Origin: Coriobacteriales bacterium
Lineage (GTDB): Bacteria > Actinomycetota > Coriobacteriia > Coriobacteriales > UBA8131
DNA: 46,082 nucleotides
Direction: 5' to 3'
Assembly (NCBI GenBank): GCA_031256715.1
Contig: JAIRQA010000077.1
Coordinates: forward strand, 1-46,082
Position numbers and translations under genes: made by a program. The notes beneath the pieces were generated by a model. It was not told the origin of the DNA, did not search any database, and saw nothing but the letters and a program-made list of their open reading frames with translations. How positions within the stretch are numbered: position 1 is the first letter of the stretch; every line of letters begins with the position of its first letter. Shown here in pieces: positions 1-46,082 of the stretch.

Positions 1-912
1 ACCTCTACGGAGCACCATGCTATTTCGCATACTTGTAAGTGGCTAGAAAAGCGCGGCTTCGAGGTGACCTATCTGCCGGTAGACGCAGATGGACTTGTTA
101 GCTTGGATGACTTTCGTGCCGCTATTCGTCCAGACACAACACTGGCTTCGATTATTTTTGGCAACAACGAAATTGGCACCATTCAACCAATTAAGGAGCT
201 TGCGAAAATTGCCCACGAGCATGGCATTATCTTTCATACCGATGCCGTGCAGGCTTTAGCCCATGTACCTATAGATGTTGAAGACTTAGGTGCAGACATG
301 CTTAGCGCGTCTGGTCACAAGTTTCATGCTCCTAAGGGTATAGGCTTTTTGTACATACGTAAAGGCATAAAGACTCGCTCCTTTATAGATGGCGGTGCCC
401 AAGAACGAAAGCGTCGTGCCGGCACAGAAAATGTTGCCTACATTATGGGCATGGCAAAAGCGTTAGACATTGCAATGAACAATTTTAACGAGCGTGTCGC
501 TCATGAAACAAAATTGCGCGACCACCTTATCGGCCGTGTTCTTGCAGAGGTAGACCACGTACGCCTGAATGGTCACCCAAGCAAACGTCTAGGCGGCAAC
601 GCCAACTTCTCTTTTGAGTTTGTAGAAGGAGAATCGTTGTTGCTAACCTTAGAACAACGTGGCATCCTTGGCTCTAGTGGTTCTGCCTGCGCATCTGGCT
701 CACTTGATCCTAGCCATGTGCTTTTAGCCATAGGTTTGCCGCACGAAATTGCTCATGGCTCGTTGCGTCTAAGTATTGGCGAAGACACTACCTTAGAAGA
801 AATTGACTTCACAGTAGATGCGATTAAAGAAGTAGTAAAGCAGTTGCGCGTCATGAGCCCACTTTATGAAGACTTCCTTGCCGGCAAAAAAGCAATCAGC
901 GCAATCAAATAA
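1..912 (+). CDS. Cysteine desulfurase (NifS/IscS family), 5' end cut by window
   Basis: PLP enzyme that takes sulfur from cysteine and hands it to the Fe-S scaffold encoded next to it. The reading frame is open from base 1 without a start, so the N-terminus lies outside; the first visible residues (TSTEHHAISHTCKWLEKRGF) are the conserved segment found about 100 residues into NifS proteins. The PLP-binding lysine sits in SASGHKFHAPKG (codon 319-321), and the mobile catalytic cysteine lies in SSGSACASG (codon 688-690). About 303 residues are visible. The scaffold gene follows after 36 bases, so the two are surely cotranscribed. The short SSGSACASG loop is of the NifS/group I type. High confidence in family; nifS versus iscS naming is arbitrary here. 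Confidence 0.95.
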   Translation, partial: TSTEHHAISHTCKWLEKRGFEVTYLPVDADGLVSLDDFRAAIRPDTTLASIIFGNNEIGTIQPIKELAKIAHEHGIIFHTDAVQALAHVPIDVEDLGADMLSASGHKFHAPKGIGFLYIRKGIKTRSFIDGGAQERKRRAGTENVAYIMGMAKALDIAMNNFNERVAHETKLRDHLIGRVLAEVDHVRLNGHPSKRLGGNANFSFEFVEGESLLLTLEQRGILGSSGSACASGSLDPSHVLLAIGLPHEIAHGSLRLSIGEDTTLEEIDFTVDAIKEVVKQLRVMSPLYEDFLAGKKAISAIK

Positions 913-948
913 GCAAAACGACCTTTAATAGATAAGGAGAAATATAAA

Positions 949-1392
949 ATGGCATACAGCGACAAAGTTATGGATCACTTCTCTAATCCCCGCAATATGG
1001 GCGAGATAGAAAACCCCAGTGGAGTGGGTACTGTTGGCAATGCCCAATGTGGTGATATCATGCGCGTTTATTTTGACATAAGCGACGATGGCATAATTCG
1101 TGACGTAAAGTTTAAGACCTTTGGTTGCGCTGCGGCTGTTGCAACATCTAGCATGGCCACCGAACTAGTAAAGGGCAAGACTATCGCCGAAGCACTTGAG
1201 GTTACCAACAAGGCAGTTTGCGAAGCGCTTGATGGCTTGCCGCCCGTAAAGGTGCATTGTTCGCTTCTTGCCGAGGAAGCCATTCATGCTGCACTCTGGG
1301 ATTATGCCGAGAAGAACGGCATTGTCATAGACGGACTTGTGAAGCCTAAGAGTGACATTCACGAAGACGAAGAGGAAGAGGAAGAGTACTAG
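949..1392 (+). CDS. Fe-S cluster assembly scaffold, IscU/NifU N-terminal type
   Basis: Small cytoplasmic protein on which [Fe-S] clusters are built from sulfur given by the desulfurase upstream. At 147 residues it has the single U-type domain, without the NifU ferredoxin or C-terminal domains. The three cluster-binding cysteines are visible at Cys34 (NAQCGD, with Asp36), Cys60 (FGCAAA) and Cys104 (VHCSLLAEEA). A good ribosome site (aaggag) precedes the ATG. The last ten residues are an acidic tail (EDEEEEEEY), which is not part of the family core. No HscA/HscB or ferredoxin genes follow, unlike proteobacterial isc operons; this minimal desulfurase-scaffold pair is common in anaerobic Firmicutes and Actinobacteria. 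Confidence 0.95.
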   Translation: MAYSDKVMDHFSNPRNMGEIENPSGVGTVGNAQCGDIMRVYFDISDDGIIRDVKFKTFGCAAAVATSSMATELVKGKTIAEALEVTNKAVCEALDGLPPVKVHCSLLAEEAIHAALWDYAEKNGIVIDGLVKPKSDIHEDEEEEEEY

Positions 1393-1574
1393 GTTTAAGG
1401 CCAAAAGCTTCTTTAGGATGCGTTTGCAACTTGTGCCGGCAGTATGTATCGGCAAAAGGCGCCTATAAATAAAGCATCTGAAAAAGGCTATCTAGTAACA
1501 AGACATCTTGTAAAAATTTATCTGTAAAAATGTGTCCTTAAACAAGCATCAACGAGCGAAGACCAAACAACTCT

Positions 1575-1997
1575 ATGAAGACATCATCAAAAGCACGTTA
1601 CGCCCTCTACCTTGTGGTAGACATCGCCACGCATGAAGATACAGGACCTGTGTCATTGCGCGAAGTTGCTGGGCGCCATGATATCTCTATTAAGTTCTTA
1701 GAACAGATAGCCGGTGAACTAGGCCGCGCCGGCTATCTGAAGAGCGTTCGTGGCGCATCTGGAGGATACTTGCTAGCACAAGATTCTGCTAGCATAACAG
1801 CAGGAGACATTATGCGAGCAGCCGAGGGTGGTTTTTTGCCAGTCTCATGTCTAGATGGCGCCGCTGAAAGCTGTCCGCGTCATGGTGGTACAAATGGCAA
1901 GGGAGGCTGTTGCAAGATGTCTTCGTTTTGGTACGGACTAAGAACGACCTTAGACGACTATCTGGATTCTGTAAGTATCGCTAGCCTTACCACCTAG
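1575..1997 (+). CDS. Rrf2-family (IscR/CymR-like) transcriptional regulator
   Basis: Winged-helix DNA-binding regulator of 140 residues. The start MKTSSKARYALYLVVDIA and the segment ISIKFLEQIAGELGRAGYLKSVRG match the Rrf2 helix-turn-helix and wing. Cysteines at 92, 100, 112 and 113 lie where IscR-type members bind an Fe-S cluster, so it may sense Fe-S status, but CymR-type cysteine sensing is also possible. It follows the scaffold gene after 182 bases, a longer gap than expected for tight coupling, and has only a weak ribosome site, so it may have its own promoter. It is convergent with the LuxR gene 10 bases downstream. The usual order places the regulator first in the operon; here it is last. 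Confidence 0.9.
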   Translation: MKTSSKARYALYLVVDIATHEDTGPVSLREVAGRHDISIKFLEQIAGELGRAGYLKSVRGASGGYLLAQDSASITAGDIMRAAEGGFLPVSCLDGAAESCPRHGGTNGKGGCCKMSSFWYGLRTTLDDYLDSVSIASLTT

Positions 1998-2007
1998 ATG
2001 TTAATGA

Positions 2008-3666
2008 TTATGGAAGCTCTTGATAATTTTCTTCTAAAAGATCAAGCAAGCTTTGGCGCTTATGAATGCCTAGCTTGCCGTAGATACGTTTAGAGTGTGT
2101 GCGCACTGTGTTTTCTGAGACAACTAAGACTTCAGCAATTCGAGCTACAGAGTTTCCTCTGGCAATATGTTCCATTACTTCAGCCTCGCGAGCACTAAGT
2201 AGGTATTGTCGCTTAATGACAGCGCAGCGCTTAGACAAACGATCGCGATAATTTGCGTTATTGCCATGTGCCAAGGCGGGAGATACATCTATGTTAGCAC
2301 CTGCATGCACCTCATGTTTTGTTGACACACTTACGTCAGCATCGGCATCGGCATCAAAGACATCTGCGTGCAGCTCATGATTTGCTACCATGCCAACACC
2401 AGGTTTTAAGGTGTCTACATGAGAATGCCTAAGGAACTCGACGCGTGATGGCTGACTTGCCAAAAGCGAATAGACATCGCGAACAGAACCTCGAACTGCA
2501 AACATCGACATTCCTAAAAGCCAAACAGCTCCCAATGCGATTATAACTATTTGACTATAGCCAAACATATCCATAAAACCAGAGTACGTGCCCATAATAA
2601 AACCGATGCTCTGAAATAAATAAACGATCGTGCCAAAGAAGCCAAAGATAAAAACAGGGTTTATGCCAATGTCGCGCGAGGCTTGCGCACACTGCAACAT
2701 CATAATGGTTAACGCGAAAGAGAACACCATGTATAGCGCCGCAGCAAAAACATCCAAAAAGTAAACTCCCAAAAATGGTAACAGTAAGAAGCTGGTGACA
2801 ATAAAGGGAAAGATTAGTCTAAAAGCGCTGATGACATCAAGGTGAAAGCTAGTTTTTCTCCACAAAATTAATAAGACTATCGCAGATGTTAATGCGCCAA
2901 ACATAGACATAGTGTTTATGATAATGCCTACAGATGGCTCTGTAAGAGCAACCGCCCGAATAATCCCCGAGACAAACCCAAGGCACCCCACACAAATGGC
3001 GCTAGGCCAATATCCCTTAATGGTATTAAAGTATACGTGACGATTTTGGCTGGGAATATCTTCAAACATTGGCTGAGCAAAGTCTATTTCGCGTGTCGAA
3101 AGCACAATGCAAAGACCGCAAAGTGGCACCAAGATTAGAGGGATGACAAAAGAAGTGACGGCAATTGGCACTAGGCATAGAAGAAAATAGATTATCGCCG
3201 AAAGTCCCGTGCCCACAATAATGAACAATGTTCCCTGCTTTGGATCTTTAGAAGCGAAAAAGCGCTGCAGCAAGACAAAGTAGCCGGCACATCCCGCACC
3301 CAAAAGCAATGCGCCAACACATATTAGAACCATGGTCAGGTGTGGAATATATAACGTTGCAATAAGGCAGGAGCATCCCAAAAAAATGGGCACTCCATTA
3401 AAAAAGGCAAGTATTCTTTGGCTTAAGCTAGGCCGCAGGTAGGCTCCAAGGGAGTTTGTAAGCATCGTGCCCCAAAAAGCAATAGATTGCAAGAGGTAAA
3501 AAGTTATCATCACATCTGATGTTTGCATCTGCATTGGCAAAAATGGAAAGGCGCCTCCCCACAACAATGTGGCATTAATGGCCAAAAGAACTGCAAGTCC
3601 CAACATAGAAACATGAAAATTTCTAAATATGCTAATAAAGATACTTGCTAGCATGCTATAACCCAA
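2008..3666 (-). CDS. LuxR-type regulator with N-terminal multi-pass membrane domain
   Basis: Protein of 552 residues. Residues 1 to about 400 hold roughly twelve hydrophobic segments arranged like a transporter; the C-terminal 63 residues (490-552) are a complete LuxR helix-turn-helix (LSAREAEVMEHIARGNS, then ENTVRTHSKRIYGKLGIHKR). No receiver domain is present, so the membrane part is presumably the sensor. The linker (about 430-475) is low-complexity with an Asp-Ala run (DADADAD). The start overlaps the end of the second DmsC gene by 11 bases, so it is the last gene of the reductase operon and most likely regulates it. Such 12TM-LuxR proteins are a hallmark of Eggerthellaceae and often sit beside molybdopterin reductases; the ligand is unknown. 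Confidence 0.9.
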   Translation of the reverse strand: MGYSMLASIFISIFRNFHVSMLGLAVLLAINATLLWGGAFPFLPMQMQTSDVMITFYLLQSIAFWGTMLTNSLGAYLRPSLSQRILAFFNGVPIFLGCSCLIATLYIPHLTMVLICVGALLLGAGCAGYFVLLQRFFASKDPKQGTLFIIVGTGLSAIIYFLLCLVPIAVTSFVIPLILVPLCGLCIVLSTREIDFAQPMFEDIPSQNRHVYFNTIKGYWPSAICVGCLGFVSGIIRAVALTEPSVGIIINTMSMFGALTSAIVLLILWRKTSFHLDVISAFRLIFPFIVTSFLLLPFLGVYFLDVFAAALYMVFSFALTIMMLQCAQASRDIGINPVFIFGFFGTIVYLFQSIGFIMGTYSGFMDMFGYSQIVIIALGAVWLLGMSMFAVRGSVRDVYSLLASQPSRVEFLRHSHVDTLKPGVGMVANHELHADVFDADADADVSVSTKHEVHAGANIDVSPALAHGNNANYRDRLSKRCAVIKRQYLLSAREAEVMEHIARGNSVARIAEVLVVSENTVRTHSKRIYGKLGIHKRQSLLDLLEENYQELP

Positions 3667-4543
3667 CAGTCATGTGAATAGAATAAAAAGCGATGCGCAA
3701 GGCAAATATGCCAACAAAAACAAAAATACAGCCTATTGCGATATGCAAAATAGATGTCTTAGCTTTGCGTAAAGCTGCAAAAATAAAAACGCCGGCAGCG
3801 GCTGCGCATAACGCAAAAACGACAATGGCAGCATATAGCCAAAGAGCCATATTTGCGCCGTCTAAAAGGGCTGTGCGAAAGAAAGACAATTCAAACGCCT
3901 GAAGAAGCGTAAGCGCAACTGTCGCAAGAGCGGCTAATAACATTGTGGCGCAACATAGCAGTGTTGCCTGTCTTCTATAACTAAGATAACCCCCAAGTTG
4001 CAACGTAATCATAGCAAGTATCGATGCTCCCATTAAGGCCGCTGTAAGCAAACTTGCAGGTACATAAATAGTATTCCAGCTAAGAATAGTGTGTGCAGAG
4101 TAAGCCATCATCATACTAACAACAAATGCTAACGCTGCAACTATGGTAACCGAAAGCCAAATCTTGCGCAATGTTGGTCGCGGCTTAAGCGAAAACGCCT
4201 GCAACCAATAGATTCCACCTAAAAGCAAAAAGACAATGCCACAAAATACCTCTGTTGATAAGGGCGAACGCCCAACACCTCTAAACAAATAGAGAGCATT
4301 TGCGGGATTGCCAAGATGCGTGGCAGATGTTACAAGCCCCACTATAACCACTGTAAGTGGCAAGACAAGAAACTGATCGAGCTTGGCAAGTATTTTATGG
4401 TTCTCCTGAAGCTGTATGTCATCGGTTTTATCTAGATGAAACGGCGTCAGAATCGCAATTGAAACCATAATGAAGGCTAAAGTTCCTGCCGGAGCCAAAG
4501 TTGTGAATATTGCCAATGTGATGTCTTGAAATCCTGGGGGCAT
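3656..4543 (-). CDS. DmsC-like membrane anchor subunit, second copy
   Basis: Integral membrane anchor of a DMSO-reductase-type complex, which passes electrons from menaquinol to the Fe-S subunit. It has 295 residues and about eight hydrophobic segments. The family signature is seen as ATHLGNPANALYLFRGVGRS followed by PLSTE. Its C-terminus (RIAFYSIHMTVGL) closely parallels that of the other anchor in the operon (RLVFYALYVNVGL), so the two are paralogues. It follows the chaperone gene by 39 bases and has only a weak ribosome site. A second anchor without its own DmsA/DmsB partner is odd: it may replace the first anchor, or serve the LuxR membrane sensor that overlaps it. Confidence 0.85.
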   Translation of the reverse strand: MPPGFQDITLAIFTTLAPAGTLAFIMVSIAILTPFHLDKTDDIQLQENHKILAKLDQFLVLPLTVVIVGLVTSATHLGNPANALYLFRGVGRSPLSTEVFCGIVFLLLGGIYWLQAFSLKPRPTLRKIWLSVTIVAALAFVVSMMMAYSAHTILSWNTIYVPASLLTAALMGASILAMITLQLGGYLSYRRQATLLCCATMLLAALATVALTLLQAFELSFFRTALLDGANMALWLYAAIVVFALCAAAAGVFIFAALRKAKTSILHIAIGCIFVFVGIFALRIAFYSIHMTVGL

Positions 4544-4582
4544 GGTATAAATATAGCTTCTATCTGAGACTTCTAAGTTAAG

Positions 4583-5248
4583 CTATCTGTAGAAGCGAGG
4601 ATAAATCACTTCTAGCCTAAGCGCATCACGAATGGCAGTCAAGCAGATGTCGCAAAGTTGCGCTAGACCATTATAAAACGGGTGACTTGTAGATTTTTGT
4701 AAAGCTTGCAACATATGAGTCGCCCATGGCAAAAAGTGCAGTTGCAAAAACTCACCGGTGATTTCAGGGCGCTGCCTGGCAATCCATGCCATTAGCAAAA
4801 GCATCTGACCAATATGATCTTCTACTTTTTTGTCATCTGTCTTACCAATGCCATTAATAGCTAGCCACTGGCGCAAAGCCAAAGTCGTCTCAGAACAGAT
4901 TGCCGCCTCGGGATCGGTATAGTACGAACCCCATGGCGGTGCTGGTTTGGGGCTGCCACTTACAGCAAAAAGACGGCGATATTCCCAAATCAGCTCCTGA
5001 AAGTCTCCATTAAGGCCAATTTTCATGTTCATAAGGCACTTCTCGACAGCTTTTGTAATATCATCAGCTGCAGAAACATCAAAAGCGGGCGTGTCTGAAA
5101 ACACGGGCCACTCAAGTGCTGCCTGATGCGCATCCATCTGTGCTAGTGCGATAAATAAAGGTGAGCCTGCCCCCTGCTCTGGATCTGTCAGAAACAGGGG
5201 GCCAAGGCTTTCACCAATAAATGCTATTTGCTCAAAATTCATATTCAT
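4583..5248 (-). CDS. TorD/DmsD-family redox enzyme maturation chaperone
   Basis: Cytoplasmic chaperone of 221 residues that binds the Tat signal of the molybdopterin subunit and helps cofactor insertion before export. The family signature helix is seen as VEDHIGQMLLLMAW (142-155), and the upstream PPWGSYYTDPEA (105-115) resembles the TorD conserved Pro-rich stretch. It is all alpha by composition, without membrane segments. It lies between the two anchor genes of the operon, 160 bases after dmsC1, so it is probably cotranscribed. The start MNMNFEQ was chosen as the first ATG; two close in-frame ATGs make the exact start uncertain by two residues. Confidence 0.88.
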   Translation of the reverse strand: MNMNFEQIAFIGESLGPLFLTDPEQGAGSPLFIALAQMDAHQAALEWPVFSDTPAFDVSAADDITKAVEKCLMNMKIGLNGDFQELIWEYRRLFAVSGSPKPAPPWGSYYTDPEAAICSETTLALRQWLAINGIGKTDDKKVEDHIGQMLLLMAWIARQRPEITGEFLQLHFLPWATHMLQALQKSTSHPFYNGLAQLCDICLTAIRDALRLEVIYPRFYR

Positions 5249-5408
5249 CCATCGTTATTGGGACACAAAATCGTTAGAATAATCTTAAACGCAATAGTAA
5301 ACCGCCCAATTATTACTAACTATTGCCAACAATTGCCAATAACAATTATAGGATACAAACACAACTTCATTGCTCGGCAACGCCACCTAAGCGGCATTTA
5401 AGACCGGT

Positions 5409-6443
5409 TTAAAGACCAACATTCACATATAAAGCATAAAAAACTAGGCGCCCAGCCAAGACACTAGCTAGTACAACCAGACAACCTAAAGAGATTAACA
5501 ATTGGTTTGGCTTACGAATTACCGAGACAACTGCCAACAACAACGAGAGCACAATACCTATAGCAAAGGCAATCACCCAAGGCATCATTTCTGCAGTTGC
5601 TGTCACAATACCTTCGGCAGCCATTGCCGACATCGCACCGCTAGCCAATACTGAGGCGTCTGAGGAAACTAAAGAACCGGCAAAAACAAACTGCCCAATA
5701 ACACCAACAAGTGCAAATATGGCGCCTAAAACTCCTAAGCCAATTATATCGCGCTTAAACGCAGCACTGCAAATCTTTTGCAGATTGTCTGCAGATTGCA
5801 AGACAAGTAAGCAAAAGAGCGTGCCACCTAAAAGGCCAAAGCCTAAAAGCGCAATGATTGGCAGTGGCGTGTCCCAAGTTGGAATCGTTGACACCATGTA
5901 TGCCGCACCTATGAGTACTATAAAAGCTACTGCCGCAACACAAGCAAGAGCCAACAATATTTTGCGAATAATATCGGGGATTTTCCCCGTAAGAACAGCA
6001 ATCCAATAAATAACAGCAACAGCAACAAAGATAATGCCGGCAAGAATCTCGTTTGACATTGGTGAGCGACCTATACCATTAAAGGCGTTAAAGGCATTGC
6101 CCGGTGTTGCTAAATGAAAGAAAGCGGCAACAAATCCTAACGCCACCAACAACAATGGTATAAGCGTAAAAAAGTCTGTTTTTCTAAGCGCCAAGGCATT
6201 AGCGGCATTAGTGGCCGCATCTTTGATATCTTTGCCATCTTTGGCATCAGAGTTGCCTTTTGCATCTTTAGCCAAATCTGCTCCATCTTGTGTAGCAGAA
6301 GATTTTTGTGCTACAAGCTTATGCGAAGCACCACAAAGGAAAGCGATTGTTAGAGCAATAAATGTTCCTGCTCCAAGCGAGGCTAGCGTGCTAAATAATG
6401 CCAGAGGCATCTCGCCTAATGCGTGATTAAATGCGGTCTCCAT
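5409..6443 (-). CDS. dmsC: DmsC-like membrane anchor subunit, first copy
   Basis: Membrane anchor of 344 residues with about eight hydrophobic segments. The signature FHLATPGNAFNAFNGIGRSP followed by MSNE matches the DmsC quinol-binding region. The start lies two bases after the dmsB stop and is preceded by ggagg inside the end of dmsB, so translation is coupled. Between the first and second membrane segments (about residues 38-85) it carries a charged, Asp-Ala-Lys-rich insert (KDAKGNSDAKDGKDIKDAA) not present in the other anchor of this operon and of the low-complexity kind seen elsewhere in the window. Role: menaquinol oxidation and anchoring of the DmsA/DmsB pair to the membrane. Confidence 0.9.
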   Translation of the reverse strand: METAFNHALGEMPLALFSTLASLGAGTFIALTIAFLCGASHKLVAQKSSATQDGADLAKDAKGNSDAKDGKDIKDAATNAANALALRKTDFFTLIPLLLVALGFVAAFFHLATPGNAFNAFNGIGRSPMSNEILAGIIFVAVAVIYWIAVLTGKIPDIIRKILLALACVAAVAFIVLIGAAYMVSTIPTWDTPLPIIALLGFGLLGGTLFCLLVLQSADNLQKICSAAFKRDIIGLGVLGAIFALVGVIGQFVFAGSLVSSDASVLASGAMSAMAAEGIVTATAEMMPWVIAFAIGIVLSLLLAVVSVIRKPNQLLISLGCLVVLASVLAGRLVFYALYVNVGL

Positions 6444-6445
6444 GT

Positions 6446-7066
6446 TTATAGCACCTCCAATGGGTTGGTAACCGTTCCTTCATCGCTACCTGCAGGACGT
6501 GCGTCCTTGCTAGCCTTAATGAATAGATTTGGCTTCGTGTATCCTTCTGAAGGCAAGGGTGCGATATTGGCGCGCTTACCTTTTTTCTGCATCTCATCAG
6601 GTGTGCCAAAATCAAGTGCTCTTGCCGGGCAGGCCATAACGCAAACGGGCTTCTCACCATTGGCGACTAAAGCTGTACACCCATCACATTTTACAGAATG
6701 ACCTTTGTCTCTATCTACCTTAGGCGAATTATAAGGGCACGAAAGCACGCAATATCCGCAGCCAATGCAAACGTTAGAGTCCACTGCAACCAAATCTGTG
6801 GCTTGGTCGCGATGCATAGCGCCAGTTGGGCAAACCATAACGCAAACCGGGTCTTCGCAATGATTACATGCTAGCGAGATATTATATGTAAATGCTGTAG
6901 TGCTAAAACAACCATTTGCATCCTTGATAGTCTCGCCACCGCCATACTCGTACACCTTGCGATAAGCATAGCCTAATCCTAAATCGTTCTTGTCCTTACA
7001 GGCAAACACACAGGTCTTGCAGGCAGTACAGCGTGTGCCATCAAAATGAAACGCATATCTGCTCAT
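6446..7066 (-). CDS. dmsB: DmsB-like iron-sulfur subunit with four [4Fe-4S] clusters
   Basis: Electron-transfer subunit of 206 residues that links the membrane anchor to the catalytic subunit. Four ferredoxin-type cysteine groups are complete: Cys13-16-19-23, Cys65-68-73-77, Cys98-101-104-108 and Cys125-128-140-144. The N-terminal YAFHFDGTRCTACKTC is typical of DmsB. Strong ribosome site (aggag) before the ATG; it follows dmsA by 53 bases. There is no Tat signal of its own, as expected for a partner exported together with DmsA. All four clusters intact argues for a functional respiratory complex. Confidence 0.95.
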   Translation of the reverse strand: MSRYAFHFDGTRCTACKTCVFACKDKNDLGLGYAYRKVYEYGGGETIKDANGCFSTTAFTYNISLACNHCEDPVCVMVCPTGAMHRDQATDLVAVDSNVCIGCGYCVLSCPYNSPKVDRDKGHSVKCDGCTALVANGEKPVCVMACPARALDFGTPDEMQKKGKRANIAPLPSEGYTKPNLFIKASKDARPAGSDEGTVTNPLEVL

Positions 7067-7119
7067 TGTGCTTCTCCTCTCTTAAACTTATAGATAACCC
7101 CACGAGTATCCAACATGAC

Positions 7120-9657
7120 CTAACCAACTTTCTTTACTTCGCAAATATTTGTGTGCTGAGGGTTGCCCTTTGCAAAAGGCGATGGGCGATGTGTAGCCAA
7201 GGTGTTTATGTTCCCGCCTTTGTCTATGCGATCGCCATCCATATTGGCATCATGCCATGCACCCTGCGACATCGCTACAGTGCCAGAGATTATTCGCGAA
7301 GTAACCTTTGCCAAAAGCTCTACGGTGCCAAAATCATTGCTAACTTGCACGGTATCGCCTTGCTCAATGCCACGCGGTTTTGCATCGGCAGCATTTATCC
7401 ACAACTCTTGTGGGTTTAATTCCTTCATTGTTTCTATGCCACCCCATGAGGAATGCAAGCGCCCACGATAATGAAAACCTGAGCAAGCCAGAGGGTACTT
7501 CTCGGTCACTGTTTGAACGCCATACCACTCGGGAACGTAGGTGGGTATTGGCGTAACCTTGTCATCACTGGCAAATTCATGCGTCTCGATGTATGTTGCC
7601 AACTTCTCGGAATAGATATCTATCTTGCCACTCTGGGTTGTTAGCTTGTTGGCAATTGGATCCTCACGAAATGCCTTCAGCGCTATGTTTGCGCCCTTGG
7701 GATTAGCGCGGGTATAAACACCCATTTTTTTAGCCTCGGCGTAGGTTGGAAGTTTATCATCTTTCTTGCGCGAAACCTCATAAAGCTCTTCAATCCACTC
7801 GCTTTGACTCTTGCCCTCGGTAAACTCGTCTTCGATACCAAGTTTTTTGGCAACAAGCGCACATTGATCAAAACCGCTCTTGCGCTCGTATTTTACGCTG
7901 TACGGCTGCGAACCTGCAATCATATAAGCACCATCGCCGCCAGTACCGATCATCGAATCTTGTTCTAGACGGAACAAATCCGGCAATATAACATCACAAT
8001 ACTTCATAGAGTCGCACATAACGATATCTGTGCCAACAACAAACTCGCACTTGGTATCGTCTACCATGATGTCATGCACCCAATTTATGTCTGAGTTCTG
8101 ATTAGTAATGCAGTTGCCGGCATAGTTTACGACAAACTTAAAGCCGGTCTTTAGTCTCTCTGCGCCAGTTACGCCATCGCGCTTTTCGGTCATCTCTGGG
8201 CCACGATCTATGGCGTCTACCATAGAAAAAACACTGATTTGAGTCTTTACAGGATTTGTTCCAGCGGGAATGGTATCCATACTAATAGAATAAGAGCCCT
8301 CGCGTAAGCCATTGTTTGTTCCCTCAAGGCCAATTTGTCCGGTAAGAATAGGCAACATGCATATTGCCCACGCGGTAAGCTCACCATTGCTGCGTCGTTG
8401 CGAGCCCCAACCCTGAACAACATAAAGAGGTTTAGTAGTACCAATCTCTTTAGCAAGGCTTCTGATGCGCTCTGCAGAGATGCCGGTGATAGGCGCAGCC
8501 CACTCTGGGGTTTTCTGAACCATATCATATCCTGTTCCCAAAATATAATCCTTGTAGGATTTATTCATGCCCTTTGCCGACTCTGGCATAGTCTCTTCGT
8601 CATAACCTTGGCAGTAGGTGTGCAAAAACTCTTCGTCAACCATATTTTTGGTGATAAGTTCGTAAGCGACAGCGCTAACAAAAGCCGCATCAGTGCCAGG
8701 ATTAATGGGAACCCAATCCTCAGAATGCCCAACCGTCGAATCACTTAGGCGGTAGTCAAACATATAAATTTTGCCTTTAGTCTGTTCACGCATTGCCACA
8801 TAATCATGGTTAGAAACAGCACCGCCCTGACGAGTTTCGCAGGGGCTAGACCCAAAGACTAATATCAATGCGGCATCGTTTGCGGCATTTAATGTAGAGC
8901 CTGCGGCACTAGAACCATAGATGTAAGGAGTAATCCAGCTAATCTCTGCTGTAGAGTAGCTGCCATAGTAGCCAACATACCCACCTAAGAGGTTTAAAAG
9001 TCGCGGCCATGTGCGTCCGGTAGAGGCAGAGACACCTGTTGCATAGTTAATGTATAAAGCCTCATTGCCGTACTTGTCTATGGTGTCTTTTAATTTGGTT
9101 GCAATAATATCAATTGCCTCGTCCCAGCTAATTTGGGTGTATTTGCCCTCGCCTCTTTTTGTTCCCTCTGTGCGTTTTAAAGGATAATTAATGCGATCTG
9201 GATGGTATATCCACGAACGGTAGGAACGGCCACGCAAACAGGCGCGAGGCTGAATGCTATTAATGTCGTCATCGTCTAGTGAGTATGTCTCTACCTGAAC
9301 AATTTCGTCATCTTTTACATGCAGCTTTAAAGAACATCGCCCAGGACAGTTAATGGCGCAATGATTCCAGACAATCTTCGTTTCACTTTCTGCGTATGCT
9401 TGCGCAACCTTAGTTGTGAACTGTGGCAAATGTGGCAATGTGCCACCCAAAATGCCACCAGCGGCAGCCAAAGCCCCCAAGGCGCCTGCCCCCTTTACAA
9501 AACTGCGTCGCGAGACATCATGTGCGATGCCCTCGCTTTTGTTGTGCGGACTTAAGTCCAAACGCGCCAATGTGTCCTGTTGTTCACAATGTGTTGGTGA
9601 GCCATGTTGCTCACATCGCGAGCGAAGCATCGGATCTGATTTCACGCCCTTGTTCAT
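7120..9657 (-). CDS. dmsA: Molybdopterin oxidoreductase catalytic subunit, DMSO-reductase DmsA type
   Basis: Catalytic subunit of 845 residues that uses a bis-molybdopterin cofactor to reduce an S- or N-oxide (or related acceptor) at the outer face of the membrane. A Tat signal is clear: SRRSFVKGAG with Arg50-Arg51, then an Ala/Gly-rich hydrophobic stretch and likely cleavage after AQA/YAE. The N-terminal [4Fe-4S] cysteines are 100, 104, 108 and 140 (NHCAINCPGRC ... RACLRGRS). YGSYSTAEIS places Ser235 where DmsA has its molybdenum-ligating serine, so it is of the Ser class rather than Cys (nitrate) or Sec (formate). Strong ribosome site (ggaaggt) before ATG. First gene of the operon. The true substrate cannot be told from sequence; Eggerthellaceae have many paralogues for diverse acceptors. 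Confidence 0.93.
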   Translation of the reverse strand: MNKGVKSDPMLRSRCEQHGSPTHCEQQDTLARLDLSPHNKSEGIAHDVSRRSFVKGAGALGALAAAGGILGGTLPHLPQFTTKVAQAYAESETKIVWNHCAINCPGRCSLKLHVKDDEIVQVETYSLDDDDINSIQPRACLRGRSYRSWIYHPDRINYPLKRTEGTKRGEGKYTQISWDEAIDIIATKLKDTIDKYGNEALYINYATGVSASTGRTWPRLLNLLGGYVGYYGSYSTAEISWITPYIYGSSAAGSTLNAANDAALILVFGSSPCETRQGGAVSNHDYVAMREQTKGKIYMFDYRLSDSTVGHSEDWVPINPGTDAAFVSAVAYELITKNMVDEEFLHTYCQGYDEETMPESAKGMNKSYKDYILGTGYDMVQKTPEWAAPITGISAERIRSLAKEIGTTKPLYVVQGWGSQRRSNGELTAWAICMLPILTGQIGLEGTNNGLREGSYSISMDTIPAGTNPVKTQISVFSMVDAIDRGPEMTEKRDGVTGAERLKTGFKFVVNYAGNCITNQNSDINWVHDIMVDDTKCEFVVGTDIVMCDSMKYCDVILPDLFRLEQDSMIGTGGDGAYMIAGSQPYSVKYERKSGFDQCALVAKKLGIEDEFTEGKSQSEWIEELYEVSRKKDDKLPTYAEAKKMGVYTRANPKGANIALKAFREDPIANKLTTQSGKIDIYSEKLATYIETHEFASDDKVTPIPTYVPEWYGVQTVTEKYPLACSGFHYRGRLHSSWGGIETMKELNPQELWINAADAKPRGIEQGDTVQVSNDFGTVELLAKVTSRIISGTVAMSQGAWHDANMDGDRIDKGGNINTLATHRPSPFAKGNPQHTNICEVKKVG

Positions 9658-10060
9658 AACGACCTTCCTTTCTCTCCTTCTTTGGCACGCTCCCTTGCAT
9701 ATTGCAAATTACACGCATCACATACACTGCAAGCTTTGTACACCATGCGCATTATGCGTATGTCACTTAAACAGCATCTGCAACTTTTGCCATACGCTCT
9801 TGTACAAATAATGCCATTTGTGCTTCGTGCATTTTGTGCCAAATGCTAACCAATAAACTTCTAAAAGCATAGAAAATACCCAAACAAACATGTCACATAA
9901 ATAATGTGAACTTGACTTCCAATTTGCTATCATATGTATATTGCAGCAATTTACCTGCAGTTTTAGATATATTTTTTTTATGTCGAGAAGTGCTTACGGC
10001 TCAGACCTTCCCCCGTTTTTGCACAGATGTGCAACTAAGTAGCCTATGAACAAAAGTGTG
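9658..10060. promoter_or_regulatory. Non-coding region upstream of the dms operon, with inverted repeat 9893-9909
   Basis: This gap between dmsA and the tRNA holds no credible gene. It should contain the dms promoter reading leftwards. It has one clear inverted repeat, TCACAT-aaata-ATGTGA at 9893-9909 (perfect 6-base arms), about 240 bases before the dmsA start, which could bind a dimeric regulator such as the operon's LuxR protein or an FNR/CRP-type factor. Rightwards, ttgact (9912-9917) and tgtata (9935-9940) are spaced by 17, a possible promoter for a small RNA, but no terminator confirms it. Confidence 0.35.
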
Positions 10061-10136
10061 TGGTGCCCTCGATACGATTCGAACGTACGACACCAGCTTT
10101 AGGAGAGCTGTGCTCTATCCCCTGAGCTACGAGGGC
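10061..10136 (-). tRNA. tRNA-Arg (anticodon CCU), reads AGG
   Basis: On the minus strand a complete 76-base cloverleaf can be folded: acceptor GCCCTCG pairs with CGAGGGC, D arm GCTC/GAGC, anticodon stem CAGCT/AGCTG around the loop CTCCTAA, T arm GTACG-TTCGAAT-CGTAT, discriminator A and an encoded CCA end. The anticodon is CCT in DNA, giving Arg for AGG codons. No integrase or attachment repeat is visible next to it. The encoded CCA is normal for this lineage. Confidence 0.97.
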
Positions 10137-10441
10137 ACTAAAAAATATTGTACCAGAAAATTTATAACTTTTAAGCCATCAATAACACTACGTGATTCGT
10201 AAGCGATTCGCTGCAGTGCATCAAGTGCATTAAGTGCCTCAGATTGCCTATGTACGATTGCCCTAACCAATGCAGCAATTGTAATCAGTGAAATTAAGTC
10301 GGGTTCAGATTGTCACTTGCATGCTAGAAAAATTGTGTATAATATATATAGCCTGTTAGCTGGAACGCATATTATTGTGCTAGCATAAACAGGAAGTTTA
10401 TTAATAGCATCACAAGCATCATTAAAGAAGGGAGCATTACA
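10137..10441. promoter_or_regulatory. Intergenic region with divergent promoters
   Basis: About 300 bases without a gene. On the left is the tRNA promoter. On the right, reading rightwards, a perfect TATAAT lies at 10338-10343 with TTGCAT at 10317-10322 (15-base spacer, shorter than ideal), about 100 bases before the ATG at 10442, a likely promoter for the two genes that follow. Between them I see only short repeats of agtgcat/agtgc at about 10215-10240. Confidence 0.4.
10147..10174 (-). promoter_or_regulatory. Promoter of tRNA-Arg
   Basis: Reading leftwards, TTAAAA (10169-10174), a 16-base spacer and TACAAT (10147-10152) preceded by TGG form an extended -10 promoter. The -10 ends ten bases before the mature tRNA 5' end, so transcription would start almost at the tRNA itself. 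Confidence 0.6.
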
Positions 10442-10681
10442 ATGCCAGTAAAAAGAGGTTCATTAGCACTACAGAAAGCACTCGCCAACGAGAAAAATGT
10501 CGACCGTCCAACCGTCTACAAAGGTTTCTACATCTATGCAGACCAGTATACGGAGCTACTCAGGCTCTCTGCCGACAACAAGATTAATGGCATTGAGCCT
10601 TCTAACGCATCCGAGATGATTCGCGTTGCCTTAGACGAGTTCTTGGCCAAATCTGCGCGCACTGCCAGCAAAAAGAAATAG
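10442..10681 (+). CDS. Small ribbon-helix-helix-like protein
   Basis: Unnamed protein of 79 residues. After a basic N-terminus (MPVKRGSLALQK) the segment YKGFYIYADQYTELLRLS followed by NASEMIRVALDEFLA has the beta strand-helix-helix pattern of ribbon-helix-helix DNA-binding proteins, and the C-terminus is basic (SARTASKKK). Good ribosome site (gaaggga) and a candidate promoter upstream. It precedes the coiled-coil membrane protein by 55 bases on the same strand, so it may regulate that gene or act with it. No toxin-like partner is seen. Real gene with high confidence, function only inferred from the fold pattern. Confidence 0.75.
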   Translation: MPVKRGSLALQKALANEKNVDRPTVYKGFYIYADQYTELLRLSADNKINGIEPSNASEMIRVALDEFLAKSARTASKKK

Positions 10682-10736
10682 TAACTCACTTTTTTTAGAG
10701 CATCTTATTTAAACTACAAACAAAGCTGAACAGAAA

Positions 10737-11870
10737 ATGATTTACAAAGGACGTTACCAAAATCTATATCTTTATGAGGTTACCGAGCAGGATCTTATCC
10801 TGAAAGGTGAAGCCATGCAAGAATATAGCGTTGGTAACGTCCTTGTCTTTTCTGATCGAAAAAACATTCAATTTGGTAGCCAACTTATTAGAGCAGACGA
10901 CATGGAGTCTGCACTTGAATTCTTTCAAAGTGACCCTGATTACTCCAGCATAATGCAAGATGTCGCCAGCGAAGATATGCAAGATGAACAATTCACGTCA
11001 AATACAGCAGAACAATCTTTTAATAATCGCACTTTAAACGATTTGTCTTTAACGAAACTGTCAAACGATGACCCGCCTTCCGACGACTTAGAATCCATTA
11101 ATGCCCATTTACGAAGCGAGATTGAGAAGCGCGATGAACTCTTACGCGACATTAGCGAGAATCTAAACATTCAGCGTGATCATAATGAAGCATTAAAAAG
11201 TGCTCTCTTAGAGGCACAAGAACGGCTGACTGTTAACGACATTACTCAAGAAGAAATGCTTAGCGATCTTGAGAATATTAGTGCCGAAACTCAGACCATA
11301 GAGCTAACCTTAGAGCGCACATTAGAAGAGAAATCGCAACTTGAGGCTGAACTTGCCAAAAGCATTGCCGAGTTTATTGAGCTAAATTTTCAGAATGACG
11401 ATTTACGAAGGAGGTTAGATGAGCTTAACTCTAAAGTAGAGGCAAATTCGTCTTCAACCACACCATCTGCGTCACCTACAGCAACTCCTTCGGCTACATC
11501 TACGACTGCACCCACACAAACGCCTGCTTCTGCTCTAAACTCTATACCCACGTCTACTTCCGTGCCTGCCTCTGCGCCTACTGCAACGACTGCTTCAACG
11601 CCTGCTCATCCTTTTATTAATACGAGGCAGGGCAGCATGTACACCTTGCCATCGGGAAAAAATATTCAGGTGTATCATGAATTTCCGCGTCCCACACGCC
11701 GTAGTGGCACCGCCACATTTGCACTTGGCGTGCGCACGATCATCCGAACTTTTGCGCTGATACTACTAGGAATTTTAGTCGTTATTGCTGTCAGCGTCTT
11801 TGCCACTGCACAGGTTAACCACACATCCTTAGGTGATGCCTTAAATGCCTTGCTCGCTTTATTGGGCTAA
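10737..11870 (+). CDS. Coiled-coil, tail-anchored membrane protein of unknown function
   Basis: Not recognised. 377 residues in four parts: an N-terminal soluble domain (about 1-75, starts MIYKGRYQNLYLYEVTEQDL); a long acidic coiled coil (about 115-222, heptad-like Leu/Ile with many Glu, Lys, Arg); a Pro/Thr/Ser/Ala-rich linker (about 225-290, TTPSASPTATPSATSTT and similar); and one transmembrane helix near the C-terminus (about 342-364, FALILLGILVVIAVSVFA) with a short tail. There is no signal peptide, so the coiled coil should be cytoplasmic or held via the C-terminal anchor. The shape recalls cell-division or polar scaffold proteins, but no family signature supports that. It follows the ribbon-helix-helix gene by 55 bases and is convergent with the next gene. 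Confidence 0.75.
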   Translation: MIYKGRYQNLYLYEVTEQDLILKGEAMQEYSVGNVLVFSDRKNIQFGSQLIRADDMESALEFFQSDPDYSSIMQDVASEDMQDEQFTSNTAEQSFNNRTLNDLSLTKLSNDDPPSDDLESINAHLRSEIEKRDELLRDISENLNIQRDHNEALKSALLEAQERLTVNDITQEEMLSDLENISAETQTIELTLERTLEEKSQLEAELAKSIAEFIELNFQNDDLRRRLDELNSKVEANSSSTTPSASPTATPSATSTTAPTQTPASALNSIPTSTSVPASAPTATTASTPAHPFINTRQGSMYTLPSGKNIQVYHEFPRPTRRSGTATFALGVRTIIRTFALILLGILVVIAVSVFATAQVNHTSLGDALNALLALLG

Positions 11871-11895
11871 GGTTTTCTAAATTGATAACTTAGAG

Positions 11896-12855
11896 CTAAA
11901 AAGCCAAGCAAAGCGCGTCTAAGATCACAATAGCGTAGTGCTGCTCTTTGCGATCATCCAAATTTTCTAAGGCTTTAATAACTATACTTAGTTTATGTGA
12001 GTCTTCTGCTGCCATTGCCTGCATGGCGCTTCGCAAACGCAAAGACAAGGAATCATCCTCAACAAATTCTACAACACCACTTAGTTTTCGCTTAGAGCTC
12101 TCATTCATGTTGTCTGCATTTTCATCTATATCTTTAAGAATTAGCTCAACCAAAAGCATGTCTTTATCTGGAGGCCGCATCATATCTGCCGCACTTGTCA
12201 ACCGCGACGCCGATGTTGTTGCCAACGCAAGATTAGATATGCGATCGGCAATGGAACGTGTGTGGCTATCTGTGCCAAAAACGCAAACTGACACGCTTTC
12301 TAGCACGGCCTCGGCACGCGTGTATCCCAAAACGCGTCCGGCGACATAAACGCCAAGTTTGCCCTCCCAAACATGCCTCAGCCTAAGTATGGCATCCACT
12401 GTTGCCCCTCCAACAATACCATCGCAAACAAGAGCCATGTTCTGCTGAAAGTCCCGCACCGCACGCTCTGACCCAGGCCCAAAGATGCCATCTGTTGCAA
12501 CGGTAAATCCCATGGCTGATAAAGCCGCCTGCAACATATAAACATCGCGTCCAGAAAAATGAGGCATGCGTAAATAAAGCTGACGCTCACCTATATCCAA
12601 TGTAGCATCCTTTAAAGCCTGCCAAGTCATGCGATCTAGGGAGTCATTGCCAGGCAGTCTTTGACTAAGTTTAAAGGCAGCCAAAGCAGCTGCAGACTTC
12701 TCACCAAAACGACAACTGTCTGCTTCGTCGCCCAAATCGTGACCAAGAATTAGCAGACGCCGCTGTATTTCTGCTACAGAGACATCAGACTTGAAGTCAA
12801 ATTTAGAGTCAGATCTACTAAAGTTGCCAATGACTTCGTTGTTCACATTTGCCAT
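11896..12855 (-). CDS. Cytoplasmic protein with two peptidoglycan-binding modules, possibly CwlM-like
   Basis: 319 residues with no signal peptide or membrane segment. Two PG_binding_1 modules are visible: residues 24-84 (VAEIQRRLLILGHDLGD ... TWQALKDA) and 97-158 (FSGRDVYMLQAALSAMGF ... DGIFGPGSERAVRDFQ). The C-terminal half (about 165-319) has the place and length of an Amidase_3 domain but none of its zinc-binding HxxE/H signatures. Two N-terminal PG-binding modules plus a non-exported amidase-like part is the architecture of actinobacterial CwlM, a cytoplasmic regulator of MurA; that link is inference. It lies 47 bases downstream of the kinase-like gene on the same strand. It could instead be a fragment of a degenerated hydrolase. 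Confidence 0.75.
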   Translation of the reverse strand: MANVNNEVIGNFSRSDSKFDFKSDVSVAEIQRRLLILGHDLGDEADSCRFGEKSAAALAAFKLSQRLPGNDSLDRMTWQALKDATLDIGERQLYLRMPHFSGRDVYMLQAALSAMGFTVATDGIFGPGSERAVRDFQQNMALVCDGIVGGATVDAILRLRHVWEGKLGVYVAGRVLGYTRAEAVLESVSVCVFGTDSHTRSIADRISNLALATTSASRLTSAADMMRPPDKDMLLVELILKDIDENADNMNESSKRKLSGVVEFVEDDSLSLRLRSAMQAMAAEDSHKLSIVIKALENLDDRKEQHYAIVILDALCLAF

Positions 12856-12902
12856 CCTTTACACCAATTGTTATTCGCAGTCATCTTGTCTTAAACCTAT
12901 CT

Positions 12903-14030
12903 TCATTCATAATTGCCATCTCTTTTTGCATTTGTCAGCATGCTATCTTTTACCTCATTCAGCGTTAAGGTAAAGCCAAATGTCGAGCCATGCTCAGGTG
13001 CAGACACAACATAAATCTCGCCACCCATAAGTTCAACTAACCGCTTACAAATTACCAAACCCAAGCCAGTTCCACCAAAATGAGTGGCGTTGTTGGCACC
13101 TTTTTGCTTAAAAGAAGCCAAGATGTTATCAAGCTGCGCCTTGTTAACACCAGCGCCATTGTCCTGTACCTCTATACGAATAACACACAGATCTTCGTTT
13201 TTAACAAGACTGGCGCTCAGTTTTATTTTGCCACCATCGGAAGTGAAATCTATAGCGTTGCAAAGTAAATTATCTACAACTTGCGTTAGATATTGTGCAT
13301 CATATATCAAGCTAATAGGAATACGACTATCAAAAAAGAATGAGAAATCGTGTCGTTTCGCGTTTAGATGTGGCAAATTGGCACGTATAACATCACGCAG
13401 TGTGCACCAAAGATTGCCGGAAATCATGCATAGATGCAAATCGTCAAACTTTAGCTTAGACATCTCTAAGACATTGTCTATAGTTCGTAGCACTTGCCGT
13501 GATGACATGCCTATCTGCTCTAAAACTTGATCCTTTTGGGATGCTTTTTTTGCATCTAGGCCAACATCACTCATACAAATGATGGCATTCATGGGTGTAC
13601 GCATCTCATTGCTAGTGTTGATAAGTAATGTCGTGTTTGCCACGCTATCATGCTCAGAAATCCCATCTGCACAAATAAGCTCATTAGACTTCTTTGCCTG
13701 AAGAACTTTTACGGAAGTGTTGTCGGGTAATGGCAATGTGTTATCTGCCATTGTGTGTGCTTTTGTGTAACGAGTAAAAAGCATATAAAACGCCACAATA
13801 AGAAGGATGCCTATAATCCAGGCAGCAACATGAACTAGCACCGTAATGGTAGTTGACTCGTCGTTAATACCAGCAGCCTGCTGACTTGCGGCTAGCCAGA
13901 GCAAGACAATCACCAAGGCTGTCCACGCAATGGCAACCAAAATGAAAAATTTGGGGCTGGATGTATATTGCTTGCTAGTGCCCATCAATATCCGTCTTCT
14001 CATGTATTGCAGCACAGCAACACGCTGCAT
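12903..14030 (-). CDS. Membrane histidine-kinase-like protein with Asn in place of the phospho-acceptor His
   Basis: 375 residues: two transmembrane helices (about 28-50 and 65-86) with a short extracytoplasmic loop, then a dimerisation/H-box region and a C-terminal ATPase domain. The ATPase looks intact: N box QVVDNLLCNAIDF, G1 DNGAGV, G2 GGTGLGLVICKRLVELMGG. The H box reads TSNEMRTPMNAIICMSDV; the usual histidine before E-[MIL]-R-T-P is Asn141 (codon AAT, 13608-13610; one base from CAT). Autophosphorylation at the normal site is therefore not possible. No response regulator is adjacent; the neighbour is the double PG-binding protein. Start ATG has aaaggg before it. It may be a pseudokinase, or a non-phosphorylating regulator. 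Confidence 0.9.
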   Translation of the reverse strand: MQRVAVLQYMRRRILMGTSKQYTSSPKFFILVAIAWTALVIVLLWLAASQQAAGINDESTTITVLVHVAAWIIGILLIVAFYMLFTRYTKAHTMADNTLPLPDNTSVKVLQAKKSNELICADGISEHDSVANTTLLINTSNEMRTPMNAIICMSDVGLDAKKASQKDQVLEQIGMSSRQVLRTIDNVLEMSKLKFDDLHLCMISGNLWCTLRDVIRANLPHLNAKRHDFSFFFDSRIPISLIYDAQYLTQVVDNLLCNAIDFTSDGGKIKLSASLVKNEDLCVIRIEVQDNGAGVNKAQLDNILASFKQKGANNATHFGGTGLGLVICKRLVELMGGEIYVVSAPEHGSTFGFTLTLNEVKDSMLTNAKRDGNYE

Positions 14031-14190
14031 TGCAAGCCCTTTTCGTTTACAAGTCGTAAGCTATCACGCGTCAACAAGCATCACCACTAACGGTCGCGCA
14101 CTAACATATGTTACGCGTAAGCTAATCATAACAGAGTGGCATCATATTTATATAGCACAAATCAAAGTTGTTAACATGGGTTGCAAGCAG

Positions 14191-14300
14191 GTTTCTGTTT
14201 TGTGAGAGTTTCTGTTTTGTGTGAGTTTCTGTTTTCACGAAGTCGCTTGCAAATACTATCTTACGCAAAGCCGCTTGCAATTACTATTTTGCACAATGCC
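14191..14300. repeat. Short tandem repeats between kinase-like gene and hisE
   Basis: Three consecutive units of 17 bases starting gtttctgttttgtg (14191-14207, 14208-14224, then a partial from 14225), followed by two units of about 32 bases starting cgcttgcaa-tactat (from 14243 and 14272). The stretch sits just after the end of the his operon and before the kinase-like gene's divergent upstream region. No function is evident. Confidence 0.7.
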
Positions 14301-14314
14301 TTAAGCGCAGACAT

Positions 14315-14632
14315 TTAATGCATACGCGCATTAAGCTCGCCAGCTAACTCGCCTAAGCTGATGCCCTCTCTTTTTAACAAGACCAGCAAATGATAAAGCA
14401 AATCGGCAGCCTCGTAGCGTATATGATCGTGGTCGCAATCTTTTACGGCCAAGATAACCTCGGTGGCTTCCTCAACAATCTTTTTACACAAAAGGTCATT
14501 AGTGTCTGCTAGCAAGCTAGCAGTATAGCTTGACTTTGGCATTTGCTGTTGCCGTTCACTTATTGTTTGCGCTAACGCGTTAAGCGTAATACCGATGTCA
14601 CCAGATGTAATATTTGCTGTGCGCTCACCCAT
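14315..14632 (-). CDS. hisE: Phosphoribosyl-ATP pyrophosphatase
   Basis: Second step of histidine synthesis: removes pyrophosphate from phosphoribosyl-ATP. The MazG-like helical core is seen in [19 protein letters not shown] and [18 protein letters not shown], with the EE..E and the D metal-binding positions. I take the ATG at 14632 (105 residues): it overlaps the hisI stop by eight bases and has an excellent site (gaggagg) before it. The longer frame starting at 14659 adds nine residues and has no such site. It is the last gene of the his operon and a separate protein rather than a HisI-HisE fusion. Confidence 0.93.
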
Positions 14633-15110
14633 TGCCTTCCTCCTCAGTTTTAATTTCATTTACATTAGCCTCTATTTGTGTCTTAACGCCTTTAAGTGAT
14701 TCTTTGCTTATTTGTGACTTAGTGCCGTTTTGTACTCCTTGATCTATTGGCACTGCATCAACTAATAGCGCCTCATCGTCAATTAAATTTTCTTGTTTTA
14801 ACTCACGAAAAAAGCAGCTTTTTGCACCTGTATGGCAAGCAGGTCCTTTGCTATCTACCTGCACCAATAAACAATCGCTATCGCAATCATACAAGATCTT
14901 ATTTACTTGTTGAACGTTGCCGCTTGTGGCGCCTTTATGCCAAAGTTCGTTACGTGAGCGGCTCCAAAACCAGGTAGTCTTGGTGTTTAATGTCTGTTCT
15001 AATGCCTCTTTATTCATCCAAGCCATCATTAGCACTTCACCTGTATCATGCTGCTGAATAATTGCCGGAATAAGACCTTGTTTATTGTATTGTAGTTTTA
15101 TCGCTTGCAT
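14625..15110 (-). CDS. hisI: Phosphoribosyl-AMP cyclohydrolase
   Basis: Third step of histidine synthesis: zinc enzyme opening the adenine ring of phosphoribosyl-AMP. Signature motifs are clear: [36 protein letters not shown], the metal-binding DCDSDC and the zinc-binding [13 protein letters not shown]. The usual domain ends near residue 115; the remaining 45 residues are a charged, repeat-poor tail ([17 protein letters not shown] and on) of no known role. That tail is where other bacteria carry a fused HisE, but it has no HisE motif. It overlaps hisE and follows hisF by 108 bases. Confidence 0.95.
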
Positions 15111-15218
15111 TGTTTTCCCTTACCAGTTGCCAATAGCTAAATCTATAACTAAAACTAGTCTAACGCTAGCACATCTCGCATTTAGCCCATAAGTTATCTT
15201 TTGCCAATTGCTAACAAT

Positions 15219-15986
15219 CTAATCTAGCCTAACTGCAATTCCCTGCTTAAATAGGTACTCTTTTACTTGCCTAATTGTTAACTCGGCAAAATGAAAGACG
15301 CTTGCGGCAAGCACAGCATCAGCTTCTCCCTCTATTACTCCTTGAGCAAAATGCTCAAGCTTGCCCACGCCTCCAGAGGCAATCACAGGTATATTTACTG
15401 CGCGTGCAACCGCACGAGTCAGAGCAAGATCGAAACCATCCTTGGTGCCATCCCGATCCATAGAAGTTAAAAGGATTTCGCCGGCACCGCGTTTACATGC
15501 CTCCTTTGCCCAAGCTATGGCGTCAATTCCGGTATCTAGACGTCCACCATTAAGATAAACTGTCCACTTATCACCCGCACCAGCCACTCGCTTTGCATCA
15601 ATGGCACAAAGCACAGCCTGCGAACCAAATTGCAATGAGGCTTGTGTAATTAACTTAGGGTTGCGCACAGCGGCAGAATTTACCGATAACTTATCGGCAC
15701 CAGCAGCTATCATGGTGCGCATCGACTCTAAATCGCGAAAGCCGCCGCCAACAGTATAGGGAATATGAAGCTCCTCTGATGCTCTTGTTGCCATTTTAAT
15801 GGTTGTCGCGCGCCCTTCATGCGTTGCCGTAATATCTAAAAAAACAACCTCGTCTGCTCCTTGCTCATCATAAAAACGAGCAAGTTCTACAGGGTCTCCG
15901 GCATCACGCAGCTGAACAAAGTTCACACCCTTTACAACACGACCATCCTTTACGTCCAAACAAGGTATAACACGTTTTGTAAGCAT
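15219..15986 (-). CDS. hisF: Imidazole glycerol phosphate synthase, cyclase subunit
   Basis: TIM-barrel partner of HisH, which uses the ammonia from glutamine to make imidazole glycerol phosphate and AICAR. 255 residues, normal length. Landmarks: [20 protein letters not shown] with the catalytic Asp in the first strand, [14 protein letters not shown], the second catalytic Asp in [28 protein letters not shown], and [15 protein letters not shown]. One base separates it from the hisA stop (TAA-A-ATG), with its ribosome site inside hisA. Confidence 0.97.
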
Positions 15987-15987
15987 T

Positions 15988-16809
15988 TTACAAAGTCTCC
16001 AAAACTTCTGCCACAGCTACAACACCTTTTGCCTGCGTGGCAGCGTTGGCATCGTTGTTTTTAGCAGCATTGTTGGCAGCAGAAATTTGCGCGACCGCCG
16101 CTAACGCCTGCTCTACGGTAAAAGCGTTCTCGTAAATAGCACGACCACAGATAACTCCCTCTATGGTATCATCGCCTAAGCGCGCAAGCGATTGCAAGTC
16201 TTCTAAAGAAGCTACACCTCCAGAAGCAATTACCGCAAAGCCAGCCGCCTTAGACACCTTAAGATACATTTCTGTATCTATGCCCGTCTGCATACCATCG
16301 CGCGCTATGTCGGTGTAAACAAGGTGTCTGATGCCAAGTTCAGCAAGTTCACTTATCAACATAATAGCTAAAACGCCAGTGCCCTCATTCCAGCCTTGTA
16401 TGGCAACTTCGCCGTCACGCGCATCAACACCAGCACAAATTAGTTCGCCAAAGTTTGCAACAGCTTCGCGAGCAAAATCAGAATCCTGAGCCAGCTTTGT
16501 ACCAATAACAACTCGCGAAACTCCGGCAGATGCTAAAGAGTCAATCGCTTGCAAAGTGCGTATTCCTCCACCAACCTCTATCTTTAAGCCAGTTTCGTGG
16601 ATAATGTTTTTAATAACGTCGCTATGTGCCGGTATTCCTGTTCGCGCGCCATTTAAGTCTACAACATGTATCCATTGCGCACCTGCTTGAGCAAATTTTA
16701 GGGCTTGAGCAACTGGATCTTTATTGTAAACTGTAACTGCATTATAGTCTCCCTTCGCCAGACGCACAGCGGTGCCATCTAAAAGGTCGATAGCGGGCAA
16801 GATGTACAT
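15988..16809 (-). CDS. hisA: ProFAR isomerase (phosphoribosylformimino-AICAR-phosphate isomerase)
   Basis: TIM-barrel isomerase of the histidine pathway. Landmarks: [20 protein letters not shown] with the catalytic Asp, [48 protein letters not shown] with the second catalytic Asp, and [13 protein letters not shown]. At 273 residues it is about 30 longer than typical: the C-terminus carries an Ala/Asn-rich tail ([19 protein letters not shown]) of the low-complexity kind found in several proteins of this window. No PriA/TrpF feature was sought beyond these. Four bases after hisH. Confidence 0.96.
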
Positions 16810-16813
16810 AAAC

Positions 16814-17476
16814 TCAGATTCCTTTCACGAAAGCGACAAAATTTCTAAGAATTGCAAGTCCCATGTGCGAAGACTTCTCTGGGTGAAATTGCGTAGCCAG
16901 AATGTTTTCATGGCGAATTGCACAAGTGAACTCGGTGGCGTGACGCACTGTGGCTATCACATTGTTAGCATTTTCGGGATTTGCCTGATAAGAATGGGTA
17001 AAATAAAAGTTAGAGCCATCAGGAATACCGCAAAATAGTGGATTGAGCAAATCTTCGTTATCTGTCGCAAAGTGCACCTGGTTCCAACCAACATGAGGCA
17101 CCTTGTACTTTAGCCCTTGCTTGTCTGTGGTGGCAATGCGACAGCAGCTGCCCTTTAGAAGCCCAAGTCCTTGCGCAAAACCTTTAGTAGAACCCTCATC
17201 GCCAGACTCAAAAAGAAGCTGCAAGCCAAGGCAGATACCTAAAAATGGCACACCAGCTTGCACGCGCTCACGTATCACCTGCATCTGTCCATTTGCTAGC
17301 ATGCTAGCAGAGGCATCGGCAAACGAGCCAACTCCAGGCAAAACTATGGCATCAGCCGTCGCAATCTGCTTGGCATCGGCTAAGATAAAAGCATCTGCGC
17401 CGGCAAGCTCTAAGCCTTTCTGGGCGCTACGCAGATTGCCTTTAGAATAGTCAACAATAGCGCATTTAATACTCAC
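16814..17476 (-). CDS. hisH: Imidazole glycerol phosphate synthase, glutamine amidotransferase subunit
   Basis: Class I glutaminase subunit partnering HisF. 220 residues, slightly longer than usual. The catalytic cysteine is in FLGICLGLQLLFE, the His and Glu of the triad in ATQFHPEKSSHMGLAILRNF, and the oxyanion strand segment in VLPGVGSFADA. Start ATG overlaps the hisB stop by four bases (ATGA), showing translational coupling. Confidence 0.97.
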   Translation of the reverse strand: MSIKCAIVDYSKGNLRSAQKGLELAGADAFILADAKQIATADAIVLPGVGSFADASASMLANGQMQVIRERVQAGVPFLGICLGLQLLFESGDEGSTKGFAQGLGLLKGSCCRIATTDKQGLKYKVPHVGWNQVHFATDNEDLLNPLFCGIPDGSNFYFTHSYQANPENANNVIATVRHATEFTCAIRHENILATQFHPEKSSHMGLAILRNFVAFVKGI

Positions 17477-18123
17477 AGATGCCCCTTTGTAGATGGTACA
17501 CTGCTACCAACTCTTGCGTCAATGGCAACAGCCGTAGCTAAAGCTCTTGCAACTGCCTTTGCGGCAGCCTCAATTATATGGTGAGAATTCTCCCCAGCCA
17601 AAGAACGCACGTGAATAGTAATACCGGCGTTGGCGGCCAAGGCAATCAAAAACTCCTTAAATAAACTTGTGTCAAAACTACCTATGAACTCAATTGGCAA
17701 AGCTACATCCCAATGCAGCTGTCCCCTACCCGAGATATCTATAGCAGCAAGCACCAAGGCTTCATCCATAGGAATAAAGGCATGTCCATAACGCGTAATT
17801 CCTGTCTTATCGCCCAAGGCCTGTAAAATCGCCTGCCCTAACACTATACCAACATCTTCTACAGTATGATGCGCGTCTACATCTAAATCGCCAATAGCAT
17901 GCACCTCTAAGCCAAACATGCCATGTCTACCAAAAGCATCCAACATGTGGTCGAAGAATGGCACGCCTGTGCTAATAGTAACGTCGCCGCTGGCTAGAAT
18001 CGAGCCTCTGGTGCTTTTAGTAGTACCATTGGTGTCTGTAGTAATGCCATCAGCGCCATCTAAGGATAAGGTTAAAACGATATCTGTTTCTTTAGTTTTA
18101 CGTTCTATGGTAGCTACACGCAT
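17473..18123 (-). CDS. hisB: Imidazoleglycerol-phosphate dehydratase
   Basis: Manganese enzyme that dehydrates imidazoleglycerol phosphate. Metal-binding histidine motifs are visible: TGVPFFDHMLDAFGRHG, DLDVDAHHTVEDVGI, GHAFIPMDEALV and NSHHIIEAAAKAVARAL. It is the monofunctional form, with no N-terminal phosphatase domain. An insert of about 20 residues (GADGITTDTNGTTKSTRG) lies between the first two strands (about residues 24-42), where the family has a short turn. Four-base overlap with hisH; separated from hisC upstream by 94 bases. Confidence 0.96.
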   Translation of the reverse strand: MRVATIERKTKETDIVLTLSLDGADGITTDTNGTTKSTRGSILASGDVTISTGVPFFDHMLDAFGRHGMFGLEVHAIGDLDVDAHHTVEDVGIVLGQAILQALGDKTGITRYGHAFIPMDEALVLAAIDISGRGQLHWDVALPIEFIGSFDTSLFKEFLIALAANAGITIHVRSLAGENSHHIIEAAAKAVARALATAVAIDARVGSSVPSTKGHL

Positions 18124-18217
18124 TAAATCACATCCTATTGTTTCTAAAATTTACTATCAAACAAATAGCACAGGACACATTTGCTCGTCACAATGCTCGT
18201 CACAATGCTCGCATGCC

Positions 18218-19474
18218 TCACTTCGAGTACCTTGCCCCTTGCCATTCATGTAATGCCGCAAAAAACGCGTCATTCTCTTCTGTTTTACCTATAGTCAAGC
18301 GCAAACAGTTCTTAAGTCCCTTGGATGAGCTTAAGTCGCGCAGCAATATAGCCCGTGTAGAATGCAACCACTGCCAAAACTCGTGCGCGCCTGACATGCG
18401 TAACAAAACGAAATTGGCATCAGAGCGATAATACTCTATATTTTTTAATGTTGAGAATAGCGTCAGTACTCGCTGGCGTTCAGTAATTATCTTGCTGCTA
18501 GTTTTGGCTACCTGCTCTTTAAATTCTAAGGCAGCACAACCAGTGGCAGCCGCAAAACGACTGACAGAATATGGTTGTCTGACCTTTGCTAAATTACGAA
18601 TTACCTCAGCCGATGCTAAAAGATAGCCTAAACGCACCCCTGCTAATCCCCACGCCTTAGAAAAAGTTCGCAGCAAGACAAGATTCTCATTGTGCAAAAT
18701 GCTTTGCATACTTAAGCTGGTGTCGGCAAAGTCTATGTAAGCTTCGTCGATAAGGACAATAGCATCGCTAGCTGTACAAAGCCTGTTTACAAACTGGGCA
18801 GAAAGCAAATCACCTGTTGGGTTGTTAGGTGAGGCTAACATTACGATATCTATATCACCGCATGCAACACGGGCAAGGATGCCTTCCTCATCAACATCAT
18901 AGCAACGCAGGTTTTTAACAGCGTCACTTTGCCCGATTGCGACACCTTGCTCGGCTGTGGCACTTTCCTCGGTTGCGGAATTTTGCTCGGTTGCATCGCC
19001 TTGCTTGGTTGCGCAATTTTGCTCGGTTGCATCGCCTTGCTTGGCGACGACCAATTCCTTCTCAACATAAATTTTATCTATTCGTGGCACCTGCACAACT
19101 TCTGTACCATTTAAAGCAGCACTAAGTTCATAAGAACTAAAACAAGGCGGCGCTATAAGTAATTTGCGACCATTTCCGCCCCAAGCAAGTATCAGATCTA
19201 AGATTAGCTCGTCGCCGCCATTACCAACAAGAACTTGTTCGGGGTTAACACCATGATAACTTGCCAGCAGCTCTCTTAGCTTTAAGCAGAGCGGATCGGG
19301 ATAGCGGTGCAAAGATAAATCTATGCTTTGCGCTTGCAGCATTTTTGCTAATGCCTCATAAAGTCCTTGCGGCGCACCATAGTTATTCTCGTTAGCATTA
19401 AGATATATTTGCGCCGGTAGATACTTTGGGTCGTAAGGCTCAAGATTGGCTATTTGTTTACTTGTGGGTCGCAA
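18218..19474 (-). CDS. hisC: Histidinol-phosphate aminotransferase with repeat insertion
   Basis: PLP-dependent aminotransferase of the histidine pathway. Core motifs: YLNANENNYG, LVGNGGDELILDLI, LASPNNPTGDLL, VLIDEAYIDF, LRTFSKAWGLAGVRLGYLLA with the PLP lysine, and the late CLRLTIG. Length 418, some 50 above normal, because residues about 143-186 hold an insert with two 12-residue repeats (KQGDATEQN[CS]AT) and degenerate copies, coded by 36-base repeats. The insert falls in a surface loop between active-site strands and leaves all motifs intact, so the enzyme may still work. The start is TTG (19474), with gaaagg upstream. Confidence 0.94.
   Translation of the reverse strand: MRPTSKQIANLEPYDPKYLPAQIYLNANENNYGAPQGLYEALAKMLQAQSIDLSLHRYPDPLCLKLRELLASYHGVNPEQVLVGNGGDELILDLILAWGGNGRKLLIAPPCFSSYELSAALNGTEVVQVPRIDKIYVEKELVVAKQGDATEQNCATKQGDATEQNSATEESATAEQGVAIGQSDAVKNLRCYDVDEEGILARVACGDIDIVMLASPNNPTGDLLSAQFVNRLCTASDAIVLIDEAYIDFADTSLSMQSILHNENLVLLRTFSKAWGLAGVRLGYLLASAEVIRNLAKVRQPYSVSRFAAATGCAALEFKEQVAKTSSKIITERQRVLTLFSTLKNIEYYRSDANFVLLRMSGAHEFWQWLHSTRAILLRDLSSSKGLKNCLRLTIGKTEENDAFFAALHEWQGARYSK
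18915..19048 (-). repeat. In-frame 36-base tandem repeats inside hisC
   Basis: A 30-base identical segment occurs at 18979-19008 and again at 19015-19044, period 36, followed by shorter degenerate copies towards 18915. It encodes (KQGDATEQN-C/S-AT) twice and then EESATAEQGVAIGQSDA. The period is a multiple of three, so copy-number change would keep the frame. Confidence 0.85.
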
Positions 19475-19527
19475 AATTTTAAGTGCCTTTCGTACGTATT
19501 AACTACTCTCTCTTATTATCGCATCTT

Positions 19528-19623
19528 TGTGCTTGCTGCGCGCAGCCACGCTCGCGTCTTGTGCTAGCTGCGCGCAGCCACGCTCACGTCTTGTGCTAGT
19601 TACGCGCAGCCACGCTCACGTCT
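19528..19623. repeat. Three tandem 32-base repeats, each with a 12-base palindrome, between hisD and hisC
   Basis: Units 19528-19559, 19560-19591 and 19592-19623 begin tgtgct and contain gctgcgcgcagc (perfect palindrome in the first two, decayed in the third), then cacgctcacgtct. In the his transcript each would form a small GC-rich hairpin between the hisD stop and hisC start. Confidence 0.85.
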
Positions 19624-19679
19624 TTGTGCGCGCTATTCTCACCAACAATCGCGCCTTGCACGGGCAGCAGGCGCTGCTT

Positions 19680-20984
19680 TCACGATACTGTGTCATCGTC
19701 TTCTAAAATCTCAAAGCGAGCACGCACAGACTTTCCGTGTGCCCACAGTCCCTCAACATTAGCGAGGGCAGAAATTATAGGCATATCTTGGTTAAGCGCA
19801 CTTGCAGAGTAGCAGATTACCGAGGTCTTCTTAGTAAAATCATCAACACTAAGTGGACTAGAAAAACGTGCTGTACCACTTGTTGGCAAGGTGTGATTGG
19901 GTCCGGCAACATAGTCACCAACACTTTCCGGTGTCCAATGACCTAAAAATATAGCGCCGGCGTTATCTAGCAGACCAAGGATCTCTAAGGCGTTGTCCAT
20001 GTTAACCTCTAGATGCTCTGGTGCTATTGTATTGGCAGCAGATATTGCTGTAGAGAGGTCAGGGACAACAAAGATAACTCCATTGTCATCCAGACTCTTA
20101 CGGGTGATATCGGCCCTAGGGCTATCCTCAAGAAAAGCCTCAATCTCTTCTAAGACCACTTCAGGTAAATCTGGATCGGTGGTTACCAAATAACAAGCTG
20201 CTTGCGGGTCATGTTCGGCTTGTGCCATAAGGTCGATAGCTACAAGAGCAGGCTCCGCGCTGTCATCGGCAAGTATCAACACCTCTGAAGGACCGGCAAT
20301 CATGTCTATGCCCACGTCACCACTCACAAGTCTCTTCGCTGCGGCAACATAGGCATTGCCGGGACCTGTGATCTTATCTACAGACGCAATGCTTTTTGTG
20401 CCATAGGCCAAGGCTGCGATAGCTTGCGCACCACCAACAACGTGAATCTCGGTTACGCCCGCCAATAAAGCAGCGGCAAGTAAAACTGGCTCAACTGTGC
20501 CCTTGTCATTAGGTGGCGTGACCATTGCAATGCGCCGCACGCCAGCTACTCGCGCTGGAATTGCGTTCATGAGCACAGTAGAGGGATACAAAGCGCGCCC
20601 ACCTGGGACATAAATACCAACAGAATCCAATGGTGTGATTTTGGTTCCAACCAGCGAACCATCGCTACGAGCATCAAAGGAGCTTTGTCTAAGCTGCCTG
20701 CTATGAAAATCTGTAATTCGTTTCGCAGCAACGTCTAAGGCTTCTAAGACATCCCTGCTTACACGTTTAATGACAAGCTCTGCTTCCTGCAAAGAAATGT
20801 TTGTTACACGCGGTTTAACCTTATCAAAACGCTCGGTGTACTCTGCCACAGCTTCGTCACCACGCTTGCGCACGTCGTCGATAATGTCTGCTACAGCTTT
20901 TAACTCCTCTGCAGTTATTGTGGCGTTACGTTTGTACATCTCAGCTGTTGGCATTTGCCCGCTAGTAAGCTTAATCGTGCGCAT
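19680..20984 (-). CDS. hisD: Histidinol dehydrogenase
   Basis: Zinc- and NAD-dependent last enzyme of histidine synthesis, oxidising histidinol to histidine. 434 residues, normal length. Landmarks: GIYVPGGRALYPSTVLMNAI, DKITGPGNAYVAAAKRLV, IDMIAGPSEVLILAD, ADLMAQAEHDP-type zinc site (IDLMAQAEHDPQA), and NTIAPEHLEVNMDNA. Good ribosome site (gaaggag) before ATG. It is the first gene after hisZG, from which a 407-base gap separates it, so a second promoter may lie there. Confidence 0.97.
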   Translation of the reverse strand: MRTIKLTSGQMPTAEMYKRNATITAEELKAVADIIDDVRKRGDEAVAEYTERFDKVKPRVTNISLQEAELVIKRVSRDVLEALDVAAKRITDFHSRQLRQSSFDARSDGSLVGTKITPLDSVGIYVPGGRALYPSTVLMNAIPARVAGVRRIAMVTPPNDKGTVEPVLLAAALLAGVTEIHVVGGAQAIAALAYGTKSIASVDKITGPGNAYVAAAKRLVSGDVGIDMIAGPSEVLILADDSAEPALVAIDLMAQAEHDPQAACYLVTTDPDLPEVVLEEIEAFLEDSPRADITRKSLDDNGVIFVVPDLSTAISAANTIAPEHLEVNMDNALEILGLLDNAGAIFLGHWTPESVGDYVAGPNHTLPTSGTARFSSPLSVDDFTKKTSVICYSASALNQDMPIISALANVEGLWAHGKSVRARFEILEDDDTVS

Positions 20985-21391
20985 TTGTTGCTCCTTCTAA
21001 TCTGTTTTTTTTGTTCATCGACCTATAATTTTTGACTGCACTTTTTGGTTGCGTCTTTTTTTGGTTCGTAATTATGTGTCGTAACATTGGCTTGCAATTC
21101 TGGGTTGTGCTTCTTGGTTGTACTCTTTGGTCGTGTCATTTGGTTGTACTTTTATGGTTGTATTTTTGCGTCACGTCATTGGTTAGAACCTAAGGCTAAT
21201 ATTGCTGACAGTCTTTATTTTCGCTCTGTCTTATTGTCTCACAATAGTTGTTGTTCGTATGATGCGCTTTGTTGCTACTGTCTTTACGTCGCCGCAAGCA
21301 CCGCCAAAACGCCATCAGAACAAATAACCCTAATCCGGTATTCGTCCATTGCCTAGCCATCCCCGCATACACCGCCAAAACGCCGCTGCAC
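20985..21391. repeat. Non-coding gap between hisZG and hisD with decayed T/G-rich repeats
   Basis: No gene is visible. From about 21035 to 21185 the plus strand carries at least eight decayed units of 15-16 bases around ttggttgtacttt. On the his transcript this is an A/C-rich, weakly structured stretch. The rest (21190-21391) shows nothing I can name. Promoter or spacer for hisD is possible. Confidence 0.55.
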
Positions 21392-23149
21392 TTAAGGCCT
21401 CGTCACGATATCCGCGAGCTTAACAGCCAATTCACGTACTCTAGAATCAATACGTACTGCCGTCGTGTTACCTACAAAACGTGCAGTAGATGCCAATACT
21501 TCATCTACAACTACCAGGTTATTTTCAGACAATGTGGTGCCTGTGGCGGTGATGTCTACGATGCGCTCGGCCATGCCACACAATGGAGCAAGCTCGATAT
21601 TGCCATGCATCTTAACAATCTCTACCTGCGTTCCAGTGCTATCATAATAGCTTGCTGTAATGCGTGGATACTTTGTTGCCACTCGCATTAACCCAAGTCT
21701 ACTATACTTCTGAGCAACTACACCACTTGCTTCTCGCGGCTCGGCAACAACAAAACGACAAGCACCAAAACGCAGATCCACCAGCTCCATTAGCTCCAAA
21801 TCCGCTTCCGCTAAGGAGTCACGACCACATATAGCGCAGTCTACCCCGCCATAGGAAACAAAAACTGGCACATCTGTTGGCCGAACAATATAGTAATGCG
21901 TATCTTCATTGCGCACAACCAATTGACGACCTGGGTTATCTAACCCATTCGTATCTAGACCAGCTGCCGCAAGCAAGGCCACACTTTCCTTATACAAGGC
22001 ACCTTTAGGAACCGCAATCTTTAGTGGTGCTAGTTTTTTTTCTGCCGTTTTCACAAATTTTGTTGCTTGATTGGCAATGTCTGCATTTGTTCTACTCTCA
22101 CTTGCTTGCACCATAGCTTGCATCACGTTTTCTAACGAGAATGCAAAACCGGCAGCCGGAGCATTAACGCCAAAGGTTCCAAGTAGCCTATCGTAACGCC
22201 CACCACTGCCTAATGGCACTCCAACTCCTGGAGCGTACGCTTCTATAACCAACGAGGTATAATAATCAAACGTACTCATCACCGAGAAGTCAACTTTAAG
22301 CTTACCTTTGGTGCCCTGTGCCTGCACGATGTCCCATGTATAGCGCAAATCCTCTAAAACATTAGCACCAATAATAGGCGCAATCAGTTCTTCGCAGGCA
22401 TCTATAGCATCCTTGCCGCCACAAATTGTGGGAAGAGTATTAAGCGCCATCTTGTAAAGCGAGACGTCTGGCGTATTGTTATCTGAAATATTGTTATCTG
22501 AAATATTGTTATCTGAAACCATTTCTGCAGCGAGTTTGCTTAAAGCAACAAAATCAGATTTATGATATGACGCTAGCACACTATTAATCCATTTTTCGTC
22601 TTTATTGCAATCTTTCGCAATGTGGCGCGTCAGACATTCTAAAACTTGAACAGTACAAATAGCAATCGTAAAATCAGATAAGCCACTGGCAGCTAAAGAC
22701 TCATCAAAAAGCAAAATAAGCTCAGCATCAGCTTTAGCCCCACTATGTCCAAGCGACTCTATACCTATCTGAGTATACTCGCGTGCTTGAGCTTTTAGCT
22801 GCTCCTCTTCGCGAAAGACACGCTGCACGTAACGTAATCGCAAAGGCAGAGAATCAGCCCCCATGCGTGTCGCTACCATGCGAGCAATAGGCAATGTGAC
22901 ATCTGGTCGCAAAGCAAGCAACTCATTGTCGGTGTCAAAAAGACGAAATGGCATATGCGCCAGCTTTCCGCCTCTCTCCATAACTTGCAATACCTCTAGC
23001 GTTGGCGTTTCTATGGGCAGATAGTTTCGCGCAGAAAGGCAGCTTTGCACAGCAGCAATTATTTGTTCGCGCCAAAGCGCCTCCTTGGGCAAGATATCCT
23101 TAAAACCGCGTGCCTTTACCGGCAGTGTTTGTTCATTATCTTCTTGCAT
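21392..23149 (-). CDS. hisZG: Fused ATP phosphoribosyltransferase: HisZ regulatory domain plus HisG catalytic domain
   Basis: First committed step of histidine synthesis: ATP and PRPP condense to phosphoribosyl-ATP. Residues 1 to about 345 are HisZ, the histidyl-tRNA-synthetase-like regulator (FKDILPKEALWRE, LRPDVTLPIARMVATRMG, YVQRVFREEE, GSGGRYDRLLGTFG). After a linker of about 25 residues comes a short-form HisG (about 373-585: LKIAVPKGALYKESVALL, VDCAICGRDSLAEADL, CGMAERIVDITATG). These are normally two subunits of a hetero-octamer; here they are one frame with no internal stop. HisZ has an insert (ISDNNISDNNISDNN) coded by 15-base repeats. I take ATG at 23149 with ggaagg upstream; the frame is open to an ATG at 23170 without a ribosome site. 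Confidence 0.93.
   Translation of the reverse strand: MQEDNEQTLPVKARGFKDILPKEALWREQIIAAVQSCLSARNYLPIETPTLEVLQVMERGGKLAHMPFRLFDTDNELLALRPDVTLPIARMVATRMGADSLPLRLRYVQRVFREEEQLKAQAREYTQIGIESLGHSGAKADAELILLFDESLAASGLSDFTIAICTVQVLECLTRHIAKDCNKDEKWINSVLASYHKSDFVALSKLAAEMVSDNNISDNNISDNNTPDVSLYKMALNTLPTICGGKDAIDACEELIAPIIGANVLEDLRYTWDIVQAQGTKGKLKVDFSVMSTFDYYTSLVIEAYAPGVGVPLGSGGRYDRLLGTFGVNAPAAGFAFSLENVMQAMVQASESRTNADIANQATKFVKTAEKKLAPLKIAVPKGALYKESVALLAAAGLDTNGLDNPGRQLVVRNEDTHYYIVRPTDVPVFVSYGGVDCAICGRDSLAEADLELMELVDLRFGACRFVVAEPREASGVVAQKYSRLGLMRVATKYPRITASYYDSTGTQVEIVKMHGNIELAPLCGMAERIVDITATGTTLSENNLVVVDEVLASTARFVGNTTAVRIDSRVRELAVKLADIVTRP
22478..22522 (-). repeat. 15-base tandem repeats inside hisZG
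   Basis: Three copies of attgttatctgaaat-type 15-base units encode SDNNI-SDNNI-SDNNT in the HisZ domain. The repeat keeps the frame and lies in a surface region between the conserved motifs. Confidence 0.85.
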
Positions 23150-23675
23150 ACCTAATATGACCTTCCGCATCGTTGTTTAACTCTGGATAAATGTATAAGC
23201 ATTGGGCTCAATTCTCACTATATCACAATATAGCACTATAGTGAGAAGGAAACCGCCGCAAGTCTCAGATGGTCTGTAAGTTGTTGGCTTGCAGCCAGTG
23301 AACGGTTAAAGTCGCGGCTATTAATTGTAGATGAGATTAGAGTTTGCAGTGTGCGCTGTTTTTTTTGTGGTACACACCAATCCTGCCTAAGATTCAGTTT
23401 AAGCATATCAAGATTATTGCAACAACCAGCCTCACATTTGCTTTTGCAGTCACAAAAAAATTTCCGCTAGCGCGAGCAGCGCGAGCAGCGCGAGCAAAAG
23501 GAAAGGGAAGCAACAACTTGCTCTACATGATGCCTAAACGGCCGCCTATTGATTGGCGCTTATCTGGGCAAGTACAGTTGCTTCCCTGCTATGTATATTT
23601 ATACTCCTAAAGTATAGATGATGTCAAGTAACAGTTTTTTTGTCGCTTATGATGCGCCTATGATGCTTATGTATC
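23150..23675. promoter_or_regulatory. Regulatory region of the his operon, with operator-like repeat and a long hairpin
   Basis: No credible gene in 526 bases. An 11-base perfect inverted repeat, TTCTCACTATA / TATAGTGAGAA, spans 23212-23247, some 60-100 bases before hisZG, well placed as an operator; the right arm also holds the palindrome CACTATAGTG. Three copies of the 9-mer gcgcgagca stand at about 23470-23496. Arms GGGAAGCAAC (23505-23514) and GTTGCTTCCC (23577-23586), continued inwards by CTTGC/GCAAG, form a long stem. A small palindrome TATACT-cctaa-AGTATA lies at 23600-23616. No T-box or His-rich leader peptide was found. Confidence 0.55.
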
Positions 23676-24635
23676 TTATGAAATTGGCACTCCTCCTCTA
23701 GTAATCAAATCAACGTTTCCCTCATACTTAGCATTTCGTACGTAGACTTTGCAGATATTTTTTTCCAGCGCTTCTGTAGCTCCCTTCCAAGTTCCGCTTT
23801 TTGAGCCTTTTGCAGACTTTACAACCACCGCATACTCCGACATCGCATAGATATATTTATTTCTATTCGTAAAATGCGCCATAGCTTCATATTTAGAAAG
23901 TCTGCGTAAAGGATTTACTTCAGAAAAGAGTAGCATATTCTGATCTTGCACTGCATCAATCACCTCTAAGCTATCCAATGAGATTTTCATGTTCTTTGAA
24001 AACTCTATTACAGGCATGCTAAGCTGTAGAGCCGCGTACTCTGAGATTTGGTCGATGCCCTCTGCACCACCGGAAACTATTCCAATAACGTCCTTTTCGT
24101 TTTTCGCTTTACCATATATACGTTTTATAGCGCTTTCAGTCCAATCCTTATCTGAGTCATCTATGTTCCTCGCCCCAACAAATCCCACAAAGTTAATTTT
24201 CTGAATCCCCAAATCTCCACAAAAATAAAGCAATGCTGGCTCCCGCATAGATTTTGGCAATTTGCCAAGTCTGCATTTTAGTTTCTGCGGATATCCATCA
24301 TCAAAAACAGTTACAACTTTAGCAATGCTTTTTAGGCGCTCAATTTCAAATGAAATAGCAGCAGAGCGCTTTAACAAAGCCATTATCCTATTGCTTAACT
24401 CACTCTTTATTCCCAGCTTGTCTTCTAAAAATCGCAAGTCAATTTCTGTAAGAAACGCAAAATTAAAACTATCGTCTGACTGAAATAGATTTAATTGTTC
24501 CGATTCGGCACCATTGTATAATTTGATTGCTTCAAGTAATGTATGAAATTCCGCGTTAGAGAGCGGCTTTAAATCAGAACTGGTAGAACTGAAATCCATG
24601 CATAATGCTAATGTGACACTAGATTTGCTATTCAT
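23676..24635 (-). CDS. DprA/Smf-like (SLOG-fold) protein, putative defence component
   Basis: 319 residues. The central part is a DprA-type Rossmann domain: INFVGFVGARNIDDSDKDW, then GIVSGGAEGIDQISEYAAL, matching the VGxRxxs and SGxAxGID signatures. A later stretch (YAVVVKSAKGSKSGTWKGA) corresponds to the nucleotide-pocket region of DprA. The N-terminal 100 residues are divergent and helix-rich, with no winged helix at the C-terminus. It overlaps the upstream phosphoribosyltransferase gene by eight bases (ATGAATAG), so they form one translation unit. Housekeeping DprA loads RecA in transformation; a DprA-like gene coupled to a phosphoribosyltransferase points instead to the antiphage pair I recall as Rst_DprA-PPRT. 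Confidence 0.82.
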   Translation of the reverse strand: MNSKSSVTLALCMDFSSTSSDLKPLSNAEFHTLLEAIKLYNGAESEQLNLFQSDDSFNFAFLTEIDLRFLEDKLGIKSELSNRIMALLKRSAAISFEIERLKSIAKVVTVFDDGYPQKLKCRLGKLPKSMREPALLYFCGDLGIQKINFVGFVGARNIDDSDKDWTESAIKRIYGKAKNEKDVIGIVSGGAEGIDQISEYAALQLSMPVIEFSKNMKISLDSLEVIDAVQDQNMLLFSEVNPLRRLSKYEAMAHFTNRNKYIYAMSEYAVVVKSAKGSKSGTWKGATEALEKNICKVYVRNAKYEGNVDLITRGGVPIS

Positions 24636-25062
24636 TTACGTCTCCCTCACTTGAATCTGCAAGGCAGAACGGAATCACCACAGGACACCCAATTTCTCCA
24701 AGCAAATTTGCACAAACAGCAAGTGTCCATCTTGAATCTACGATATCATCAACCAGAATTGCGCTATACGCAAACTTAATATCGGATGGTATAGAAAAAG
24801 ACTGCATTGCGTTTTGACACTGATGTGATGAATTCGCCATCATTTTTTGCGGCGGCGCATCTGTTTTCACGATTACATCAACAAACTCAAGTTTTAGCAT
24901 CTTCGCAAGCTTCTCTGCAAAAACTTTAACTTTTGTGTTGTTAAGCGATGGAACATATGTCAAAATTCTTACATTGTCGTCTTGCACAAACTCTTTTATT
25001 GCCTTGGCAGACACGGCAAGAAGCTCATCGCGAAAATCGTCGGCGAAGTTTTGCCCAAACAT
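24628..25062 (-). CDS. Phosphoribosyltransferase-fold protein, partner of the DprA-like protein
   Basis: About 144 residues with the type I phosphoribosyltransferase signature: the PRPP loop reads YSAILVDDIVDSRWTLAVCA, preceded by a conserved strand (VRILTYVPSLNNTK) and a flexible region. It resembles ComF-type PRTases but lacks the ComF zinc-finger. The ATG at 25062 lies inside the murJ 3' end (38-base overlap); a TTG at 25068 and a GTG at 25014, just past the murJ stop, are alternatives, and none has a strong ribosome site. It is translationally coupled to the DprA-like gene. Whether it makes, breaks or senses a nucleotide is unknown. Confidence 0.8.
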   Translation of the reverse strand: MFGQNFADDFRDELLAVSAKAIKEFVQDDNVRILTYVPSLNNTKVKVFAEKLAKMLKLEFVDVIVKTDAPPQKMMANSSHQCQNAMQSFSIPSDIKFAYSAILVDDIVDSRWTLAVCANLLGEIGCPVVIPFCLADSSEGDVNE

Positions 25063-26683
25063 CTTCAACTAATGCCAGCTCTGGCACCCGCATTAACCTG
25101 CAAAGGGCAAAGATTAACAGTAGAGCTAAGCTGCCATAAAGCACTGTAGCAACAAAACCTGCTAACATGCCATCTCCTATAGGCAAAAAAATGTAAGCAG
25201 CTGCAGCAAACAGCGAGCCCACAACTGTAGCCAGCAATACCCTTAAAGCACTGCCTATAACAGCAGTGGTCCCAATCTGACCCATGATGCGTTGCAAAAC
25301 AAAAAGCAGCACAGTGGTTGCCAGTGCGTAGTAAACAATGTCGGCAACCGGAATGCCGCTTAAACCAAAGAGACCATCTTGTGTTAAAACGACATAAAGA
25401 GCACATTGTAAGACGCATAAGGCGGTGCATATTATTGAGAAAAGCGTAAATCGACGAATACTAGAATAGACACTAAAGAAAAATTGCTGCAAAGAGTAAA
25501 ATGGCAAGGCAAAAACCCACATTTGCAAAGTTACACCAACATAGGCGACATCGTCTGATGTGAAAGCACCAGAGTGAAACATTTGCATGAGCGGTGCCGC
25601 TAAAGCAAACATTAAACCTGCAAGCGGAATGACAATGAAGAGTGTTCCCGATAGGCCATTTTTAAGAAGTCGCTTAAAGTCTAATAGATTGCCTTGTGCA
25701 AACGACGAGCTCATCTCTGTAAATAGGGCACGCGAAAGCGATGCTGCCAAGATACCATGTGGCAGCTGGAACCATGTCCACGCATAGATGAGCGTAGATG
25801 GACCATCGTCGCCTGTAGAGAGCGCAAAAGCATTGCGAAAAGTGAATGAAACCATGGTACCAATTACATAGATAAGCATTGGAATCCCTGTTTTTATTGT
25901 CTCTAAAAAAACAGGGTCACGAACATCTATGCGCGGTGTGTATTTAAATCCCAACCGTAAAATTGCGGGTATCTGTATGGCAAACTGAGCAGCAACGCCC
26001 AAGGTGGTGCCCACAGCCAAAACAATGATTGCCAATTCAGGATTTCCAGGCTCTATAAGCCAATAGGCAAAAAGCGATGCAATGACCAAAAGATTGTTAA
26101 ACAATGGTGCTAGCGCTGTAATAAAAAACACTCGGTTGGCATTTAAGATACTGGTGAAAATCCCCCCAAGACCATAAAACAACATTTGAATAGCAAAAAT
26201 TCTAAAGAATATAATAGCATAATAGTTTACTGCGGCACCGTCGCCTAACGTAAAGGTTTGGGTGGCTATAAGCTGTGGCGCAAAGATAGTTGCAAGTACA
26301 GAAAGTCCACCCAATACAATTACAACAATGTTTAAAAGATTAGATGCAAACTTGTCGCCCGCCTCTTTACCTTTCTCCTGCATCTGCTTAATGTACAATG
26401 GCACAAAGGCAGCAGCCAACAATCCTCCAGCCACCAACTCAAAAATGATGGTTGGCAGATTATTTGCCACCTGATAGCTGGATGTGACCAAAGCGTTGCC
26501 CAAGGCAAAAGCCATTGCCGCGGTGCGGACCAAGCCTGTTGCACGCGAAGTCATGGTTGCCACAGCCATTAAAGCCGTCGATCTTGCAATCGAAGGTTGC
26601 TCTGAGACTAAATTGCGCTGTTCATCACCTGTAAGACAATCATCTTTAAGATGCTTAGGCTGATATACGTCGGTTTTCTTCAC
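25025..26683 (-). CDS. murJ: Lipid II flippase MurJ (MviN family)
   Basis: 552 residues with about 14 hydrophobic segments. Flips lipid II across the membrane for peptidoglycan synthesis. Family features: MTSRATGLVRTAAMAFALGN near the N-terminus, then VANNLPTIIFELVAGGLLAA, and LPHGILAASLSRALFTEMS in the middle. Its 3' end is overlapped by the phosphoribosyltransferase gene. No divergent gene shares its upstream until cysE on the other strand, 233 bases away. Confidence 0.95.
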   Translation of the reverse strand: MKKTDVYQPKHLKDDCLTGDEQRNLVSEQPSIARSTALMAVATMTSRATGLVRTAAMAFALGNALVTSSYQVANNLPTIIFELVAGGLLAAAFVPLYIKQMQEKGKEAGDKFASNLLNIVVIVLGGLSVLATIFAPQLIATQTFTLGDGAAVNYYAIIFFRIFAIQMLFYGLGGIFTSILNANRVFFITALAPLFNNLLVIASLFAYWLIEPGNPELAIIVLAVGTTLGVAAQFAIQIPAILRLGFKYTPRIDVRDPVFLETIKTGIPMLIYVIGTMVSFTFRNAFALSTGDDGPSTLIYAWTWFQLPHGILAASLSRALFTEMSSSFAQGNLLDFKRLLKNGLSGTLFIVIPLAGLMFALAAPLMQMFHSGAFTSDDVAYVGVTLQMWVFALPFYSLQQFFFSVYSSIRRFTLFSIICTALCVLQCALYVVLTQDGLFGLSGIPVADIVYYALATTVLLFVLQRIMGQIGTTAVIGSALRVLLATVVGSLFAAAAYIFLPIGDGMLAGFVATVLYGSLALLLIFALCRLMRVPELALVEDVWAKLRRRFSR

Positions 26684-26916
26684 CCTTATAGTGTATCACT
26701 GGCTTAAAGTCAGTGACAGCCAACGTTATGTGTCTAGCTGTAAACGGCCTTGCTCTTTAATGCATGTGTTAATCTAAAACCTGTGCTTATCCTAAGCTAA
26801 ACCTATAATCGTTCATTACTTAGTGTGCGAAATGTGCTAAGTATACTAAGCGTACAAGCGTTTAAAGACTGTACCTACTTAGACATGTTGTATGAAATCA
26901 GCTAAACTACTAGCTT

Positions 26917-27627
26917 ATGTTTAATAGACTTAAAGAAGACATACGCGCAGTGCGCGAGCGTGATCCAGCCGCAAACTCTGCTGCTGGCGTATTGCTTTGC
27001 TACCCGGGAGTACAGGCAGCATGCGCGCATCGCTTAGAACACTGGCTCTGGCAACATGGACGGCGGGGATTGGCACGCTTCCTTAGCCAATGTACCCGCT
27101 TCTTCACCGGTATAGAGATTCATCCTGGTGCAGTCCTAGGTCGTCGCGTTTTCATAGACCACGGTATGGGAGTAATTATTGGAGAAACCGCTGTTGTTGC
27201 CGATGACGTCACCTTATATCAGGGCGTCACCTTAGGCGGCACCGGCAATGACATTGGTAAGCGTCACCCCAACATAGACGAAGGGGCTATTATTGGAGTA
27301 GGCGCTGCCGTATTAGGAAATATCACTATTGGCGCCCGCAGCAAGGTTGGTGGTGGTGCTGTCGTTGTAGATAATGTTCCCAAGGATTGCACGGTTGTGG
27401 GAATCCCAGGTCGTATTGTGGCAAAAAATGGCATCCGTATCTGCCCCGCAGACCCATATAGGCGCGAGCTTTTGCCAGACCCTATAGAAGACCAGATAGA
27501 ACGTTTGCATGAACGATTGTCTATCTTAGAAGAAAAACTCACGGTGCCAACACCAGAATGGCAAGACTTTACAACAGGACCATACCATATGAGTGAGGAT
27601 GTCTTTATTCACGGCAGTGGCATTTAA
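26917..27627 (+). CDS. cysE: Serine O-acetyltransferase
   Basis: Makes O-acetylserine, precursor of cysteine. 236 residues with the N-terminal helical domain (MFNRLKEDIRAVRERDPAAN) and the left-handed beta helix (FTGIEIHPGAVLGRRVFIDH, GMGVIIGETAVVADDVTLYQ, GVTLGGTGNDIGKRHPNI). Catalytic Asp-His are in IDHGMG; the C-terminus is somewhat longer than the minimal form. It is the only plus-strand gene among the isoprenoid and cell-wall genes, with a 233-base upstream region and a poor ribosome site. In many Firmicutes cysE follows ispF on the same strand; here it is convergent. Confidence 0.95.
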   Translation: MFNRLKEDIRAVRERDPAANSAAGVLLCYPGVQAACAHRLEHWLWQHGRRGLARFLSQCTRFFTGIEIHPGAVLGRRVFIDHGMGVIIGETAVVADDVTLYQGVTLGGTGNDIGKRHPNIDEGAIIGVGAAVLGNITIGARSKVGGGAVVVDNVPKDCTVVGIPGRIVAKNGIRICPADPYRRELLPDPIEDQIERLHERLSILEEKLTVPTPEWQDFTTGPYHMSEDVFIHGSGI

Positions 27628-27649
27628 AAATCACTTATGAACCTGCAAG

Positions 27650-27770
27650 AGATTCTACAAGAACAACTTAGTGGGCTTAAATTCCCTTCCTGCTGCTTGT
27701 TTTATATCGCAAGTCTTATTCAGATTCTACAAGGGCAACGCAGTGAGCAGTAATTCCCTCTTCGCGCCCT
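27650..27770. repeat. Decayed 72-base tandem duplication at the ispF 3' end
   Basis: The string agattctacaag occurs at 27650-27661 and 27722-27733, followed in both by a similar aCAAC..AGTG and then aATTCCCT. The second copy is the coding end of ispF; the first, downstream of its stop, looks like a decayed copy. Confidence 0.5.
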
Positions 27771-28312
27771 TCTGGCCCTAGATGCTCAGTTGTAGTTGCT
27801 TTTAACCCAACCTGCCCAATCTGTATGCCAAGTGCAGCAGCAATGTTTGTGCGCATCGCCTCGCGATAAATAGAAAGGCGTGGACGCTGTGCTATTATTA
27901 CGCTATCTAAATCGCATACGCGCATGCTATTATCACAAAGAATTGCGCCAACCTTTGCAAGTAGTTCTATAGAGCTTGCACCTTTATAAGATGGGTTGGT
28001 ATCCGGAAAAAGCTCACCAATATCATGTGCACCAACTATACGCGCAGCACCTAACAACGCATCCATTATGGCGTGACACAAGACATCAGCATCTGAGTGC
28101 CCTACAAGACCGCAATTATGTTTAATATGTACACCACCAAGAACTAGCTTATAACCTGAAGCCAAAGCATGTGTGTCTATGCCTATGCCAATGCGCATGA
28201 CAGATTTCGTGGTATTTGTGCATACTGCAGAACTGTCGCTTGCAATGTCGCTTACAACAGCATGTGTGCTTGCGCTAGAAGTAACGGCGTCGTACTCTGC
28301 ATTACTGCTCAT
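27716..28312 (-). CDS. ispF: 2-C-methyl-D-erythritol 2,4-cyclodiphosphate synthase
   Basis: Fifth enzyme of the MEP isoprenoid pathway. The zinc site is seen as GIGIDTHAL (Asp46, His48) and the family motif as GHSDADVLCHAIMDALLGAA, with DIGELFPDTNPSYKGASS and the late TTTEHLGPEGREEGI. The protein is 198 residues, 38 more than usual: a Ser/Thr/Val-rich extension precedes MRIGIGID. I keep the early ATG because it overlaps the ispD stop by 11 bases (coupling); the internal ATG at 28198 would give the normal length but has no ribosome site. Confidence 0.94.
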   Translation of the reverse strand: MSSNAEYDAVTSSASTHAVVSDIASDSSAVCTNTTKSVMRIGIGIDTHALASGYKLVLGGVHIKHNCGLVGHSDADVLCHAIMDALLGAARIVGAHDIGELFPDTNPSYKGASSIELLAKVGAILCDNSMRVCDLDSVIIAQRPRLSIYREAMRTNIAAALGIQIGQVGLKATTTEHLGPEGREEGITAHCVALVESE

Positions 28313-29186
28313 TATTAAACCTAAGCCCTAAACCTGCCTTGGCCATGATTAAGTCTTCAGGCACAGTTATTTTCAGGTTATCCCTAGGTCCTTTAACCAA
28401 AAGCACCTTACCACCTATACGCTCTACCAATGCCGAATCGTCTGTACCCACAAAACCTTCTGCCAAGGCAGTGCGATGGGCTTCGATAATAATCTCGCGA
28501 CGAAAAACCTGCGGCGTTTGCACAGTCCAGAAGCTAGCTCTATCTGGTGTCCCCAAAATATTTGCACCACTGACAATCTTTAGTGTGTCAATTGCGGGAT
28601 AGCCAACCACCGCGCCATCGGCATCTACACTGCCACGAACTGAAGCAAGTGCATGACAGATGAGCTCGGGAGTAACCATTGGGCGAGCCCCATCATGAAT
28701 AGCCACAAACTCATAATTGTCTGGTACCATCTCTAGGCCATTAAATGATGACTCCTGTCGCAGGTCGCCAGCAGGCGCCATGACAACAGGAGTCACAAAA
28801 GGAAAAGTATCTATTGCTTCACGACAGTATTCTGCCATGCGCTCATTTGGACAAACGACGACTATCAAGCCGACATCCTCAACAGCATCAAAAGCCTCAG
28901 CACTCCAGGTTAGCACTGGCTTGCCATTTATAGTTAAAAGTTGCTTGCCACCATGGGTACCAAATCGTTCGCCATGGCCACCTGCTAGTATAATAGCTGC
29001 GGTGTGAGGATTTTTGCCCACTTTGCCTTTTAGCGAGAGCAAAGAATCGGGAGTCTCTGCCATGCTGCTATCCCTGCTTTTTAGCTTGGGGGCGGCAAGT
29101 ACCGACGGTCCTGTAATGGGATCGACAGTGGTGGGACAGGCATTTTTGTCTGGAAAAATCTCAGTCATCTTTTCTATCTTAGTCAT
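28302..29186 (-). CDS. ispD: 2-C-methyl-D-erythritol 4-phosphate cytidylyltransferase
   Basis: CTP-dependent third enzyme of the MEP pathway. CTP-binding loop AAIILAGGHGERFG, substrate residues in FVAIHDGARPMVTPELI, and the later FWTVQTPQVFRREII and GTDDSALVERIGGKV. The first 60 residues are an unconserved leader; an ATG at 29063 (agcaggg upstream) would leave about 20 of them and may be the real start. Couples into ispF. An array of 18-base repeats lies in its upstream leader. Confidence 0.94.
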   Translation of the reverse strand: MTKIEKMTEIFPDKNACPTTVDPITGPSVLAAPKLKSRDSSMAETPDSLLSLKGKVGKNPHTAAIILAGGHGERFGTHGGKQLLTINGKPVLTWSAEAFDAVEDVGLIVVVCPNERMAEYCREAIDTFPFVTPVVMAPAGDLRQESSFNGLEMVPDNYEFVAIHDGARPMVTPELICHALASVRGSVDADGAVVGYPAIDTLKIVSGANILGTPDRASFWTVQTPQVFRREIIIEAHRTALAEGFVGTDDSALVERIGGKVLLVKGPRDNLKITVPEDLIMAKAGLGLRFNNEQ

Positions 29187-29201
29187 TAAACTTAACTTAG
29201 G

Positions 29202-29310
29202 CCTTAGTCTTATCGTAGCCTTATAACCTGTCTTTGCCTTATAACCTACCTTGACCTTATAAGCTGTCTTGGTCTTAGCCTTAGCTTTAAAGCTTACTTC
29301 AACCTTAGTC
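29202..29310. repeat. Tandem 18-base repeats in the disA-ispD gap
   Basis: Units ccttataacctgtctttg (29219-29236), a close copy at 29237-29254 and another at 29255-29272, with decayed units before and after. They lie between the disA stop and ispD start and would be transcribed in the ispD leader. No gene is present. Confidence 0.75.
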
Positions 29311-29327
29311 TTTGTTCATACCCTTAT

Positions 29328-30410
29328 CTAAAGTGTAGATCGCAACTGCATAAAACTTTTGGTAATAGCTTTTACGCTATTAACGCCCAAATCATTCATG
29401 CCCTCCAAACGATCAAAGCCATCCTTAGAATCACTAACAAAAGCACTTAAAGAACCGTACTCTTCTATGATACGCGAAACTGCAACCTCATCTAGCATAG
29501 AAATTCGCGAAATAGCCCGAAAACCCCGTGGCGAGATATGATCCTCGTCGGCAAGAGGTTCTGTAAAGCCCAACAAACCAAAGACTGTCTGCGCATCACT
29601 ATCGCCATCCTCGGCCTTTTCTAGAAGCTGACGGGCAATTCTATAGGCCTCCTTCTTTTCTGAAGACGCTGCATAGTCGCGTATCAACAATAAAAATGAG
29701 TCGGCAACGCCAGTCATAATCTCTTCTAGCTGATTCCGCAAAAGACCAGCGTTGTCGCCAAGGAAGTTAATGAAGCGCTCAGTTTGCGCCGAAAGTCCTA
29801 TAAGACGAATGTAGCGATTCATCAACCGACTAACGTCGTATACTGTGGCTATATCGTCTAGCTCAATAAAGTTTAATCTGATCGATGCACGCTCTAATGT
29901 GTCTTTGGCATTTTGCATCGCAAGCAGACCCTGATTTCCTTTAGAAAGCAAAATTGCGTCGGAGTCCATAGTAAGACCTTCGCCTCTATGATACATGGTT
30001 GTTTGCACACGACGCTTAGAGATTGCCAGCACCAATGCCTTAGTTTGAGCCGAAGTGCGGGCCGCCGAGCGATGCCGCATGCCGGTTTCTGAAGTGTGAA
30101 GGCCTGGGTCAGGATTTAGGTGAAAGTTGGCGCAGACAATTTGCTTTAAGTCCTCAGTTAAAACAATAGCGCCATCCATCTTAGAAAGCTCAAACAAGCG
30201 TTGAGGCGTAAATGGAACATCAATCTTAAAGCCGCCATTGCCCAACATAAGAATCGTGTCCACATCACCAACGGCAATGAGTGCGCCATTGTTTGCCGAT
30301 ATAATCATGTCTATAGCCTCGCGCAAAGGCGAGCCGGAAACCATGAGTTTTATGGCATCGTCAAAAAGATAGTCACTCCGTTCTGGTAAGATAGCATGAA
30401 CTTTTTCCAT
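29328..30410 (-). CDS. disA: DNA integrity scanning protein, diadenylate cyclase
   Basis: Makes c-di-AMP and scans DNA for branched structures. 360 residues, normal length. The DAC domain is N-terminal (DGA at 79-81 and RHR at 112-114 in ETGMRHRSAARTSAQT); the middle is a helical spine; the C-terminus holds a helix-hairpin-helix DNA-binding domain (about 285-360, FRAISRISMLDEVAVSRII and on). It follows clpC by 55 bases on the same strand, an arrangement conserved in Gram-positive bacteria, and precedes ispD. Confidence 0.96.
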   Translation of the reverse strand: MEKVHAILPERSDYLFDDAIKLMVSGSPLREAIDMIISANNGALIAVGDVDTILMLGNGGFKIDVPFTPQRLFELSKMDGAIVLTEDLKQIVCANFHLNPDPGLHTSETGMRHRSAARTSAQTKALVLAISKRRVQTTMYHRGEGLTMDSDAILLSKGNQGLLAMQNAKDTLERASIRLNFIELDDIATVYDVSRLMNRYIRLIGLSAQTERFINFLGDNAGLLRNQLEEIMTGVADSFLLLIRDYAASSEKKEAYRIARQLLEKAEDGDSDAQTVFGLLGFTEPLADEDHISPRGFRAISRISMLDEVAVSRIIEEYGSLSAFVSDSKDGFDRLEGMNDLGVNSVKAITKSFMQLRSTL

Positions 30411-30465
30411 CTGCTGCCTGCCTTTTCGCTTCGTGCTCTTTTATGTTTACCTTCGTTTGTCAGTT

Positions 30466-33132
30466 CTACTCTGCTGAAGCGTCTATGCCTCCAGCACCGC
30501 CACCGCGTCTGCTGCCGCCAGATGCACCACCGCGGCCTCTAGAGCCTCTAGAGCCACCAGAGCCACCAGAACCTAAAGAACCTCCGGCGCCACCACCTCC
30601 ACCAAAGATTGGGGTGATCAGCTCTACCTCACGTGCCACGCTCTCGCGCTTTCTAGGCTTGGGAATCTCACCTTTGCGGCTGCTAAAAACGATGTCTTTG
30701 GCATCATCATCTTTGCTAGCAATATAGTCTGCTAGTATAATAGTACCTGGCTCCCACTTACCTTCTAAAACACCCTCAGAGATTGGATCTTCTAGCAATC
30801 GCTGAATTGCACGACGTAAAGGACGTGCACCAAATGAAACATCGGTGCCTTCTTCGGCAATGAAATTACGCGCGGCTTCGGTAAGTTCCAAGCTCATATT
30901 TTGGGCGATAAGCCGGTCGCGCAAATCGCATACCATTAGTTCGACAATTTGAGCGATTTGTTCTGTGGTAAGGGACTTAAAGACAATAATCTCGTCTATG
31001 CGATTAAGAAATTCCGGACGGAAGAGTTTTTTCATCTCGGTCATTACACGATTGTTTATCTCTTTGTCCGAAAGCCCATCCTTTGCGTCCTTGCCACTAA
31101 AACCAATAGACTGGCCTTGTGCAATCTCGCGCGCACCAACATTAGATGTCATGATAATAATAGCATTGCGAAAGTCTACCTTGCGCCCTTGTCCATCGGT
31201 TAAACGACCTTCTTCTAAAATCTGCAATAAGATATTAAAGACATCCGGGTGTGCCTTTTCAATTTCGTCAAAAAGCACAACCGAGTAGGGACGCTGGCGC
31301 ACTGCTTTTGTTAGCTGACCACCCTCGTCGTATCCTACATAGCCAGGAGGCGATCCCACTAGTCGCGAGACTGAGTGTTTCTCCATATATTCACTCATAT
31401 CAAAGCTTAAAAGAGCATCTTCTGTTGAGAAAAGAAACTCGGCCAAAGTCTTAGAGAGTTCAGTTTTGCCAACTCCTGACGGACCAAGAAAAACGAAGGA
31501 GCCAGCAGGTCGCTTGGGGTCTTTAAGTCCGGCGCGCGAACGGCGAATAGCCTTAGAAATAGCCACGACCGCCTCATCCTGACCAATTACACGCTCGTGT
31601 AAGACGTTTTCCATACGCAGGAGTTTTTCGGTTTCTGCCTCGGTAAGATCCGAAACAGGCACCCCTGTTGACATCGAGATTATGTCTGCAATCTCGTGCT
31701 CGGTAACAGTAGCAACTTCCTTAGCTGTGTCTGCCACCCACTTCTCTTCCAGCTCGGTGCGCTTAATTAAAAGTTGCTTTTCGGCATCGCGCAGTGCCGC
31801 GGCTTTCTCGAAGTCCTGAGTATTAATAGCCTCGTCCTTCTCGGCACGAACTTTACGAATCTCCTCGTCAACTGCGTGAACGTCGGTGGGGATAGTCATG
31901 TTGCGAATCCGCATGCGAGCGCCGGCCTCGTCGATGACATCTATGGCCTTGTCTGGCAAAAAGCGATCTTGCACATAACGATCAGAGAGGTTAACGGCAG
32001 CGTTAATCGCTTCGTCTGTAAAATGAACGCGATGGTGCGCCTCGTAACGGTCGCGCAGCCCCTTAAGAATGCGCACCGCCTGTTCGTCTGTGGGCTCGTT
32101 AATCATTACCGGCTGGAAACGCCTTTCTAGGGCGGTGTCCTTCTCTACATGTTTACGATATTCATCAGAGGTAGTCGCGCCAATAACCTGAATTTCCCCG
32201 CGCGACAAAGGTGGTTTAAGTATGGCTGCGGCATCTATAGAGCCTTCTGCCGAGCCTGCTCCTATTAAGGTGTGCATCTCGTCTATAAAAAGAATAATGT
32301 TGCCATCCTCTTTAACGCTGCGAATCACCATCTTTAGGCGTTCCTCAAATTCGCCACGGTACTTCGAGCCCGCAACCAGCGCAGGTACATCTAAAGTAAC
32401 AATCTGCTTGTTGCGCAAAATATCGGGAACTTGCTCGGCGGCAATAAGTTGCGCAAAGCCCTCGGCGATGGCTGTTTTGCCCACGCCGGGGTCGCCCAAA
32501 AGCAAGGGGTTATTCTTGGTGCGACGACTAAGAATCTGCATGACGCGCTCGATTTCGGCCTCGCGACCAACAACTGGGTCTAGTTCGCCTGCAATGGCTT
32601 TCTTGGTTAGATTGGTGCCAAATTCTGTAAGTATGCTATCGCCTTCGTCATGTCCAGGCTCGTCCCCAAGACCTGGTGCGCCTGCATAGGTAGCAGATTT
32701 GTGGAGAAGATCTATGACGGCTCCCTTAACCATCTGGGCGTCGATGCCCATCTGCGTTAGCGCCTGTATGGCAATGCCATTGCCCTCGCGAACGATGCCC
32801 AAAAGCAAATGCTCGGTAGAAATATAGTTTTGTCCAAGTTGCATGGTCTCGCGCAAAGCAAACTCTAAAACACGCTTAACACGAGGGGTGAAACTAAGAT
32901 GTCCCTTAGGTGCGTTCTCGCTGGTCTCTACCAGACCTTCAACTTGTGCGTGAACCTCTTCGTAGGTAACATTAAGACTTTCAAGAGCGGCGTGCGCCAG
33001 TCCGTCCTTCTCGCGTAGTAGGCCAAGGAGCAAATGCTCTGTACCTACGTATGACTGTTTAAGTCCCCGCGCTTCATCTTGGGCAAGCGCCAAGACAGAG
33101 CGAGCTTTGTCGGTAAATCGGTCAAATGACAT
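30466..33132 (-). CDS. clpC: ATP-dependent Clp protease ATPase subunit ClpC, with glycine-rich tail
   Basis: Hsp100 unfoldase of 888 residues that feeds proteins to ClpP. Order: double N-domain (FTDKARSVLALAQDEARG ... GLVETSE ... ISTEHLLLGIVREG), first AAA+ domain (GDPGVGKTAIAEG), UVR-containing middle region, second AAA+ domain (FLGPSGVGKTELSKTLAE, then LLSFDMSEYMEKHSVSRLVG). The last 48 residues (841-888) are an unusual Gly/Ser/Arg tail (GGGGGAGGSLGSGGSGG, then SRGSRGRGGASGG), absent from standard ClpC. Ribosome site agaaggggg before the ATG. Its upstream region shares a 13-mer with the his operator. Confidence 0.96.
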   Translation of the reverse strand: MSFDRFTDKARSVLALAQDEARGLKQSYVGTEHLLLGLLREKDGLAHAALESLNVTYEEVHAQVEGLVETSENAPKGHLSFTPRVKRVLEFALRETMQLGQNYISTEHLLLGIVREGNGIAIQALTQMGIDAQMVKGAVIDLLHKSATYAGAPGLGDEPGHDEGDSILTEFGTNLTKKAIAGELDPVVGREAEIERVMQILSRRTKNNPLLLGDPGVGKTAIAEGFAQLIAAEQVPDILRNKQIVTLDVPALVAGSKYRGEFEERLKMVIRSVKEDGNIILFIDEMHTLIGAGSAEGSIDAAAILKPPLSRGEIQVIGATTSDEYRKHVEKDTALERRFQPVMINEPTDEQAVRILKGLRDRYEAHHRVHFTDEAINAAVNLSDRYVQDRFLPDKAIDVIDEAGARMRIRNMTIPTDVHAVDEEIRKVRAEKDEAINTQDFEKAAALRDAEKQLLIKRTELEEKWVADTAKEVATVTEHEIADIISMSTGVPVSDLTEAETEKLLRMENVLHERVIGQDEAVVAISKAIRRSRAGLKDPKRPAGSFVFLGPSGVGKTELSKTLAEFLFSTEDALLSFDMSEYMEKHSVSRLVGSPPGYVGYDEGGQLTKAVRQRPYSVVLFDEIEKAHPDVFNILLQILEEGRLTDGQGRKVDFRNAIIIMTSNVGAREIAQGQSIGFSGKDAKDGLSDKEINNRVMTEMKKLFRPEFLNRIDEIIVFKSLTTEQIAQIVELMVCDLRDRLIAQNMSLELTEAARNFIAEEGTDVSFGARPLRRAIQRLLEDPISEGVLEGKWEPGTIILADYIASKDDDAKDIVFSSRKGEIPKPRKRESVAREVELITPIFGGGGGAGGSLGSGGSGGSRGSRGRGGASGGSRRGGGAGGIDASAE

Positions 33133-33601
33133 TGTGGGTTACCCCCTTCTGCTGATGTACTATTCTCACTATATATTTTTCAATCTGAATGGCTGCTATA
33201 TGCATAAGTAATTTTTTTCTATGTAATGCACTTTGCGTTTTGTTTATTGCGTAAACTCACGCTTAGCTTATTGCACATTTTTGCACATTATTGCACATTA
33301 TTGCACAAGCTCGCGTTTTCTTGTAAACTTGCGCTTTGCTTATTCTTGCACAAACTCGCGCTATTTTTGTGAACTCGCGTTTTGCTTATTTTTACACAAG
33401 CCACCCATTCATTTTTTTGTGATCGCAAATCCTTTAAGGTCTAAAAGAAGGATTTTGCTACACGTAATTCAATTGGCCAAATTTCAATCATTCTATTGTA
33501 GCTTAATTTACATCAAATAAGTATCTTGCAGACGGCTAATAGGCAGATGAAAAGCGGTTAACCGGATAGATGTGGGTCGCAACAAAAGTTAAAGACAGTA
33601 T
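33133..33601. promoter_or_regulatory. clpC upstream region and decayed repeats
   Basis: 469 bases without a gene. The clpC leader (minus strand) contains attctcactatat at 33162-33174 (read ATATAGTGAGAAT on the coding strand), the same 13-mer as in the his operator region; it may include the -10. No CtsR or HspR site was recognised. From 33235 to 33405 there is an array of decayed units of about 35 bases built from aactcgcg, tttgcttatt and ttgcacatt. At 33425-33457 an imperfect stem (GCAAA-TCCTT / AAGGATTTTGC) follows; it lacks a T-run on the lysS strand. Confidence 0.5.
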
Positions 33602-35092
33602 TTATGTCTCATCACGCATGTGTGGAAACAACAAAACGTCCCTAATAGATGCTTCGTTAGTGAGCAACATAACCAAACGATCGATACCAATACCCACGCC
33701 ACCAGCAGGCGGCATTCCATATTCTAAGGCACGAATGTAGTCTTCGTCGTAACCCATGGCCTCATCATCGCCGGCAGCTTTGGCTGCGACTTGTGCAGCA
33801 AAACGTTCCTGCTGATCTACAGGATCGTTTAATTCCGAAAAACCATTGGCGTATTCCTTGCCGCAGATTACTAGCTCAAAGCGATCGGTTAAGTTTGGGT
33901 CACCGGCTTTCTTTTTTGCCAGCGGCGATGTCTCTAAGGGGTGTTCGGTTACAAAAGTAGGCCCAATAATTCTTGGCTCCACCAACTTCTCGTAAAGCTC
34001 AGTTATCAGTTTGCCTTTGCCCCAGCCTGTAAGTGGCTCTATATCATAGCGTTTGGCCATATCCTGCAAATCCTCTAGACTACGGGCAAAAGACGTGTCC
34101 TCATTTGTTGCCTCACTCACAAGACTAATCATCGAGCGTTGTTCCCACTGCGCACCCAAGTTAATCTGCTTGCCTTGATACTCTATAAGCAACGATTCAT
34201 TTGCTGCCAGACATGCCGCTTGTATCAGTTCTTTGGCAAATTCTGCTATGCTAGCATAATCGCCAAATGCCTGATATGCCTCTAACATAGTAAACTCTGG
34301 ATTGTGAGAGTAATCCATGCCCTCATTGCGAAAGCTGCGATTAATCTCGAAGACGCGCTCGAAGCCACCCACCAAAAGCCGCTTTAGGTTAAGCTCGGGG
34401 GCAACACGCAAATAAAAATCCTTATCTAAGGCATTGTGATGAGTAACAAATGGTCTGGCTGTGGCACCACCGGGGATGGGATGCAGCATAGGTGTCTCTA
34501 CCTCTACAAAACCACGTTTTTGTGCCTCACTGCGTAGCGCAGCAACAATCTTAAAACGCGCCTCGAAGCTCGCCCTTACCTCTGGATTCATGATTAGATC
34601 GACATAGCGCTGACGGTACCGAGTTTCTTTATCTGCAAGTCCATGAAATTTTTCCGGCAGTGGACGTAAAGACTTCGTTAATAGCTCTACGCTTGATGGC
34701 GCTATAGAAAGTTGCCCACGCCTTGTCCTAAGTATTGTGCCTCGGACACCTACCCAATCGCCAAGATCTAACTCCTTTAGTTCGCAGAAAGCATCCTCGC
34801 CCAAAGCATCAATGCGACAAAAAACCTGTATATCACCTGTGCTATCACGTACCACAAGAAAAGCAATCTTTCCCTGATCGCGAATGGCCATGATGCGCCC
34901 GGCAATACTATACTCATCTTCTGTAGACTCGCCATCTGCCAAATTTGCATAGCGCTGCTCTAGGTCTTTAGTATATGCCATAACATTAAAGCGACGTGCA
35001 TATGGTTCGCGCCCCGCAGCCAAAAGTGAAGCACGCTTATTCTTGCGTACCTCTATGGGGTCATCAATGATGCAATCGCTAGTGTTAGTCAC
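33602..35092 (-). CDS. lysS: Lysyl-tRNA synthetase, class II
   Basis: Charges tRNA-Lys. 496 residues: an N-terminal OB-fold anticodon-binding domain (about 55-150, SIAGRIMAIRDQGKIAFLVV), then the class II catalytic core with motif 2 around RSFRNEGMDYSHNPEFTMLE and motif 3 in GMPPAGGVGIGIDRLVMLLT. The start is GTG, overlapping the greA stop (GTGA), so the two are coupled. Confidence 0.97.
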   Translation of the reverse strand: MTNTSDCIIDDPIEVRKNKRASLLAAGREPYARRFNVMAYTKDLEQRYANLADGESTEDEYSIAGRIMAIRDQGKIAFLVVRDSTGDIQVFCRIDALGEDAFCELKELDLGDWVGVRGTILRTRRGQLSIAPSSVELLTKSLRPLPEKFHGLADKETRYRQRYVDLIMNPEVRASFEARFKIVAALRSEAQKRGFVEVETPMLHPIPGGATARPFVTHHNALDKDFYLRVAPELNLKRLLVGGFERVFEINRSFRNEGMDYSHNPEFTMLEAYQAFGDYASIAEFAKELIQAACLAANESLLIEYQGKQINLGAQWEQRSMISLVSEATNEDTSFARSLEDLQDMAKRYDIEPLTGWGKGKLITELYEKLVEPRIIGPTFVTEHPLETSPLAKKKAGDPNLTDRFELVICGKEYANGFSELNDPVDQQERFAAQVAAKAAGDDEAMGYDEDYIRALEYGMPPAGGVGIGIDRLVMLLTNEASIRDVLLFPHMRDET

Positions 35093-35559
35093 TTGCCAAT
35101 CCTCAGAATAGTGAATTCCAACTTTTTGCCTGTTGGGCCTTCTGCGGTAACGGTGTCGCCTTTTTGCTTACCTAACAGAGCTGCCCCAACAGGAGACTCA
35201 TTAGAAATGCGTCCAGCAGAAGCCTCGGCCTCGGCAGCACCAACAATTGTAAAGCTTCGCTCTTTGCCTGAGGCATCAGCAACAACAACGGTATTGCCAA
35301 CATTTACGCGATTCGAGCGCTTGGGGAGTTCTGCAATTACTGCATTAGCTAGGATTTGTGTGATTTCTGCAATGCGACTCTCTAGCCACGCTTGTTCATT
35401 TTTAGCATCGTCATACTCAGAATTCTCAGAGATGTCGCCAAACTCGCGCGCAACACGGATGCGCTCGCCCACCTCTGCCCTTCGCTCTGTCTCTAGAATT
35501 TCAAGTTCTTCTTCCAGCTTTTGGCGCCCCTCTTTTGTCAATATGACATCTTTTTGCAT
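35089..35559 (-). CDS. greA: Transcription elongation factor GreA
   Basis: Rescues backtracked RNA polymerase by stimulating transcript cleavage. The N-terminal coiled coil (KEGRQKLEEELEILETERRA ... GDISENSEYDDAKNEQAWLE) with the acidic tip, and the C-terminal FKBP-like part (SNRVNVGNTVVV ... ISNESPVGAALLGKQKGD), are clear. I take the ATG at 35559 (156 residues, the family's length), which has aaaggaag before it; a TTG at 35619 would add 20 residues without similarity. Followed by coupled lysS. Confidence 0.96.
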   Translation of the reverse strand: MQKDVILTKEGRQKLEEELEILETERRAEVGERIRVAREFGDISENSEYDDAKNEQAWLESRIAEITQILANAVIAELPKRSNRVNVGNTVVVADASGKERSFTIVGAAEAEASAGRISNESPVGAALLGKQKGDTVTAEGPTGKKLEFTILRIGK

Positions 35560-35595
35560 CTGCGTCTTCCTTTTGATTGTTCTACCACTACACAG

Positions 35596-35705
35596 ATGAC
35601 GCGCATCAATGCGCGCCAAAAAGTGATTTGATGATAGCTACCACATCCCGTCCCATCCGGAAATGTGGTAGACCCAAAGAACGGCTAGCAAGCCATTCTT
35701 ATAGC
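35596..35705 (-). terminator. Hairpins between tatA and greA
   Basis: On the minus strand after tatA come two stems: AGAATGGCT-tgct-AGCCGTTCT followed by TTTGGG (about 35678-35699), and CTACCACAT / ATGTGGTAG (35638-35671, perfect nine-base arms). The first resembles a weak terminator of tatA. A third small palindrome, gcgcat-ca-atgcgc, is at about 35601-35614. Confidence 0.4.
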
Positions 35706-35708
35706 ATA

Positions 35709-35966
35709 CTAGCCTTTCTTGGCAGCAGTGGACTTCGCCGTGCCCTTCTTGCTCTTTGGCTTAACAGGCTCGTCGTCCTCTTCTTCTTCTTCATCTTCAA
35801 GCTCGGCTGTCTCTAGCAGACCACTGCCTTCAACGCCTTCGCGGACGTTCTTCACGGTGCGCCCAAGTGCGCTACCTAGTTTGGGTAGGTTTTTAGGCCC
35901 AAAGATAATCAAAATTACCACTAAAATGATAATAAGTTCGGGCATACCCAGTCCAAAGAACTTCAT
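35709..35966 (-). CDS. tatA: Sec-independent (Tat) protein translocase subunit TatA
   Basis: 85 residues: one N-terminal membrane helix (MPELIIILVVILIIFG) followed by the amphipathic helix (PKNLPKLGSALGRTVKNVRE), the two-helix form of TatA. The C-terminus is acidic then Lys-rich (EDEEEEEDDEPVKPKSKKG). It forms the export pore for folded Tat substrates such as the DmsA encoded at 7.1-9.7 kb. No tatC is in the window. Good ribosome site (aggagga) upstream. Confidence 0.95.
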   Translation of the reverse strand: MKFFGLGMPELIIILVVILIIFGPKNLPKLGSALGRTVKNVREGVEGSGLLETAELEDEEEEEDDEPVKPKSKKGTAKSTAAKKG

Positions 35967-36381
35967 CTATCCTCCTGCTACTCAGACTGTTCGGAGAAAC
36001 TTATGTTGCATCTAATATCAAGCATGCAACAACATCCCCGAAATTCGTAAGTTGATAGAGTACCACGAACTTGGCAATCTGTCGCGCCACAGCTGTCTCA
36101 TGTTGCAAACTTGTTTACCAAACGGATAATTACGGCAGGCAAAATACATTTAAGTAACAAAAAATGCCATTCGCCGTTTTTATTTTACTAAGCCAAACCT
36201 ATTTTATTAGGCGAAAACTAAAAAACGCATGACTTAATCGGAGCCAATGAAATTTGAATGCCATATGCTTTAATCGGAGCTAGGAGGGCTCCGATTAATT
36301 GCAGATGGCTTGAAGATTGAGCGATGCGTACTTAGCTACGTGAGCGAAATCTGAATGCAATATGCTTCAATCGGAGCCCTC
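35967..36381. repeat. Non-coding region with dispersed AATCGGAGC repeats
   Basis: No gene in 415 bases. A hairpin TTAATCGGAGC-taggagg-GCTCCGATTAA (36270-36298) is flanked by a 31-33-base direct repeat (gaaatttgaatgccatatgc... from 36249, and gaaatctgaatgcaatatgc... from 36346). The 18-mer at 36279-36296 is exactly complementary to 36369-36386, and the latter includes the stop codon of the DUF2085 gene. A first partial copy (AATCGGAGCC) is at 36236-36245. This may be a miniature mobile element remnant or a bidirectional terminator set. Confidence 0.65.
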
Positions 36382-37200
36382 CTAGCCAAAAAGATGTCTT
36401 ATGGCATCATCACTATATGGAAGCATGCTAAAAAGCAAATCACGTAGCCAACCGGCAACCGCAATCTCTGTAAACGCCATGACAGTTGCAAGTGCAAAGA
36501 CTAGCAAACCGCGACCAGCAAGTTTTTTAGACATCCAAAGCAGCAAGGCATTTACAAAAATCACAATTAGCAAAAATGCCAAAACTGCAAACAGGGCTCC
36601 TGCAATACCTAAATAAGGATGCACAAAAAAGAATAATGTCGAGAAAAACACATTTGCCGCAAGAAAAATAATGACTTCACGCATCCCAGCAAGGACGCGT
36701 TTTTGATTATGTTCCTTTTGCAAAATATCCATAACAGCAGAGGAAGCAAAGATACCAACGGCCATACCAGCACCATAGCCAGTAAAGAAACGAATGATAT
36801 TGTTTGTCTCACGTAAATGCAAATAAGACGTCACACCATCAAAGGCCATTGGCAATGCGCAAAGCACAGCCAAGATTACAACTGATTTAGAAGGTAATGC
36901 GTTCGGAAAACGACCACTTAAACCATTTGCGGTAAAGCCTGGGGTTGACGATGTAGCAGAAGTCACAAAAAATGCTTTCGCCCCGGTGTTCAAACCGCTA
37001 TTGCGCTGCAAAACTAGGGCGGGCTGCCATTGGTAAATGAGGATAACAATGCAAGTAGCAAACACTATCCCAAGATAAATACCTGTATCGCGCGCACAGG
37101 CAGGGTAATAGTAGCCGCCGGCACTTAGTGTACGTTCGGGAAGCTGATGGCAAAAACCATGACCAAAGAAATAAAGCAGGTTTTGTAGTAAATCATGCAT
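36382..37200 (-). CDS. DUF2085-family membrane protein
   Basis: About 272 residues with some six to seven membrane segments. The family signature is at the N-terminus: FGHGFCHQLPERTLSAGGYY followed by YPACARDTGIYLGIVFA (family consensus CHQ.P.RS...GG...P.CARCTG.Y.G); note the usual second cysteine of CARC is Asp here. The rest (GVTSYLHLRETNNIIRFFTG ... AGMAVGIF) also fits. Function of the family is unknown. I take the ATG at 37200; the frame extends to 37281 but those residues lack similarity. Its stop codon lies within a repeat element. Divergent from the VanZ gene. Confidence 0.82.
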   Translation of the reverse strand: MHDLLQNLLYFFGHGFCHQLPERTLSAGGYYYPACARDTGIYLGIVFATCIVILIYQWQPALVLQRNSGLNTGAKAFFVTSATSSTPGFTANGLSGRFPNALPSKSVVILAVLCALPMAFDGVTSYLHLRETNNIIRFFTGYGAGMAVGIFASSAVMDILQKEHNQKRVLAGMREVIIFLAANVFFSTLFFFVHPYLGIAGALFAVLAFLLIVIFVNALLLWMSKKLAGRGLLVFALATVMAFTEIAVAGWLRDLLFSMLPYSDDAIRHLFG

Positions 37201-37319
37201 GCATCTTATTGTAACTGTCTTTATAAGGTTTCTTTTGCAAATTATGCTATCATTTCTTAGTGGCGCCAAAGCTATTGGCACAACAAACGCAACACCTTAA
37301 AATGAAGGAGGTCTGAGCA

Positions 37320-37757
37320 TTGAGCGCAAATGAGCTTCGCGAAAAACCAAAACTAAGATACCGCATAGTGGCAGCTATCGGCGCTATATTGTGGGCTACA
37401 CTGATTTTCATGCTTTCGGCAATTCCTGGCGATTCCTATCCATCGCATCCAGGATTCTTAAACTACATTGCTCACTTTTGCGAATATGCAATCTTTACAG
37501 CGCTATTGCTTGTTGCCATTCATGGTGACAAGCGCAAGCTTTGGCTCAGTGCTCTAATTGCCATTGTTATTGCCTCGCTTTATGGAAGCTCCGATGAATT
37601 GCACCAATTTTTTGTTCCTAACCGTGACAGTTCTCCCATCGATTGGCTCACAGACACCATAGGAGCCATTGCAGGTGGTGCAATAACGATTTTCTTTATT
37701 AGTTTTAGGATTGTTAAACGATCGCGCGAAAAAGACGCCAAAACCGGACAGAGCTAG
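37320..37757 (+). CDS. VanZ-like membrane protein
   Basis: 145 residues with four hydrophobic segments. VanZ family hallmarks: FMLSAIPGDSYP, NYIAHFCEYAIFTALLL, and the late ASLYGSSDELHQFFVPNRDS with PIDWLTDTIGAIAGG. VanZ in vancomycin clusters lowers teicoplanin sensitivity, but most chromosomal members, like this lone one, are of unknown role in the envelope. Start is TTG (37320), with aaggagg eight bases upstream. Confidence 0.9.
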   Translation: MSANELREKPKLRYRIVAAIGAILWATLIFMLSAIPGDSYPSHPGFLNYIAHFCEYAIFTALLLVAIHGDKRKLWLSALIAIVIASLYGSSDELHQFFVPNRDSSPIDWLTDTIGAIAGGAITIFFISFRIVKRSREKDAKTGQS

Positions 37758-37846
37758 AAGGTAGTTTTTAGTAGAAAGCTTCTTTTAAAATTCGGCTTCA
37801 TGCGCAACATCATTGTTTACACTTAAGATTGTTTAATGGTGCGCTA

Positions 37847-39757
37847 TTAGAAATCACCAAGAAAAGCTCCGGATTGACGACTCCACAACCTTGCGTACTC
37901 GCCACCTGCATCTACTAATTCAGCGTGCGTACCATCCTCTACAATAGCACCATCACTTAAAACGATGATTCTATCTAAACTCGCGACAGTAGATAAACGG
38001 TGCGCCACAACGATAGAGGTTCTGCCTTGCATCAAATTAACAAGCGCATCCTGAATGTATTTTTCACTCTGGGAATCTAAGGCAGATGTTGCCTCATCTA
38101 AAACTAAAATCGGACGATTAGCAAGTATTGCACGAGCAATAGCAACTCGTTGACGCTGTCCTCCAGAAAGTTTTACCCCACGCTCGCCCGTTATGGTATT
38201 AAAACCTTGCGGCAGAGCCTCTATAAATTCCAGAGCATTTGCACGCTTTGCGGCATCACTAATCGCAGACATCGATGCACCCGGACAACCATAGGCGATG
38301 TTTTCGGCAACAGAACGATGAAAAAGCAATGGTTCCTGTGGCACATAGGCAATTCTTTGGCGCAAACTTACTTGTGTAACATTGGCGATATCCTGACCAT
38401 CTATAAGAATGCTTCCTTGCGAAAGATCGCTTAGCCTTAATAGCAAGGTTGTTAGCGTAGTTTTACCAGAGCCAGAGCGCCCAACTAAACCAACACGTTG
38501 TCCACCAGGAATATTCAAGTTAAAATCGCGAAAGACAGAGGTTTTGTTTTCGCTGGTTTTGTTTTCGATGGTTTTGTTGGCGTTGGTATTGTTGCCGCTG
38601 GTATTATTCTCATAAGTTTTCTTGCCGTAGATATTTTTGTTAAGAGTTTTCTGTTCGTGGGTTTTTTTCTCAACATCATCATTGTAAGAAAAGCTTACAT
38701 TGCAAAAGCTGATATCACCGCTCTTAACAGCTAGCATGCTAGCATTTTCTTTGTCCGCTACCAGAGTTGGTTCATCTAAGATTAGAGTCATTTCGTGGGC
38801 ATCACCAAAACCGCGATTTATCTGCTGAAATGTCATATTGATACGATTAAATTGCATCGTTAGCGCGTGAGTGTAGGTAAAAACCATCACCAGTGTACCC
38901 GCACTGATGCCAAACCAAGCATTGCCGCCGGTAATAAAAAGCACAACCAAAGCCATAATACAAACGATGATAAAGCTGGTAATGGCACCGCGCATCGTTG
39001 ATGCCCGCATGCGCTTTGAGTCTGCTTTAAAGACGGCATCATTGGCATCGCCAAAAACATTTCGCTCGAATGCCTCTCGCCCATAAGTTTTTACGGCTAA
39101 GATGTTTGTTATACTATCAGAAAGCTCTCCGGATAATGTGTTTTGCGCAGCCGCAGCGCCTGAGTTTAGAGGCAAAACGCGCTTGTACAAGTAATAGGCA
39201 ACGGCCACATAAACAACAAGCATGACAAACAAAATGAGCACATACAGCGGTAAAGACGGTGCTAAAATTACCAATGTAAAAACAGCAGTCATAACAATAG
39301 GAATTACAGCATAAATCAGACACTCTAATAGCACTGCATATGCCGAGATAAACTTCTGAGTCTGCGAGACAAGAGAGCCGCCAAAGCGGTTTGAATGAAA
39401 AGTCATAGACTGGTTAGAAAGCGTTGCAAAGGCGGTGGTGGCAAGCTCGTAGTTCACCTTAATCTCTAGCTTCCAAACAGCGTAATCCTGAAGCTTGCTA
39501 GAGATTTGTCCCAAAGCCTCCAAAACGATGAATACCAAAATGTAAGGCCCGAAGACACGTAATACATCATCCGGAGCCACTGAGTTTGTGCTAACAACAT
39601 CTATAACTATAGCTAACACATAAGGAATCGCAAAAGTGAGAAAAAAGACAAAGCCTAATGTCGAGACTAGAGCCAAAAGAAACATCGGCCAGCTACCGGC
39701 AGTGGCACGTACATACCAATGCAAAGTGCGCAGTGGAACAGAAGTGCCTTTAGTCAA
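37847..39757 (-). CDS. ABC exporter (fused membrane and ATPase domains) with pentapeptide-repeat insert
   Basis: 636 residues: six membrane helices (about 20-310) then an ATPase domain with Walker A GRSGSGKTTLTTLL, Q loop YVPQEPLLF, signature LSGGQRQRVAIARAI, Walker B ILVLDEATSALD and the switch His in VVAHRLS. Homodimeric or half exporter of drugs, lipids or peptides; substrate unknown. Between the first ATPase strand and Walker A (about 358-408) it carries a Lys/Asn/Thr insert with six units near xxNKT (GKKTYENNTSGNNTNANKT and on), coded by 15-base repeats. Two bases downstream of the coiled-coil envelope gene. Confidence 0.93.
   Translation of the reverse strand: MTKGTSVPLRTLHWYVRATAGSWPMFLLALVSTLGFVFFLTFAIPYVLAIVIDVVSTNSVAPDDVLRVFGPYILVFIVLEALGQISSKLQDYAVWKLEIKVNYELATTAFATLSNQSMTFHSNRFGGSLVSQTQKFISAYAVLLECLIYAVIPIVMTAVFTLVILAPSLPLYVLILFVMLVVYVAVAYYLYKRVLPLNSGAAAAQNTLSGELSDSITNILAVKTYGREAFERNVFGDANDAVFKADSKRMRASTMRGAITSFIIVCIMALVVLFITGGNAWFGISAGTLVMVFTYTHALTMQFNRINMTFQQINRGFGDAHEMTLILDEPTLVADKENASMLAVKSGDISFCNVSFSYNDDVEKKTHEQKTLNKNIYGKKTYENNTSGNNTNANKTIENKTSENKTSVFRDFNLNIPGGQRVGLVGRSGSGKTTLTTLLLRLSDLSQGSILIDGQDIANVTQVSLRQRIAYVPQEPLLFHRSVAENIAYGCPGASMSAISDAAKRANALEFIEALPQGFNTITGERGVKLSGGQRQRVAIARAILANRPILVLDEATSALDSQSEKYIQDALVNLMQGRTSIVVAHRLSTVASLDRIIVLSDGAIVEDGTHAELVDAGGEYARLWSRQSGAFLGDF
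38530..38675 (-). repeat. 15-base tandem repeats inside the ABC exporter gene
   Basis: At least six units similar to gttttgttttcgctg encode pentapeptides YENNT, SGNNT, NANKT, IENKT, SENKT and relatives. In-frame, and in an exposed loop of the ATPase domain. Confidence 0.8.
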
Positions 39758-39759
39758 AA

Positions 39760-40968
39760 TTAAATCTTGCTCATTTCGTTAACGACAATGGGATACCAAA
39801 CCTCCCAAACATACACAAGAGGATTTTCAGAATAAACTTCGGGAGCGTAACGCATTGCGCCTTCTAATGTTATGGTGTAACCATAGCCGCGTGAAAACCC
39901 AGCAGTGTATTCCCAGATAGCTGTCTCCCAGTCTGGCCAACTAAAACCAATCCAACCCCAAGCATTGTGCGCACGTTCGGCGGGAGGATAACTGCCGTTA
40001 CCCGTCTCATTAGTAGAAATGGCAACAGCAACGCGAGGATCTACATGATATTCCCAGGCAGCACTAGCAAATGTATGTCCATAACCACGCAATGGATTAT
40101 AAGGACGCTGATACATAAGATAGTTATCAATGCGCTCTGCCCATGTTGCTACAAACTCTTCTTTGCTTACGTTCCAGTCGACACTATCGGCAACAGCAAC
40201 CGCAGCATTACTGCCGTCGTGGTTGCGAAGTTGTGCCGCCATAGCGGCTTCTTGCGCTCTAGCTGCCGCCTCTGCTTGTCGTTGGTGTTCTTCGCGAACC
40301 GCAGTGGCATCGTTAAGTGCCTCCTGAGCGCGTACAGACTCAGCGACTGCCTCTTGTCTGGCTACTTCTAAATCGCTTTGCGTCTTTTGCAAGCGAGCAT
40401 TAGTGGCATTAAGCTCACCAATTTGATTTCTATAGCTTTCCTGTAAGCGCGAGATATACTCTAAACGGTTGGAAAAATCGGCAATGGAATTAGATGAGAA
40501 AAGTAATTCTAGCAGCATGTTGCCGGAACACTGCAAGCGATAGTACTCTGCCGCAGCCTCATTGCTGCGAGCACGCTGCAATGGCAACTCTTTTTCTATT
40601 GTATCAATCTGAATTTGAAGCTCATCAATTTGCTTCTGGATATCGGCGACCTTAGAAACAGACTCGTTATATGCCAATGTTGTCTCTTCAACGCGCCTTT
40701 GAAGCTCACTTTCTTTTGGAGAAGTATCTGCTCCCGTCGTTGCTACCACAAACAGCTCTTCTCCTTGGGCAACTTCATCTGAAGAAGGCTCGGCAAGAGC
40801 CAAACGTGAAGAAGTGAGCCAAGAAGGCAAATATAATGTTGATAATACCAACGCCAAGCAAACCACAACCGCAAGCAAGACCTGCGGTCTTAGTAGCGTG
40901 CGCTGGCACCTTTGGGTTCTAATCTTCAAGAAAGGCAGACTTTCTCCTTGGTTGCAATACCTCGGCAA
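39760..40968 (-). CDS. Membrane-anchored coiled-coil protein with lysozyme-like C-terminus
   Basis: About 402 residues. A hydrophobic signal-anchor (about 29-50, PQVLLAVVVCLALVLSTLYL) leads to an extracellular coiled coil (about 80-245) like the N-terminal part of NlpC/P60 or CwlO-type hydrolases. The last 130 residues (VATWAERIDNYLMYQRPYNP ... VAISTNETGNGSYPPAERAH ... NAWGWIGFSW) have the fold pattern and the Glu-Thr-Gly-Asn of a glucosaminidase/lysozyme-like domain, so it may cut glycan strands. Start uncertain: the frame begins with a TTG at 40968 without a good ribosome site; a TTG at 40929 is an alternative. Operon with the ABC exporter. Confidence 0.8.
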   Translation of the reverse strand: MPRYCNQGESLPFLKIRTQRCQRTLLRPQVLLAVVVCLALVLSTLYLPSWLTSSRLALAEPSSDEVAQGEELFVVATTGADTSPKESELQRRVEETTLAYNESVSKVADIQKQIDELQIQIDTIEKELPLQRARSNEAAAEYYRLQCSGNMLLELLFSSNSIADFSNRLEYISRLQESYRNQIGELNATNARLQKTQSDLEVARQEAVAESVRAQEALNDATAVREEHQRQAEAAARAQEAAMAAQLRNHDGSNAAVAVADSVDWNVSKEEFVATWAERIDNYLMYQRPYNPLRGYGHTFASAAWEYHVDPRVAVAISTNETGNGSYPPAERAHNAWGWIGFSWPDWETAIWEYTAGFSRGYGYTITLEGAMRYAPEVYSENPLVYVWEVWYPIVVNEMSKI

Positions 40969-40997
40969 ACCGTGCGTCCTCCAATTCGCCGCTCACA

Positions 40998-41022
40998 CAT
41001 GACTATGGGGGCAACAGTCATG
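40998..41022. promoter_or_regulatory. Inverted repeat upstream of the lysozyme-like gene
   Basis: CATGACT-11 bases-AGTCATG, perfect seven-base arms, 30 bases before the first possible start. Position fits an operator. The rest of the 269-base gap to 41237 shows nothing further. Confidence 0.35.
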
Positions 41023-41237
41023 GGAACGAATAGTATACCCTACATCAGAAAAAAATACAAATTGCAGTTTCGCGGACAATTATTGTGATGTATGTCGCTG
41101 CCATGAATCACGCGGTAATTATCGAACTCGCTCAGTGCAAGTTTTTTGTCCATCTTCACTGCTTTACTCTAGTTGTTCGTTAAGGTCTTGAAGATTTGTT
41201 GGTTTCGCCGAAATATATCTAATGGTTTTTCTCTCTC

Positions 41238-42152
41238 TTAACCACCCATAAAACGCATACCGCAAAGATAGCCGATAGCTAACAAAATATATGGATGGAT
41301 TATATAATAAACATAGAAGAAGTATTTATCTCCGCGTCCCTTTTTGCCGTTGTAAAGACATATAAATGGAAGCGCAAGAATCATATAGAATTGGTAGATA
41401 CCGAAATATGTGACAAGAAAGCCCATGTCAATGCCCATGCTGTATCTCGCCAAAAGGGCAAAGGCGACGAGAGAGACAGCCTTTGATGTTTTGTTTGGAA
41501 GCCAGTAAAAGAGCAGCCCCAAAACGATGAAGATTGGCGTATACTCCACTGTCAAGATGCTTGGTATAAATGCACGGACTAACTGTATCCCCAAACTTGA
41601 GCCAGGCGTGATTTTACCAAATGTAAGTACCGCATGATTGTTCAGAAACAAGGAAGAAAGCATGGTAGGAATGATGCAAACGGCGCAAAGCACGGCGACT
41701 TCCAGAAAAGAGCGCAGATGTTTTCGTTCTCGCCAAAACCGAATGCTTTGCTCAACGCAATGAATTATAATTACGGTATACATCATCGTTGGGAATATAT
41801 TGCCAACGTTTTGCAGTCCAATGTAACTTCGAAACGCTACCTGGCAAAATTGCTGCAATAGCATACAGACTATATTACCGATATACAGCCTGAGAATGTA
41901 CTTGCCACGGCTATGCGTATACCTTGCCCCCTCGGCAACCATAAAGAGAAATATTGGGGCGGCAATCCGTCCAAAAATATGAAGATATGATTCAAGAGAA
42001 GACACCAAAGGTGCTTCAAACAAGAACAACGCAACATGGTCAGCAGTCATGGCAACCAGAGCTATCATTTTTAGCGACCACGAATACAGACAAGACAACG
42101 TGTTAAGACCGGCCTCTTCAAACCTGCACCAAAGGTACTTTACTCTGATCAT
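41238..42152 (-). CDS. TraX-family membrane protein
   Basis: 304 residues, about eight to nine membrane segments. The TraX signature is at the N-terminus: LKMIALVAMTADHVALFLFE and LHIFGRIAAPIFLFMVAEGA, followed by RYTHSRGKYILRLYIGN. TraX of the F plasmid acetylates pilin; chromosomal relatives in Gram-positive bacteria have no proven role, and no conjugation gene is near. A strong ribosome site (ggggagg) lies seven bases before the ATG. It follows the small secreted protein gene by 72 bases, with a strong hairpin between them. Confidence 0.9.
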   Translation of the reverse strand: MIRVKYLWCRFEEAGLNTLSCLYSWSLKMIALVAMTADHVALFLFEAPLVSSLESYLHIFGRIAAPIFLFMVAEGARYTHSRGKYILRLYIGNIVCMLLQQFCQVAFRSYIGLQNVGNIFPTMMYTVIIIHCVEQSIRFWRERKHLRSFLEVAVLCAVCIIPTMLSSLFLNNHAVLTFGKITPGSSLGIQLVRAFIPSILTVEYTPIFIVLGLLFYWLPNKTSKAVSLVAFALLARYSMGIDMGFLVTYFGIYQFYMILALPFICLYNGKKGRGDKYFFYVYYIIHPYILLAIGYLCGMRFMGG

Positions 42153-42173
42153 AAATTGACCTCCCCTATATAT

Positions 42174-42213
42174 CCGTTCTTCTCCAGCACTTATAGTGTC
42201 TGGAGAAGAACGG
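42174..42213. terminator. Strong intercistronic hairpin between the secreted-protein and traX-like genes
   Basis: Perfect 14-base arms (CCGTTCTTCTCCAG / CTGGAGAAGAACGG) around a 12-base loop that can itself pair CAC/GTG. No T-run follows on either strand, so it may stabilise the upstream mRNA 3' end or attenuate rather than terminate. The traX-like ribosome site follows about 10 bases later. Confidence 0.7.
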
Positions 42214-42224
42214 CATTAAAACAT

Positions 42225-42779
42225 TCAGTGCCTGACAGTAGCCGTGCCATGAAGCGACACATTATGCTCTGTTGCTATAAAATAAATTGCATACATGTGG
42301 TTCGCATTTAAATTATAAAAATACATAGACCCTGTCTTGAATGCGGATGTGGTTATGCCTGTAACAGAAAAAGTTGTTGCAACCGAACCGCTTGTGATGT
42401 CATAGCATCCGATGGTCATTCCAGAACCTCCACCGAGGGCGGAAACGTTGTAGTCCACATAAATTCTAGATGACGAGTTTGTGCTGAAATAATAATTGGT
42501 ATACAATCTGCCCACGTTTGTCACTTGTGCCAAGGTTGCACTATAGCTCGAAGACGCCAGATTCCAGTACGATGTCGGAATATATAGTGCTCGCAATAAT
42601 GATGTTGTGCCGACTAGAGCATCATCATACTGCGTCTCGGGTGCAACGATCATAGTCTCTGCAGCACTCGGCACCGCATTCTCGTCGATCGTATCGGCAT
42701 AGGCAGTCAGTGGCAACATTGCGAACACGACACCAAGAACCACCATGGCAGACAGAACATTCTTCTTGAATATCTTCAT
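42225..42779 (-). CDS. Small secreted protein of unknown function
   Basis: 184 residues with a clear signal peptide (MKIFKKNVLSAMVVLGVVFA, cleavage likely after AYA before DTIDE). The mature part is Ser/Thr/Tyr/Asn-rich, beta-type (YWNLASSSYSATLAQVTNVG, RIYVDYNVSALGGGSGMTIG), without cysteines, LPxTG or repeats. Not recognised. It resembles small extracellular proteins with a single beta-sandwich, but that is only composition. Same strand as, and upstream of, the traX-like gene. Confidence 0.8.
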   Translation of the reverse strand: MKIFKKNVLSAMVVLGVVFAMLPLTAYADTIDENAVPSAAETMIVAPETQYDDALVGTTSLLRALYIPTSYWNLASSSYSATLAQVTNVGRLYTNYYFSTNSSSRIYVDYNVSALGGGSGMTIGCYDITSGSVATTFSVTGITTSAFKTGSMYFYNLNANHMYAIYFIATEHNVSLHGTATVRH

Positions 42780-43834
42780 AGCAAAATTCCATTCAAAATT
42801 GATTTTAGGATGTTAGATTAACACTCCGTAATACCTATTACGAACACTTACAGGGAGTGCCACATTGCAGCTCCAAGGTGCAAGCCCTCGACTTGCTCTC
42901 TTTTTCTACATAATACACCTCCAACTCTGAACATCGTGGTTTTTGCTCAAGTAGTTGGGAGTGTTCGGTGATTGAGCCTACGTCCGAACATTTATCGTGC
43001 GCTTTACGCTACTCTGAGATCGCATAACTGTCAAGCAACGGTTTGGTAACGCGGTATTGACCTAGTGTGGTTATTTTGCTAGACATTCATGAATAAGTTA
43101 TTCGACTACGCATAGTAGCTCAATCCTCATTGTTATACGTCACTTTAATCCAATTTCAAAAAGCAAATTAAATCCTTTTTGTACATTCCTTTGTCAATCA
43201 ACAACTTCCAGAGCTTGTTGTAACTGATGTCTGCCATTAAAAGCCCTCATTTCCCCAAAGCAAACGGACACTGCTCTCATATGATGGTAGATGTATCTAA
43301 AAAAATCAGATTGTATTTTGCATATCTCGAATTGGGCGTTAAATGCCATCCGAAGTCCCCCACTTTGCAGTTTGGTGGCATTCAACCGTCAATTATTATG
43401 GTGTATGTTAAACACAAACCGCGAACACAAACCACCGATGCCTCTTAAAAAAAATCTTGCGTTACCTATTAAGATTAATTTTATTGCATGATTTTAATGT
43501 TTTTTTTATGCATTTTGCTTTAACACATTGCTTTGTTTCGCAAAAAAAGTTACGATGATAACGTTATTGGGTTGAAATAAATACGCGCAGGAGGGATTCG
43601 GGGCACCTAGAGCTTATATGCAAGTTTTTCTGCTAAGGCTGTAGCTTGAGCGCAAAATTGCTCATACCCGACGCAAACGTTAGAGCTTTCTGGGAAAGCG
43701 GGTCAAGTTGCGACTAATTTGAACTCCGGCGTGTGATTTATACAACAGGTAAAACATAATCTGCACCTGATGCCACCATTCAATTCAAGAACAAATTGAC
43801 GCAATGTTAGCACAGCAATGAAAGGGTTTAAGCC
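42780..43834. other. 1 kb intergenic region without a convincing gene
   Basis: No frame here is gene-like; the two longest, 63 and 73 residues on opposite strands around 43194-43448, lack ribosome sites and could be remnants. Seen: an inverted repeat TGTTCGG / CCGAACA at about 42963-42991, a perfect palindrome ATAACGTTAT at 43558-43567, and a run of nested hairpins at 43600-43710 described separately. The middle (43030-43550) is AT-rich and nothing in it is identified. Composition here and in the two genes to the left suggests an exchanged or decayed region. Confidence 0.4.
43585..43740 (+). ncRNA. Candidate structured leader RNA before the AraC gene
   Basis: Stems seen in order: GCTA-aaggctg-type loop-TAGC (43632-43645); TGAGC / GCTCA (43647-43664); ACCC (43666-43669) with GGGT (43700-43703) enclosing GCTTTC-tgg-GAAAGC (43685-43699). 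Purine-rich unpaired stretches (gacgcaaacgttaga) lie between. The layout, compact and ending about 95 bases before the ATG, is like a cis-regulatory RNA. I could not match it to a known class; the gacgcaaa piece recalls the c-di-GMP (GEMM) riboswitch but the rest does not fit. Confidence 0.35.
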
Positions 43835-45064
43835 ATGATTGACCAGAGCACCACCAATCGTTTTTACGAGTCCGCAAGCATTCCTACATTGCTAATGGAC
43901 AATCATGGAAACACTCATTTAGGGGCACCGGATGCAGTGCGTGAGATGTTTCCCATAGAGCTTTTACGTAAGTTTATCTTAGATTATGACTCCCAAGCAG
44001 AAGGTGCTATTAAGCCACTTGTCATTGCCATAAATCCTGGTCTTTTTTTTGGCATTACTAAGATTGCTCCGCATTTATACCTTTTAGCCGGCCCTGTAGC
44101 TGGTGTCCCACTAGAAAACTCAGACATTGCAGATTTTGCCAAAAGCATCTTAAACACCACTGACTCTGAAGTACTTAGGGTACTTTATCGTATTCCGGTG
44201 CGCTTTTATAGACGCTTTGTAAGCACCTTTACTTGTGCGATTCAGCTGTTCAGTGGTCAAGCGCTTAACATAGAGGACGTTATTATCTTTAACAGCAAAG
44301 ATTTTGATGTGGCTTCGGTAGTTAATGCGCAAATAAGCGATATAATTTTAGATGACAACAGGCGCGACTCTGTTTTTTATCATACATCATTTGAATGGGA
44401 AGTTGATGTCTTGCGCGCAGTAGAGGCAGGAAATTGTGCAGAACTTGCAGAAAAGTTAAATGCGCCCATATGTGGACAGATAGGTGCCATGAGCGAGATT
44501 CCACTAACAAACGCCAAATACACACTTATAGCGACAAGCACATTACTTACGCGTGCAGCGATAAGAGGCGGTCTACCGAATGAGGATGCACGCAACATTG
44601 GCGATGCCTACTGTATGCAGATGGATCGTCTAGATGATATTAAAGAGATATACTCGCTTATGTATAAAGAAGCATATGATCTTTGCGCAAAAGTGGCAGA
44701 GCGCAAACAGCAGATAGGTAAACCTCTTAGCCGTCCTGTACGAGAAGCAACTGAATACATAGCCAGAAATCTAAGCGAAAAGATTGACTTAGAAAAACTT
44801 GCTTTAACCTGCTCAACCACATCGCGAACGCTTTCGCGCAAGTTTAAAGATGAAACGGGGCTTTCTATTTCTGACTATCTACACCGTGAAAAGATGCGCA
44901 AGGCGCAATATCTGCTGCGAAATTCGTCATTGGGCATTATAGACATCAGTAACCTCTTGCAATATAGCGCACAAAGTTACTTTACTAAAATCTTTAAAGA
45001 AACCTATGGGGTTACACCCAAGCAGTATCAGGCTGGAGTTCCTGCGAAAACAGAACTAGAATAA
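43835..45064 (+). CDS. AraC-family transcriptional regulator
   Basis: 409 residues. The C-terminal 100 (about 300-400) are an AraC double helix-turn-helix: EKIDLEKLALTCSTTSRTLS followed by RKFKDETGLSISDYL and then SNLLQYSAQSYFTKIFKETY with GVTPKQYQ. The N-terminal 200 residues (LLMDNHGNTHLGAPDAVREM ... LYLLAGPVAGVPL) match the sensor region of a group found in Firmicutes and Actinobacteria that answer an unknown signal. Ribosome site aaaggg; upstream lies the candidate structured leader. No target gene is adjacent; it is convergent with the HAD-like gene 18 bases away. Confidence 0.92.
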   Translation: MIDQSTTNRFYESASIPTLLMDNHGNTHLGAPDAVREMFPIELLRKFILDYDSQAEGAIKPLVIAINPGLFFGITKIAPHLYLLAGPVAGVPLENSDIADFAKSILNTTDSEVLRVLYRIPVRFYRRFVSTFTCAIQLFSGQALNIEDVIIFNSKDFDVASVVNAQISDIILDDNRRDSVFYHTSFEWEVDVLRAVEAGNCAELAEKLNAPICGQIGAMSEIPLTNAKYTLIATSTLLTRAAIRGGLPNEDARNIGDAYCMQMDRLDDIKEIYSLMYKEAYDLCAKVAERKQQIGKPLSRPVREATEYIARNLSEKIDLEKLALTCSTTSRTLSRKFKDETGLSISDYLHREKMRKAQYLLRNSSLGIIDISNLLQYSAQSYFTKIFKETYGVTPKQYQAGVPAKTELE

Positions 45065-45082
45065 CAATATGAATGCTCGCTT

Positions 45083-45832
45083 TTAAAGCACGGCTAACAA
45101 TTGTGAGAAGTCCGAGATGTTTAAGACATCACATATTTTGTCTTTTCCTGAGCGATTAACAAAGACCGGCATTAATCCTGCCGCATGGGCACCAGCAACA
45201 TCGGCTGTAGGATGATCACCCACATGCATGGCTTCATACGGGCATACGTTCATGCGCTCACAAGCAAGCGCAAATATCTCTGGCATCGGTTTGTGCAAGC
45301 GCACGTCGGCAGATGCTATTATGCTATCAAAATAGCTAGCAGCGTTTAGTCCATTTATGATTGAGGTTAAGGAGCAATCCCAATTAGAGATAATTCCCAG
45401 TTTGTAGCCTCTTAACTTTAGCTTTTGCAAAACAGGAAGAACATCGGCAAAAAAAGCCCAGCTTTTTGGATTTAAGTAGTATCTAAAAACTGCGCTGGCA
45501 ATCCTTGTGTGTGCAGACTTAGGTAGCTTTAGTAGCGAGCAAAGATGCATGTACATCTCTTTCCAGATAGCCACTGCCCGCTGGTCATCAGACCAAAAAG
45601 ATTCATCCTGCTCATAGAGCCGCTCGTACAACTGATACATAGCCCCTATATTGGCATTTACATCTTTAACGTTAATAGCAATGCCGCAAGACGCAAACAC
45701 CTGCTCGGTGAAAACCTCAGATTCTGGGCGCGCTGTCTTAAGCAAGGTATAGCCAGCGTCAAAAAACACTGTGCTTATCTTGGCGTACTTGTTTTCAGAC
45801 TTATTAATATTACACCTGCCTATCCATACCAA
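45083..45832 (-). CDS. HAD-superfamily hydrolase-like protein
   Basis: 249 residues. Motif I is STVFFDAGYTLL (DxGxT: nucleophile Asp present, but the second acidic residue of the usual DxDxT is Gly); motif II IISNWD; motif III Lys in RLHKPMPEIF; motif IV HVGDHPTADVAGA. A helical cap lies between I and II. The DxGxT form is known in a subgroup (HDHD3/YjjG-like), so the protein may be a phosphatase of altered mechanism or a binding protein. Its start overlaps the preceding gene by 13 bases. A candidate for the missing histidinol-phosphatase only in the loosest sense; I see no support. Confidence 0.85.
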   Translation of the reverse strand: MVWIGRCNINKSENKYAKISTVFFDAGYTLLKTARPESEVFTEQVFASCGIAINVKDVNANIGAMYQLYERLYEQDESFWSDDQRAVAIWKEMYMHLCSLLKLPKSAHTRIASAVFRYYLNPKSWAFFADVLPVLQKLKLRGYKLGIISNWDCSLTSIINGLNAASYFDSIIASADVRLHKPMPEIFALACERMNVCPYEAMHVGDHPTADVAGAHAAGLMPVFVNRSGKDKICDVLNISDFSQLLAVL

Positions 45833-46082
45833 TACTTAATCAACCAAAGCTTGGTGGGCTTCCAATTGCTAAAGTCCTTGGCATCGCCAACAACACTATA
45901 CTCTTGTAAATAAGCCTTACTGCCATCACCCTGAGCGTAGCGATGGTAAAACTTTCTGGGCTCACGCGAATCTAATTGAACTTCAGCGTAGCTTTTAGCC
46001 GATAAAGTTGGATCTTTAGCGACAATAGATTGTGCTACACCTGCCTCCTTTATTACTGTGGCACGTAAATTGTCATGATTTA
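45820..46082 (-). CDS. Unrecognised protein, C-terminal part only
   Basis: An open frame of 87 codons enters from the right edge and ends with TAG at 45820-45822; its start lies beyond the window. Visible residues (for example VIKEAGVAQSIVAKDPTLSA, then FYHRYAQGDGSKAYLQEYSV, ending KLWLIKYWYG) look like ordinary coding sequence with charged and aromatic residues but match no family I know. It overlaps the start of the HAD-like gene by 13 bases, so both are likely cotranscribed. Confidence 0.7.
   Translation of the reverse strand, partial: NHDNLRATVIKEAGVAQSIVAKDPTLSAKSYAEVQLDSREPRKFYHRYAQGDGSKAYLQEYSVVGDAKDFSNWKPTKLWLIKYWYG

Follow-up and report, generated by a model that had tools for sequence, protein, structure and literature searches.

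A helicase-less PsyrTA/RqlHI-type gene pair at the 3' end of murJ in a Coriobacteriales genome, probably a disarmed toxin with its retained antitoxin

In the window, which denotes the whole stretch of 46,082 nucleotides of a Coriobacteriales bacterium analysed here (contig JAIRQA010000077.1), the ORF listing comprises two minus-strand genes, a DprA-like ORF of 319 codons and a phosphoribosyltransferase (PRT) ORF of 146 codons, which overlap by 8 bases and are flanked by murJ on one side and by his genes on the other (Table 1). Based on profile and tree comparisons, the pair is assigned to the PsyrTA/RqlHI type and not to the Rst_DprA-PPRT/ShosTA type, and the PRT ORF turns out to encode no whole phosphoribosyltransferase, but the domain that forms the C terminus of RecQ-PRT proteins. 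The pair is probably best explained as a disarmed toxin with a retained antitoxin, a reading that is favoured over a working minimal system and over an assembly error. Active defence by the pair is improbable. The initial annotation had described the two overlapping ORFs with the motifs SGGAEGID, VGARN and LVDDIVDS, all of which are present in the sequence.

Table 1. Positions of the gene pair, its motifs and its upstream neighbour in the window.
Feature	Position	Strand	Description
DprA-like gene	23676..24635	-	PsyrA/RqlI-type antitoxin, short form without C-terminal winged-helix domain; PADLOC PsyrA 1e-53 compared to ShosA 1.1e-16; inside PsyrA clade (100/100)
PRT ORF	24628..25062 (ATG) or to 25068 (TTG)	-	helicase-less C-terminal PRT domain of PsyrT/RqlH-type toxin; PADLOC PsyrT positions 552-688 of 689, 9.1e-35
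PRT ORF codons 1-11	25036..25068	-	murJ 3' end in another frame, not PsyrT; from PsyrT alignment (starting at residue 12) and frame translation
Junction	25025..25035	-	final 11 bases of murJ including TGA, shared with first PsyrT-homologous codons (F-R-D)
PRPP-binding loop LVDDIVDSRWT	24724..24756	-	all near-invariant residues kept, compared with 37 other PRT domains
QLNLF, DprA residues 47-51	24483..24497	-	beta-clamp-binding-like motif; exact QLxLF match in N-terminal insertion
GAGGGAG, Shine-Dalgarno-like	24642..24648	-	6 bases upstream of DprA ATG; from sequence
Terminator-like stem-loop with T-run	23464..23481	-	downstream of DprA; consensus scan
murJ	25025..26683	-	intact upstream neighbour; Pfam MurJ 1.2e-65; C terminus complete

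The affiliation of both proteins was determined with the PADLOC models, where the window DprA reached 181 bits for PsyrA compared to 59 bits for ShosA, and the window PRT reached 118 bits for PsyrT compared to 17 bits for ShosT. The ShosT and ShosA models represent ShosTA/Rst_DprA-PPRT in this comparison, and the far better PsyrTA scores of both proteins rule out the Rst_DprA-PPRT membership that had been proposed initially; for the nucleotide signal suggested along with it, no support was found. Pfam assigned the window DprA to DNA_processg_A (PF02481, 1.3e-24) and the PRT ORF to Pribosyltran with 4.5e-05 and 23.3 bits, which is under the gathering score of 26.3. A small C-terminal profile of DpdF, from the Dpd DNA-modification system, also matched the window PRT, with 70 bits and thus below PsyrT, and no other Dpd genes were seen adjoining the pair.

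In a maximum likelihood tree, the window DprA grouped with 17 PsyrA/RqlI proteins and was split from 29 housekeeping DprAs with a support of 100/100. Its branch length of 3.26, compared to mostly 0.3 to 1.2 within the clade, is as relaxed constraint would give, although an unusual composition may also have produced it as an artefact of the model. The nucleotide-binding motifs of DprA are retained, and the AlphaFold model of the protein showed a pLDDT of 36. Proteobacterial and cyanobacterial antitoxins of PsyrTA carry a C-terminal winged helix, which is missing in the window antitoxin, and no remnant of it was detected downstream by tblastn; the actinobacterial PsyrAs are likewise short and comprise no such domain.

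Compared to PsyrTA, the window pair shows the same toxin-then-antitoxin order with tight, overlapping coupling, a DprA from the PsyrA/RqlI clade and a PsyrT-type PRT with its PRPP loop, and both PsyrTA models are the best matches. What is absent is the RecQ helicase fused to the PRT, corresponding to about 550 of 689 positions. The same holds true for the comparison with RqlHI of E. coli: the window PRT is 42% identical to the PRT of RqlH from strain EcN, whereas RqlH is a full RecQ-PRT protein. With ShosTA and the DprA-PRTase of P2-like phages (Rst_DprA-PPRT), the pair shares a free PRT beside a DprA-like protein, yet the free-standing ORF of 146 aa was produced by truncation, and the pair lies between murJ and the his genes instead of at a satellite hotspot or in a prophage. 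Among plasmids, both window proteins have their nearest relatives in the same adjacent pairs, where a RecQ-family helicase with a C-terminal PRT is followed by a DprA. These were found in a BREX island of Acinetobacter, a type I restriction island of E. coli, a plasmid of Nostoc and a megaplasmid of Sinorhizobium, the last with an antitoxin gene that lacks an annotated CDS and is distributed over different frames.

The homology of the PRT ORF to PsyrT is restricted to the final 137 positions of the PADLOC model. Aligned with four RecQ-PRT proteins, the ORF is 37-42% identical to their tails, with the alignment starting at residue 12 (F-R-D-E-L-L). The first PsyrT-homologous bases coincide with the last 11 bases of murJ, its stop codon (25025-25027) included. 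Since the homology starts within these 11 bases, the PRT ORF begins at a truncation junction. The initial observation of a first gene starting inside murJ therefore holds for the ORF, but not for a whole PRT gene, as the first 11 codons are murJ in another frame. The C terminus of murJ itself (RRRFSR, followed by the stop codon) resembles the KRRLSR (likewise followed by the stop codon) and KRLFSR of relatives; murJ is thus undamaged, and its truncation by an insertion is ruled out.

Neither ORF of the pair contains internal stops or frameshifts. The window PRT retains every residue that is shared by 36 or more of the 37 related PRT domains, and its AlphaFold model showed a PRT fold with a pLDDT of 72 and PurF as the nearest PDB match. 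Since both the conserved residues and the modelled fold are retained, the domain would probably be foldable and able to bind DprA. The terminator-like hairpin 3' of the DprA-like gene is a weak candidate, since the consensus scan found 6 terminator-like sites compared to 3.5 expected.

Among 32 other genomes of the same family, the PRT was found in none, and the same holds true for a PsyrA-like DprA, with a single weak match of 1.3e-4. The murJ-his neighbourhood is lineage-specific, since murJ in the family relatives is not followed by his genes. The G+C content of the pair is 0.38-0.41, compared to 0.44-0.50 for the neighbours analysed. Together, the absence of the pair from all 32 genomes and its lower G+C support the earlier view of an inserted pair, which belongs to a toxin-antitoxin/defence family and was acquired here. 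An insertion-element signature was not detected at the edges of the pair, neither as flanking direct repeats nor as repeated DNA or a tRNA gene. The window DprA gave no match in phage records or viral contigs, no evidence for a prophage or plasmid setting was found, and the flanking murJ and his genes agree with the chromosomal, non-prophage location described initially. Further along the same strand, HisZ-like and HisG-like parts are seemingly joined in one ORF of 592 codons (21392-23170). Insertions of low complexity that resemble repeats, such as NNISDNNISDNN, ATEQNCATKQGDATEQN and NKTIENKTSENKTS, were observed in this ORF as well as in the minus-strand ORFs at 18218-19474 and 37847-39757; apart from these insertions, the encoded enzymes and ABC transporter are conserved.

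The helicase part of psyrT was not found elsewhere in the source genome, a draft of 145 contigs and 78% completeness; the other PsyrT-profile matches in this genome were a divergent helicase and RecJ-like, UvrB-like and ComF-like proteins. A PRT profile search of the phylum gave matches in 82 of 397 genomes. At 1e-13 or better, the window frame of 146 aa was the only stand-alone PRT, the remaining matches being frames of at least 659 aa and one frame of 375 aa, where RecQ and PRT lie in two overlapping frames due to a frameshift (G585). Weaker matches of about 240-330 aa lie in the size and score range of ComF; the check covered one similar match from the class search. Every strong relative that could be followed carries the PRT at the C terminus of a RecQ helicase.

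The search of 400 genomes of the class revealed as other PsyrT-type matches one long fused gene (L075) and two decayed genes, namely a lone psyrT fragment (L076, genome G266) and a psyrT whose PRT region has lost an internal segment (L077, genome G249), so that decay of psyrT recurs in the class. At L075 (about 2235-2759, plus strand; genome G198, same order as the source genome), the position behind the long RecQ-PRT gene is taken not by a PsyrA but by a different SLOG-like ORF, which is possibly an alternative antitoxin and ends in TVQATLDLG before the stop codon, resembling the clamp-binding hexapeptide. In E. coli, 5 of 30 evenly sampled matches cover the DprA part only, with one of these five inspected; toxin loss with retention of the antitoxin may therefore be common. 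A parallel to the window pair is the chromosome of E. coli strain CEC13091 (L125:1698-5024), which has an intact rqlI next to an rqlH annotated as a pseudogene with a frameshift.

The known properties of RqlHI allow an explanation of the window pair. In E. coli, Russell and Mulvey (2015) found the PRT domain of RqlH to be required, but not sufficient alone, for genotoxicity, while its deletion abolished the interaction with RqlI (PMC4670107). RqlI 1-320, which comprises no C-terminal helix-turn-helix, still restrains RqlH, and in a Shigella sonnei strain an insertion element separates the PRT part from the helicase (PMC4670107). The full PsyrTA/RqlHI system consists of a RecQ helicase bearing a C-terminal PRT, whose genotoxicity depends on its delivery to DNA by the helicase, and a downstream DprA-like protein that binds and restrains the PRT domain. 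In the window, an event where murJ ends would have left only the last approximately 135 toxin codons, starting out of frame in murJ, with the intact short-form antitoxin gene behind them. Since the isolated PRT domain of RqlH was found to be non-toxic (PMC4670107), the window PRT without its helicase is probably non-toxic as well, and the toxin would be disarmed. The persistence of the antitoxin could be explained by a recent loss, or by an antitoxin that is still useful, e.g. against PsyrT-type toxins arriving on plasmids. The intact frames, the kept PRT residues and the DprA motifs speak against a mere relic; a neutral relic should erode, and therefore the event was either recent or the pair is still in use.

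A less likely alternative is a working minimal two-gene system evolved from PsyrTA. In such a system the free PRT would act as the effector, with the DprA-like protein both restraining it and serving as sensor, in the manner of ShosTA or the DprA-PRT system of P2-like phages, and co-transcription with murJ would provide expression. The parts retained in the window are exactly the two known interacting parts of RqlHI, the PRT domain and the DprA-like protein (PMC4670107), the reading frames and the active site are intact, and a good Shine-Dalgarno sequence precedes the DprA-like gene. Furthermore, pairs of free PRT and DprA protect elsewhere against T7 and lambda, as described for the DprA-PRTase of P2-like phages (PMC9122126). 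However, the window holds the single such case among the sampled genomes, the PRT start inside murJ shows no clear ribosome-binding site, and the non-toxicity of the isolated RqlH PRT points in the other direction. Phage defence is also only partly established for the PsyrTA/RqlHI family, and the native PsyrTA of one E. coli isolate, when deleted and expressed, gave no detectable protection (PMC12409345).

It is improbable that the contig wrongly joins murJ to the interior of psyrT and that the organism comprises a full psyrTA operon. The abrupt join, the 11 shared bases which could mislead an assembler, and the fragmented draft would allow for such an error, whereas the stop codon of murJ is retained, other genomes also contain truncated psyrT and rqlH genes, and the helicase part is missing from the remaining assembly, albeit at the completeness given above. 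A domesticated housekeeping or competence-type DprA/ComF pair, which would have only the fold families in common with the window pair, is ruled out for practical purposes by the tree, by the profile scores, by the separate DprA (contig C55) and ComF-like (contig C110) genes of the source genome and by the lack of conservation across the family. Neither outcome named in the initial annotation as speaking against it, homologues at this site in all relatives or grouping with competence DprA/ComF, was observed.

Besides the disarmed toxin, the comparison of the antitoxins revealed a recurring motif at their C termini. A clamp-like motif (QLxLF or QLxLxL) lies within the last 13 residues of 11 of 15 PsyrA-type proteins, the window excluded, compared to 0 of 29 housekeeping DprA tails (Fisher p = 2e-7), figures that overstate independence, as the regular expression was written after the tails had been seen and the proteins are related. 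As background, the mean for shuffled tails was 0.8 of 16, and the motif occurs in about 1% of the tails of other ORFs. The hexapeptide form QLxLxL of the clamp-binding motif was reportedly described by Dalrymple and colleagues in 2001. The bacterial sliding-clamp-binding motif has the consensus QLxLF and is usually C-terminal (PMC4549789). Examples of PsyrA tails, each ending at the stop codon, are QLSLL (Nostoc), QSSLFE, QLRMIF, QLPMDL, QLTIELS, QMTIELG, QLRLGV, QLALDI, QINLFDLL, QPSLFGTIG and QEKLF. Among the four proteins without the motif, the PsyrAs from the E. coli plasmid and from Acinetobacter comprise none at the end, L093 shows a shortened form (EQLTL), and KRLFE forms the end of the frameshifted protein from Sinorhizobium. 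In a Firmicutes draft genome (L004:627-1592), a PsyrA-like protein with a sigma-factor-like ORF upstream, instead of a RecQ-PRT, was observed as an orphan antitoxin with the clamp-like tail EQINLFDLL.

E. coli RqlI carries a QxxLF motif in its linker, and AQPELF is common to RqlI and the E. coli plasmid PsyrA in this otherwise variable region. By our numbering, the Q of AQPELF is the last residue of the RqlI 1-320 truncation; since this truncation is still an active antitoxin, the motif would serve location or sensing and not neutralisation. The window DprA shows no clamp-like tail, but QLNLF in an insertion that is absent from most relatives; the chance of a QLxLF anywhere in the shuffled protein is P = 0.0035. 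Tentatively, and with considerable doubt, PsyrA/RqlI antitoxins could be regarded as sliding-clamp clients, and the window pair as a helicase-free version with a relocated motif. QLxLF or QLxLxL, usually in the last residues and sometimes in the linker, would dock the antitoxin, and hence the PRT toxin, on the replisome, and a phage or DNA damage disturbing the replisome could release the toxin. In the window, QLNLF in the N-terminal loop would replace the helicase as the route to DNA. In the literature searched, which covered few subscription journals, no papers on clamp binding by PsyrA/RqlI antitoxins were found, and the signal is apparently unreported.

Altogether, the window pair shows that the RecQ helicase can be lost while a PRT domain and the DprA-like protein paired with it persist, which illustrates the modularity of a little-understood toxin-antitoxin family. 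The pair may represent an intermediate on the way from PsyrTA to ShosTA-like pairs, or disarmament caught at one moment. Furthermore, the clamp-like motif offers a directly testable idea of how the DprA-like antitoxins of PsyrTA, RqlHI and ShosTA might sense replication.
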